Below, one piece after another: positions 1-34,539 of a stretch of DNA of 34,539 bases; positions within the stretch are counted from its first letter, which is position 1, and the number at the start of each line of letters is the position of its first letter. This DNA comes from a virus. Below the pieces are notes generated by a model. The model had not been told where the DNA came from. It saw only the letters and a program-made list of their open reading frames with translations, and ran no database searches. A program made the translations under genes and the position numbers. Where the stretch lies: IMG/VR virus record IMGVR_UViG_3300032291_000769, positions 1 through 34,539 of that record; one strand, given 5' to 3'.

Positions 1-123
1 CCGGCTAGCTACATCCCATTTGCTGACTTTCCCTGCGACCCAGAGCCACACACCAGCCCACTTGAGGCAATGTCAATTTTTGACATCACCCGCGACTTGC
101 AAGAGATCAAGTCGGAAATACTC
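1..123. repeat. Terminal direct repeat (left copy), contig circularisation overlap
   Basis: Bases 1-123 are identical to 34417-34539. The reading frame of the portal gene runs through the right copy and continues in the same frame from the left copy, so the two are the same locus read twice. This is the signature of a circular assembly graph, from a circularly permuted or circular genome. It is much less likely to be a physical terminal repeat, because the copies sit inside an essential gene. The unique genome length is 34,416 bp. Confidence 0.93.
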
Positions 124-1176
124 CGCAACACGCTGGACAGCTTGGCCCAGTCCATTCACCCACGCACGGCAGTGGTCGAGGGTCAGGTCAACATCGATGA
201 TGTATTGAACAACGAAACCGGCGCCATCATTCGGATGCGTGCGCCTGGCATGGTCCAACCCTTGACGACCCCATTTGTGGGTCAGGCCGCATTCCCGATG
301 ATGGAATACATGGACCAGATTAAGGAAGACCGGACCGGCATGAGCAAGGCATCCATGGGTCTGAACGCTGACGCATTGCAATCAAGCACCAAGGCAGCTG
401 TGAATGCAACGATATCAGCCAGCCAAGGCCGCATTGAGTTGACAGCACGCATTCTGGCCGAGGGCATGAAAAAGCTCTTCAAGGGCATTTTGTTCTTGGC
501 CACAACGCACCAGGACAAAGCACGCATGGTGCGTATGCGCAATGAGTGGGTGTCCATCGACCCAAGGTTTTGGGATTCGAGTATGGATGCCAACATCAAC
601 ATTGCCCTTGGCAATGGCGACACGAATGAGAAGCTCCAATCCCTGATGATGATCATGGCCAAGCAAGAGCAAATCTTGCAGCAGCTTGGCCCAACCAACC
701 CATTGGTTACGCCGCAGCAGTTCAGCAATACCCTGCGAAAAATCGTAGAGCTGTCTGGCTTTAAAGATTCAACGAGCTTTTTTCAAGACATCCCTGCTGA
801 CTACCAGCCACCAGCGCCACAGCAAAAACTTTCTCCAGAGGAGGTTTTGGCTCAAGTGCAGGCCGAGTCCATCAAGGCCGATATCCAAAAGAAAGCAGCC
901 GAGCTAGAACTAAAGCGCCAGCAAATGCTTTTGGATGATGATTTGGCCCGTGACAAGATGGCCCAAGACATGTATCTAAAAAAGTACGAAATTGAGTTAA
1001 AGTACAAATCACAGATCAGTACTGCTGAAATTGATGCAGCACAAAGTATTGATCGTGAAGCAATGCGTCAACAGGCATTGTTGGCCCAGCAGCAAGCAGC
1101 GCAGTTAATGCAGCAAGCGCAGCCACCAATGCCCGAGATGGCGCCCCCATCAACCTTTCAAGGAATGGCACAGTAA
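1..1176 (+). CDS. Portal protein, C-terminal part (5' partial; rest at 33379-34539)
   Basis: This is the distal 391 residues of a portal of about 737 aa whose first 346 codons are at 33379-34416. The portal forms the dodecameric ring at the capsid vertex through which DNA is packaged and ejected. The open frame runs from base 1 without a start (PASYIPFADFP...), and joins the right-end fragment exactly in frame. The length is close to the P22 portal (725 aa). The C-terminal 120 residues are Gln/Ala/Met-rich and probably helical, as in the P22-type barrel, and end in a Pro/Met-rich tail. The stop TAA abuts the GTG start of the next gene. Family assignment is from overall sequence character and position between terminase and scaffold. 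Confidence 0.88.
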   Translation, partial: PASYIPFADFPCDPEPHTSPLEAMSIFDITRDLQEIKSEILRNTLDSLAQSIHPRTAVVEGQVNIDDVLNNETGAIIRMRAPGMVQPLTTPFVGQAAFPMMEYMDQIKEDRTGMSKASMGLNADALQSSTKAAVNATISASQGRIELTARILAEGMKKLFKGILFLATTHQDKARMVRMRNEWVSIDPRFWDSSMDANINIALGNGDTNEKLQSLMMIMAKQEQILQQLGPTNPLVTPQQFSNTLRKIVELSGFKDSTSFFQDIPADYQPPAPQQKLSPEEVLAQVQAESIKADIQKKAAELELKRQQMLLDDDLARDKMAQDMYLKKYEIELKYKSQISTAEIDAAQSIDREAMRQQALLAQQQAAQLMQQAQPPMPEMAPPSTFQGMAQ

Positions 1177-1440
1177 GTGACAAACGAAGACCAGGTAAAC
1201 AAGGGCCGAAAGGCCAAGCAGCTACTTGAGGATGAAACCCTCAACACTGCAATTGCGAAATTAGAAAACGACCAACTTTGGCTATTTAGATCATCTAAAC
1301 CCGAAGAGTCTGTGAAGCGCGAAACAGCGTGGTGCATGTTGCAGGCCATTGATGGGTTGCGGCAAGAGTTGATCAGAGTTATGGACAACGGGAAAATTGC
1401 ACAGAACGCTATCGTCAAATCACAGAAAACACTAATTTAA
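1177..1440 (+). CDS. Small conserved-type head protein between portal and scaffold, unknown function
   Basis: An 87-aa protein starting with GTG directly after the portal stop (TAA GTG), so probably translated by coupling. It is highly charged and mostly helical by eye, with an early Lys/Glu-rich helix and a central segment (LENDQLWLFRSS) followed by a second helix (ETAWCMLQAIDGLRQEL). There are no membrane segments and no metal motif. Its place between portal and scaffold suggests a role in head assembly, but no family can be named. Confidence 0.7.
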   Translation: MTNEDQVNKGRKAKQLLEDETLNTAIAKLENDQLWLFRSSKPEESVKRETAWCMLQAIDGLRQELIRVMDNGKIAQNAIVKSQKTLI

Positions 1441-1449
1441 GAAAATACT

Positions 1450-2430
1450 ATGGCAGAAATACAAGCAATGAATATGGTCGATGCGACCAGTGCTATCTCG
1501 GCAATGTTGGCCCCTGATGAAGGACAAGCAGAACGTGACGAGACGCAGCCAGCCGAAGAGTCCCAAGAGGACTTAGAGGCAGCGGCTTCTGAGGAGGATG
1601 AGTCTGGTGTGGAAGACGCGCCAGACGAAGAGACTTCAGAGGAACAGTCCGAGGAAGAGGAAGAGCAAGAGGGGCAAGAACAGCCACAGACTTTCACTGT
1701 CAAAGTAGACGGCAAGGAAGTTACTGTCACGCTGGACGAACTTCAGAAAGGCTACTCCAGGACTCAGGACTACACCCGTAAAACGCAGCAGATTGCCGAA
1801 GTGCGAAAGCAAGTCGAGCATGAAACGCAGGCAGTACGGGCCGAGCGTGAGCAGTACGCTCAATTGTTGGGAGCATTGCAAGCCCAACTTCAGTCTTCAG
1901 AGCCTCAAGTTGATTTGGAGCGCCTCTATCACGAGGACCCAATTGAATGGGTAAGGCAAAAGGAAGTCATGCGCGAAAGACAAGAGAAGCTCGGTGCTAT
2001 TCAATTTGAACAGCAGCGACTGGCTCAAGTCTCTCAGTATGAGCAGCAGCGTGCTATGGAGGCCCAACTTGCCAGCCAGCAAGAAGCCTTGTTAGCAGCT
2101 TTGCCAGATTGGAAAGACCCCAAGAAGGCAAAGGCCGAAAAGGCGCTGGTGATTGAGTCTGCGAAGGCAGCAGGCTTTTCCGATGAAGACTTGAAGAGTG
2201 TTTACGACCACCGGCTGGTTTTGTTGCTGCGTAAAGCGGCAATGTTTGACCAAATGGTAAGTAAACGCCAAGGCATTAAGCCTGTGGTGAACAATGGCCC
2301 ACGACCAGCCAAGCCTGGTGCAGCTGGTCGGGTTTCGACAACAACTGAAAGTACACGCGCAAAGCAGCGTCTTGCAAAAACCGGTCGCATCGATGATGCG
2401 GCATCTGCAATTGAACTTTTATTAAAGTGA
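1450..2430 (+). CDS. Scaffolding protein
   Basis: A 326-aa protein immediately upstream of the capsid gene, the usual scaffold position. Residues about 22-78 are extremely acidic, with runs of Glu/Asp. A short globular stretch follows (TFTVKVDGKEVTVTLDELQKGY). Residues about 115-215 are Gln/Glu/Arg-rich and look like a long coiled coil, and the last 40 residues are basic and helical (TRAKQRLAKTGRIDDAASAI). Coiled-coil core plus C-terminal basic helix is the classic scaffold architecture. It would direct procapsid assembly and leave or be degraded before DNA entry. The acidic N-terminal block may mimic DNA charge inside the procapsid (inference). Confidence 0.82.
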   Translation: MAEIQAMNMVDATSAISAMLAPDEGQAERDETQPAEESQEDLEAAASEEDESGVEDAPDEETSEEQSEEEEEQEGQEQPQTFTVKVDGKEVTVTLDELQKGYSRTQDYTRKTQQIAEVRKQVEHETQAVRAEREQYAQLLGALQAQLQSSEPQVDLERLYHEDPIEWVRQKEVMRERQEKLGAIQFEQQRLAQVSQYEQQRAMEAQLASQQEALLAALPDWKDPKKAKAEKALVIESAKAAGFSDEDLKSVYDHRLVLLLRKAAMFDQMVSKRQGIKPVVNNGPRPAKPGAAGRVSTTTESTRAKQRLAKTGRIDDAASAIELLLK

Positions 2431-2437
2431 GAAAATT

Positions 2438-3400
2438 ATGGCTATCGTAAGTAACACATTCTTGACCTATTCGGCCAAGGGTATCCGCGAAGACTTGAGC
2501 AATGTGATCACAAACATTGCACCCGAAGAAACCCCTTACATGAGCAACATTGGACGCGAGAATGTGTCCAACAGCTTGTTTGAGTGGCAAACCGACACAT
2601 TGGCCGCAGCCGCTGCCAATGCACAGCTTGAGGGTGACGATGTCGCTTCTTTTGACGCTGTGACTGCTACTGTGCGTTTGCAAAACTACGCGCAGATTTC
2701 ACGCAAGACAATCATCTTGTCAGCTACTGAAGAAGTGGTTAACAAAGCTGGTCGTCGCAGCGAATTGGCTTACCAAATCGCAAAGCGTGGCTCTGAGTTG
2801 AAGCGCGACCAAGAATTCGTCCTGTTGAACGGCGGTATCGCTGTGGCTGGTGATTCTACAACTGCCCGCGTGACTGCTTCTTTGGGTGCGTTTGTTAAGA
2901 CAAACACAGACAAAGGCTCCAGCGGTGCTGATCCATCTTACACAACGCTGCCAAACAGCGCCCGTACAGATGGCACAGTGCGCACATTCACTGAAACCAT
3001 TCTCAAGAATGTGATTCAGAAAGTGTGGACTTCTGGTGGTACACCTAAGATTTTGATGTGCGGTCCTGTTAACAAACAGCGCGTATCAGGTTTCTCTGGT
3101 ATCGCTTCCAGCCGTTTCAACATTGATGGTGGTGCAAAGCCTGCGACATTGGTCGGCGCCGTTGACATCTACGTTTCCGATTTCGGCAATGTCCAAGTTA
3201 TTGCGAATCGCTTCCAGCGTGAGCGCGATGCATGGGTGATCGATCCTGACTACGCCAAGATGACTGTGCTGCGTCCTTACCAGCAAGTCGAATTGGCCAA
3301 GACTGGTGACGCTGAAAAGCGCATGCTGATCGTTGAGTGGGGTCATAAAGTGTTGGCTGAAAACGCCCACGGCTTGGCCGCTGACTTGATTACTTCTTAA
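2438..3400 (+). CDS. Major capsid protein, SU10-like (DUF5309 type)
   Basis: A 320-aa protein with the start typical of this family (FLTYSAKGIREDLSNVITNI, then APEETPYMSNIG), where a short N-terminal arm precedes an HK97-like fold. The family is annotated as SU10 major capsid protein or DUF5309. It forms the icosahedral shell. The start ATG is 7 nt after the scaffold stop, with a purine-rich GTGAGAAAA as weak ribosome site. Codon choice is regular and the gene is directly followed by a strong intrinsic terminator, consistent with very high expression. The SU10-like adaptor downstream supports the assignment. Confidence 0.9.
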   Translation: MAIVSNTFLTYSAKGIREDLSNVITNIAPEETPYMSNIGRENVSNSLFEWQTDTLAAAAANAQLEGDDVASFDAVTATVRLQNYAQISRKTIILSATEEVVNKAGRRSELAYQIAKRGSELKRDQEFVLLNGGIAVAGDSTTARVTASLGAFVKTNTDKGSSGADPSYTTLPNSARTDGTVRTFTETILKNVIQKVWTSGGTPKILMCGPVNKQRVSGFSGIASSRFNIDGGAKPATLVGAVDIYVSDFGNVQVIANRFQRERDAWVIDPDYAKMTVLRPYQQVELAKTGDAEKRMLIVEWGHKVLAENAHGLAADLITS

Positions 3401-3412
3401 TCAAAGCAAAGG

Positions 3413-3442
3413 AAAGGGCCAGAGAAATCTGGCTCTTTTTTT
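3413..3442 (+). terminator. Intrinsic terminator after the capsid gene
   Basis: GCCAGA (3418-3423), loop GAAA, TCTGGC (3428-3433), extended outward by G-U, G-C and A-T pairs to 3413, followed by seven T at 3436-3442. The GNRA-type tetraloop and long U-tract make this a strong Rho-independent terminator. The next gene starts only 3 nt after the T-tract, so the terminator probably acts as an attenuator. It would limit transcription of the minor head and tail genes relative to the capsid gene. Confidence 0.9.
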
Positions 3443-3445
3443 AAC

Positions 3446-3763
3446 ATGATTCACAAAAGACTTTTAAACGAAAACAAAGATCAAGGTATCAAACGCTACT
3501 GGCATGAAAATCCAGAAACTGGCGATGTGACCATTGAGACTGAGCAAGATGTGACAGCTGTCATTGAGGCCAACAAGGCCATCTATAACGCAACTGATGC
3601 GAAAGCCAACTGGAATGGTGAGTGGCATTTGGTGGCATCTATTCCCGAATCCCTTTACTACAAGATGAAGGCCGAGGGCAAGATCGATGACCAAGAGTAC
3701 ATGAAACGCTGGCTCAACGACTCCGATAACCAATTCTTTAGGACACGACCTGGACAAGTATGA
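3446..3763 (+). CDS. Conserved-type phage protein after capsid, unknown function
   Basis: A 105-aa soluble protein. The N-terminal part looks like small beta strands (GIKRYWHENPETGDVTIETEQD). The C-terminal part has a pattern I associate with proteins near phage capsid genes (KMKAEGKIDDQEYMKRWLND, then FRTRPG). It has no membrane segment and no recognisable catalytic motif. The ATG lies 3 nt after the U-tract of the capsid terminator, leaving no good Shine-Dalgarno site apart from GGCTC within the hairpin. Read-through RNA would have to unfold the hairpin to allow initiation. Its stop overlaps the next start (ATGA). A head-completion or assembly role is only positional inference. Confidence 0.78.
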   Translation: MIHKRLLNENKDQGIKRYWHENPETGDVTIETEQDVTAVIEANKAIYNATDAKANWNGEWHLVASIPESLYYKMKAEGKIDDQEYMKRWLNDSDNQFFRTRPGQV

Positions 3764-4413
3764 GTAATTACATTGCAGTCTGCACCCCTGCCCGTGATCA
3801 GGTCCACACCAACTACACCTACTGCATGGTGAACATGGTGGCCTATCACACACTCAACACCACAGACGCAATCAGTCTGAAATTGATGCAAGGCACAATC
3901 ATCCAAAACCAAAGGGCTGACCTTTGCTTGGATGCCATGAGAGAGGGCTGCACCCACATTCTCTTTATCGACTCGGACATGACATTCCCCCAAGACATGG
4001 TCGGCAAGTTGCTGGCCCATGACAAGCATATTGTCGCTGCCAACTGTGCCAGGCGCAGAATGCCAACTGGACCAACTGCCCAAAACTATGATGAAAATGG
4101 CAAGCGCCAGCCCGTCTACACCATGCCAGAATCTACTGGTTTGGAAGAGGTGGGGAGCATTGGCACTGGCATAATGCTGATCAAGCGCGAGGTGTTTGAG
4201 GGCATGAGTGAGCCATGGTTTGATATGCCGTGGCAGACCACTAGGGGCTACATGGGTGAGGATGTGTTCTTTTGTAAGAAAGCTCAAGAGCTGGGTTACA
4301 AGGTCTACATCGACCATGATGTCTCAAAGGAAATTGGCCACATTGGCACATTTGAGTTTCGCCATGAACACACTTGGATTGTGAAAGAAGAGATGGAAAA
4401 AGAGGCCCAATAA
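3760..4413 (+). CDS. Glycosyltransferase, GT-A fold (family 2-like)
   Basis: A 217-aa protein. The N-terminal Rossmann-like strand (YIAVCTPARDQV) is followed by QNQRADLCLDAM and then HILFIDSDMTFPQDMV. In this last stretch Asp71-Ser-Asp73 is the DXD motif that binds metal and nucleotide sugar in GT-A enzymes. A second acidic pair in GYMGEDVFFCKKAQELG matches the acceptor and catalytic-base segment of GT2 proteins. It overlaps its neighbours on both sides (ATGA, TAATG), so it is translated with the head genes. It may glycosylate a virion protein or a host surface sugar. The substrate cannot be told from the sequence. Confidence 0.83.
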   Translation: MSNYIAVCTPARDQVHTNYTYCMVNMVAYHTLNTTDAISLKLMQGTIIQNQRADLCLDAMREGCTHILFIDSDMTFPQDMVGKLLAHDKHIVAANCARRRMPTGPTAQNYDENGKRQPVYTMPESTGLEEVGSIGTGIMLIKREVFEGMSEPWFDMPWQTTRGYMGEDVFFCKKAQELGYKVYIDHDVSKEIGHIGTFEFRHEHTWIVKEEMEKEAQ

Positions 4414-5036
4414 TGGCACTGACAACCTATACAGAGCTGAAGACATCCATTGGTGACTGGCTTAACCGGTCGGACCTGACTTCTGTCATTCCTGACTTTA
4501 TCTCTCTGGCCGAGGCGCAAGTGGAGCGAACACTGCGCACCAGGCAGATGATTGTCAGGGCCAATGCTTATTTTGACGCGCAGTATGGCGCCGTGCCTGA
4601 TGACTTCTTAGAGACAAAATCCCTAAAGCTCACCAGCACAAATCCCCAGACCCCATTACAGTTTTTGAGCATCGATGCCTTGGACAACGAGGCTGCCAAT
4701 TACACGGCCAGCGCCAAGCCTAAATTTTTTGGTGTGGTCGGTGGCCAGTTTAGATTGGTCCCAACACCAGACAGTAACTACACCACCGAGCTGACCTACT
4801 ATGCCAAGTTGACAAAGTTATCAAGCAGTGTGGCCAGCAACTGGCTTTTGGCATCAAACCCCGACATTTATCTGTATGGAGCGCTTCTGCAAGCTGCGCC
4901 ATACTTGCAAGATGATGCGAGAATACAGACATGGGCAACGCTGTATGAGCGTGCCTTGAATGATTCACAAACTGCCGATGATCGCGGTGCGTCCTCTGGT
5001 GGGGCACTGCTAACCCGTGCAAAGACTTTTGGATAA
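4413..5036 (+). CDS. Head-tail adaptor protein (SU10/P22 gp4-like)
   Basis: A 207-aa protein. It opens with MALTTYTELKTSIGDWLNRS, then PDFISLAEAQVERTLRTRQM, a start characteristic of podovirus adaptor proteins, with a helical N-terminal domain that docks beneath the portal. The middle and C-terminal parts are mixed strands and helices rich in aromatic residues (YLYGALLQAAPYL). I chose the ATG at 4413, which overlaps the preceding stop as TAATG. An in-frame upstream start at 4374 would lie inside the glycosyltransferase gene and add 13 atypical residues. The protein would extend the portal ring to hold the nozzle. Confidence 0.85.
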   Translation: MALTTYTELKTSIGDWLNRSDLTSVIPDFISLAEAQVERTLRTRQMIVRANAYFDAQYGAVPDDFLETKSLKLTSTNPQTPLQFLSIDALDNEAANYTASAKPKFFGVVGGQFRLVPTPDSNYTTELTYYAKLTKLSSSVASNWLLASNPDIYLYGALLQAAPYLQDDARIQTWATLYERALNDSQTADDRGASSGGALLTRAKTFG

Positions 5037-5039
5037 GAC

Positions 5040-5228
5040 ATGATCATTGCAACGACAAAAGGCGACATGGATGATTCTTTGCTTGAAAAGCGCGAAGGGT
5101 CAACCGACAACGATACCGAGACAACAAGCTGGGTAGAGTATTGGCTGGAAGGCGAGCTGGTGCATCGATCTGTTCACATGGCGCTCAAGCGCAGTGTTTT
5201 TGCTGATGGAATCAGTCAACAAATTTAA
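5040..5228 (+). CDS. Small protein of unknown function
   Basis: A 62-aa acidic protein (IIATTKGDMDDSLLEKREGS, then WVEYWLEGELVHRSVHMAL). It starts 3 nt after the adaptor stop and is followed after 10 nt by a structural gene. The content alternates short strands and one helix, with no membrane segment. It sits in the head-tail connector block with conserved spacing, so it is probably real, but I do not recognise a family. Confidence 0.65.
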   Translation: MIIATTKGDMDDSLLEKREGSTDNDTETTSWVEYWLEGELVHRSVHMALKRSVFADGISQQI

Positions 5229-5238
5229 GGAATAAATC

Positions 5239-5694
5239 ATGGCGAATACGCAAGCAATGTGCACAAGTTTTAAGGGTGAACTGTTAGTGGGTCATCACAA
5301 TTTTGGTACTGGTGTTGTACGCGCTGCCACTACAGCAGACACTTTTAAGGCTGCCTTGTATTTGGCCAGCGCCACAGTCAATGCTGCTACTACAGCTTAC
5401 AGCGCAACAAATGAAGTGTCAGGCACTGGCTACACTGCTGGCGGCGTGACAGTGACATTTGGCACTGCGCCAAGCACCAGCGGTACGACAGCGTTTGTGA
5501 CCCCCAGCGCCAGCATCACTTACTCTTCTGTCACGCTGTCAACAGCGTTTGATGCAGTCCTGATCTATAACAGCACGCAAAGCAACAAGGCTGTCAGTGT
5601 CCACACATTTGGATCACAGACAGTCACGGCTGGCACATTCACATTGACCATGCCGACCAATGATGCAAGCACCGGCCTGATTCGGCTGGCTTAA
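5239..5694 (+). CDS. Virion structural protein, beta-rich (decoration or minor tail candidate)
   Basis: A 151-aa protein preceded by AAGGAATAAATC, a good ribosome site. It is rich in Thr, Ser, Ala and Val and low in charge, with alternating strand patterns (GYTAGGVTVTFGTAPSTSG, ITYSSVTLSTAFDAVLIYN) and a C-terminal strand region. Such composition is typical of beta-sandwich virion proteins. Its place between the adaptor and the fibre genes fits a capsid decoration protein or a tail-associated structural subunit. No specific family is claimed. Confidence 0.68.
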   Translation: MANTQAMCTSFKGELLVGHHNFGTGVVRAATTADTFKAALYLASATVNAATTAYSATNEVSGTGYTAGGVTVTFGTAPSTSGTTAFVTPSASITYSSVTLSTAFDAVLIYNSTQSNKAVSVHTFGSQTVTAGTFTLTMPTNDASTGLIRLA

Positions 5695-5709
5695 TCAAGG
5701 AGCAGCGGC

Positions 5710-6531
5710 ATGGCTGCTTATGGGACGGGGCTATACGGCAGGGGCAATTATGGAATTGGCCTTGTCGTGGCCAATGGGAATGCTGCAACCAGTGCTATTG
5801 GGAATTTACTGGCCAGCAGCTCTGTCCAAGAGGACGGGACAATTGCCACTGGCAATGTAGGCACAGTCGCAACATCCAGAACTAAGGCTATTACAGGAAA
5901 CGCATCAACTTTATCTGTTGGTAGCGTTTTGGCTTTAATCACAATTGAAGAAAATGGAAATGCATCAACTTTATCTGTTGGTAGCGTTTCAACATCCAGA
6001 ACTATTCAAGAGGATGGAAATGCATCAACTTTAGAAGTTGGTAGTGTTTTATCATCCAGATCAATCCAAGAAGACGGGACAATTGCCACCGGTAATGTTG
6101 GTACTGTTGTTCAGTCTATTGCCGTTGATTTATTAGGAAATGCGTCCACAGCTGCTGTTGACACTCTGGGCCTGACCAGGACAACGGCGGTCACAGGCAA
6201 TAGCGCAACTGGTGATGTCGGCACATTGAGCGCCGAGGTTATATCGTTCCAAGACATTACCGGCAACGGCGCCACGGCAGCTGTTGGAAGTGTTGCCAAT
6301 GTCATATCAGTGGAAATGATTGGTAATGCAGCCACTGGATCAGTCGGCCTCATGTTTGGTTTTGGCTGGGGTGCGATACCCGACTCGGCAGAAACCTATA
6401 CGGCAATCAGTGACTCGCCAGAGACATGGACTGTGCTTGGCGATACGGCAGAAACTTACACGGCGATCAGCGACACATCAGAAACTTGGACCACAATCGT
6501 TGATAATTCAGAGACTTGGACACCAGTCTAA
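5710..6531 (+). CDS. Tandem-repeat virion protein (fibre or spike candidate)
   Basis: A 273-aa protein with AAGGAG upstream. After a Gly/Tyr-rich start (YGTGLYGRGNYGIG) it consists of about ten imperfect repeats of about 20 residues, with core NASTLxVGSV and EDG or ITG turns, spanning residues about 20-215. The C-terminal 55 residues form a second repeat of about 9-10 residues (D-[ST]-x-ET-[YW]-T). This regular Gly/Ala/Ser/Val-rich pattern suggests a beta-solenoid or trimeric fibre shaft. It stands just before the S74 fibre gene, so it may be part of the host-recognition apparatus. Confidence 0.68.
   Translation: MAAYGTGLYGRGNYGIGLVVANGNAATSAIGNLLASSSVQEDGTIATGNVGTVATSRTKAITGNASTLSVGSVLALITIEENGNASTLSVGSVSTSRTIQEDGNASTLEVGSVLSSRSIQEDGTIATGNVGTVVQSIAVDLLGNASTAAVDTLGLTRTTAVTGNSATGDVGTLSAEVISFQDITGNGATAAVGSVANVISVEMIGNAATGSVGLMFGFGWGAIPDSAETYTAISDSPETWTVLGDTAETYTAISDTSETWTTIVDNSETWTPV
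5896..6105 (+). repeat. 60-bp DNA direct repeats inside the repeat-protein gene
   Basis: Nearly identical 60-bp units follow each other here. A block reading GCATCAACTTTATCTGTTGG occurs twice and is followed in the third unit by a variant (ACTTTAGAAGTTGG). A flanking unit (GACGGGACAATTGCCAC) at about 5834 recurs near 6075. The high DNA identity compared with the outer, diverged protein repeats suggests recent duplication, so unit number may vary between relatives. Confidence 0.75.
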
Positions 6532-6543
6532 AAGGAGCAGAAA

Positions 6544-7635
6544 ATGGCAGATTCAACCACCACAAACCTATTACTTACCAAACCAGAAGTTGGTGCGTCT
6601 ACCGACACCTGGGGAACTAAGATCAATACTGACTTAGACACACTTGATGCAATCTTTGCAGCTGCCGGAACTGGCACAAGTGTGGGCCTTAATGTTGGCT
6701 CTGGTAAGACTCTGAGTGTGGCGGGAACTGCTGTAATTAGCGGAACATTGACCGCAGCAGCAGGCTCTGCGGCTGCGCCAACAATCACAGCCACAGGCGA
6801 CACCAACACAGGCATTTTCTTCCCTGCGGCTGACACCATTGCTTTTGCTGAAGGTGGTGCGGAGGCTATGAGGATTTCATCGGCTGGCAATGTGGGTATT
6901 GGGACGACTTCGCCTTCTGACACATCTAGTTATGGGCGTGCTTTAGACATTCAGTCAAGCACAGGTGCGGCGATTTACTTGCGAGATTCTGATGGCCCTA
7001 CAACAGACTATGGTTTGGTTGCATACGACTCGGCTATTGATTCTTTAACACTTGGCTCAGTAACAGCCAGTACGGGAATTATGCGACTTATTGCCGCTGG
7101 CAATGAAGCCGCCCGTATAGACTCAAGCGGTAACTTGCTTGTGGGGAGTACTGGAAACGCCGCTACTGGCGGTTTGATGGCACTTCCAAACAGCAACAAC
7201 TCGTTGTTACGAATTGGCCATGTGACAGGTAGCGGAAACACTTCTTACTATCATCAGTTCTACTATGACGGAACGCTGATTGGAAGTATTTGGCAAAGCG
7301 GAACAACTGCCGTTGCTTATAACACTACTTCTGACTACCGCCTGAAAACAAACATTACACCGTTGTCTGGTGCTTTGGAAAAAGTCATGGCGCTAAAGCC
7401 TTCGCAATTTGATTGGATTGATGGTCGTCCAGACGATGGCTTTATTGCCCACGAGTTGCAAGCGGTTTTGCCAAATGTCGTTGGTGGTGAGAAAGACGCT
7501 GTGAATGCAGAAGGAAACCATGCTTACCAACAAGTGGACTACGCTCGAATTGTTACAACCCTCACAGCCGCCATCCAAGAACAACAAGCAATCATTGAAT
7601 CACTTAAAGCTCGTTTAGACGCTGCTAATCTGTAA
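6544..7635 (+). CDS. Tail fibre with C-terminal S74 autoproteolytic chaperone domain
   Basis: A 363-aa protein with a strong ribosome site (AAAAGGAGCAG). The N-terminus ([20 protein letters not shown], then [17 protein letters not shown]) is a common phage fibre attachment segment. A Gly/Ser/Thr-rich beta region follows, with [10 protein letters not shown]-type shaft motifs. Residues about 260-363 form the S74 intramolecular chaperone domain: Ser263 and Lys268 (SDYRLKTNI) are the predicted Ser-Lys dyad, and [12 protein letters not shown] is the conserved follow-up. The domain ends in a helix for trimerisation. Established knowledge: the domain trimerises the fibre and then cleaves itself off, here probably just before Ser263. 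Confidence 0.88.
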
Positions 7636-7643
7636 GGACTAAC

Positions 7644-7931
7644 ATGACTACCACTTGGACAATATCTCAACTTGATCGTGAAGTCTCTAATGGCTTTGTA
7701 ACAACAGCACATTGGAGAGCAACAGCAGTAGATGGAGAACACACAGCCTCTATCTACGCAACAGTCTCATGGTCTAAAGGTACTCCTACCATTCCCTACG
7801 CAAACCTTACAGAAGCTACTGTATTGAATTGGGTGTGGGAATCAGTAGACAAGACAGCTACAGAGGCTGCTTTGGCGGCTCAGATTGCTTTGCTGAAGAA
7901 TCCTGTAAAAGCTACTGGTACACCTTGGTAA
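7644..7931 (+). CDS. DUF7936-like protein after the fibre gene
   Basis: A 95-aa protein with AAGGACTAAC upstream. The sequence (TTTWTISQLDREVSNGFVTT, then AHWRATAVDG) is of a type often found after phage fibre genes and annotated DUF7936. It starts with beta strands, has a central Pro-rich loop (KGTPTIPYANLTEATVLNWV) and a short helix with KTATEAALAAQIALLKNP. Position suggests a small fibre-associated or fibre-assembly protein. The family name is from memory and its biochemical role is unknown. Confidence 0.7.
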   Translation: MTTTWTISQLDREVSNGFVTTAHWRATAVDGEHTASIYATVSWSKGTPTIPYANLTEATVLNWVWESVDKTATEAALAAQIALLKNPVKATGTPW

Positions 7932-7937
7932 TAAATC

Positions 7938-8099
7938 ATGGACCCGACACAAGCACAGCTTAATGCCCATGTAGATGTTTGCACATTGCGTTATGAGATG
8001 CTGTGTGCCAGGATCAAGCGCCTAGAAAACATCATGCTGGGTGTCTCAGGAATTATGATCACCAGCATGGCCGGAATCATCTTTACGAGTCTAAAGTGA
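7938..8099 (+). CDS. Small membrane protein with coiled-coil N-terminus (XhlA-type topology)
   Basis: A 53-aa open frame with ATG at 7938 and stop TGA at 8097-8099. Residues 1-32 are hydrophilic and helical (QAQLNAHVDVCTLRYEML, then RIKRLEN). Residues 33-50 form one hydrophobic helix (IMLGVSGIMITSMAGIIF). This short cytosolic coil plus C-terminal membrane anchor resembles XhlA-type holin accessory proteins. It opens the lysis region and its stop overlaps the GTG of the next tiny gene, so it is likely part of the lysis operon. Function is inferred from topology and location only. Confidence 0.68.
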   Translation: MDPTQAQLNAHVDVCTLRYEMLCARIKRLENIMLGVSGIMITSMAGIIFTSLK

Positions 8100-8191
8100 A
8101 AGACTGGGCTGTGGCATTCATTGCTGCGGCCCTTTTAGTGGCGACCATCATTTGGTCGTTTTTTATTATTGTTAGGACCTACCCATGGTGA
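8096..8191 (+). CDS. 31-residue single-pass membrane peptide
   Basis: GTG at 8096 overlaps the previous stop (GTGA) and TGA ends at 8191. The product begins with KDW, then one long hydrophobic helix (AVAFIAAALLVATIIWSFFI), then RTYPW. The stop overlaps the next start region by 7 nt. The coupled starts on both sides and the clean transmembrane pattern support a real gene, but with only 31 codons this remains uncertain. It could be a holin modulator, an antiholin or a spanin partner. Confidence 0.5.
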   Translation: MKDWAVAFIAAALLVATIIWSFFIIVRTYPW

Positions 8192-8907
8192 CTGCAAAAA
8201 AAACGGCTAAAACAACAGTCAAAGCGCCTGCAAAGGTGGCAGCTGTCAAGCGCTCCATCCCCAAGCCAAAGGCCGCACCAGTAGCATCAAAGGCCGCACC
8301 AGCACCAAAGAATCAAAACAACATTGACAAGGTCGTTGACCTGATCAAATGGGTTGATAACCCTTTTAAACTTTTTACAGTCATTCTTTTATCGTTCCTA
8401 TTCTTTGCAGGGTACTTTGCTTGGGACTCAAAGCAAGTGATCTTGCAAGCCATCACCAGCTCAAGCCACCAGACAGAGCTGAAAGAAACACCGGCCTTGA
8501 TGCAAGTGGCCTTGTCTGTGCAAAGGGACTTGGAGGCCGAGACAGTCACTGTTCACAAAGCCAGCCTGGTCGTCAATTCACGCACCACGCTGTTTGCACT
8601 AAATGCAAAGGGCCACGACAAGACACTGGATGGCACTAATTCATCCCTGTTCAACAAAGACCCGCAGAGAAACCAGTCCATGATCTCCATGCTGGGTGGC
8701 GAGGTCTACTGCGACAAGCTGGTGGTCACTGGAAAAAATTCAGACTGGGAAGAGAAGCAAGGCGTGAAGTATGTCTGCCGTGCTGGCATCCCACCACAAA
8801 TGGGTGAATTCGATGGCTATCTCTCTGTGGGCTTTAAAGATGTGCCAGAAGACCCGACAGAGATCAAGACCAGGCTTAATCTGGCATCTACTGAGATGAG
8901 TAAATGA
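8185..8907 (+). CDS. Inner-membrane protein with Lys/Ala/Pro-rich tail and periplasmic domain
   Basis: A 240-aa protein. Residues 1-45 are a basic Lys/Ala/Pro/Val tail with a short internal repeat (SKAAPAPK). Residues about 64-82 are one membrane helix (FTVILLSFLFFAGYFAWDS), and the remaining 155 residues are soluble, with two Cys (VYCDKL, YVCRAG) that could form a periplasmic disulfide. This is type II topology: cytosolic tail, single anchor, periplasmic domain. It lies among lysis genes and overlaps both neighbours. It could be an accessory lysis or superinfection-control protein. I do not recognise a family. Confidence 0.68.
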   Translation: MVTAKKTAKTTVKAPAKVAAVKRSIPKPKAAPVASKAAPAPKNQNNIDKVVDLIKWVDNPFKLFTVILLSFLFFAGYFAWDSKQVILQAITSSSHQTELKETPALMQVALSVQRDLEAETVTVHKASLVVNSRTTLFALNAKGHDKTLDGTNSSLFNKDPQRNQSMISMLGGEVYCDKLVVTGKNSDWEEKQGVKYVCRAGIPPQMGEFDGYLSVGFKDVPEDPTEIKTRLNLASTEMSK

Positions 8908-9194
8908 GATGGATAGTGCTGTGCTTGTTATCCATTGGATTGCTAGTGTCAGCACAACCCAAGCAATGCTTGTTGTCAGACTTCTATGCTTTAAGTTGGA
9001 TCAGCGAACCAACGATGAGGCACATGGAATTGTCTCGGTGGATAACCACCAATGGGGATAATTGCAAGTCTGATCAGCTGCTTGTTTTGTGGAATAACTT
9101 GGCAGAATGGGCGGGGGTGGCAGATTCTGCTGAACTGAGAGCAAAGATTCATTACTACTACGCAAGGGCGAGAGAGAGGGAAGACAAGAAATGA
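8904..9194 (+). CDS. Secreted small protein with signal peptide
   Basis: A 96-aa protein starting in an ATGA overlap with the upstream gene. Residues 1-17 (MRWIVLCLLSIGLLVSA) are a clear signal peptide with a predicted signal peptidase I site at VSA-QP. A Cys follows at position 22, but the sequence before it (QPKQC) does not fit a lipobox, so it is probably not a lipoprotein. The mature protein is about 79 residues, with Cys at 22 and 53 and a basic helical tail (RAKIHYYYARARERED). A periplasmic lysis accessory or spanin-like role is possible but unproven. Its stop overlaps the next ATG. Confidence 0.65.
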   Translation: MRWIVLCLLSIGLLVSAQPKQCLLSDFYALSWISEPTMRHMELSRWITTNGDNCKSDQLLVLWNNLAEWAGVADSAELRAKIHYYYARAREREDKK

Positions 9195-9430
9195 CGATTG
9201 ACACAATCCGGCTTTTCCCAATGATCAAGCCCAGCGGGTATCCGCAAGAGTACGACCTTGTTGAACGTAAAATGCTCAAAAGCCAAGAGATGCAGCAGGC
9301 CCAGCTGGAGCAGAAGAAAACTCAAATGGCCATTGAAGACTTGGCCTTTGAAATCTATCAAAAGAATGCAGAGCAGGCCAAGCTGAGAATTGAGATATTC
9401 CAGAATCGGAAATTAGATTTATACGCATAA
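9191..9430 (+). CDS. Small coiled-coil protein in the lysis region
   Basis: A 79-aa soluble protein, ATGA-coupled to the preceding gene. After a short N-terminal part (RLFPMIKPSGYPQEYDLVER), residues about 28-75 are a continuous Gln/Lys/Glu/Ala helix, probably a coiled coil. It has no signal peptide or membrane segment, so it should be cytosolic or virion-associated. It lies directly before the holin. No family is recognised. Confidence 0.65.
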   Translation: MTIDTIRLFPMIKPSGYPQEYDLVERKMLKSQEMQQAQLEQKKTQMAIEDLAFEIYQKNAEQAKLRIEIFQNRKLDLYA

Positions 9431-9439
9431 GGGGATCAC

Positions 9440-9847
9440 ATGATTGGACTAGACGCAATACTTAATATCGGTGGCAAGCTCATCGACAAGCTCATTCCCG
9501 ATCCAGAAGCCAAGGCCAAAGCGCAGCTGGAATTGGCCAAGATGGCCCAAGATGGTGAGCTGGCCAAGATGGCCAATGAGACTAAGCTGTATGAGGTGGA
9601 GCAAAATAATCTCACAGAGCGCACAAAGGCAGACATGGCCAGTGACTCTTGGATGTCAAAGAATATCCGGCCTATGACCTTGGTATTCCTTTTGGTGGCC
9701 TATTCCGGCTTTGCCATTGCATCGATCTTTGAATATGAAACCCGTGGGGCTTACGTCGAATTGCTGGGGCAATGGGGCATGCTTGTTATGTCTTTTTATT
9801 TCGGGGGTAGGACAATGGAGAAGATTGCTGATAAGGTGAAAAAATGA
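9440..9847 (+). CDS. Holin, 3TM family-like
   Basis: A 135-aa protein with AAGGGGATCAC upstream. The N-terminal half is an amphipathic helix with repeats of ELAKMA (residues about 5-60). The conserved core SWMSKNIRPMTLVFLLVAYS then begins the first membrane helix, and GMLVMSFYFGGRTMEKIADK forms the last. This pattern is that of the 3TM holin group (GTA_holin_3TM type), where SWLSKNIRP and FGGRxxEK are signature stretches. It forms inner-membrane lesions that release the endolysin. The stop overlaps the endolysin start (ATGA), the usual holin-endolysin arrangement. Confidence 0.87.
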   Translation: MIGLDAILNIGGKLIDKLIPDPEAKAKAQLELAKMAQDGELAKMANETKLYEVEQNNLTERTKADMASDSWMSKNIRPMTLVFLLVAYSGFAIASIFEYETRGAYVELLGQWGMLVMSFYFGGRTMEKIADKVKK

Positions 9848-10353
9848 AAGAGAACTTTGAGGCTTGCTTAAAATCAGTGCTGCACCACGAAGGTGGTTAT
9901 GTCAACCACCCAAGTGATCCAGGCGGCATGACCAATCTTGGCGTGACCAAACGGGTCTGGGAGGAGTGGGTGGGCCATGAGGTGGATGAGAAAACCATGC
10001 GCGGCCTGACGCCAGAGATCGTGGGTCCAATGTACAAGTCAAAATACTGGGACAAGGTCAAGGGCGATGATCTGCCTGCCGGTGTGGATTATTGTGTCTT
10101 TGACGCTGCCATCAACTCTGGACCAGGCAGGGCTGCCAAGTGGCTGCAATCAGCTGTGGGCGTGGAGCCTGATGGCGGCATTGGCCCCAAGACCTTGCAG
10201 GCCGTGGCGGCCATGGATGCCAATGAGCTGATCAACGCCTACAACGACAGGCGCTTGTCTTTTTTGCACGATCTGCCAACTTGGCCAACATTCGGCAAGG
10301 GCTGGGGCAGACGAGTGGCAGAAGTCAAGGCCGCTGGTTTAGACATGGCATAA
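9844..10353 (+). CDS. Endolysin: GH108 muramidase with peptidoglycan-binding domain
   Basis: A 169-aa protein. The N-terminal motif HHEGGYVNHPSDPGGMTNLG contains the catalytic Glu (Glu16) of glycoside hydrolase family 108. FDAAINSGPGRAAKWLQ and GIGPKTLQAVAA form the C-terminal peptidoglycan-binding part. It cleaves the glycan backbone of peptidoglycan. There is no signal peptide or signal-anchor, so export depends on the holin encoded immediately upstream with a 4-nt overlap. Length is normal for the family (about 165-190 aa). Confidence 0.93.
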   Translation: MKENFEACLKSVLHHEGGYVNHPSDPGGMTNLGVTKRVWEEWVGHEVDEKTMRGLTPEIVGPMYKSKYWDKVKGDDLPAGVDYCVFDAAINSGPGRAAKWLQSAVGVEPDGGIGPKTLQAVAAMDANELINAYNDRRLSFLHDLPTWPTFGKGWGRRVAEVKAAGLDMA

Positions 10354-10370
10354 GGTGGCAAAATTGAGCC

Positions 10371-11027
10371 ATGGCCAATGTCAAGCAACAATTAGAAGTC
10401 CCATCCATACCGAGTCTGGGTTACCCGCCAGAGGTGTATGAGCGCCGAAACTTTAACGAGAACAATGGCGCTTTAAACATTTTTTTTAGAAAACTGATCA
10501 CAGTCCTTGGCTCCTTGTTTGGACCAAGGGGTGGCAAGTTTATGAATAACCCCCATGGGGCTTTTCAAGATTCCACTAATCAGGTGGCTGCCAACACCAC
10601 CACGGCCTATGCTGTCACATTCAACACGACAGACTTTTCAAATGGCGTCACAATTGCCAGCAATAGCAGAATCACTGTGGCCGATGCTGGAATCTGGAAC
10701 TTGCAGTTTTCCATTCAGTTTACAAATACGACAAATTCGTCTCAGGATGTGGATGTCTGGTTTCGGGTCAATGGTACAAATGTGGCCAATTCAAACAGTA
10801 GATTTGGCTTTGCACCTAGAAAAGGTGTTGGCGACCCGTTCCACATTATTGCTGCATTGAATTACTTTGTAAGCTTAAATGCAACTGACTATGTCCAGAT
10901 CATGTGGAGACCGACCGATATTGGGGTTTCAATTGAACAATACACTGCCGGAACAAGTCCAACACGGCCAGCAGTGCCATCAGCCATTGTCACAATGAGC
11001 TTTGTGTCCAACCTACCAACGATCTGA
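10371..11027 (+). CDS. Virion protein with C1q/TNF-like beta-sandwich domain
   Basis: A 218-aa protein. Residues about 1-60 form an N-terminal segment with Pro-rich and helical parts (YPPEVYERRNFNENNGALNI). Residues about 62-216 have a jelly-roll pattern: a start GAFQDSTNQVAANTTTAYAV, a strand with SRITVADAGIWNLQFSIQF, and DVWFRVNGTNVANSNSRF. These resemble the C1q-like trimeric heads of phage spike or collar proteins. It lies between the endolysin and the nozzle gene, so it may be an appendage on the tail hub. The assignment is by pattern. Confidence 0.7.
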   Translation: MANVKQQLEVPSIPSLGYPPEVYERRNFNENNGALNIFFRKLITVLGSLFGPRGGKFMNNPHGAFQDSTNQVAANTTTAYAVTFNTTDFSNGVTIASNSRITVADAGIWNLQFSIQFTNTTNSSQDVDVWFRVNGTNVANSNSRFGFAPRKGVGDPFHIIAALNYFVSLNATDYVQIMWRPTDIGVSIEQYTAGTSPTRPAVPSAIVTMSFVSNLPTI

Positions 11028-11029
11028 TC

Positions 11030-12508
11030 ATGTACATACCACTCAAATTACCCCCAGGCATCTACAGAAACGGCACTGAGTATCAGGCAGCAGGCAGATG
11101 GTTTGATGCCAACTTGGTGCGCTGGTATGAGAATACTTTGCGGCCTATGGGCGGCTGGAGAAAGCGCTCTGCAAGCCAACTGACAGGCTTATGCCGAGGT
11201 CTTTTGACTTGGCGCGACAACAGTGCTGACCGATGGATCGCAGCTGGGACACATTCAAAACTGTATGTGATGAATGCAGGCGGCACACTCAAAGAAATTA
11301 CCCCCACAAGTTTTTCAGCTGGCAGTGCCAACGCCTTTGTTGGCACTGGCTATGGCGCAAGCAACTATGGCGCATTGGCCTATGGCACTGAACGATTAGA
11401 CAGCGGGACAATCATACCGGCCACCACATGGTCCTTTGATACATGGGGCGAATACTTGGTGGCATGTTCCAGCCATGATGGCAAGCTCTATGAGTGGCAG
11501 CTTGGATTTTCCACGCCGACACTTGCGGCAGCAATCACCAATGCACCAATAAACAATAAGGCAGTGCTTGTCACTTCCGAGCGCATCTTGTTTGCCCTTG
11601 GCGCCGGTAGCAACCCAAGAAAAGTCCAGTGGTCAGACCAAGAAAACAATACAGTCTGGACCCCAGCTGGCGACAACCAGGCAGGCGATTATGAGCTGGC
11701 CACGACAGGGACTCTGCTTGCAGGCAAGCGGGTTAAGGGTGTCAACCTACTGTTTACAGATACAGATGTCCATACGGCCCAGTATGTTGGCGCCCCATTT
11801 GTCTATGGCTTTGAGAAGGCCGGAAGCGGCTGCGGCCTGATATCTGCCCAGTCTGTGGCGGCCATTGATACGGCAGCCATTTGGATGAGCAAGTCTGGCT
11901 TTTGGATATATGACGGCTATGTCAAGCCACTGCCAAGCGATGTGTCGGACTATGTCTTCAACAACATGAACTTTAACCAAGCGACCAAAATCTATGCTGT
12001 CCACAACAGCAGATTTGGTGAAATCTGGTGGTACTACCCAAGCAGCCAAAGCACAGAGAATGATTCTTATGTGACCTATAACTACAGAGAGCAGCACTGG
12101 AACATCGGCACATTGTCAAGAACTGCTGGCACTGATGCCGGTGTGTTTATCAATCCCTTGATGGTTTCGGCTGACGGCTACATCTATGAGCATGAAGTTG
12201 GCTTTGCTTACGACAGCGCCAGCGTCTATGCTGAGTCTGGCCCAGTGCAGATTGGCAATGGCGACAACATCATGTCGGTGCGCCAAGTCATTCCGGATGA
12301 GCAGACCTTGGGCGAGGCGGTGGTTTCATTTAAAACCCGAAACTACCCCACAGGCGCCCAATCCACATTTGGCCCGTATACGGCAGCCAACCCAACTTCT
12401 GTCAGGTTTTCTGGGCGCCAAGTCAATGTGAAGGTGACTGGGGCGGTGCTGGCTGATTGGCGAGTCGGGGTGATGCGCCTTGAAGCTGTGGCCAGCGGTA
12501 AGCGATGA
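11030..12508 (+). CDS. Tail nozzle or head-closure protein (P22 gp10-like)
   Basis: A 492-aa protein, close in length to P22 gp10 (472 aa). It begins YIPLKLPPGIYRNGTEYQAA, then GRWFDANLVRWYENTLRPMG, a start typical of podovirus tail stabilisation/nozzle proteins. The body has repeated strand-Trp patterns (SNPRKVQWSDQENNTVWTPA, GEIWWYYPSSQS, YNYREQHWNIGTL) suggestive of a beta-propeller. It would cap the adaptor ring and retain packaged DNA. It ends in an ATGA overlap with the next gene. The family link is by length, order and pattern, not a search. Confidence 0.78.
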   Translation: MYIPLKLPPGIYRNGTEYQAAGRWFDANLVRWYENTLRPMGGWRKRSASQLTGLCRGLLTWRDNSADRWIAAGTHSKLYVMNAGGTLKEITPTSFSAGSANAFVGTGYGASNYGALAYGTERLDSGTIIPATTWSFDTWGEYLVACSSHDGKLYEWQLGFSTPTLAAAITNAPINNKAVLVTSERILFALGAGSNPRKVQWSDQENNTVWTPAGDNQAGDYELATTGTLLAGKRVKGVNLLFTDTDVHTAQYVGAPFVYGFEKAGSGCGLISAQSVAAIDTAAIWMSKSGFWIYDGYVKPLPSDVSDYVFNNMNFNQATKIYAVHNSRFGEIWWYYPSSQSTENDSYVTYNYREQHWNIGTLSRTAGTDAGVFINPLMVSADGYIYEHEVGFAYDSASVYAESGPVQIGNGDNIMSVRQVIPDEQTLGEAVVSFKTRNYPTGAQSTFGPYTAANPTSVRFSGRQVNVKVTGAVLADWRVGVMRLEAVASGKR

Positions 12509-12873
12509 GCGACCAAGAACATTTGGAGAGACTGCGCCACCATGTGGAGGCCGCATTAGAATACAGTGGAGGCACACATAATTTTGACGATGTTGCTGAG
12601 ATGGTGGAGCAAAACAGATTACAGCTGTGGCCAGCCAAAGACTCAGTGGTATTGACAGAGATCATTGTCTATCCCAGGCTAAAGAATTTGCATTATTTTC
12701 TGGCTGGTGGCGACCTAGATGAACTCTCACGGATGCGACCAATGATCGAATCCTGGGGCAAGTCTGTTGGCTGCACCAGGGTGACTTTGGCAGGCCGCAG
12801 AGGCTGGTCAGAGACATTTTTGAAAGACGAAGGTTACAGCCCCAAATGGGCTGTCCTTGCAAAGGAACTTTAA
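12505..12873 (+). CDS. Small protein with possible GNAT-like fold
   Basis: A 122-aa protein coupled to the nozzle gene by ATGA. It has a helical N-terminus (DQEHLERLRHHVEAALEYSG), a strand pair (VVLTEIIVYPRLKNLHYFLA) and a C-terminal GRRGWSETFLKDEGYSPK. The last stretch resembles the end of GNAT acetyltransferase folds, where an Arg/Gly turn precedes a helix and a GF/GY strand. It lacks a clear Q/RxxGxG/A acetyl-CoA loop, so it may be a structural descendant or a morphogenesis factor. Confidence in the gene is high, in the fold low. Confidence 0.72.
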   Translation: MSDQEHLERLRHHVEAALEYSGGTHNFDDVAEMVEQNRLQLWPAKDSVVLTEIIVYPRLKNLHYFLAGGDLDELSRMRPMIESWGKSVGCTRVTLAGRRGWSETFLKDEGYSPKWAVLAKEL

Positions 12874-12884
12874 GGGGAATAGAT

Positions 12885-13934
12885 ATGGCCACAATCACAA
12901 AAGAAATGCTGCAATATTTGCAGTCACTTGGACTTGGTAACACGCAAATACCAGTCGGTATGGCCGTGCCAAGTTTTGCTCAGAACTTCTACGACTATCA
13001 AGCAATTCCAGCTGGCGCTCAGTACAACCCCAATGTTGTTGGTGGTGATGGTTCACCATACCAGCAGATCATGGCCAGAATGAATTCCCAGAATTACACG
13101 CCAAGCCCTTACAGCGGCTTGCTTGGTCCTACGCCTGCCGGTGGATATAACCCCTATGGCAATTTGGCATCAAATCCATCGGGAAATTATGCTGGTTATG
13201 GCGAAGGCTTTGGCGGCGGCGGTAGTGATGGTGGTGGTAGTGTTAGTGGTGGTGGCGGCCCAAGCGTCGGCACTAGCGGTGGTTTTTCTGGAACAGCTAT
13301 TGGTAATTCAGCCATTGGCGCTGCCATTGGCGCAATTGCTAACGCTATGGAAGGTGTTTCTTTAGGAAACATAGGAAAAGGCACGGCAGTTGGTGTGTCT
13401 GATATGGGCACAATGAGTGACGCTGCTATGGGTGAAGCCATGGGTTTTGCTGCTGCTGATGGTATTGGAATGAGTGGCATGGGTAATAGCGGCGCTGGTG
13501 CTACAGATGGCACTAGTGCTGCTGATGGTGTTGGAATGAGTGGTATGGGCGAGGGTTCTGTTGGCAGTGGTGATGGTGATGGCGGCGATGGTGGTGGAGA
13601 TGGTGGCGCTTCTGGCGGCGGTGGCGGTGGCGCTGCTGGCGATGGCGGCGGAGGTGACGGCGGTGGCGGTGGTGATGGCGGCGGCGGCGGCGGTGGTGGT
13701 GATGGCGGTGGTGGCGGTGGTGATGGCGGTGGAGGCGGCGGTGAAGCTAATGGCGGCCTGATCACTAGCGTTTGGGGTTACAACCCACCTGGTCCAGATG
13801 ATGGCGCCAAGTACTTAGACCTTGGCGAATATGTCATCAGAAAATCCGCAGTCAAAAAATATGGCCGTGGCCTTTTGGACATGATCAATGAAGGCAAAGT
13901 GCCTGCAAAGAAAATCAAATCTCTTTTAGATTAA
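12885..13934 (+). CDS. Glycine-rich virion-module protein with conserved-looking C-terminus
   Basis: A 349-aa protein. I chose the ATG at 12885 after a good AAGGGG site; an upstream in-frame start at 12846 lies inside the previous gene. Residues about 1-108 are ordinary (ITKEMLQYLQSLGLGNTQIP). Residues about 110-285 are low-complexity Gly with Asp, Ser, Ala and Met, including a tract of almost pure Gly/Asp. The last 60 residues are ordered again (YLDLGEYVIRKSAVKKYGRG, then LLDMINEGKVP). It looks like two folded ends joined by a flexible Gly linker. It sits before the internal virion proteins. Its role is unknown. Confidence 0.72.
   Translation: MATITKEMLQYLQSLGLGNTQIPVGMAVPSFAQNFYDYQAIPAGAQYNPNVVGGDGSPYQQIMARMNSQNYTPSPYSGLLGPTPAGGYNPYGNLASNPSGNYAGYGEGFGGGGSDGGGSVSGGGGPSVGTSGGFSGTAIGNSAIGAAIGAIANAMEGVSLGNIGKGTAVGVSDMGTMSDAAMGEAMGFAAADGIGMSGMGNSGAGATDGTSAADGVGMSGMGEGSVGSGDGDGGDGGGDGGASGGGGGGAAGDGGGGDGGGGGDGGGGGGGGDGGGGGGDGGGGGGEANGGLITSVWGYNPPGPDDGAKYLDLGEYVIRKSAVKKYGRGLLDMINEGKVPAKKIKSLLD
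13210..13745. repeat. Low-complexity GGC/GGT/GAT trinucleotide tract
   Basis: Within the Gly-rich gene, about 13555-13745 consists almost only of GGC, GGT, GGA and GAT codons. Shorter Gly-rich blocks lie at about 13210-13260. Such DNA is prone to slippage and assembly error. The frame stays open through the whole tract, so the assembled length is at least in-frame. Confidence 0.85.
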
Positions 13935-13944
13935 AGGAATCAAA

Positions 13945-14907
13945 ATGTCTAAAGGCGGAAGTCAAACATCAACAAGCTCCATTGATCCAGATATCAAGAG
14001 AGCATTTTTAACAAACTTTCAGCAGGCCCAAGGGGTTGCTGGAGCTTTACCGATCCAGCAGTTTGCCGGATTCAACCCGATGTACCAGGCAGGCGAGGAG
14101 GCTTTAGTCAACACGGCCCTTGCTGGCCCAGGCATTACTGGCACAGACTTGGCCGCGCAAATGGCTGCGGCTGGCGGTGTCTATCAGCCCAATCAGATTG
14201 CAGCCCAGCAGACAAATCTGAGCATGGGCGGTGGACCAGGCTCAATTGGCAGCTACATGAATCCATACACCGAGCTTGTGCGCAAAAACGCATTGGCCGA
14301 TTTGGAGTCTTCACGCCAAGCTGCTATCCAGCAAACTGGTGAGCGTGCAGCGGCTGCCAAGGCTTTTGGTGGATCACGCCAAGGTGTGGCCGAGAGCTTG
14401 ACCAATCTTGGCTATGCCAAGCAGGCCGGAACTCTTGGCACTCAGCTCAATGAGCAGGCATTCAATCAGGCCATGGCCATGCAGCAGGCTGACATTGCAC
14501 GCAGATCAGCGGCAGATGTGGCCAATCAGCAAGCAGGCTTGCAAGGTGCGCAATTGCGCTTGGGCGGTGCAAGTCAACTTGGTAATCTTGCAGCACAACA
14601 GCAGGCATTGCGTCTTGGCGGCGCTCAAGCAGTCATGGGCGCCGGTGGTGCGCGTATGGCCCAAGAGCAGCAACGAATGGATGCGGCCAGAAACATTGGT
14701 CTGCAAAAACTTGGTGTGGCCCAGTCTGCATTGAGTGCGCAGCCTGCCAATCTTGGCATGAGTACAACAACCCCATACACTCAGAATGTGGGTGCTGGAC
14801 TGCTTGGCGGTGCATTGGCCGGTTCTCAATTGGCCGGTCTGACCGGTGGCGCCATAAGCGGCGGCATGGGCGCAGGCATTGGTGCATTGCTTGGCCTTGG
14901 CATCTAA
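13945..14907 (+). CDS. Internal virion (DNA ejection) protein candidate, Ala/Gln/Gly-rich
   Basis: A 320-aa protein with AAAGGAATCAAA upstream. Residues about 100-260 are a long Ala/Gln-rich helical region (NPYTELVRKNALADLESSRQ, FGGSRQGVAESLTNLGYAKQ). The last 45 residues are Gly/Ala-rich and weakly hydrophobic (LGGALAGSQLAGLTGGAI). P22-type ejection proteins have similar Ala/Gln-rich helices with glycine-zipper ends that form a channel across the envelope. It is the first of four or five such genes in a row. The role is inferred from composition and order. Confidence 0.72.
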   Translation: MSKGGSQTSTSSIDPDIKRAFLTNFQQAQGVAGALPIQQFAGFNPMYQAGEEALVNTALAGPGITGTDLAAQMAAAGGVYQPNQIAAQQTNLSMGGGPGSIGSYMNPYTELVRKNALADLESSRQAAIQQTGERAAAAKAFGGSRQGVAESLTNLGYAKQAGTLGTQLNEQAFNQAMAMQQADIARRSAADVANQQAGLQGAQLRLGGASQLGNLAAQQQALRLGGAQAVMGAGGARMAQEQQRMDAARNIGLQKLGVAQSALSAQPANLGMSTTTPYTQNVGAGLLGGALAGSQLAGLTGGAISGGMGAGIGALLGLGI

Positions 14908-14908
14908 C

Positions 14909-15358
14909 ATGCGCAACACCCCAACGCCAGAGCCACAACGCTACGCTGACGCGCAGCTCATGGCTTTGCTTGATCCCTCAAGCAAGCGTGACACCATCCT
15001 GATCACGCCTGGATCACCTATGCCATCACGCATCCCTGACGGGTTGACAGTGGCAAGGACTAGCAGGGGCATTGTGATCACGAGCGACCCTGCAAAGGTC
15101 AAGATCATTGACCAAGGCTCTGAGAAAGATGTGGGCATGGCTTTGTTTGGCTATGCGCATGATCAGTCCAAGGGCTTTGACAATGTGGCTGTGGCCATGG
15201 ATAGAAGCGGAACACCGGTGGCCGAGCTGGCCATCAAGCCTGGTCAAGAAAGACAGGCCATGCGTGCGGCGTCTTTGCTTGCACCAGGCACAGGATCAAC
15301 TAACATGATGAGCAGGGGCGATGTGGTTAGCACTCGCCTTAAAGGTTTATTGGAATAA
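14909..15358 (+). CDS. 149-aa protein within the internal-virion block, unknown function
   Basis: The ATG at 14909 was preferred, one base after the preceding stop. An in-frame TTG at 14879 would overlap that gene by 29 nt. The protein is mixed alpha/beta (DTILITPGSPMPSRIPDGLT, GIVITSDPAKVKIIDQGSE, GYAHDQSKGFDNVAVAMD), without membrane segments. The spacing of LITPGSP and GFDNVAVAMDRSG is suggestive of an enzyme-like fold, but no motif is diagnostic. It sits in the operon between two internal-protein genes, so it may be packaged or help their folding. Confidence 0.72.
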   Translation: MRNTPTPEPQRYADAQLMALLDPSSKRDTILITPGSPMPSRIPDGLTVARTSRGIVITSDPAKVKIIDQGSEKDVGMALFGYAHDQSKGFDNVAVAMDRSGTPVAELAIKPGQERQAMRAASLLAPGTGSTNMMSRGDVVSTRLKGLLE

Positions 15359-15367
15359 GGTGGAAAT

Positions 15368-16735
15368 ATGGCTACACAATTTGACTTCAGCAATCTAGGC
15401 GCCATGTTTGGCGGCGGCATGGGTGGCACGCCATCAGGTCTTGATGCGCTACTGTCGGAAGAACAACGCAAGCTCTTGGGCCGCAATGCTGCAATGTCAG
15501 CAGCTGCTGCACTGTTGCAGGCCAGTGGCCGAAGTGCAGTCCCCATCAGCTTGGGCCAAGCACTTGGATCAGCTTTGCAAGCTGGCCAACAGGGTTATCA
15601 GCAGGCAAGAACTGGCTCTTTTCAAGATTTGCTTTTAGAGCAAAAGATTAAAGAGATGCAGCAAGAAACTGCTGGCAATGAGTCATGGCGCAAATTATTG
15701 GCGCCTCAAGATCGGCCACCAGTTTTGACGCCATCTCAAGCGGCCTTGGCGGCGCCAATGTCTGTTGCTGGCCCAGTAGGACCAACAATGGCACGCGCAG
15801 ACTTGGCAGCGCAGATGCCTGTCCCAACAGCAGCGCCTGGTCCGTCTGGTGTGTTTGGATCATTGACCCCAGAGCAGCGTGCAATCATTGCCGGAATGCC
15901 ACGCAAAGAAGGTATGCCGGAAGTCTTAAAGATTGCAGCAGCTCAAGCTGATTTTGGAAAGCCAGAGCCAATGGTTGTGAATGGCCAAGTCAAAATGATG
16001 CAATTCAATAAACTTGGACAGTCGAAAGAATATACAGGCGCCACACCATACGAGGCCCAATCCCCAGACATTCGCGCTGTGGAGTACATCAGCGGCAAAC
16101 CATTGGCTGGAACTGGTCAAGAGGGCATTGGCCAAGTTGGCCAGTATCGTCAGCAGATTGCCACCCGTGTGGATGTCAAGCCAGTCCTGGATATGACTGG
16201 TGGCCAAAAGGGCTTTGAAAACGAAATGAAGCTAGGTGGTGCATTTAAGCAAGAGCCAATTTATAAAGACTTCAGTGACATGAAGTCTTCTTATGGCCAA
16301 GTCATTTCAGCCTTGGACCAAGGTACACCAATTGGTGATGTGGCTGGTGCTACCAAAGTGATGAAATTGCTAGACCCTGGCTCTGTGGTGCGTGAGTCTG
16401 AACTTGGCATTGCTATGGCCGCTGCTGGCCGTATGGACAGATTGCAAAACTATTTCAACAATATGATGACGGGCCAAAAGCTCACGCCCCAACAGCGTGA
16501 AGACTTTAAGGCTTTGTCCAATGAACTGTATGCAGCTGCTGGCGATGCATATAACAAAAAGCGCAAAGAGTATGAAGATTTTGGCACTGCTTATGGGTTT
16601 AAAAACCTTAGCACAGCCCTTGGAACTCCGGCAAATGTGCCATCAGTTATGCGAACAAGACCGCCTACATCATCAGGTGGTGGCGGTGCAACAAGACCAT
16701 CCCTTGGTAATATCTTTCAAGTACCAGGAGGCTGA
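15368..16735 (+). CDS. Internal virion protein candidate, 455 aa
   Basis: Preceded by AAGGTGGAAAT. The N-terminal 100 residues are Ala/Gln/Leu-rich helices (LLSEEQRKLLGRNAAMSAAA, QALGSALQAGQQGYQQA). A Pro/Ala-rich linker follows at about 110-165, and then a helical globular domain (residues about 255-430) with KDFSDMKSSYGQVISALDQ and GSVVRESELGIAMAAAGR, including LTPQQREDFKALSNELYAAA. The latter part resembles segments in large phage internal proteins. It is probably ejected with DNA. No enzymatic motif was seen. Confidence 0.75.
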   Translation: MATQFDFSNLGAMFGGGMGGTPSGLDALLSEEQRKLLGRNAAMSAAAALLQASGRSAVPISLGQALGSALQAGQQGYQQARTGSFQDLLLEQKIKEMQQETAGNESWRKLLAPQDRPPVLTPSQAALAAPMSVAGPVGPTMARADLAAQMPVPTAAPGPSGVFGSLTPEQRAIIAGMPRKEGMPEVLKIAAAQADFGKPEPMVVNGQVKMMQFNKLGQSKEYTGATPYEAQSPDIRAVEYISGKPLAGTGQEGIGQVGQYRQQIATRVDVKPVLDMTGGQKGFENEMKLGGAFKQEPIYKDFSDMKSSYGQVISALDQGTPIGDVAGATKVMKLLDPGSVVRESELGIAMAAAGRMDRLQNYFNNMMTGQKLTPQQREDFKALSNELYAAAGDAYNKKRKEYEDFGTAYGFKNLSTALGTPANVPSVMRTRPPTSSGGGGATRPSLGNIFQVPGG

Positions 16736-16737
16736 TC

Positions 16738-18840
16738 ATGGACGGCATTAAAGAGAAAATCAAAGAAGCACAAAAGGCCGGTTATAAGGATGATGAGATC
16801 ATTCAGTTTTTGGCTCAATTGCCTACTGTTGGACCACAAGTCACAGCTGCGCTTGAGAATCAATACAAGCCAGACGAAATCCTAAAATTCTTGGGCCAGT
16901 CCCCAGCCTATCGGCAAGGCACAGAACTTTCAACTCCATTTCGTGGATTTGTCAGTGCTATGCAAGGCCCAACATTTAACGCATTCCCCAAAATTGTGGG
17001 TGCTGCTGGCGCTCCATTTGCAGCGCTTGAGCAAGGCATTTCATTGCCAGAAGCCTACGCGCAAGGCCGTGACATCATGCGTGGTGCTGCCGAGTCTTAC
17101 GAGCAAGAGGCGCCATGGAAGGCCGCTGGCGGTCAATTGGTGGCCAGTTTGCCCATGGTGGTGGGCGGCCTACCCAGCACTGCCGTGAGAAGTATTGGCG
17201 GTGCAATAGTGCCTGCAATTGAAACTGTTGCGCCAAAGGTTGCCCCAGCAATTCAAGCGGCAGGCAGATACATGACTGCTGCGCCTGGTGCTGGCCAAGT
17301 CATGGGTTTAGGCCAACGCATGGCCCAAGCTGGTGGCGCTGGTGCTGGCTATGGCTTTGTCAGCGGCCTTGGTGGCTCATACGAGGATGATGCAATAGAC
17401 ATGCTCAAAGAGGCTGGCAAAAGCGCATTGATCGGCGGCAGTCTTGGCATTACCACACAGCCAGTGATGAGTATGGTTGGCGCTGGTGGTCGTCAGGTCA
17501 TGGCGCGTATGTCTCCCACAGCTGCTGGCACATACGCACAGCAAAAGGTGGCAGAGGCATTGATTCGTGATGTGCCAGAGCCATTGACAGGCGCAAACGC
17601 ATTGACCAGGGCGCAGGCCAGACTTTTGAAATTAGGCCCAGAAGCTCGCATTGCTGATGTGGGTGACAAGTCCACACGCAATTTGCTCGATGTGCAGGCC
17701 ACATTGCCTGGCACAACAGCAACGGCTACAGAGCGAGCCATTCGTGAGCGCCAAGTTGGCCGTGCTGGCCGTTTAATGGAAGCGTCTGACGAAACTCTTG
17801 GCACTGGTGGCGCTCAGTTTATGCAAACACTTGAGAACTTTGCTAACAAGCGCTACATTGAATCACGCCCATACTATGCCGTGGTAGACACTGCGAGTAT
17901 TCCCGTTGACAACAGTTTAATTGGCCTGCTTAGAAAGTCAGGCGATATGCAGCGTAATGCTGAAGCGCTTTACAGAAAGCAAACCGGCATGGACATTGAT
18001 CTGTCTGCATTGAAGTATGGCGAGACTGTGCCAATGAGCGTTTTGGATGCATTGAAAAGATCACTCTACGATGCAGCGCAGGGGATGAAAAAGACTGGCG
18101 CCAGCAATGACGCTATTGCCACTGACAACATTCGTATTGGCTTGGAAAAATTCTTGATTGACAAATCACCCAAGATCGGTGGCCAGTCTGCTTATGGCTT
18201 GGCCATGAAGACTTATGCCGGACCATCGCAGATGATGGATGCTGCCGAGATTGGTCGCAAAGTCATGCAGGGTGACATTCTTGATGCGCAACAAGCCATT
18301 AAGGGTTTAAACCCCTCTGAACTTGAAGCATACAGAATTGGTGTTTTGCAGGCTTTGCGTCAGAAGACTGGCACAGAGGCTGGCCAGACATCATTGCTTA
18401 AATTCTACAAAGAGCCAGCCACGCAAGACAGATTGAAGGCTGCATTTGGCAATGACTACAAAGCATTCTCTGCTGCCGTTTATAGAGAAGAAGCGCTCAA
18501 GCGCTTGGAATCTGTAGGCCGAGGCTCTCAAACTGCTGCCAGACTGGCAGGCGCTGGTGATCTTGACATAGCACCATTGGCCCAGACGGCTGGCGCGGTG
18601 GCTTCTGGAAGCCCCATGGGCATTGTCACAGCAGCCACTAATCTGGCCCGTCAGACGCAAACCCCAGAGGCTGTGCGAAATGAGATTGGCCGCATCTTGC
18701 TGTCGCGTGATCCACAGCAGCTGGCACAGCTGGCCGATATTGTCAGGAAAATGAACGAATCTCGCGCAAGAGCTGCCGGTGTTGCAGGCCGTGGCTCTGG
18801 CCAGATTGGTGGAATGATCCCTGACTATGTTGCACCATAA
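16738..18840 (+). CDS. Large internal virion (DNA ejection) protein, 700 aa
   Basis: The largest late protein apart from the rejoined portal, with a strong ribosome site (CAGGAGGCTGATC). The N-terminus has two short repeats related to DDEIIQFLAQLP and PDEILKFLGQSP (residues about 18-60), resembling tandem UBA-like helices. Residues about 75-260 are hydrophobic Ala/Gly-rich with possible membrane-inserting helices (GAGAGYGFVSGLGGSYEDDA, MLKEAGKSALIGGSLGIT). The remainder is long amphipathic helix, with many Ala and Gln. These are properties of ejection proteins that span the cell envelope. There is no lytic transglycosylase motif. Confidence 0.77.
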   Translation: MDGIKEKIKEAQKAGYKDDEIIQFLAQLPTVGPQVTAALENQYKPDEILKFLGQSPAYRQGTELSTPFRGFVSAMQGPTFNAFPKIVGAAGAPFAALEQGISLPEAYAQGRDIMRGAAESYEQEAPWKAAGGQLVASLPMVVGGLPSTAVRSIGGAIVPAIETVAPKVAPAIQAAGRYMTAAPGAGQVMGLGQRMAQAGGAGAGYGFVSGLGGSYEDDAIDMLKEAGKSALIGGSLGITTQPVMSMVGAGGRQVMARMSPTAAGTYAQQKVAEALIRDVPEPLTGANALTRAQARLLKLGPEARIADVGDKSTRNLLDVQATLPGTTATATERAIRERQVGRAGRLMEASDETLGTGGAQFMQTLENFANKRYIESRPYYAVVDTASIPVDNSLIGLLRKSGDMQRNAEALYRKQTGMDIDLSALKYGETVPMSVLDALKRSLYDAAQGMKKTGASNDAIATDNIRIGLEKFLIDKSPKIGGQSAYGLAMKTYAGPSQMMDAAEIGRKVMQGDILDAQQAIKGLNPSELEAYRIGVLQALRQKTGTEAGQTSLLKFYKEPATQDRLKAAFGNDYKAFSAAVYREEALKRLESVGRGSQTAARLAGAGDLDIAPLAQTAGAVASGSPMGIVTAATNLARQTQTPEAVRNEIGRILLSRDPQQLAQLADIVRKMNESRARAAGVAGRGSGQIGGMIPDYVAP

Positions 18841-18849
18841 GGACTAACC

Positions 18850-20397
18850 ATGGCAGGCTTGCTGGACTACTTAGAGGGCATTGGCGAGACTGGTGCGACT
18901 CTTGGCACTGGACTGTTGTCCGGTGTTGTTGGCGCCCCATACGGCTTGTACAAAGGCATCACCAGCGGCCAGTATGGCAGCCCACAAGCTGTGCGCATTG
19001 CCGAAGAAGAAGCCAGAAAATTCATGGAGCGCAACACCTATGTCCCACGCGGCAGGGTGGCCCAAGAGGCTTTAGGCAAGGCTGCGCAGCTCATGGAGGC
19101 AAGCAAGCTGCCACCAATAATCCCAGAGGCTGTTGCACTTGGCTCAATCCCTCGCCAGGCTTACATGGCCCAGGCAGAGCGCAGGGGCATGGACCTTGAG
19201 AGGGCCATGGCGCCAAGGGTCGAGAGAATACTTGAGCGCGGTGGCGCTGGCGCTGATGTCTTGCGTGATCTGGCACAAGGTACTCGGTCCAATGTCTACT
19301 TAGACACAACAAAATCAAAGCCAAACCCATTGGTCGGCACAAGGTACGAGACAGAGCAATTACCAGGCATTGTGGCCAGAAGGCCAGTCAACTATGACGA
19401 GATGCTGGGCGGCAGCATTATGACTTACCCAACTGACATGTTGAGTCGCAATGTATTAGTTAAGAATGTCAGCGACATCCCACTTGGCAACAATGCGTTT
19501 GTCACACCAGGCGGCTTGATGTACATGATGGATGAAAACAACATCAAAAATTTCATTGGCTACGCATCCAATCAAAGTGCTGCTAAATCACAAAACACTA
19601 GAGCATTGCAAGCTATTGAAGAGAATTTAAAAATGGGTGGAACTGGCCGAATCTTTATGGCCCCACACACAATGCCACCTGGCGGTGAAAACTTTTCAAC
19701 TGGCCCCACACTTGGCTTGTTGTCAATGATTAAAGCAACAAATCCAAGCCCATCTCTTCTGAATATGATTTCAGATCAAATGCGAGCCAAAACAATTAAG
19801 GGCGAAAAAGGAAAATATAAAGATTTTGTTGGCTTAAACGACCCAATGGCCGAACAGCAATTATTAACTGGTGAGGGCTTATTAGCCGGAAGTGCAGGCG
19901 ACTTGAGAAAAGTGTTTGTGGACAAGATGAGCAATGTTGCTGCCGAAAGAGGTTTGGGTTTTAACTACCCAGACTTACAGCGAGCCATGTTTGACCCCAA
20001 TGTAATGAACAAACCAAGTTTCTTGATGGGTGACGCAATCTATGAGGCATTGCCAAATCGTGGCATTAGTCCTGGCACTCATGGCGCTTATGGATACGAT
20101 ATACCAGGCATATTCTTTGGCAATACCCGTGGCGCTCCAGTCAAAGAATTTATGAAGCCGGTCTACGACAAGATTTTGCCAACGCAAATGAACAAGCCAG
20201 GACCAGAATATAAGCGCGCTTCACTTGAAGATTTGTTTGGTCGCATTCAAATGCCTGGAGATATCCCAGCTGGTAGAACTTATGCCGATCCAAATCAATT
20301 GACTAGGGGCCGGTTATCTACTGGTGGCGAAAACATTTCCATGTTTATGGATGAGGCCCAGATCAAGCGACTCAAGAAACTTCTTGGTCAGGAGTGA
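18850..20397 (+). CDS. 515-aa protein at the end of the late operon, unknown globular domain
   Basis: AAGGACTAACC precedes the ATG. Residues 1-55 are Gly-rich and weakly hydrophobic (LEGIGETGATLGTGLLSGVV), like the neighbouring internal proteins. Residues about 150-500 are an ordinary mixed alpha/beta domain (RNVLVKNVSDIPLGNNAF, GTGRIFMAPHTMPPGGEN, KGKYKDFVGLNDPMAEQQLL, GAYGYDIPGIFFGNT), and the tail is basic (IKRLKKLLGQE). The middle (about 19540-20000) is more AT-rich than the flanking DNA. A membrane-active N-terminus with an enzyme-sized domain suggests an injected effector, but no known catalytic motif is recognised. It meets the leftward operon tail to tail with a 26-bp overlap. Confidence 0.74.
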   Translation: MAGLLDYLEGIGETGATLGTGLLSGVVGAPYGLYKGITSGQYGSPQAVRIAEEEARKFMERNTYVPRGRVAQEALGKAAQLMEASKLPPIIPEAVALGSIPRQAYMAQAERRGMDLERAMAPRVERILERGGAGADVLRDLAQGTRSNVYLDTTKSKPNPLVGTRYETEQLPGIVARRPVNYDEMLGGSIMTYPTDMLSRNVLVKNVSDIPLGNNAFVTPGGLMYMMDENNIKNFIGYASNQSAAKSQNTRALQAIEENLKMGGTGRIFMAPHTMPPGGENFSTGPTLGLLSMIKATNPSPSLLNMISDQMRAKTIKGEKGKYKDFVGLNDPMAEQQLLTGEGLLAGSAGDLRKVFVDKMSNVAAERGLGFNYPDLQRAMFDPNVMNKPSFLMGDAIYEALPNRGISPGTHGAYGYDIPGIFFGNTRGAPVKEFMKPVYDKILPTQMNKPGPEYKRASLEDLFGRIQMPGDIPAGRTYADPNQLTRGRLSTGGENISMFMDEAQIKRLKKLLGQE

Positions 20398-20545
20398 CCA
20401 TAATGATGTAATGCTCAAGAGCGCGAATAGCCTCTTCAGCAATGGCTTGCTGGTCTGCACCAGACATATTGTCAATGGCCCTGTCTGGCTGCACATCGAT
20501 GTTGATACCAAAGCTAGACAGCTGAACATCTAAAACTATTTTCAT
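20372..20545 (-). CDS. Small early protein, unknown function
   Basis: 57 aa. ATG at 20545 is preceded on the minus strand by TTGGGAGTTGAT, a clear ribosome site. The upstream in-frame extension would overlap the neighbouring gene and was rejected. The sequence begins with two strands (KIVLDVQLSSFGINIDVQ) followed by a helix (GADQQAIAEEAIRALEHY). It is the last gene of the leftward operon, starting 1 nt after the previous stop. Its 3' end overlaps the convergent late gene by 26 bp, and no terminator is seen between the two operons. Confidence 0.7.
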   Translation of the reverse strand: MKIVLDVQLSSFGINIDVQPDRAIDNMSGADQQAIAEEAIRALEHYIIMVTPDQEVS

Positions 20546-20546
20546 A

Positions 20547-20933
20547 TCAACTCCCAAAAAAAGCAGCCACCAAAGGGTCGCGTTTGACGACCCGTCTTTT
20601 CTGCCTGCGTCTGGCATTGCCAAAGTCTTTGTCGTCAGCACTCATTTTCTCGCGGTGTTTTCTGATGCGCTCGATGCCTGGCACGGGACCAGGCGCCTCG
20701 GCGTCAACACCCTCACCCCACGACCACAGAGGCCGCCACTGGCCATTGGCGTGGACTCTAGTGTATCCACTGATGTGGACCAAGTCATTGAGGCGCAGCT
20801 CAAACAGAATCCTTGCTGCACTTCTGCGCACGCAAAAACACATCTTGGCCAAGTCAAGGTCAGAGAGATTTGATTTCTTTTGAAGCGCTGCCTCGATGGC
20901 AGGCCCGACACGGGGTTTATTTCCTCTAGGCAT
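20547..20933 (-). CDS. Putative winged-helix DNA-binding protein
   Basis: 128 aa from the ATG at 20933 (a GTG at 20936 is directly adjacent). Residues about 10-75 look like a winged helix: AIEAALQKKSNLSDLDLAKM, then VRRSAARILFELRLNDLVHI as recognition helix, then a wing ending NGQWRPLWSWGEG. The C-terminal third is strongly basic (NARRRQKRRVVKRDPLV), which would help DNA or RNA binding. It is encoded in the leftward early operon, so it may be a regulator of phage or host transcription. The fold is inferred by eye. Confidence 0.68.
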   Translation of the reverse strand: MPRGNKPRVGPAIEAALQKKSNLSDLDLAKMCFCVRRSAARILFELRLNDLVHISGYTRVHANGQWRPLWSWGEGVDAEAPGPVPGIERIRKHREKMSADDKDFGNARRRQKRRVVKRDPLVAAFFGS

Positions 20934-21102
20934 CACTGGCCTCTATTCTTGCTTTTAAGCGCTCCAGCATGGCTTTGACAACGAATGCGCGGCTTTTAAC
21001 TTCATCCGGCATTGCGTGGCCAAAGGCTTCTGGGTGGAGTAAGTCCCTGACCAGGTCAAGGCAGACATCAAGGGCTGGGGGTATTTCTTGGTTATCGATC
21101 AT
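20926..21102 (-). CDS. Small early protein, unknown function
   Basis: 58 aa from the ATG at 21102, which overlaps the end of the upstream gene by 11 nt. A longer in-frame version from 21165 would lie inside that gene. It is acidic to neutral and largely helical (PALDVCLDLVRDLLHPEAFG, VKSRAFVVKAMLERLKARIE), with no membrane segment. Its 3' end overlaps the next gene. No family is recognised. Confidence 0.65.
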   Translation of the reverse strand: MIDNQEIPPALDVCLDLVRDLLHPEAFGHAMPDEVKSRAFVVKAMLERLKARIEASDA

Positions 21103-21367
21103 TGTGTTTATCCAGCGCAGACACTTCAATGTGGTCAACCATGCTTTGCAAAATAATGTGGGCAATGTCTACATCAGTGCCAGCGATGTATGCGTTATTC
21201 AGCATCATGCCCTCTTCAAGGTCTGGCTCATAGGGGGCGCCATGAGAATCGGTCGAGCCTTTCTCTTCTGGGCTGTATTCCAGAAAGCATATAAGGTCAA
21301 CGTCTTCCACTGAGCAGGCAAACTCATAAAGGCCCCTGGGACAATTGGGTGTTGGGCGGTATTTCAT
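21092..21367 (-). CDS. Small acidic early protein, unknown function
   Basis: 91 aa from the ATG at 21367, which overlaps the previous stop as ATGA; an in-frame ATG at 21379 is an alternative. The N-terminal half is beta-rich and acidic (YRPTPNCPRGLYEFACSVED, VDLICFLEYSPEEKG). The C-terminal half is helical (NNAYIAGTDVDIAHIILQSM). The high Asp/Glu content on a small protein is common in phage inhibitors of host nucleic-acid enzymes, but this is only a suggestion. Confidence 0.68.
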   Translation of the reverse strand: MKYRPTPNCPRGLYEFACSVEDVDLICFLEYSPEEKGSTDSHGAPYEPDLEEGMMLNNAYIAGTDVDIAHIILQSMVDHIEVSALDKHNDR

Positions 21368-21459
21368 GTTGACCACCATGCCACCAAGAGTGCAGCCATG
21401 CCAACGCCAATGGCGGCAGCAGTCAAATAATCCAGAAGGGTTTCGGTTGAGGGTTTCAT
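21364..21459 (-). CDS. 31-residue membrane peptide
   Basis: ATG at 21459 and TGA ending at 21364. After KPSTETLLDYL comes one hydrophobic helix (TAAAIGVGMAALLVAWW). The purine-rich GAAAGAAAAC upstream is a weak ribosome site. The stop is coupled to the next start, and the membrane pattern is clear. A longer in-frame version from 21555 has an unlikely basic N-terminal extension. It may be an early membrane-acting peptide, for instance one involved in superinfection control. Confidence 0.55.
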   Translation of the reverse strand: MKPSTETLLDYLTAAAIGVGMAALLVAWWST

Positions 21460-21496
21460 GGTTTTCTTTCGTTGATGGGGCCGAAGCCCCGTGGGT

Positions 21497-21697
21497 TTAT
21501 GCAACTTTGCGGGAATCCATTTTTGTATTGAATTCAAATTGTTTGCTTGAAACACATTTGATGCAACGATAAGCAGGCGCTTCCATTTTGAAGTTTTCCC
21601 AGTCAGTGCTCATGGGAGTGCGCAACATGTTGCGGCCACATGCGGTTCTTGATGCAAAACCGATACCGCCTTTGTTTAAGTGCATTTGACGTGACAT
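21497..21697 (-). CDS. Small Cys-containing early protein (possible zinc-binding)
   Basis: 66 aa with the best ribosome site of the early operon (CTAAGGAGTAAACAAC). The N-terminus is SRQMHLNKGGIGFASRTACG, followed by NMLRTPMSTDWENF and RCIKCVSSKQFEF. Cys19 and the CxxC pair could form part of a zinc site. Together with the basic residues this suggests a nucleic-acid or RNA-polymerase binding peptide. The function is not known. Confidence 0.68.
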   Translation of the reverse strand: MSRQMHLNKGGIGFASRTACGRNMLRTPMSTDWENFKMEAPAYRCIKCVSSKQFEFNTKMDSRKVA

Positions 21698-21709
21698 GTT
21701 GTTTACTCC

Positions 21710-21973
21710 TTAGATGCGTGAAGGTTGAGTGCCAACCAATTCGCCATCCATGATTTTGAACATGATCGTCTTGGCAATGTTGAGGGTTTGACGGGCGCGT
21801 TCTGTATCACCAAAAGACATCAACTCTTGAGCGTCTGACATCAGGCCAGCGACTACCATGTTGCCACCAGTGAATTGGTATGTGATGGATTCTTTGACTG
21901 ACTCAATGTAAGAATCAATATCAGCAAAACCATACATTGATTCGTTGCGGCTAGTTTGTGTTGCGTTTGTCAT
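21710..21973 (-). CDS. First gene of the leftward early operon, unknown helical protein
   Basis: 87 aa from the ATG at 21973, preceded by GAAAGAAACGA. A start at 22003 is in frame but would place the beginning inside the inverted repeat of the leader. The sequence is acidic and helical (GFADIDSYIESVKESITYQF, GDTERARQTLNIAKTIMFK), with a loop TGGNMVVAGLMSDAQ. As the promoter-proximal gene it is probably the most expressed early protein. No family is recognised. Confidence 0.68.
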   Translation of the reverse strand: MTNATQTSRNESMYGFADIDSYIESVKESITYQFTGGNMVVAGLMSDAQELMSFGDTERARQTLNIAKTIMFKIMDGELVGTQPSRI

Positions 21974-22107
21974 TTCGTTTCTTTCGTTTATTTCGTTACC
22001 CAACTGAATTTGTGTTGGTGTAACGAATTATGCCCGAATTAAAATACTTTGCAATAACCATACAAACTAGTCAAGTATTGACATGAAATGCAAGTTAAAA
22101 TGCGCCC
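21974..22107. promoter_or_regulatory. Divergent early control region with operator-like palindromes
   Basis: Leftward promoter candidate on the minus strand: -35 TTGCAA at 22049-22054, 16-bp spacer, -10 CATAAT at 22027-22032. The transcript start would fall within or beside an imperfect inverted repeat at 21994-22025 (CGTTACCCAAC, 9-nt loop, GTTGGTGTAACG), suited as operator or leader hairpin. TTTCGTT occurs three times with 9-bp spacing at about 21974-21997. Next to the rightward repressor gene, GTCAA-GTA-TTGAC (22070-22082) is a 13-bp palindrome. The neighbouring Cro/CI-like protein is the natural candidate binder (inference). Confidence 0.6.
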
Positions 22108-22311
22108 ATGGAATCAATTCACACTATCAGGGCAAGGGCCAAAGCTCACAAGATCACCATGGCTGCGGTGTGCGAGGCCGCTGGCATCCAACAGTCCCAA
22201 GTCAGCCGGTGGCTGTCTGGAACTGTGGAGCCATTGTGGACATCAGTCAATCAATTGCACTTGGCGCTCGATAAGCTGATCGAGGACAGATCACCAGTTG
22301 TCATCGACTGA
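22108..22311 (+). CDS. Cro/CI-like helix-turn-helix regulator
   Basis: 67 aa, small as phage Cro. Residues about 16-38 form a clear helix-turn-helix (ITMAAVCEAAGIQQSQVSRW, then LSGT), with Gln-Ser-Gln-Val-Ser-Arg-Trp as recognition helix. It is transcribed rightward from the divergent region and its end overlaps the convergent SSB gene by 21 bp. It probably controls the early leftward promoter and perhaps its own. No second repressor and no integrase were found, so it need not be a lysogeny repressor. Confidence 0.82.
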   Translation: MESIHTIRARAKAHKITMAAVCEAAGIQQSQVSRWLSGTVEPLWTSVNQLHLALDKLIEDRSPVVID

Positions 22312-22854
22312 CTCAGCAGCTGGCGCCTTACCGGCCACCACGCCAAAGTCAGATGCAGCACTTGGCTTTGCACCACCCAACGAATCACCCTTTGACAAAA
22401 GCATGATGTTGTTCAGGCCAAAGCTCACGCCCTTGTTGCCTGCTTGGTCATAGGCATAGGTATTCAAGCTCACGCGGCCAAAGTCGCCAGAGACAATGTC
22501 TTGGCTGCCAAGGATGTCGTGGCCATGGGCGTCCACAGCGCCAGGCTTGGTGGTTGACTTGGTGTTGAAAAAGTAGTGACCCGCATACTCTGGCCCGAGG
22601 GGTGAGCCATCAGACTTGGCCTCTGTATCGCCATCACGCAATGGATTGCGCACAGTCTTAGGAATCTTGTCCCCAAACTTGGCTGTCAATGCGGCCTTGG
22701 CGGCTGCTTTCAATTGGTTCACAGTTTCGGTGTCGGTCTTGGGGACCAGCACTTGCGTTGAGAACTCTTCTTTGCCGTTCATTTCATTCTTACGAGCTGT
22801 CAAAGCGCTGAAGTATGAGAAGCGAACTTTACCGGTTACGACTCTAGTAGACAT
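22291..22854 (-). CDS. Single-stranded DNA-binding protein, DUF2815-like
   Basis: 187 aa with AAAAGGAAAAAACC upstream. The N-terminus TRVVTGKVRFSYFSALTARK and the following segments FSTQVLVPKTDTETV and VRNPLRDGDTEAKSDGS match my memory of DUF2815 proteins, which have an OB fold like T7 gp2.5. FGRVSLNTYAYDQAGNKGVS-type strands follow. The C-terminal tail ends ESVDDNW, an acidic tip as used by phage SSBs to contact replication enzymes. It coats single-stranded DNA during replication and recombination. It is divergent from the helicase gene and shares the intergenic control region. Confidence 0.87.
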   Translation of the reverse strand: MSTRVVTGKVRFSYFSALTARKNEMNGKEEFSTQVLVPKTDTETVNQLKAAAKAALTAKFGDKIPKTVRNPLRDGDTEAKSDGSPLGPEYAGHYFFNTKSTTKPGAVDAHGHDILGSQDIVSGDFGRVSLNTYAYDQAGNKGVSFGLNNIMLLSKGDSLGGAKPSAASDFGVVAGKAPAAESVDDNW

Positions 22855-22972
22855 GGTTTTTTCCTTTTAAGGTTTTCAAGGTTTAACGATTTATCGTTTT
22901 CTGCGTTTGCAGAAATTGCACTTTAGCACAAATGCAGATATGATCGCAACAAGTTAAAACGAGGAAACGATC
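22855..22972. promoter_or_regulatory. Divergent promoter region of SSB and helicase genes
   Basis: The rightward promoter is well formed: -35 TTGCAC at 22916-22921, 17-bp spacer, -10 TATGAT at 22939-22944, then a leader with ribosome site GAGGAAACGATC. Two palindromes lie upstream: AACGAT-TT-ATCGTT at 22885-22898 and CTGC-GTTT-GCAG at 22901-22912. They are close enough to the -35 for activator or repressor binding and would also sit in the leader of the leftward SSB transcript. The leftward promoter was not clearly identified. Confidence 0.68.
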
Positions 22973-24199
22973 ATGCAGTTATTCCCACATCAGCAAGAGG
23001 CCAAGCTCTTCTTACTGTCTAGGCGCAGGGCCATACTGGCCGACCAGCCCCGAGTGGGCAAGACGCTACCCACAGCAGCTGCTGCACTAGAAAACCTACC
23101 GGCCCTCATCGTTTGCCCAGCCATTGCCAAGACAGTGTGGGAGGCTGCATTCCAAAAGTTGGCCCCCAATGTATCGGTCCATGTGGTCAACGGCAAGAAG
23201 GGCGCGTCAGAGATAAATTCAGCAGATATCACCATCATTAACTACGATGTGTTGCAGTATGGTGTTACGCAAGTGGACAGATATAAGACCCTAGTTTTGG
23301 ACGAATGCCACAGGATCAAGAATCCAAAAGCACAAAGAACTAAGGCTGCCATGCTGGCCATGAAGAAAGTTGGCCATGTCTATGCACTGTCTGGCACACC
23401 TATACCAAACAGGCCCATCGAGCTGTGGCCGATTCTGCACGGCCTTGGCATCTACCGAGGCGGCTGGTTTGACTTTGCGGCCCGATACGCAAAGATGTGG
23501 TCGGCGCCATGGGGCCTCGACACCAGTGGCGCCAGCAACTTGGGTGAACTGAAAGAGCTGATGAAGCCCCATGTGCTGCGCCGAAAGAAAGAGGCCGTCT
23601 TCAAGGACTATCGTGACCCGCAAGTGAGCCTGATCACTTTTGATCTGCCCAATGACAAAAGAGAGCAAAGTTTTGATGCCGATGCGTTGATGGCAAACCT
23701 TAACGCCTTGCTGGCCTTTGAGGGTCTGGCCGAGATCATGCGCGAGGCTGGGATGCGCAAGGTCAAGGCTGCCAGTGAATTTATCGATGATCTCTTGCAG
23801 GCCGGTGATCCGGTGGTGGTCTTTGCGCACCACAAGGATGTGGTGGCCGAGCTTCAAAAACTGCTGTTTGTCCACATGCCGGTCACAGTGGTGGGAGATA
23901 CGCCACGGGCCAAGCGCGACAAAGCGATTGCAGACTTTCAAGTGGGCAAGACCAAATGCATCATTGGCAACATCGGCGCCATGTCAGAGGGTGTGGACCT
24001 ATCCGCTGCCGACACGATTGTCTTTGTCGAATGCACTTGGTCCACATCTGCACTGGAGCAGGCATCAAGTCGCGTTGAAAATATCAATAAGTCAGGCATT
24101 CCACCCGTCATTTACATATTGACCATCAAGGCCAGCTTGGACCATACAGTCTTGGCCAAGGTTTTAAAGAAGCTCAATGTGGTCAGTCAGATTATTTAA
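22973..24199 (+). CDS. SNF2-type helicase/translocase (superfamily 2)
   Basis: 408 aa. Motif I is ADQPRVGKT (residues about 23-31), a variant Walker A lacking the usual first Gly. Motif II is DECH (110-113) and motif III SGTP (140-143). The second RecA-like domain contains PVVVFAHHKDVVAEL, EGVDLSAADTIVFVE (motif V) and QASSRVENI (motif VI). This compact form resembles SMARCAL1/phage SNF2 helicases, which anneal or remodel forks. With the SSB and nuclease genes it forms the replication/recombination module. It is the first gene after the rightward promoter. Confidence 0.88.
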   Translation: MQLFPHQQEAKLFLLSRRRAILADQPRVGKTLPTAAAALENLPALIVCPAIAKTVWEAAFQKLAPNVSVHVVNGKKGASEINSADITIINYDVLQYGVTQVDRYKTLVLDECHRIKNPKAQRTKAAMLAMKKVGHVYALSGTPIPNRPIELWPILHGLGIYRGGWFDFAARYAKMWSAPWGLDTSGASNLGELKELMKPHVLRRKKEAVFKDYRDPQVSLITFDLPNDKREQSFDADALMANLNALLAFEGLAEIMREAGMRKVKAASEFIDDLLQAGDPVVVFAHHKDVVAELQKLLFVHMPVTVVGDTPRAKRDKAIADFQVGKTKCIIGNIGAMSEGVDLSAADTIVFVECTWSTSALEQASSRVENINKSGIPPVIYILTIKASLDHTVLAKVLKKLNVVSQII

Positions 24200-24211
24200 C
24201 CAGGAGAAACC

Positions 24212-25225
24212 ATGCAACATGAAACACGAAAACACGCCCGACTCTCAGCATCCAGAACAGACCGATTCATGCAGTGCCCAGGCAGCTACAGACTCGAATC
24301 CCTCATGCCCTATGAGCCAGCCGGTGAGGCCGCTGCCATTGGCACAGCGATCCATGAGCTTTCTGAAATCATTCTGCGCGGTGCTGAGATACCAATTGGT
24401 ACAGACCCCGACCATATATCCATGGCCCAAGGTTATGCCAACTTTATCAATGCTCTGGTCGAGAATCCGAGAAAAAAGCTCATTGAAGTAAACCTAGACG
24501 AGGGTTTAAAGTCCCTGCACCCAGCCCTTGGCGGCACAGCTGACGCAGTCCTGGTCGATGGCGAACACTTGCATGTCGTGGACCTAAAGACTGGCCGTGT
24601 GGCGGTAGACGCCACAGACAACAAGCAGCTGCTGACCTATGCACTTGGCGCCATGAGGCAATTCAAAGCGCCAAGCACCATCACTTGCACCATGCATATC
24701 TTCCAGCCCCGTGTTGGCCACAGCAAGTGGACAGTGTCCGGCCAAGACTTGGTCGAACACGGCGCCAAACTCAAGGCCGCAGCCGAGCTGGCGCTCACAG
24801 GCGATGCACCTACAAACCCATCAGTCGATGCCTGCCGGTACTGCAAGGCCAAGACCATCTGCCCCAGTATGCGTGAGAAGGTTCAGCAGACCGCTAGGCT
24901 TGATTTCAAGCCCAATACAAGTATCACGCCGGACATGCTTGAAGACGCTGTCCTGGTGGCCGCATGGGCCGATGCCGTGCAGTCTGCTGCCAAAGACCAG
25001 CTGACCAATGGCCAAGCAATCACTGGCTGGGCCATGCGTGCAGGCCGCAAGACAAAATTTTGGAAAGACGAAGCCCTGGTCATGCAGGCATTCAAAGACA
25101 ACATGCAAGTGTGGGAGCTGAAAAGCCCCAGCGCTGTCTTAAAACTTGGGGTCGAAGTGAGCGAAGACCTAGTCGGTGAGAAGCAGGCTGCATCCTCGCT
25201 AGTCAAAGAAAAGGCCAAGGAATAG
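24212..25225 (+). CDS. DUF2800 nuclease, RecB/Cas4-like with Fe-S cysteines
   Basis: 337 aa with CCAGGAGAAACC upstream. The start ARLSASRTDRFMQCPGSYRL is characteristic of DUF2800. His49 (GTAIHELSE), Asp111 (GGTADAVLV), Asp124 and Lys126 (HVVDLKTGRV), and Gln138 form the PD-(D/E)XK nuclease site of RecB-type enzymes. Cys22 plus Cys208, Cys211 and Cys217 (CRYCKAKTICPS) match the four-cysteine iron-sulfur pattern of Cas4/AddB. It is probably a 5'-3' exonuclease used in recombination or end processing, working with the SSB and helicase encoded beside it. Confidence 0.88.
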   Translation: MQHETRKHARLSASRTDRFMQCPGSYRLESLMPYEPAGEAAAIGTAIHELSEIILRGAEIPIGTDPDHISMAQGYANFINALVENPRKKLIEVNLDEGLKSLHPALGGTADAVLVDGEHLHVVDLKTGRVAVDATDNKQLLTYALGAMRQFKAPSTITCTMHIFQPRVGHSKWTVSGQDLVEHGAKLKAAAELALTGDAPTNPSVDACRYCKAKTICPSMREKVQQTARLDFKPNTSITPDMLEDAVLVAAWADAVQSAAKDQLTNGQAITGWAMRAGRKTKFWKDEALVMQAFKDNMQVWELKSPSAVLKLGVEVSEDLVGEKQAASSLVKEKAKE

Positions 25226-25251
25226 AATTCACATCCCTGCCAAAAGAAAAA

Positions 25252-25281
25252 GACCTGACAGCGCGTTAACACTGCCAGGTC
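25252..25281 (-). terminator. Minus-strand intrinsic terminator without a matching gene
   Basis: On the minus strand GACCTGGCAG, a 10-nt loop and CTGTCAGGTC form a 10-bp stem containing one G-U wobble, followed by TTTTTCTTTT. On the plus strand the same place is an A-C mismatch and there is no U-tract, so the structure is made for leftward transcription. No minus-strand gene is seen to its right, so it may protect the nuclease gene from antisense transcription or end an unannotated small RNA. Confidence 0.72.
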
Positions 25282-25296
25282 AAAAGTCAACTTCTC

Positions 25297-27486
25297 ATGG
25301 CAACTTACATGAAACCCCAAACTAAAGGAATTTCAGTGCCAATTCTAACTGAAACACCCCAAAACAATGTATTTCAGCAGTCCCAGAACGTGGCCTGCAA
25401 AATCGGCGCTGTAGCCCCTGACGCCGTGTTCTGTACCTTTGCCCTACAGGGCAGCAAAAAGATTCCCTACAAGCGATCTGGCCAAGGTGTGGCTAGGGAT
25501 ACAGACCCGACAGACCTCTACAACGCTGAAGATGTCTGGTCTATGGAAGACGCGCCCCACGGCCAATACCTTGGCTTAGTCCAGCAGCGCCCCATCATCA
25601 GCGCATCAGGGAACTATTTGGTGTGCCTCGATGTGGACATGAAGCACGCATCTGGCCCCACCAATGTGGCCATCCAGCGCATGGCCAAGTATGTCAAGCA
25701 GAACAACATGCTGACCGAGGTCTCAGTCTCTGGCCGTGGCCGTCATGTCTTTCTATGGGTCCAGCCACCCAAAGAATCGGACCAAGTGCTGCCGAAGTAC
25801 AAGCTGGGCGGTGGCCAAGAGCTTGAAGTATTCGGCCTGCCAAACAGTGCAGGCAAGTCAGTGTTACTTTCTGGCAACGCTGTGGTCGGTGAATTCCAAG
25901 AGGCAGTCGATTTGCATGAATTGTTAATGGACTGGGGCATCATCGAGCAGCACCAGCTGCAAGAGCCAGTTACTACAAAAGTAGTTAGCCAATCATTTGA
26001 CTTCACCCAATTGGGTGCAAGGCTTGAAGACAGCGACATTGATCGTGCCGTCAAGGCTTTGCACCACATCAGCCCAGATTGTGACTACGACCAGTGGATC
26101 GAGATTGGCCAAGCGCTGCATACAGAATTCGGGGAAGCTGGCCTCGGCCCATGGATGACATGGTCCATGGCTGGCCAGAAGTTTGCCGGAACTAAAGACA
26201 TTGAGACGCATTGGAAGAGCTTTCACCAGGGCAAGGGTGTTGGCATCGGCACTCTCTTCAAGCACGCCAAGGACTGCGGCTGGGAGCCACCGACAAAGCA
26301 GACCGAGCGCAAGTCGGCGGTGGAAGACTTTGCAGCCGTGATCAGTCAGGCCCAAGGGGATGCGCCAGTGGCCCAAGACGCACCACAAGGCTGGCCAGAG
26401 CGAACTCTGTCCATCGGCCAGATCAAACCCATTCGGTACATGGTCAAAGGCTTTTGGGCGCACAGCTTCATGGTGCTGGCCGGTCAGCCTGGCATAGGCA
26501 AGACCACAGCTGTCATCAGTTTGTGCATGGTCATGGCTGGCCTCAAAGCCAAGGACTGCGAACTCACGGCCACCAAAAAACGCAAGACCATTATCGTGAC
26601 TGAAGACAGTGACCAAGTCGAAAGGACATTAACTGGATATGCGCGGCATTATGGGATTAAGTCACAAGCATTATCAGATTGGTTTGTCATCATCGATGCT
26701 AAGCGATCTAATGTGAAGGATTTACTCATGCTTGCGCATAATGTAATAAACCACACGATTGAGAATATCAGGCCATTATTGGTCCTTGACACGGCCAACG
26801 CCACCATGGATATTGATAATGAGAATGACAACTCAGAGGTCGGTGCTTATATTGCAGCCCTAAAGCAGACCATTTACATCCAGCTGGACACGCCAGTCTG
26901 CATCATCACACACACCAACAAGACCATATCAAAGGCCGACTCAGATGCCACAGCCCGTGGCGCCAGCGCATTCACCGGTGATGCCACATTGACCGGCGTA
27001 CTGTTTGAAGACGAAACCAAGACCCGTTACATGCGCCTGGTTAAAACAAGATACCAGCCCAACTTCAGAGAAATCAAATTCCAATCAGATGTCTTTGCCG
27101 ACACAGTCTTAGATGAAGACGGCGATATCCAAGAGCAAATGGTTCTACTGGTCGTCCCAGAGAAGTCATCAGAGGATGACCGAAGGCAAGCAGCCAATGA
27201 CCGACAAAGCGACAAACGGCAGCAGCAAGTCCAAGACGCGGCAGACGCTGCCTGCAACTTTGTCCAGTCCATCATCAACGCCAAAGGCGCCGTCATCATG
27301 CGCAGAGGCTCAGGCAGGCCATCAGTGCCAAAAGAGCTGGCAGGGATGCACCAGCTGGAGTGGCAAGACATCTACAGCGCAGTGCCCATGGCAGACCAAA
27401 GCTATGCCAGAAGAGCAGTAGGGGCGGCCATCTTTCAGCGCTTCTGTCTGGACCAAGCAAGCTCTGGATGGGTTCAAATAAAGTAA
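25297..27486 (+). CDS. Fused primase-polymerase / PriCT / AAA replicative helicase
   Basis: 729 aa. Residues about 30-215 are a PrimPol (AEP) domain: the acidic pair in VCLDVDMKH (Asp112, Asp114), His150 in SVSGRGRH, and LEVFGLPNSAGKSVLLSG. Residues about 246-330 resemble PriCT-2 (DIDRAVKALHHISPDCDYDQ, WIEIGQALHTEF). From about 372 comes a RecA-like AAA_25 helicase with Walker A GQPGIGKTT (396-404) and a Walker B-like LLVLDTANATMD. It would prime DNA and unwind the fork. ATG 25297 was kept, but GTG 25336 has the better ribosome site (AAAGGA 6 nt upstream) and would remove 13 residues without touching a domain. Confidence 0.87.
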   Translation: MATYMKPQTKGISVPILTETPQNNVFQQSQNVACKIGAVAPDAVFCTFALQGSKKIPYKRSGQGVARDTDPTDLYNAEDVWSMEDAPHGQYLGLVQQRPIISASGNYLVCLDVDMKHASGPTNVAIQRMAKYVKQNNMLTEVSVSGRGRHVFLWVQPPKESDQVLPKYKLGGGQELEVFGLPNSAGKSVLLSGNAVVGEFQEAVDLHELLMDWGIIEQHQLQEPVTTKVVSQSFDFTQLGARLEDSDIDRAVKALHHISPDCDYDQWIEIGQALHTEFGEAGLGPWMTWSMAGQKFAGTKDIETHWKSFHQGKGVGIGTLFKHAKDCGWEPPTKQTERKSAVEDFAAVISQAQGDAPVAQDAPQGWPERTLSIGQIKPIRYMVKGFWAHSFMVLAGQPGIGKTTAVISLCMVMAGLKAKDCELTATKKRKTIIVTEDSDQVERTLTGYARHYGIKSQALSDWFVIIDAKRSNVKDLLMLAHNVINHTIENIRPLLVLDTANATMDIDNENDNSEVGAYIAALKQTIYIQLDTPVCIITHTNKTISKADSDATARGASAFTGDATLTGVLFEDETKTRYMRLVKTRYQPNFREIKFQSDVFADTVLDEDGDIQEQMVLLVVPEKSSEDDRRQAANDRQSDKRQQQVQDAADAACNFVQSIINAKGAVIMRRGSGRPSVPKELAGMHQLEWQDIYSAVPMADQSYARRAVGAAIFQRFCLDQASSGWVQIK

Positions 27487-27662
27487 ACCGGTAAACCGGT
27501 AGTAAACCGGTAGTAAACCGGTATACCGGTTTAGATAAAGGCAGGTCTGTTGGTATAAGTGGGGGTCGTAGACCCACTTATCCACAGGCCAATCTGGTCA
27601 GTTTTGTGATGGTGAAAAGTAAAGCGGTAAAGCGGTAGATTTCCTTTGGTCATACCGGTTTA
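27483..27662. repeat. Iteron cluster GTAAASCGGT with 20-bp perfect palindrome
   Basis: GTAAACCGGT occurs at 27483, 27491, 27502 and 27513. The last copy runs into the perfect palindrome TAAACCGGTATACCGGTTTA at 27514-27533. Variants GTAAAGCGGT lie at 27619 and 27627, and an inverted element ATACCGGTTTA at 27652-27662. One more GTAAAGCGGT is at 27777 in the next gene. The spacing of 8 to 11 bp puts repeats on nearly one face of the helix. This looks like a replication initiator or repressor binding array. Confidence 0.85.
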
Positions 27663-27688
27663 CTTTTGACCCTTTTTGGAGGTTTTAC
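27487..27688. other. Intergenic region with hairpin and DnaA box (origin candidate, left part)
   Basis: Besides the iterons, this 202-bp gap holds a hairpin at 27555-27581: ATAAGT, GG bulge, GGGTC, loop GTA, GACCC, ACTTAT. Overlapping its right arm is a perfect DnaA box TTATCCACA at 27578-27586. Two further DnaA-type boxes lie just inside the next gene, at 27710-27718 (TTATCCACA) and 27721-27729 (TTATTCACA). The ribosome site of the next gene (TTTTTGGAGGTTTTAC) ends the region. No gene was found here. Confidence 0.65.
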
Positions 27689-28033
27689 ATGGTCGAGCAA
27701 ATTGAAAAGTTATCCACAGATTATTCACATTTGGATAAATGGACCGAAGATGAGCGCGTTTTCTGCCACCAGTGCAGTAAAGCGGTAAATGTTGAGCAGC
27801 GCCTGTCCATGCCAGCCGATCAGCTGGAGAGGCATCGCAAGGTCAACGCAAAGCCGCTGCACTGGATGCTGCAAGAGGCCAAGGTCAGAAATGGATGGGC
27901 AGCAGTCAAGTGGACCGAACACCAGTGCGGCCAAACCGGTCTTGGCGCATTCCCAACCGATGTCAAGCACCGATGCCACATGTTCCAAGCCAAACCCTCG
28001 GCAGTAGAATCCGAAGAATGGTGGTTGACTTAA
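27689..28033 (+). CDS. Small Cys-rich (zinc-finger-like) protein
   Basis: 114 aa with a strong GGAGG site. Cys26 and Cys29 (FCHQCSKAVNVEQRL), Cys80 (WTEHQCGQTG) and Cys96 (KHRCHMFQAKP) could bind one zinc ion. The rest is polar, with several Trp. The first codons contain two DnaA boxes and codons 30-33 an iteron, so the gene overlaps the origin-like DNA. It may take part in replication or regulation. No family is recognised. Confidence 0.72.
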   Translation: MVEQIEKLSTDYSHLDKWTEDERVFCHQCSKAVNVEQRLSMPADQLERHRKVNAKPLHWMLQEAKVRNGWAAVKWTEHQCGQTGLGAFPTDVKHRCHMFQAKPSAVESEEWWLT

Positions 28034-28386
28034 AACGCAAAAGAAAAAGCACAGAACACATTGACCAGGTCAAGGTGGTCCAGCACTTCCGAGCGTTCTA
28101 CCCAGACATCATCATTGCGGCAATACCAAATGGAGGCGATAGAACGGCCTCAGAGCGTTTGAGGCTGCACAGTGAAGGGGTTTTAGCAGGGATGCCTGAT
28201 CTTTGCGTCCTAGAGCCTAAAAACGGGTTTCATGCGCTGTTTGTGGAGATGAAGACCAAGGCCGGTGTGGTTTCAAGCAAACAAAGCGCTGTAGGTTTGC
28301 AGTTAAATGCAAAAGGGTATCGAGCAGTGGTCGCCAGATCAGCTGCCGAAGCAATCAAAACAATTGAGGATTATCTGAATGGCTGA
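28018..28386 (+). CDS. VRR-NUC domain nuclease
   Basis: 122 aa from the ATG at 28018, overlapping the previous gene by 16 nt. A longer in-frame version (27895) would begin inside that gene with an atypical sequence. The core is IDQVKVVQHFRAFYPDIIIA, then AIPNGG, GMPDLCVLE with catalytic Asp61, and FVEMKTKAG with Glu77 and Lys79, the PD-(D/E)XK signature. YRAVVARSAAEAIKTIEDYL closes the domain. VRR-NUC proteins act as structure-specific nucleases; stand-alone phage versions often lie near terminases. It may resolve branched DNA before packaging. Confidence 0.9.
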   Translation: MVVDLKRKRKSTEHIDQVKVVQHFRAFYPDIIIAAIPNGGDRTASERLRLHSEGVLAGMPDLCVLEPKNGFHALFVEMKTKAGVVSSKQSAVGLQLNAKGYRAVVARSAAEAIKTIEDYLNG

Positions 28387-28900
28387 ACCAAAACGCAAAG
28401 CACAAACACTTGCAGAAGTGGCTGACAACATTGCCGAAAGGCAGATGGGGTTGAAAGAACAAGCAGCACTTGTCCGAAAAGAAGCCACAGAAGTTAACAA
28501 GAAGATTCACGCAGCTGGTGGCGAAACTGCCATGTTAGACAGACTCTCACAGGGAGAAACCATTCTCAGCTTGGCTCGGTCGTTGGGTGTTAGCCACACG
28601 GCTTTCTATGACTGGATCGATAGAGGGGGCGAGGCGCGGGCTTCTGCCCTCACGCGTGCGCGGGCGCGAGGTGGGAGAAGTTTAGCAGAGCAGACGCTGG
28701 AAATTGCAGACGCTGCCACGCCTCAAGACGCGCAAGTTGCCAAGCTACGGGTCGATACAAGGCGCTGGCTGGCCTCCAAGCAGGCGCCAGATGAGTACGG
28801 CGACAAGCAGCAGCCACTTGTCAACATCGACCTTGGAAGCATGGCGCTTGATGCACTGCGCAAGCGCAGCGTGACAATCGAAGATATGAATACCAAATGA
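28379..28900 (+). CDS. terS: Terminase small subunit
   Basis: 173 aa, overlapping the nuclease end by 8 nt. A helix-turn-helix lies in the middle (GETILSLARSLGVSHTAFYD, then WIDRG). It is followed by the helical segment RGGRSLAEQTLEIADAATPQ, then AKLRVDTRRWLASKQAPDEY, and GDKQQP, a sequence typical of Sf6/phage small terminases. It would bind the packaging site and regulate the large subunit. It is separated from the large terminase gene by about 1.2 kb of origin-like DNA and four tiny genes, which is unusual. Confidence 0.85.
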   Translation: MAEPKRKAQTLAEVADNIAERQMGLKEQAALVRKEATEVNKKIHAAGGETAMLDRLSQGETILSLARSLGVSHTAFYDWIDRGGEARASALTRARARGGRSLAEQTLEIADAATPQDAQVAKLRVDTRRWLASKQAPDEYGDKQQPLVNIDLGSMALDALRKRSVTIEDMNTK

Positions 28901-29212
28901 TTCAGTGGCTTTATACAATGACCATTATGTTAAGTGGATAAGTCGTTATCCACAGAATTAAGTGCATCAAAGTATTACAAGCATAGTTATGCACAGGAAT
29001 CTGTGGATAAAGTTGGCCAAAATCCGTGGATAAGTCGGTGGTGGCCGACTGGCGCCTGCTGGCCGCGACCCCCCCCTTGGCCGGTTTGGCGGGGGCGACA
29101 GTGGCGGCACTAAACACCTACAAAAAAAATTTTTCTAAAAAAATTTTGAGGTAGTTAACAAATAACGCAATTTGTGCAAAAATGTCAACTTCACCAACTA
29201 CACGCACACACC
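28901..29212. other. Intergenic region: DnaA-box cluster and AT-rich tract (origin candidate)
   Basis: No gene is seen. Three perfect TTATNCACA boxes lie at 28946-28954 (plus), 28987-28995 (plus, TTATGCACA) and 29002-29010 (minus, TGTGGATAA). One-mismatch boxes lie at 28933-28941 and 29025-29033. A GC-rich stretch with C8 follows (29068-29076), then an AT-rich tract at 29121-29175 with A8T5 and A7T4 runs, a likely unwinding element. Box cluster plus adjacent AT-rich DNA is the layout of a DnaA-dependent origin. It could also contain the packaging site recognised by the neighbouring small terminase. Confidence 0.75.
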
Positions 29213-29377
29213 ATGAAAACGAAGCAGGCAACAGTGATCATTGATGGCCAGGAGTGGATAGTCTTAGACACTGATGAGACTAAAGACCAAAAAGTGTTTT
29301 GCACCTTGATGAGTCCAGACGGCCACACGACCTGGCACACATGGGTGGATATAAACAGAATAGTGGGGGTGATATGA
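29213..29377 (+). CDS. Small protein of unknown function, first of the TerS-TerL gene chain
   Basis: 54 aa from the ATG at 29213; a GTG at 29174 is in frame but unsupported. The sequence is beta-rich (KQATVIIDGQEWIVLDTDET, VFCTLMSPDGHTTWHTWVDI), like a small SH3-type or barrel protein. The stop overlaps the next start (ATGA). No Shine-Dalgarno site is obvious. No family is recognised. Confidence 0.62.
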   Translation: MKTKQATVIIDGQEWIVLDTDETKDQKVFCTLMSPDGHTTWHTWVDINRIVGVI

Positions 29378-29535
29378 ATATTAAGTTATTGATTAAGGTG
29401 CGGCAGTTATTCAATGTCGATTATGTGCCACGAAGCACGAATAGACATAATCAACTGCAATATATCAAGGCATTAAGGATATTGGGTGATCGGTGGTTAA
29501 TACACCAAAATAACCGAGTGCAGAGGCTTCAATGA
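29374..29535 (+). CDS. Small basic protein, unknown function
   Basis: 53 aa beginning in an ATGA overlap and ending in another. The sequence is basic and helical (NIKLLIKVRQLFNVDYVPRS, YIKALRILGDRWLIHQNNRV). This local region is more AT-rich than the flanking late genes. The coupled start and stop support a real gene, but no function can be suggested beyond possible nucleic-acid binding from its charge. Confidence 0.58.
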   Translation: MNIKLLIKVRQLFNVDYVPRSTNRHNQLQYIKALRILGDRWLIHQNNRVQRLQ

Positions 29536-29711
29536 ATATATTCAGCCTATTTAATATATTCAAAAAGAAAGATAATCCACCAGAATACACTGGTCCGAGC
29601 TGTGGATTAGTTTCTAGGCTTTGGATCAATGAATATGATTTTATTGACAGGAAGTGTCCACCATGCCATCAGGATTGCAACCAGGGGCGGGAATGTCCGG
29701 CAAGGAAATGA
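29532..29711 (+). CDS. Small Cys-rich protein (zinc-binding candidate)
   Basis: 59 aa, ATGA-coupled on both sides. The N-terminus is amphipathic (NIFSLFNIFKKKDNPPEY). The C-terminus contains a dense Cys cluster (CPPCHQDCNQGREC), with one more Cys at residue 24. The CxxC-x3-C-x5-C arrangement suggests zinc binding. The gene lies between the small terminase and large terminase genes. No family is recognised. Confidence 0.6.
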   Translation: MNIFSLFNIFKKKDNPPEYTGPSCGLVSRLWINEYDFIDRKCPPCHQDCNQGRECPARK

Positions 29712-29905
29712 AGAGTAATTTTGTGAACAACCATGTGAGGTTGAATGGGAATATGTACGCGCATAAGCTCCAGATGTGCGGTAAGTGCTTGAGGGAAAAG
29801 CCACCGGAGGGTGGGGTGGAGATGAGTGCGACAAGGTGGATTTGTGCATCGTGCTGGACCGATCGAGAGACGGGTCGGCATTTAAAGCAAGCGAGGATGA
29901 AATGA
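29708..29905 (+). CDS. Small zinc-ribbon protein
   Basis: 65 aa from the ATG at 29708; an in-frame upstream start at 29654 lies inside the previous gene. Two CxxC pairs (MCGKCLREKPPEGG and WICASCWTDRE), separated by about 20 residues, make a classic zinc ribbon. The protein is basic. Such ribbons bind nucleic acids or proteins. Its place immediately upstream of terminase genes suggests a role in packaging or HNH-like processing, but no nuclease residues are seen. Confidence 0.68.
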   Translation: MKSNFVNNHVRLNGNMYAHKLQMCGKCLREKPPEGGVEMSATRWICASCWTDRETGRHLKQARMK

Positions 29906-30105
29906 CTGATTTATTGACTGCTTTGCATCTTAGTGTGGTGATGCTGGACCTGAGGATCAGGATGATGGAGGCAATTGAGAGGGATCAGTTTGACCTGGCG
30001 ATGACATATCACTTGCTGATCCTGGTGAGAAAAGATGAGCTGGATGCGCATAAGTGGGCGATGAGTCCTAAAGCATGGGCCATTTATGAGACGATCCATC
30101 CATGA
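29902..30105 (+). CDS. Small helical protein before the large terminase
   Basis: 67 aa, coupled by ATGA to both neighbours. It is two or three helices (TDLLTALHLSVVMLDLRIRM, MEAIERDQFDLAMTYHLLIL, VRKDELDAHKWAM), mixed in charge, with no membrane pattern. Tight coupling to the terminase gene suggests related timing. No family is recognised. Confidence 0.65.
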   Translation: MTDLLTALHLSVVMLDLRIRMMEAIERDQFDLAMTYHLLILVRKDELDAHKWAMSPKAWAIYETIHP

Positions 30106-31511
30106 GTAAAGAAAATGTGTTTGCGCAGTGGGTGCAGAGGTATCAGCCTGATCCGGTTTTGTTTGTGCGTGAGGTGCTGGGGGTTGACCCCGACCCATGG
30201 CAAGTGAAGTTTCTTGGGGCGATTGCGCGGGGGGATCGGAAGATAAGTGTTAGAAGCGGCCACGGGGTGGGAAAGAGTACGGCAAGCAGCTGGGCCATGC
30301 TCTGGTACTTTATGACCAGGTCACCGGTCAAGGTGGTGGTCACGGCGCCAACAAGCAGCCAGCTGTATGACGCGATGTTTGCAGAGCTAAAGCGCTGGAT
30401 CAACGCGATGCCTTTGCCCTTGCAGGGGCTTTTAACTGTCAAGCAAGAGAGGATTGAATTTAACGCGGCTCCCACTGAGATGTTTATCTCGGCAAGGACT
30501 AGCAGGGCCGAGCAGCCTGAAGCCTTGCAGGGGATTCACAGTGAGAATGTGATGCTGGTGGCCGATGAGGCGTCTGGCGTGCCAGAGCAAGTGTTCGAGG
30601 CGGCAGCTGGATCGATGTCGGGGCACAACGCGGTGACGCTGCTTTTAGGGAATCCGGTGAGGTCTAGTGGGTTTTTCTACGACACGCATACGAGGCTCAG
30701 TGATGAGTGGACCACATTCCAAGTGGCATGTACTGACTCGCCACGGGTGTCGGATGAGTATGTCAAAGAGATGGCCATGCGCTACGGCGAGGAAAGCAAC
30801 GTCTACCGGATCAGGGTGATCGGGGAATTCCCAAAGGGTGATGACGACACAGTGATTGCCATGGATTTGCTGGAAAGTGCGGTGACGCGGGATGTGGCGC
30901 CAAGCGACTACGCGCCCATGATCTGGGGCTTGGATGTGGCGCGGTTTGGATCAGACCGGTCAGCGCTATGCAAGCGCCAAGGCAATGCGGTCACTGAGAA
31001 TATCCGGACATGGAAAAATCTGGACCTAATGCAACTGACTGGGGCGATCGTGGCCGAGTACCAGGCACTGGCGCCAAGTGCGCAGCCAAAAGAAATCTTG
31101 GTCGATAGCATCGGCCTTGGGGCTGGGGTGGTGGACCGGCTGCGGGAGCTGGGCCTGCCGGTCAGAGGCATCAATGTCTCGGAGTCACCAGCCATGGGCG
31201 GGACCTATAGGAATCTGAAGGCCGAGCTTTGGTACAAAGCGCGTGCCTGGCTCGAAGCTCGGGACTGCAAGATGCCAAAGGATGATGTGCTGATTGCCGA
31301 GCTGGCCACAGTTCGCTACAGTTTCACCAGCAACGGCAAGATCGCCATTGAGGGGAAAGACGAGATCAAGAGGCGCGGCCTGCCAAGTCCGGACAAGGCT
31401 GATGCCTTTGTGCTGACCTTTGCAAGTGACGCCATTGCAGGGATGTACGGCAGCACGGGGTCGAGCAAGTGGAGCCAGCCACTGCGCAGAAACCTTGTCA
31501 GAGTTGCATAA
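30102..31511 (+). CDS. terL: Terminase large subunit (packaging ATPase-nuclease)
   Basis: 469 aa. Walker A is RSGHGVGKST (residues 51-60) and Walker B VMLVADEAS (150-158), with Asp155-Glu156. The coupling motif LLGNPVRSSG follows at about 181-190. The nuclease domain shows WGLDVARFGSD (Asp278), EILVDSIGLGAG (Asp335) and LPSPDKADAFVLTF (Asp431/Asp434), the three acidic clusters of the RNase H-like fold. It pumps DNA into the procapsid and cuts it. The start overlaps the preceding gene (ATGA). Confidence 0.94.
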   Translation: MSKENVFAQWVQRYQPDPVLFVREVLGVDPDPWQVKFLGAIARGDRKISVRSGHGVGKSTASSWAMLWYFMTRSPVKVVVTAPTSSQLYDAMFAELKRWINAMPLPLQGLLTVKQERIEFNAAPTEMFISARTSRAEQPEALQGIHSENVMLVADEASGVPEQVFEAAAGSMSGHNAVTLLLGNPVRSSGFFYDTHTRLSDEWTTFQVACTDSPRVSDEYVKEMAMRYGEESNVYRIRVIGEFPKGDDDTVIAMDLLESAVTRDVAPSDYAPMIWGLDVARFGSDRSALCKRQGNAVTENIRTWKNLDLMQLTGAIVAEYQALAPSAQPKEILVDSIGLGAGVVDRLRELGLPVRGINVSESPAMGGTYRNLKAELWYKARAWLEARDCKMPKDDVLIAELATVRYSFTSNGKIAIEGKDEIKRRGLPSPDKADAFVLTFASDAIAGMYGSTGSSKWSQPLRRNLVRVA

Positions 31512-31543
31512 TTCACATATCCACAAACAACAGGAGGATGGCC

Positions 31544-31732
31544 ATGAAGGCAATGTCTAAAGCGCAAAAGAAGGTCGGCAAGGTGATGGGTGAATTTGGT
31601 GCTGGCAAGTTGCACAGCGGCAAAGGCGGCCCAGTGGTCAAGAATCCCAAGCAGGCCATTGCCATTGCAATGTCTGAGGCCAAGATGCCCATGCGCGGTC
31701 AGCGCACAGCAAAGAACAAGGCGAAAAAATAA
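31544..31732 (+). CDS. Small basic protein, DUF6496-like
   Basis: 62 aa. AGGAGG (31532-31537) is 6 nt before the ATG at 31544; the ATG at 31538 directly abuts it and was rejected. The sequence (MSKAQKKVGKVMGEFGAGKL, then HSGKGGPVVKNPKQAIAIAM) matches DUF6496 as I remember it. About a quarter of residues are Lys or Arg. It could bind DNA, or the capsid interior during packaging. Its stop overlaps the next start (TAATG). Confidence 0.8.
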   Translation: MKAMSKAQKKVGKVMGEFGAGKLHSGKGGPVVKNPKQAIAIAMSEAKMPMRGQRTAKNKAKK

Positions 31733-32202
31733 TGGCCACCATGCAGCGCACCATGAGCCAAGTCATGGACAAAGAAGAGGGCGAGGACATGAGCGCAGGC
31801 GAGAACTGCCCCATGCCCACGCAAGACATCACGCTAAACCTAAAGAATCGGGCCAAGGCAATTACCAGCGCGGCCTATGGTCCTGAGAATCCCAAGCTGC
31901 CCAATGAGGCGTTTTGGCGCAAGAAGGCTGATCAGTGGGATGTCAGCATGGATGACGCAAAGCAGTCTCTATGCGGCAACTGCGCGGCATTCAATGTGTC
32001 CGACAAGATCAAGAACTGTATCGCCCAAGGCATTGGCATGGAAGCTGACCCATGGGGAACGATCAAGCTGGCCGACCTTGGCTACTGCGAAATCTTTGAC
32101 TTCAAGTGCGCGGCCAGCAGAACATGCGATGCATGGGTGGTGGGCGGCCCTAATACGGGTGAGCAAGAGGGTGAAGACTATGAAGAGGGAGAAGACGAAT
32201 GA
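31732..32202 (+). CDS. Cys-rich acidic protein (possible metal-binding)
   Basis: 156 aa. The N-terminus is acidic (MDKEEGEDMSAGENC), the C-terminus is a run of Glu/Asp, and between them are seven Cys. These are Cys26, Cys81 and Cys84 (SLCGNCAAFNVS), Cys96, and Cys119, Cys126 and Cys132 (ADLGYCEIFDFKCAASRTCD). The spacing suggests an iron-sulfur or zinc site, or a disulfide-stabilised virion protein. It lies between two small basic proteins, so an acid-base partnership is conceivable. No family is certain. Confidence 0.74.
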   Translation: MATMQRTMSQVMDKEEGEDMSAGENCPMPTQDITLNLKNRAKAITSAAYGPENPKLPNEAFWRKKADQWDVSMDDAKQSLCGNCAAFNVSDKIKNCIAQGIGMEADPWGTIKLADLGYCEIFDFKCAASRTCDAWVVGGPNTGEQEGEDYEEGEDE

Positions 32203-32351
32203 AAGGTCTATATGCAAACATTCATGCTAAACGCGAAAGAATCGCTGCTGGCTCGAAAGAAAAGATGAGGAAGCCTGGCGCCAAAGGTGCGCCAAGCGCT
32301 TCTGACTTTAAAGCAGCGGCTAAAACCGCCAAGCCAGTGAAGAAAAAATGA
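32199..32351 (+). CDS. Small basic protein, unknown function
   Basis: 50 aa from ATG 32199 to TGA 32351, coupled by ATGA on both sides. The sequence begins KGLYANIHAKRERIAAGSKE, then KMRKPGAKGAPSAS, and ends with a Lys/Ala tail. I recognise the opening as common in phage late regions, but the family has no known function. It is probably nucleic-acid binding by charge. Confidence 0.72.
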   Translation: MKGLYANIHAKRERIAAGSKEKMRKPGAKGAPSASDFKAAAKTAKPVKKK

Positions 32352-32644
32352 AGACCCCAGCTTGGCAGCGCAAAGAGGGCAAAAGCCCCTCCGGTGGTTT
32401 AAATGCCAAAGGCCGCGCCAGCGCGAAGGCCGAGGGCATGAACTTGAAGGCGCCAGTTAAGTCTGGCGACAACCCACGGCGTGCATCATTCTTGGCACGC
32501 ATGGGCAACATGCCTGGTCCTGAGATGAAGGGCGGTGAGCCAACTAGGCTGCTGCTGTCATTGAAGGCATGGGGCGCCAGCAGTAAGGCAGACGCCAAGG
32601 CGAAGGCGGCAAATATTTCAGCTAGGAACAAAGCAAAAAAATGA
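32348..32644 (+). CDS. Small basic protein, DUF6321-like
   Basis: 98 aa. AWQRKEGKSPSGGLNAKGRA, then a Lys-rich segment and RRASFLARMGNMPGPEMKGG, correspond to DUF6321 as I remember it. The C-terminal helix is Lys/Ala-rich (ASSKADAKAKAANISARNKA). It is the third small basic protein in this stretch and resembles histone-like tails. Its stop overlaps the next start (ATGA). Its role is unknown; DNA condensation or structural use is possible. Confidence 0.78.
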   Translation: MKTPAWQRKEGKSPSGGLNAKGRASAKAEGMNLKAPVKSGDNPRRASFLARMGNMPGPEMKGGEPTRLLLSLKAWGASSKADAKAKAANISARNKAKK

Positions 32645-33336
32645 TCTGTCCAATTGTCATTACCACTGTCAGGGGCCATGGTCTGGCCGTGTTACTTGAG
32701 TCAATCAAGCAATACGCACCAGAGTGTCCGGTTTACTTGCGCGGCCCAGAGTCGGTCATTGAGAACTTTCAAGCTGACTTCAAAATCTATGGCCAGCCCA
32801 AAAACTTTGGCGATGACTACAACGAGGTGATCACTGCTGCGCTCAAGGACTGGTCATCATGCATTGTGGCCAGTGACGATGTGGTGCTGACCCCAAGCAG
32901 CGTAAATGTGCTGATGGAGGATGTTGATATTGTCAGGACCATGAATAGCTACAAAGCTGGGTGGGTGGCGGCAAGATGCGATGCGGCGCGGCCTTGTCAG
33001 AATGTGCGCGTTTCCCAGCCTGGTGAGCGATTGAAATTCTACAAATTTCCGTCTGAGTCCCACATAAAAATGGTCCAAGAAATTAGCCCAATCTTTGCAT
33101 GGATATCAAGTGATGCATTTGAAGAGGCAAAGTTTCCCCCTCTGAATTGGTACAGCGACGATGTGCATTGTATGGATTTAATCCAAAAAGGCTATGCGCA
33201 TTTTGTGAGCGCAAGCTATGTCCACCAAATTGGCAGAAATACAATTGGCTTTGATGGCAAGAAGTTGCACGAGGATGCGCTGCCGTGGCTCAGAGAGAAT
33301 CGACCCGAATATGCGAAGGCATGGTTTGGCTTTTAA
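32641..33336 (+). CDS. Glycosyltransferase-like protein (GT-A fold)
   Basis: 231 aa. ICPIVITTVRGHGLAVLLES is a typical first strand and helix of GT2 enzymes. PKNFGDDYNEVITAALKDWS and CIVASDDVVLTPSSVNVLM follow, where Ser78-Asp79-Asp80 takes the place of the DXD motif. SPIFAWISSDAFEEAKFPPL and NWYSDDVHCMDLIQKGYAHF form the acceptor-side segments, with a second Asp-Asp. It differs clearly from the glycosyltransferase at 3760. It may modify virion proteins or carbohydrate receptors. It ends 42 bp before the portal start. Confidence 0.78.
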   Translation: MICPIVITTVRGHGLAVLLESIKQYAPECPVYLRGPESVIENFQADFKIYGQPKNFGDDYNEVITAALKDWSSCIVASDDVVLTPSSVNVLMEDVDIVRTMNSYKAGWVAARCDAARPCQNVRVSQPGERLKFYKFPSESHIKMVQEISPIFAWISSDAFEEAKFPPLNWYSDDVHCMDLIQKGYAHFVSASYVHQIGRNTIGFDGKKLHEDALPWLRENRPEYAKAWFGF

Positions 33337-33378
33337 AGACTAAAATTCAGGCAATGCGATTTACCTAAAGGCACAGCC

Positions 33379-34539
33379 ATGATTGAAAAAATTACAGAAA
33401 ACTTATCCACCGACATTGCAGCCACTGAGCCAATGGATGACATGGAACTGCAAGCGATCATCACGCAAGACCTGACCGATGCCATCAGCTATGTGGACAG
33501 TGATCTTTCACCCACACGCGCCAAGGGGACTGAGTACTATCGCGGTGATTTATTTGGCAATGAGGTCGAAGGCAACAGCAAGGTGGTGGCTATGGAGGTG
33601 CGGGACACTGTCTCGGCCATGCTGCCAAGCCTGATGCGGGTTTTCTTTAATTCTGAGAATGTTGTGGAATTCAGTCCCAGAGGACCCGAGGACATCAAGA
33701 TGGCCCAGCAGGCCACGGACTACGCCAATTACATTTTCCAAAACGATAACAATGGATTTTTAACGAGCTATGCAATTTTCAAGGATGCATTGGTTCGCAA
33801 GTGCGGCATTGCCAAATTCTGGTGGGAAGACGAAGAGCAAGTCCGAATTGAAGAGTACACCGGCCTAGATGACCAGACGCTAGAGATGCTGATGCAAGAG
33901 CCTGGTGCAGAGGTCAAGATTGTGGTGTCTTATCCAGACCCAGCGATTGATGAAGCGCAACTGACAACTGTTGACCCCACCACTGGCCAGCCCATGGTGA
34001 TGCCTGCACCGATGATCCACGATGTGCAGATCAAGCGCATCACAAAGGATGGCCGGATCAGGATCATGGCCGTGCCACCCGAGGAGCTGCTGCTAGACAG
34101 ACGCGCAAGATCATTTGACGATTCGACCATCATTGCCCACCGGCAGATGGCCACCATGGCTGATTTGTTGGCCATGGGTTATGACCAGGATGAAATTGAA
34201 GAGAACATGTCTTCAACCGACTTGGACAGCAATGATGAGTATTTGGCCCGTCAGCCACTGTCCACAACATTCGGCACAAATGACGCTGCCAACCCAATGA
34301 TGCGCAGAGTGCTTTACATCGAGGCGTATTCTCGCGTTGACTTTGATGGTGATGGCATTGCCGAGCTGCGCAAAGTCTGCTGCATGGGCGGTGGCTATAA
34401 AGTTGTCAGGAATTTGCCGGCTAGCTACATCCCATTTGCTGACTTTCCCTGCGACCCAGAGCCACACACCAGCCCACTTGAGGCAATGTCAATTTTTGAC
34501 ATCACCCGCGACTTGCAAGAGATCAAGTCGGAAATACTC
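33379..34539 (+). CDS. Portal protein, N-terminal part (3' partial; continues at 1-1176)
   Basis: ATG at 33379 with AAAGGCACAGCC upstream. The sequence (MEVRDTVSAMLPSLMRVFFN, FKDALVRKCGIAKFWWEDE, IMAVPPEELLLDRRARSFDD) matches podovirus portals of the P22/SU10 type, where a crown-side N-terminal part leads into the wing and stem. VDFDGDGIAELRKVCCMGGG precedes the 123-bp overlap. In the unique circle the gene spans 33379-34416 and 1-1176 (737 codons plus stop). Confidence 0.9.
   Translation, partial: MIEKITENLSTDIAATEPMDDMELQAIITQDLTDAISYVDSDLSPTRAKGTEYYRGDLFGNEVEGNSKVVAMEVRDTVSAMLPSLMRVFFNSENVVEFSPRGPEDIKMAQQATDYANYIFQNDNNGFLTSYAIFKDALVRKCGIAKFWWEDEEQVRIEEYTGLDDQTLEMLMQEPGAEVKIVVSYPDPAIDEAQLTTVDPTTGQPMVMPAPMIHDVQIKRITKDGRIRIMAVPPEELLLDRRARSFDDSTIIAHRQMATMADLLAMGYDQDEIEENMSSTDLDSNDEYLARQPLSTTFGTNDAANPMMRRVLYIEAYSRVDFDGDGIAELRKVCCMGGGYKVVRNLPASYIPFADFPCDPEPHTSPLEAMSIFDITRDLQEIKSEIL
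34417..34539. repeat. Terminal direct repeat (right copy), contig circularisation overlap
   Basis: Identical to bases 1-123. The copy is in the same reading frame of the portal gene as the left one, showing that sequence was assembled past the join. It should be removed once when the circle is closed. Confidence 0.93.

Follow-up and report, generated by a model that had tools for sequence, protein, structure and literature searches.

Iterons behind a phage PrimPol-helicase gene co-vary with the C-terminal domain of its product and probably mark a replication origin

The window analysed here, the whole stretch of 34,539 nucleotides, is a freshwater phage genome that is circular at 34,416 bp, its ends being identical over 123 bp (window 1-123 = 34417-34539; circular or terminally redundant). 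Recognisable genes encode a SU10-type capsid protein, TerS, a primase-helicase, an Enc34-type single-strand binding protein, an SNF2-type helicase and a DUF2800 exonuclease, and a low-complexity glycine-rich protein with long GGGD-type runs occupies 12846-13934. The repeats described below lie directly behind the primase-helicase gene (Table 1), with TerS and TerL in the neighbourhood, the TerS gene 0.9 kb downstream of the arrays; the small HTH protein of the region is of the 67-aa Cro/C1 type. An Rfam search of the window gave no match, and a centromere or partition site was set aside because the proteins searched, a subset of those encoded, included no member of a partition family.

The PrimPol-helicase matches Pfam PriCT_2 (7e-19, residues 253-324), AAA_25 (1e-17, residues 373-543) and, weakly, DnaB/KaiC, as well as PHROG primase families, and by reading of its sequence carries the AEP-like motifs LDVDMK and SGRGRH. 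It has no Pfam match to an SF3/D5-type helicase family, SF3 being the helicase type of P4 alpha. Neither the C-terminal domain nor the whole protein gave a useful result when searched by sequence against the PDB, and no solved RepA was matched; weak pentatricopeptide matches to residues 178-213 in a search of this kind were judged spurious. None of its plasmid homologues is full-length, the matches being centred on the PriCT-2 region.

We find eight exact matches to GTAAASCGGT in the window, where the original prediction had counted seven or more, and every one of them lies within 27483-27786; dinucleotide shuffles give an expectation of 0.02, and none of 100 shuffles reached eight. These sites were recast as 8-bp units, TAAASCGG, the first of which starts at the primase-helicase stop codon (27484-27486), while array 2 lies immediately upstream of the 114-aa gene and its ribosome site. 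The palindrome is indeed perfect, and is single-copy in the window even when three mismatches are allowed. The bulged hairpin folds as single-stranded DNA with an energy of -13.3 kcal/mol (z = -4.6), and the three DnaA boxes claimed at the outset prove to be two exact ones and one with a single mismatch. Units, palindrome, hairpin and these boxes together span 27483-27787. Genome-wide there are four exact DnaA boxes against 0.22 expected, all within 1.4 kb.

Table 1. Features of the PrimPol-helicase locus and the region downstream, in window coordinates.
Feature	Position	Strand	Remarks
PrimPol-helicase	25297..27486	+	AEP-like primase region, PriCT_2, AAA_25/RepA-type RecA-fold helicase, C-terminal domain
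C-terminal domain, proposed iteron-binding	27196..27483	+	residues 634-729; RRGSGRP loop
Array 1, direct units TAAACCGG	27484, 27492, 27503, 27514	+	spacing 8, 11, 11
Array 1, inverted unit CCGGTTTA	27526	+	strand given is that of array 1, overall 27484..27533
20-bp perfect palindrome TAAACCGGTATACCGGTTTA	27514..27533		last direct and inverted unit of array 1
Bulged hairpin	27544..27590	+	core stem 27555-27563 with 27573-27581; between the arrays
Exact DnaA box TTATCCACA	27578..27586	+	on hairpin 3' arm
Array 2: direct TAAAGCGG at 27620, 27628; inverted CCGGTTTA at 27655	27620..27662	+	
114-aa protein	27689..28033	+	zinc-ribbon-like (weak, below Pfam cut-off); 5' end contains putative origin elements
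Exact DnaA box TTATCCACA at 27710, one-mismatch box TTATTCACA at 27721	27710..27729	+	within 114-aa gene
In-gene unit TAAAGCGG	27778..27785	+	within 114-aa coding sequence; type follows arrays in relatives
Second DnaA cluster	28946..29010		exact convergent boxes 28946 (+), 29002 (-); one-mismatch box 28987
AT-rich stretch	29116..29165		9 G/C per 50; lowest-GC stretch, 1.3 kb from iterons

Relatives came from protein-level scanning of viral contigs, from a single scan of genome contigs and from one phage record; they comprise 117 other loci with a readable downstream region, two of which end within or just after array 1. The layout directly behind the primase-helicase gene recurs in all readable relatives: four direct units spaced 8, 11 and 11 bp plus one inverted unit, a hairpin with a DnaA box on its 3' arm, a small second array, a DnaA box after it and usually one further unit within the next gene. 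This conservation strongly supports the original proposal that plasmid-like iterons stand beside a predicted initiator gene, the repeats being present next to the homologous primase genes where they were looked for. The units fall into type A, TAAASCGG(T) with TAAACAGG variants; type B, TAATSCGG(T); type C, TAATRCGG(A); and type D, which is CGRRGATA-like. The 8-11-11 spacing of array 1 is found in all 83 measurable A/B/C loci, the window included, one locus (L033) carrying one extra 11-bp unit, and the type D strings have the identical spacing with an unrelated unit. Between lineages the unit sequence switches in nearly all copies at once, and within type A individual copies differ (TAAACCGG, TAAAGCGG, TAAACAGG). 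That the geometry stays fixed as one unit sequence gives way to another points to an initiator complex of defined architecture.

The hairpin is likewise conserved as a structure. Among ten stem pairs counted in the A/B/C loci, three show compensatory changes and none a one-sided change, a signal that exceeds both shuffled and slid controls and supports selection on pairing between the arms; whether the pairing acts as single-stranded DNA, RNA or a protein-bound dyad cannot be told from it. Type D loci have a hairpin of the same kind with another stem sequence and one to two exact DnaA boxes. A terminator is ruled out, as no T run follows the hairpin.

A second DnaA region (28934-29170) separates TerS from the small gene that follows. 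Where the flanks of A/B/C relatives could be read, most have exact boxes at this place as well, many of them two convergent exact boxes 56 bp apart, together with an AT-rich stretch, which is a possible unwinding element or promoter region. The original prediction had joined this DnaA-rich region, 1.2 kb downstream, to the iteron region as a composite origin. Its recurrence in A/B/C relatives favours that part of the proposal, but in type D relatives the second region has no exact DnaA box, while the primase gene is still followed by iterons, a hairpin and DnaA boxes; the composite origin is thus plausible, and it is only by inference that the second cluster belongs to the origin. The same recurrence of exact boxes and low GC at 28.93-29.17 kb is what could be said for placing the true origin there and having the primase-helicase bind the units for copy number or expression, an arrangement that we consider unlikely given the type D loci and the conserved DnaA boxes within the iteron region itself.

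Which protein follows the unit type was asked of types A and B, these being the closest types with genomes otherwise intermixed. The PrimPol-helicase has 14 residues fixed between A and B, all between positions 634 and 723, whereas there are none in the 114-aa protein, VRR-NUC, TerS, the HTH protein, SNF2 or the exonuclease, and one in TerL. Mapped on the C-terminal domain tree, the unit type changes three times, the minimum for four types, compared with 22-23 changes on the trees for PrimPol and for PriCT-2 and 8-9 for the helicase; with looser labels (L217, L218 and L286 assigned to B, L219 to A), the domain tree has four changes against a minimum of three. For the neighbouring proteins, where the minimum is two, we count 5 changes for the 114-aa protein, 19 for VRR-NUC, 13 for TerS, 18 for HTH, 21 for SNF2 and 20 for the exonuclease. 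Among the proteins tested, which are encoded within 5 kb, unit type is therefore tracked only by the PrimPol-helicase, through its C-terminal ~95-100 residues. Of the three binders originally put forward, this co-inheritance supports the PrimPol-helicase as the candidate and narrows the predicted contact to its C-terminal ~95 residues.

The other two candidates, the 114-aa Cys protein and the HTH protein, and TerS with them, are argued against by versions 98-100% identical that occur with different unit types. These versions and the frequent unit-type changes on the HTH and 114-aa trees also tell against the units being operator sites, at which a phage repressor or activator (e.g., the 67-aa HTH or the 114-aa protein) would control the 114-aa operon. 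Array 2 does immediately precede the ribosome site of that gene, and a dimeric regulator would suit the palindrome and inverted units, but a sigma-70-like promoter was looked for at the arrays and not found, and DnaA boxes and a structured hairpin accompanying array 1 would be unusual for an operator; we regard this explanation as quite improbable. Packaging signals can contain repeated direct sites and the terminase genes are close by, but a TerS recognition site (pac or cosB) is very improbable with TerS up to 98-99% identical across unit types, without fixed differences, and with so many unit-type changes on its tree.

Returning to recognition by the PrimPol-helicase, we find that nucleotides fixed between A and B are confined to 27196-27631 (codon 634 to array 2), with none outside, so that the exchanged block reaches from the C-terminal domain through array 1 and the hairpin as far as the direct units of array 2. 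The top A-B identity is 79% for the C-terminal domain and 94-100% for every other protein, and members of type B carry helicases of two kinds (about 60-80% alike) but share their C-terminal domain (95%) and their unit type. As judged from these sequences, repeats and domain appear to be exchanged together between phages, in lock-and-key fashion.

Since the C-terminal domain adjoins array 1, linkage accounts for part of their association, but several observations argue for an association that exceeds linkage. Past the exchanged block, no base follows type better than 27659, the variable base of the inverted unit. The in-gene unit reads TAAT in none of 31 copies of type A, 9 of 11 of type B and 25 of 25 of type C, although it is missing in 12 of 43 type A loci. 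The residues encoded by the in-gene unit shift with unit type (SKAV, SNAV, ANAE, ESRI), so that the motif in the DNA apparently restricts the sequence of the 114-aa protein. All 46 sequences with TAAA units, the divergent L219 among them, have Ser at residue 672, and all 38 sequences with TAAT units have either Pro or Ala there; L219 has type A units and Ser672 as in type A, but a domain not closely grouped with type A. In type D the loop is without GRP and the unit without TAAW. The L219 and type D points are suggestive only, because three of ~100 positions separate the TAAA from the TAAT domains and independent lineages are few.

A confident model of the last 90 residues (AF2 core pLDDT 89.8, pTM 0.81) has the order helix-strand-strand-helix-helix-strand and a winged-helix-like topology. 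Structure comparison gives weak matches throughout: several are winged helices, with FadR best at Z 3.8, the ScpA winged helix at 2.6 and MCM3 likewise at 2.6, but glutaredoxins score about as well (3.4). Foldseek with two models of the domain found no significant PDB match, and in BFVD only a relative of the same protein; Pfam and PHROGs gave nothing above noise for this domain. The modelled fold is likely, but not established, to be a winged helix.

Taken together, the eight units against 0.02 expected, the conserved layout, the co-inheritance with the C-terminal domain and the hairpin covariation lead us to regard 27484-27786 as probably the replication origin, or that part of it where the initiator binds, with the C-terminal domain of the PrimPol-helicase as the recognising element. 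The four exact DnaA boxes within 1.4 kb add to this reading, as do the precedents of SaPI Rep, Cch2, P4 alpha and pRN1 and a minimum of the detrended GC skew at 27304; the range of the skew is not significant (block-shuffle p = 0.15), and it was dropped as proof of an origin. Besides the skew, we count against the reading that no AT-rich stretch lies within 27484-27786, that the fold match is weak, that linkage contributes, and that some type A loci lack the in-gene unit and L219 joins type A units to a domain unlike that of type A.

We infer that copies of the PrimPol-helicase would dock on the 8-bp units through their C-terminal domains. With a pitch of 11 bp, about one helical turn, protomers on array 1 would share one face of the DNA, finishing as a head-to-head pair on the palindrome, and array 2 and the in-gene unit would be held by the same domain and could loop to pair with array 1. 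The bound protein, with host DnaA as a helper occupying the boxes of the hairpin arm and of the next gene, would then open the DNA, and the exposed hairpin may act as an entry or priming site. At an active origin of this kind, the RecA-type helicase would load and the PrimPol region would synthesise the first primer.

The locus has features of an iteron origin, with direct repeats at the initiator stop codon and conserved DnaA boxes, and parts of its organisation are known from other systems. In SaPI Rep and SCC Cch2, a C-terminal domain of the helicase binds iterons directly downstream of its own gene (PMC7581432), which is also where the iterons lie here; those helicases are MCM-like or D5-like and the SCC primase is separate (PMC7581432), whereas here AAA_25, of RecA fold, is fused to the primase. 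P4 alpha unites primase, helicase and origin-repeat binding by a C-terminal winged helix in one polypeptide (PMC4234260), as is predicted here, but its primase is of the Toprim type, in contrast to the AEP-like region, PriCT_2 and AAA_25 found here with a conserved hairpin and DnaA boxes. RSF1010 (IncQ) has RepA, RepB' and RepC, an oriV with iterons, ssi hairpins and a stem-loop-using primase (PMC4234260); iterons and the RecA-type helicase class (here by the AAA_25 match) are shared, and the conserved, covarying hairpin is a candidate counterpart of the ssi hairpins, but IncQ uses three separate proteins and the phage one polypeptide. No RepC homology and no separate RepC-like gene beside the arrays was found, the tracking domain being inside the primase-helicase. 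The pRN1 ORF904 and BIP-1/BPP-1 proteins have a PrimPol (BIP-1 also PriCT_2), a C-terminal winged helix and a stem-loop downstream (PMC4234260), resembling the AEP-like motifs and the stem-loop directly behind the gene here; they have an SF3 helicase and no reported origin iterons (PMC4234260), whereas here a RecA-type helicase accompanies strict arrays. By analogy, the function would resemble that of SaPI Rep, Cch2 and P4 alpha, with the helicase type setting the PrimPol-helicase apart from them. We found no open-access paper on iterons beside a PriCT-2/AAA_25 primase-helicase.

It is possible, if somewhat short of probable, that these phages represent a new self-contained class of replicon, with primase, RecA-type helicase and origin recognition in one polypeptide, in which the domain and the two arrays form an exchangeable specificity cassette and residue 672, in an AT-hook-like RRG(S/P/A)GRP loop, reads base 4 of the unit. 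Uncultivated freshwater phages gain a predicted origin and initiator, and the existence of four or more unit types, matched by domains on an otherwise mostly shared protein, amounts to a natural experiment in the evolution of initiator specificity. Exchange of domain and site would let co-resident related phages avoid or cause cross-initiation, comparable to plasmid incompatibility groups.

Two further observations concern the relatives. A block of its own, the helicase region (residues ~331-615), is likewise swapped between related phages, as seen in L049-L052 compared with L029, L037, L040 and L044. L217 and L218 combine a B-like unit with a diverged C-terminal domain; L217 (CAINTF010000009.1) is a contig binned as Acidimicrobium whose phage primase is 99% identical to that of the IMG/VR contig L218, and is probably phage sequence in the bin, or else a hint to the host.

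Follow-up and report, generated by a model that had tools for sequence, protein, structure and literature searches.

The window analysed here, the whole of virus record IMGVR_UViG_3300032291_000769 (34,539 bases; possibly still a genome fragment), carries DnaA boxes in two places (Table 1). Region A (27482-27738) lies behind the primase-helicase gene and contains DnaA boxes, iterons, and a predicted hairpin; region B lies between the genes for the terminase small subunit (TerS) and large subunit (TerL) and contains a dif-like Xer site, a cluster of DnaA boxes, a GC-rich core, and an AT-rich tract.

Table 1. Features of the primase-helicase to terminase part of the window.
Feature	Position	Strand	Remarks
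Primase-helicase	25297-27486	+	PriCT_2, AAA_25 (Pfam)
Primase-helicase, C-terminal ~94 residues	27202-27483	+	tracks iteron class
Iteron array	27482-27533	+	four direct AGTAAACCGGTA-type copies and one inverted
Hairpin enclosing DnaA box A1	27544-27590	+	predicted; dG -13.3 kcal/mol, z -5.45; compensatory changes
DnaA box A1	27578-27586	+	exact
Second iteron set	27618-27664		direct AGTAAAGCGGTA at 27618, inverted TACCGGTTTACT at 27653
DnaA box A2	27710-27718	+	exact
DnaA box A3	27721-27729	+	exact
Iteron copy AGTAAAGCGGTA	27776-27787	+	within next small ORF
TerS	28379-28900	+	Sf6_terminase 1.2e-19; phrog_1482
dif-like Xer site, 28 bp	28908-28935	+	top match of independent dif matrix; conserved behind TerS
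XerC arm	28908-28918	+	GCTTTATACAA
Xer-site centre	28919-28924	+	TGACCA
XerD arm	28925-28935	+	TTATGTTAAGT
DnaA box b1	28933-28941	-	TTATCCACT, one mismatch; overlaps XerD arm end; TTATCCACT in 43/71 distinct sequences
DnaA box b2	28946-28954	+	exact; +38 from Xer-site start
DnaA box b3	28987-28995	+	exact; +79 from Xer-site start
DnaA box b4	29002-29010	-	exact; +94 from Xer-site start
DnaA box b5	29025-29033	-	TTATCCACG, one mismatch
GC-rich core, 60 bp	29051-29110		80% GC; tracks TerS type; candidate packaging site, separate from cassette
AT-rich tract	29119-29173		most AT-rich 55 bp, 82% AT; separate from boxes
Promoter-like hexamers	29155-29183	+	9 of 12
TerL	30102-31511	+	phrog_2 5.5e-45

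The five DnaA boxes of region B, three of them exact copies of TTATNCACA, span 101 bp, in agreement with the preliminary description, which had three perfect and two one-mismatch boxes in about 100 bp between TerS and TerL. The window contains six exact boxes, whereas 1000 first-order random sequences average 1.15; one of the 1000 reached six or more, and none held three exact boxes within 70 bp or within 160 bp. The number of boxes and the absence of random triplets within 70 bp exclude chance for the cluster. The remaining three exact boxes of the window (27578, 27710, and 27721) are located 1.3 kb upstream, among the iterons. The 55-bp AT-rich tract that had been described as following the boxes exists, but it does not adjoin them, because about 85 bp, including a 60-bp GC-rich stretch, lie between the last box and the tract.

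Relatives were collected by searches of viral contigs, which gave 156 confirmed places for TerS and 119 for the primase; 80 loci were kept of each, with many contigs in both. Downstream of TerS, 128 loci reduce to 80 distinct sequences, with three exact boxes in 49, two in 19, one in 12, and none in 0, so that at least one is retained in 80/80; elsewhere in these loci, exact boxes number 9 in 653,078 bp. Loss of box positions in relatives had been named in advance as part of a refutation, which the array withstands: the array of host-DnaA type is real, non-random, and conserved in position. No sign of a copied host oriC was seen, the two-box spacing being present in 0 of the 2 genomes searched. 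A hairpin of boxes b3 and b4 was likewise rejected: b3 reads TTATGCACA in 61/71 sequences and mismatches b4, and such a stem is therefore apparently not selected. The stretch 28940-29015 overall folds well (z -6.4).

A dif-like site, absent from the preliminary description, directly precedes the box cluster and overlaps its first box. The site was located with a matrix comprising 13 bacterial dif sites only. Ten are distinct chromosomal sites found in genomes from the order of a Methylophilales genome, an order that we take to be Burkholderiales. The other three are sites given in excerpts of PMC3025954. The site scores 15.2 bits, a value attained by 1 of 100 random sequences, and the second-best match in the window scores 7.2 bits. 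It has two 11-bp arms and a 6-bp centre that resemble known dif sites, and the arms are partly dyadic (7/11). In particular, the XerD arm matches that of E. coli at 10/11 positions and those of all dif sites tested at 9-10/11, while the XerC arm matches the dif sites tested at 3-8/11, most closely the chromosomal sites of the matrix (7/11 for one of them) and B. subtilis. The family consensus is ACTTTATACAA-CGACCA-TTATGTTAAGT, and 75/76 distinct loci of the family have the best matrix match 5-24 bp behind the TerS stop; the exception is L105, with a distance of 129 bp from the TerS stop as set. We are highly confident that the element is a dif-like site to which DnaA boxes are phased.

The centre of the phage site is mostly YGWCCA (TGACCA here), as compared with mostly TGTATA or TGTGTA in the sampled chromosomes, and the phage 20-mer is present in 0/120 and 0/398 bacterial genomes, indicating that the phage site is not a copy of a sampled host dif. 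A search for tyrosine recombinases (PF00589) gave no match in the window record, which may be incomplete, and was positive in 14/14 control genomes; host enzymes would therefore be required. A dif-like site together with no integrase gene found could mean an attachment site, at which host XerCD would integrate the phage at the chromosomal dif under control of the DnaA boxes. Phages of this sort exist: the attP of integrating mobile elements exploiting Xer (IMEX; CTXphi, VGJphi, and TLCphi) is a dif-like phage site worked by host XerCD (PMC4246890, in part). The IMEX are integrating filamentous phages or satellites, and the parts of PMC4246890 that we cite mention no DnaA boxes; here, by contrast, no integrated copy was found among the three loci that the primase search of genome contigs gave. 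With a centre unlike that of the sampled chromosomes and no copy of the 20-mer in the sampled genomes, we regard integration at dif as very improbable.

Relatives with a different TerS extend the comparison. In L264, the same arrangement stands beside a strongly diverged TerS (28% identity, 101 residues), and a second family was collected with this TerS (80 loci kept of 316). Exact boxes are present behind TerS in 60/69 distinct loci of this family (3 short loci left out). A conserved 26-mer, which is part of the dif-like site, precedes the first box; it is inverted along with the boxes in L310 and lost along with the boxes in L295 and L299. The contig with L264 (CAINTF010000009.1; 9.9 kb) is in an Acidimicrobium MAG, where it is probably misbinned; otherwise, it is a hint to the host.

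Site and boxes occur together. Among 150 distinct stretches anchored on TerS (window's family, 80; second family, 69; outgroup, MW202879), 138 have site and boxes, 10 have neither, 2 have boxes only, and 0 have the site only. The two stretches with boxes only (L288 and L293) have sites scoring 7.9 bits against a cut-off of 8 bits that was chosen after looking at the data, and the test value of 5.6e-14 overstates certainty, since the sequences are related. The geometry is fixed as well: when distances from the site are counted in the orientation of the site, 271/327 boxes have their start at +38, +79, or +94, giving spacings of 41 bp and then 15 bp. These distances hold in inverted or moved cassettes and beside another TerS; the site is inverted in 13 stretches (duplicates counted). 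The DnaA boxes are thus phased to the Xer site and may correspond to the neighbouring host-protein sites that shape the synapse at cer and psi. Most likely, judging from these sequences, the unit is a cis-acting cassette of about 125 bp comprising the 28-bp dif-like site followed, on its XerD side, by DnaA boxes at fixed distances.

The boxes could also soak up DnaA (titration) or control a rightward transcript from near 29183, and promoter-like hexamers with the boxes upstream of them accord with the latter. The number of promoter-like sites is 2 against 1.2 expected, however, the cassette is found in either orientation and also elsewhere, and the fixed distance to the Xer site would be left unexplained; we hold titration or promoter control to be improbable.

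A scan for the same box spacing that excluded sequences with G after the second box (the window's family) gave 11 loci. One of these (L270) belongs to the window's family nonetheless (TerL 92%), and another (L277) has a TerS as in L264. In five loci (L271, L273, L274, L275, and L279), the box array lies behind a TerS of the L264 kind, and no homolog of the primase, VRR, or small ORF was found; TerL is about 30% like that of the window in four of them, and L275 is too short. In L273, the cassette is retained next to a different TerL and primase. In L278 and L280, the cassette is on the strand opposite the VRR gene, and no TerS homolog was found. L278 has a second dif-like site at 11236 (14.1 bits), on the same strand as the first (6765, 11.4 bits), and both loci have CATACACTTATGTACGGAGACAC-like repeats downstream of the cassette. 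The last two loci (L272 and L276) have boxes of the same spacing, with an unrelated TerS gene about 70 bp downstream, and no Xer site (best matrix scores 0.3 and -3.0).

A scan with the core 20-mer of the site gave at least 119 stretches, of which 92 loci were examined among the matches listed. Among these listed matches, one or more exact boxes lie within 180 bp in 84/92, no TerS of either kind could be found in 46/92, and no box is present in 8/92, one of the eight being cut by a contig end. Three of the box-less loci among the matches listed (L361, L368, and L370) have the site about 40 bp from an O-like replication gene, a weak assignment (PHROG best E 2.8e-6, 2e-5, and 2e-3, respectively); a fourth (L395) has TerL nearby. 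Four loci with boxes, also among the matches listed (L405, L362, L409, and L445), have a primase-helicase nearby. L361, L368, and L370 have an O-like gene where the box-bearing groups have a primase-helicase. ParB-like/DNA-methyltransferase fusion genes lie near the cassette in L433 (1468-2682) and L445 (6041-7336). The phage C72C1 (OQ984150; TerL 48% identical) has, between TerS and TerL, a site of 15.9 bits and no DnaA box within one mismatch. Because dif-like sites without boxes and same-spacing boxes without a site both exist, neither part of the cassette strictly needs the other; evolution can separate the two, but where both are present their phase is preserved.

The preliminary description had taken the array by itself for a replication origin, with 28901-29212 opened by DnaA; the adjacent Xer site would then be explained by resolution sites travelling with origins. 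The boxes are dense and conserved, an AT-rich tract is nearby, L272 and L276 have identical box spacing without an Xer site, and the box-less sites of L361, L368, and L370 lie by O-like initiator genes, as if boxes served replication. Several observations count against this reading, however. In the TerS-anchored set, boxes are lost wherever the Xer site is lost, and box distances to the Xer site are fixed where both occur. The AT-rich tract is apart from the boxes and persists without them: MW202879, a circular record (primase 51% and TerL 76% identical to those of the window), has neither site nor boxes behind TerS and retains the GC core and the AT-rich tract. GC skew at four-fold sites (means over distinct relatives) is -0.33, -0.41, -0.45, and -0.34 in the upstream gene parts, -0.03 in VRR, -0.14 in TerS, +0.29 in TerL, and -0.31 in the next gene after TerL, with no clean origin-like switch. 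Finally, a fuller origin-like region with cognate iterons lies upstream, in region A. The preliminary description is thus supported in part, for the array and its conserved positions but not for an origin made of the array alone, and an origin at the cluster appears unlikely to us. The skew of TerL, positive in 66/66 distinct relatives amid negative neighbours, could mean that TerL is of foreign origin.

In region A, the iterons follow the primase-helicase gene in 8- and 11-bp steps and are matched to the phage's own primase-helicase. Exact DnaA boxes number three in 124/135 loci, two in 6, and none in 5 (loci not deduplicated). Iterons fall into six classes (I, 71 loci; II, 45; III, 13; IV, 2; V, 3; VI, 1). 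In a set of 76 distinct primases, classes I and II are not distinguished by residues 1-340 (I-I 0.78-0.92, I-II 0.77-0.92), while residues 361-729 track the iteron class (I-I 0.84-0.99, II-II 0.81-0.98, I-II 0.36-0.80). At the DNA level, the class-linked block covers 26380-27780, and the sequence on either side of it is unlinked (61 distinct loci). This block is a swappable module, the helicase half of the primase and the iterons being exchanged together among relatives. The repeats thus co-vary with part of the initiator, as at an iteron origin. Specifically, class III primases have a helicase part that is I-like or II-like, with the last ~90 residues and the iteron common to all; in these chimaeras, the iteron class follows residues ~636-729 alone, pointing to these residues as the probable iteron-reading domain. 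The AlphaFold model of this C-terminal end is of moderate quality (pLDDT 70); Foldseek gave no match at E<=0.001, and VIA gave Z values of at most 5.3 with some winged-helix rows among unrelated ones, so that neither offers a convincing fold. A PDB sequence search with the primase alignment gave no match.

The predicted fold of 27544-27590 pairs 9/9 bases of box A1, as in an A-site hairpin. The hairpin is retained with stem changes in classes I, II, III, and VI, L264, and MW202879, to which the claim is limited; there, 84.7% of cells are paired, and changes on both sides of the stem (3 pairs, 6 cells) were matched in 21/500 shuffles for pairs and 0/500 for cells. Classes IV and V (L055, L066, and L081), which have no region A boxes, were compared over stretches that are not fully the same place, and L081 has no stem in a stretch that only partly covers the hairpin place. 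A search of Rfam gave no match. From its sequence features, 27482-27738 is the better origin candidate.

DnaA boxes likewise occur at oriC and at the iteron origins of the plasmids P1, pSC101, and R6K (PMC5043065, as excerpted), and region A also combines iterons and boxes; its iterons, however, match a primase-helicase rather than a Rep of the P1/pSC101/R6K kind, and the boxes of region B, unlike those of such origins, are tied to an Xer site. P4 alpha unites primase, helicase, and origin recognition in one protein (a title cited in PMC9611036), a likeness to the window's protein, whose C-terminal domain the iteron class tracks. P4 alpha is an SF3 helicase (PMC9611036, in part), whereas the window's protein matches PriCT_2 and AAA_25 and no SF3/D5 family of Pfam at E<=0.01, and membership in the P4 alpha family was rejected. 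At the ABC primosome A-site, a hairpin has a DnaA box in its stem, and DnaB is loaded there (PMC6127211, in the passages cited). The predicted hairpin with box A1 in its stem resembles the A-site and lies in region A rather than in the box cluster.

Packaging by way of the boxes, as binding sites of TerS, has in its favour that boxes adjoin TerS in several groups. The N-terminal classes of TerS diverge, however (28560-28599; 0.91 within classes, 0.45 between), while the box stretch (28920-28959; 0.89 and 0.85) does not, boxes are kept beside the diverged TerS, the DnaA consensus is matched in region A too, and the GC core tracks TerS better than the boxes do. Contig ends are not fixed: 22/48 whole contigs start at scattered positions, 43-554 bp before the box pattern. 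With neither fixed ends nor co-variation with TerS class, a packaging site at the boxes was rejected, and we consider it extremely improbable. None of the 48 whole contigs starts 554-1081 bp upstream of the boxes; the starts near the boxes point to assembly breaks within TerS, perhaps owing to strain mosaicism. Over 28420-28659, the N-terminal region of TerS forms strongly distinct classes that do not follow iteron class, as though the specificity of packaging were diversifying. The GC core behind TerS comprises a run of 7-8 C, then GGCGGGG or GCGGGGGCG (about 7550-7640 in L267 and 15570-15620 in L268); MW202879 and C72C1 retain it, and L264, with its diverged TerS, has another sequence in its place. 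By its position and variation, the core is a candidate cos/pac site.

The phage site has the same 11-6-11 layout as cer (ColE1), psi (pSC101), and pdif (Acinetobacter plasmids) and, like these, a XerD arm that is nearly that of dif, a centre unlike most chromosomal dif, and no recombinase of its own. The accessory sites of cer and psi lie on the XerC side and serve ArgR or ArcA together with PepA, whereas those of the phage site are DnaA boxes on the XerD side. The phage site also differs in its setting, next to TerS in tailed phages. Host DNA-binding proteins with sites next to cer and psi are described in the cited part of PMC5357621, and an oligonucleotide of this site type with the centre TCGCCA is given in PMC7399989 (Table 1). 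Phage P1 supplies its own recombinase, Cre, whereas the cassette would use host XerCD. The loxP site of P1 lies near pac. Cre/loxP is a recombination site system that keeps the phage genome monomeric (PMC2409434, in part).

We give an even chance to the reading, drawn from these analogies, that the cassette is a site for monomerisation or circularisation by host XerCD, with DnaA as the likely accessory factor. Host XerC and XerD would recombine two copies of the site to yield circular monomers, the two copies being supplied by genome multimers or by repeated ends of an incoming linear genome. DnaA bound to the phased boxes would shape or license the Xer reaction, in parallel with ArgR or ArcA and PepA at cer and psi. 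Behind TerS in MW202879, site and boxes are swapped for a serine resolvase gene (PF00239, E 3.5e-27), which fits a function in monomerisation. Replication would most likely start 1.3 kb upstream of the cassette, in the iteron region, whose iterons would be read by the C-terminal domain of the phage's own primase-helicase; the DnaA boxes of region A may aid initiation, and one lies in a hairpin of a type at which DnaA can load DnaB. Kinship with phage-plasmids was rejected: no close plasmid relatives were found by primase or TerL, and the 150-bp cassette gave short chance-level matches only against phage and plasmid records. A scan of ORFs of the window revealed no partition gene, so that plasmid life is unsupported.

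More tentatively, and somewhat against our expectation, DnaA may be a structural and regulatory partner of Xer recombination, with the boxes at +38, +79, and +94 serving to build a synapse or to sense the state of DnaA. Genome resolution or circularisation would then be coupled to replication and to packaging at the adjoining terminase, and a portable DnaA-licensed Xer cassette would be common to several unrelated tailed-phage groups.

Xer sites and DnaA boxes are each known singly. Their fixed composite beside terminase genes is apparently unreported, a weak negative: the literature searched, in which few subscription journals are covered and many papers appear in part, yielded no description of tailed phages with DnaA boxes joined to an Xer site. 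The composite of a dif look-alike and evenly spaced DnaA boxes beside a packaging gene recurs in several phage groups. The natural chimaeras of the primase-helicase, for their part, point to an iteron-reading domain of ~90 residues ahead of experiment. The cassette of this uncultured phage is short, portable, and directly testable, and it may let two host systems, XerCD and DnaA, serve the management of a phage genome. If so, tailed phages without a recombinase would use host XerCD and DnaA to make circular monomers from linear or multimeric genomes, and the roles of DnaA in origin opening, transcription, and titration would be extended to site-specific recombination.
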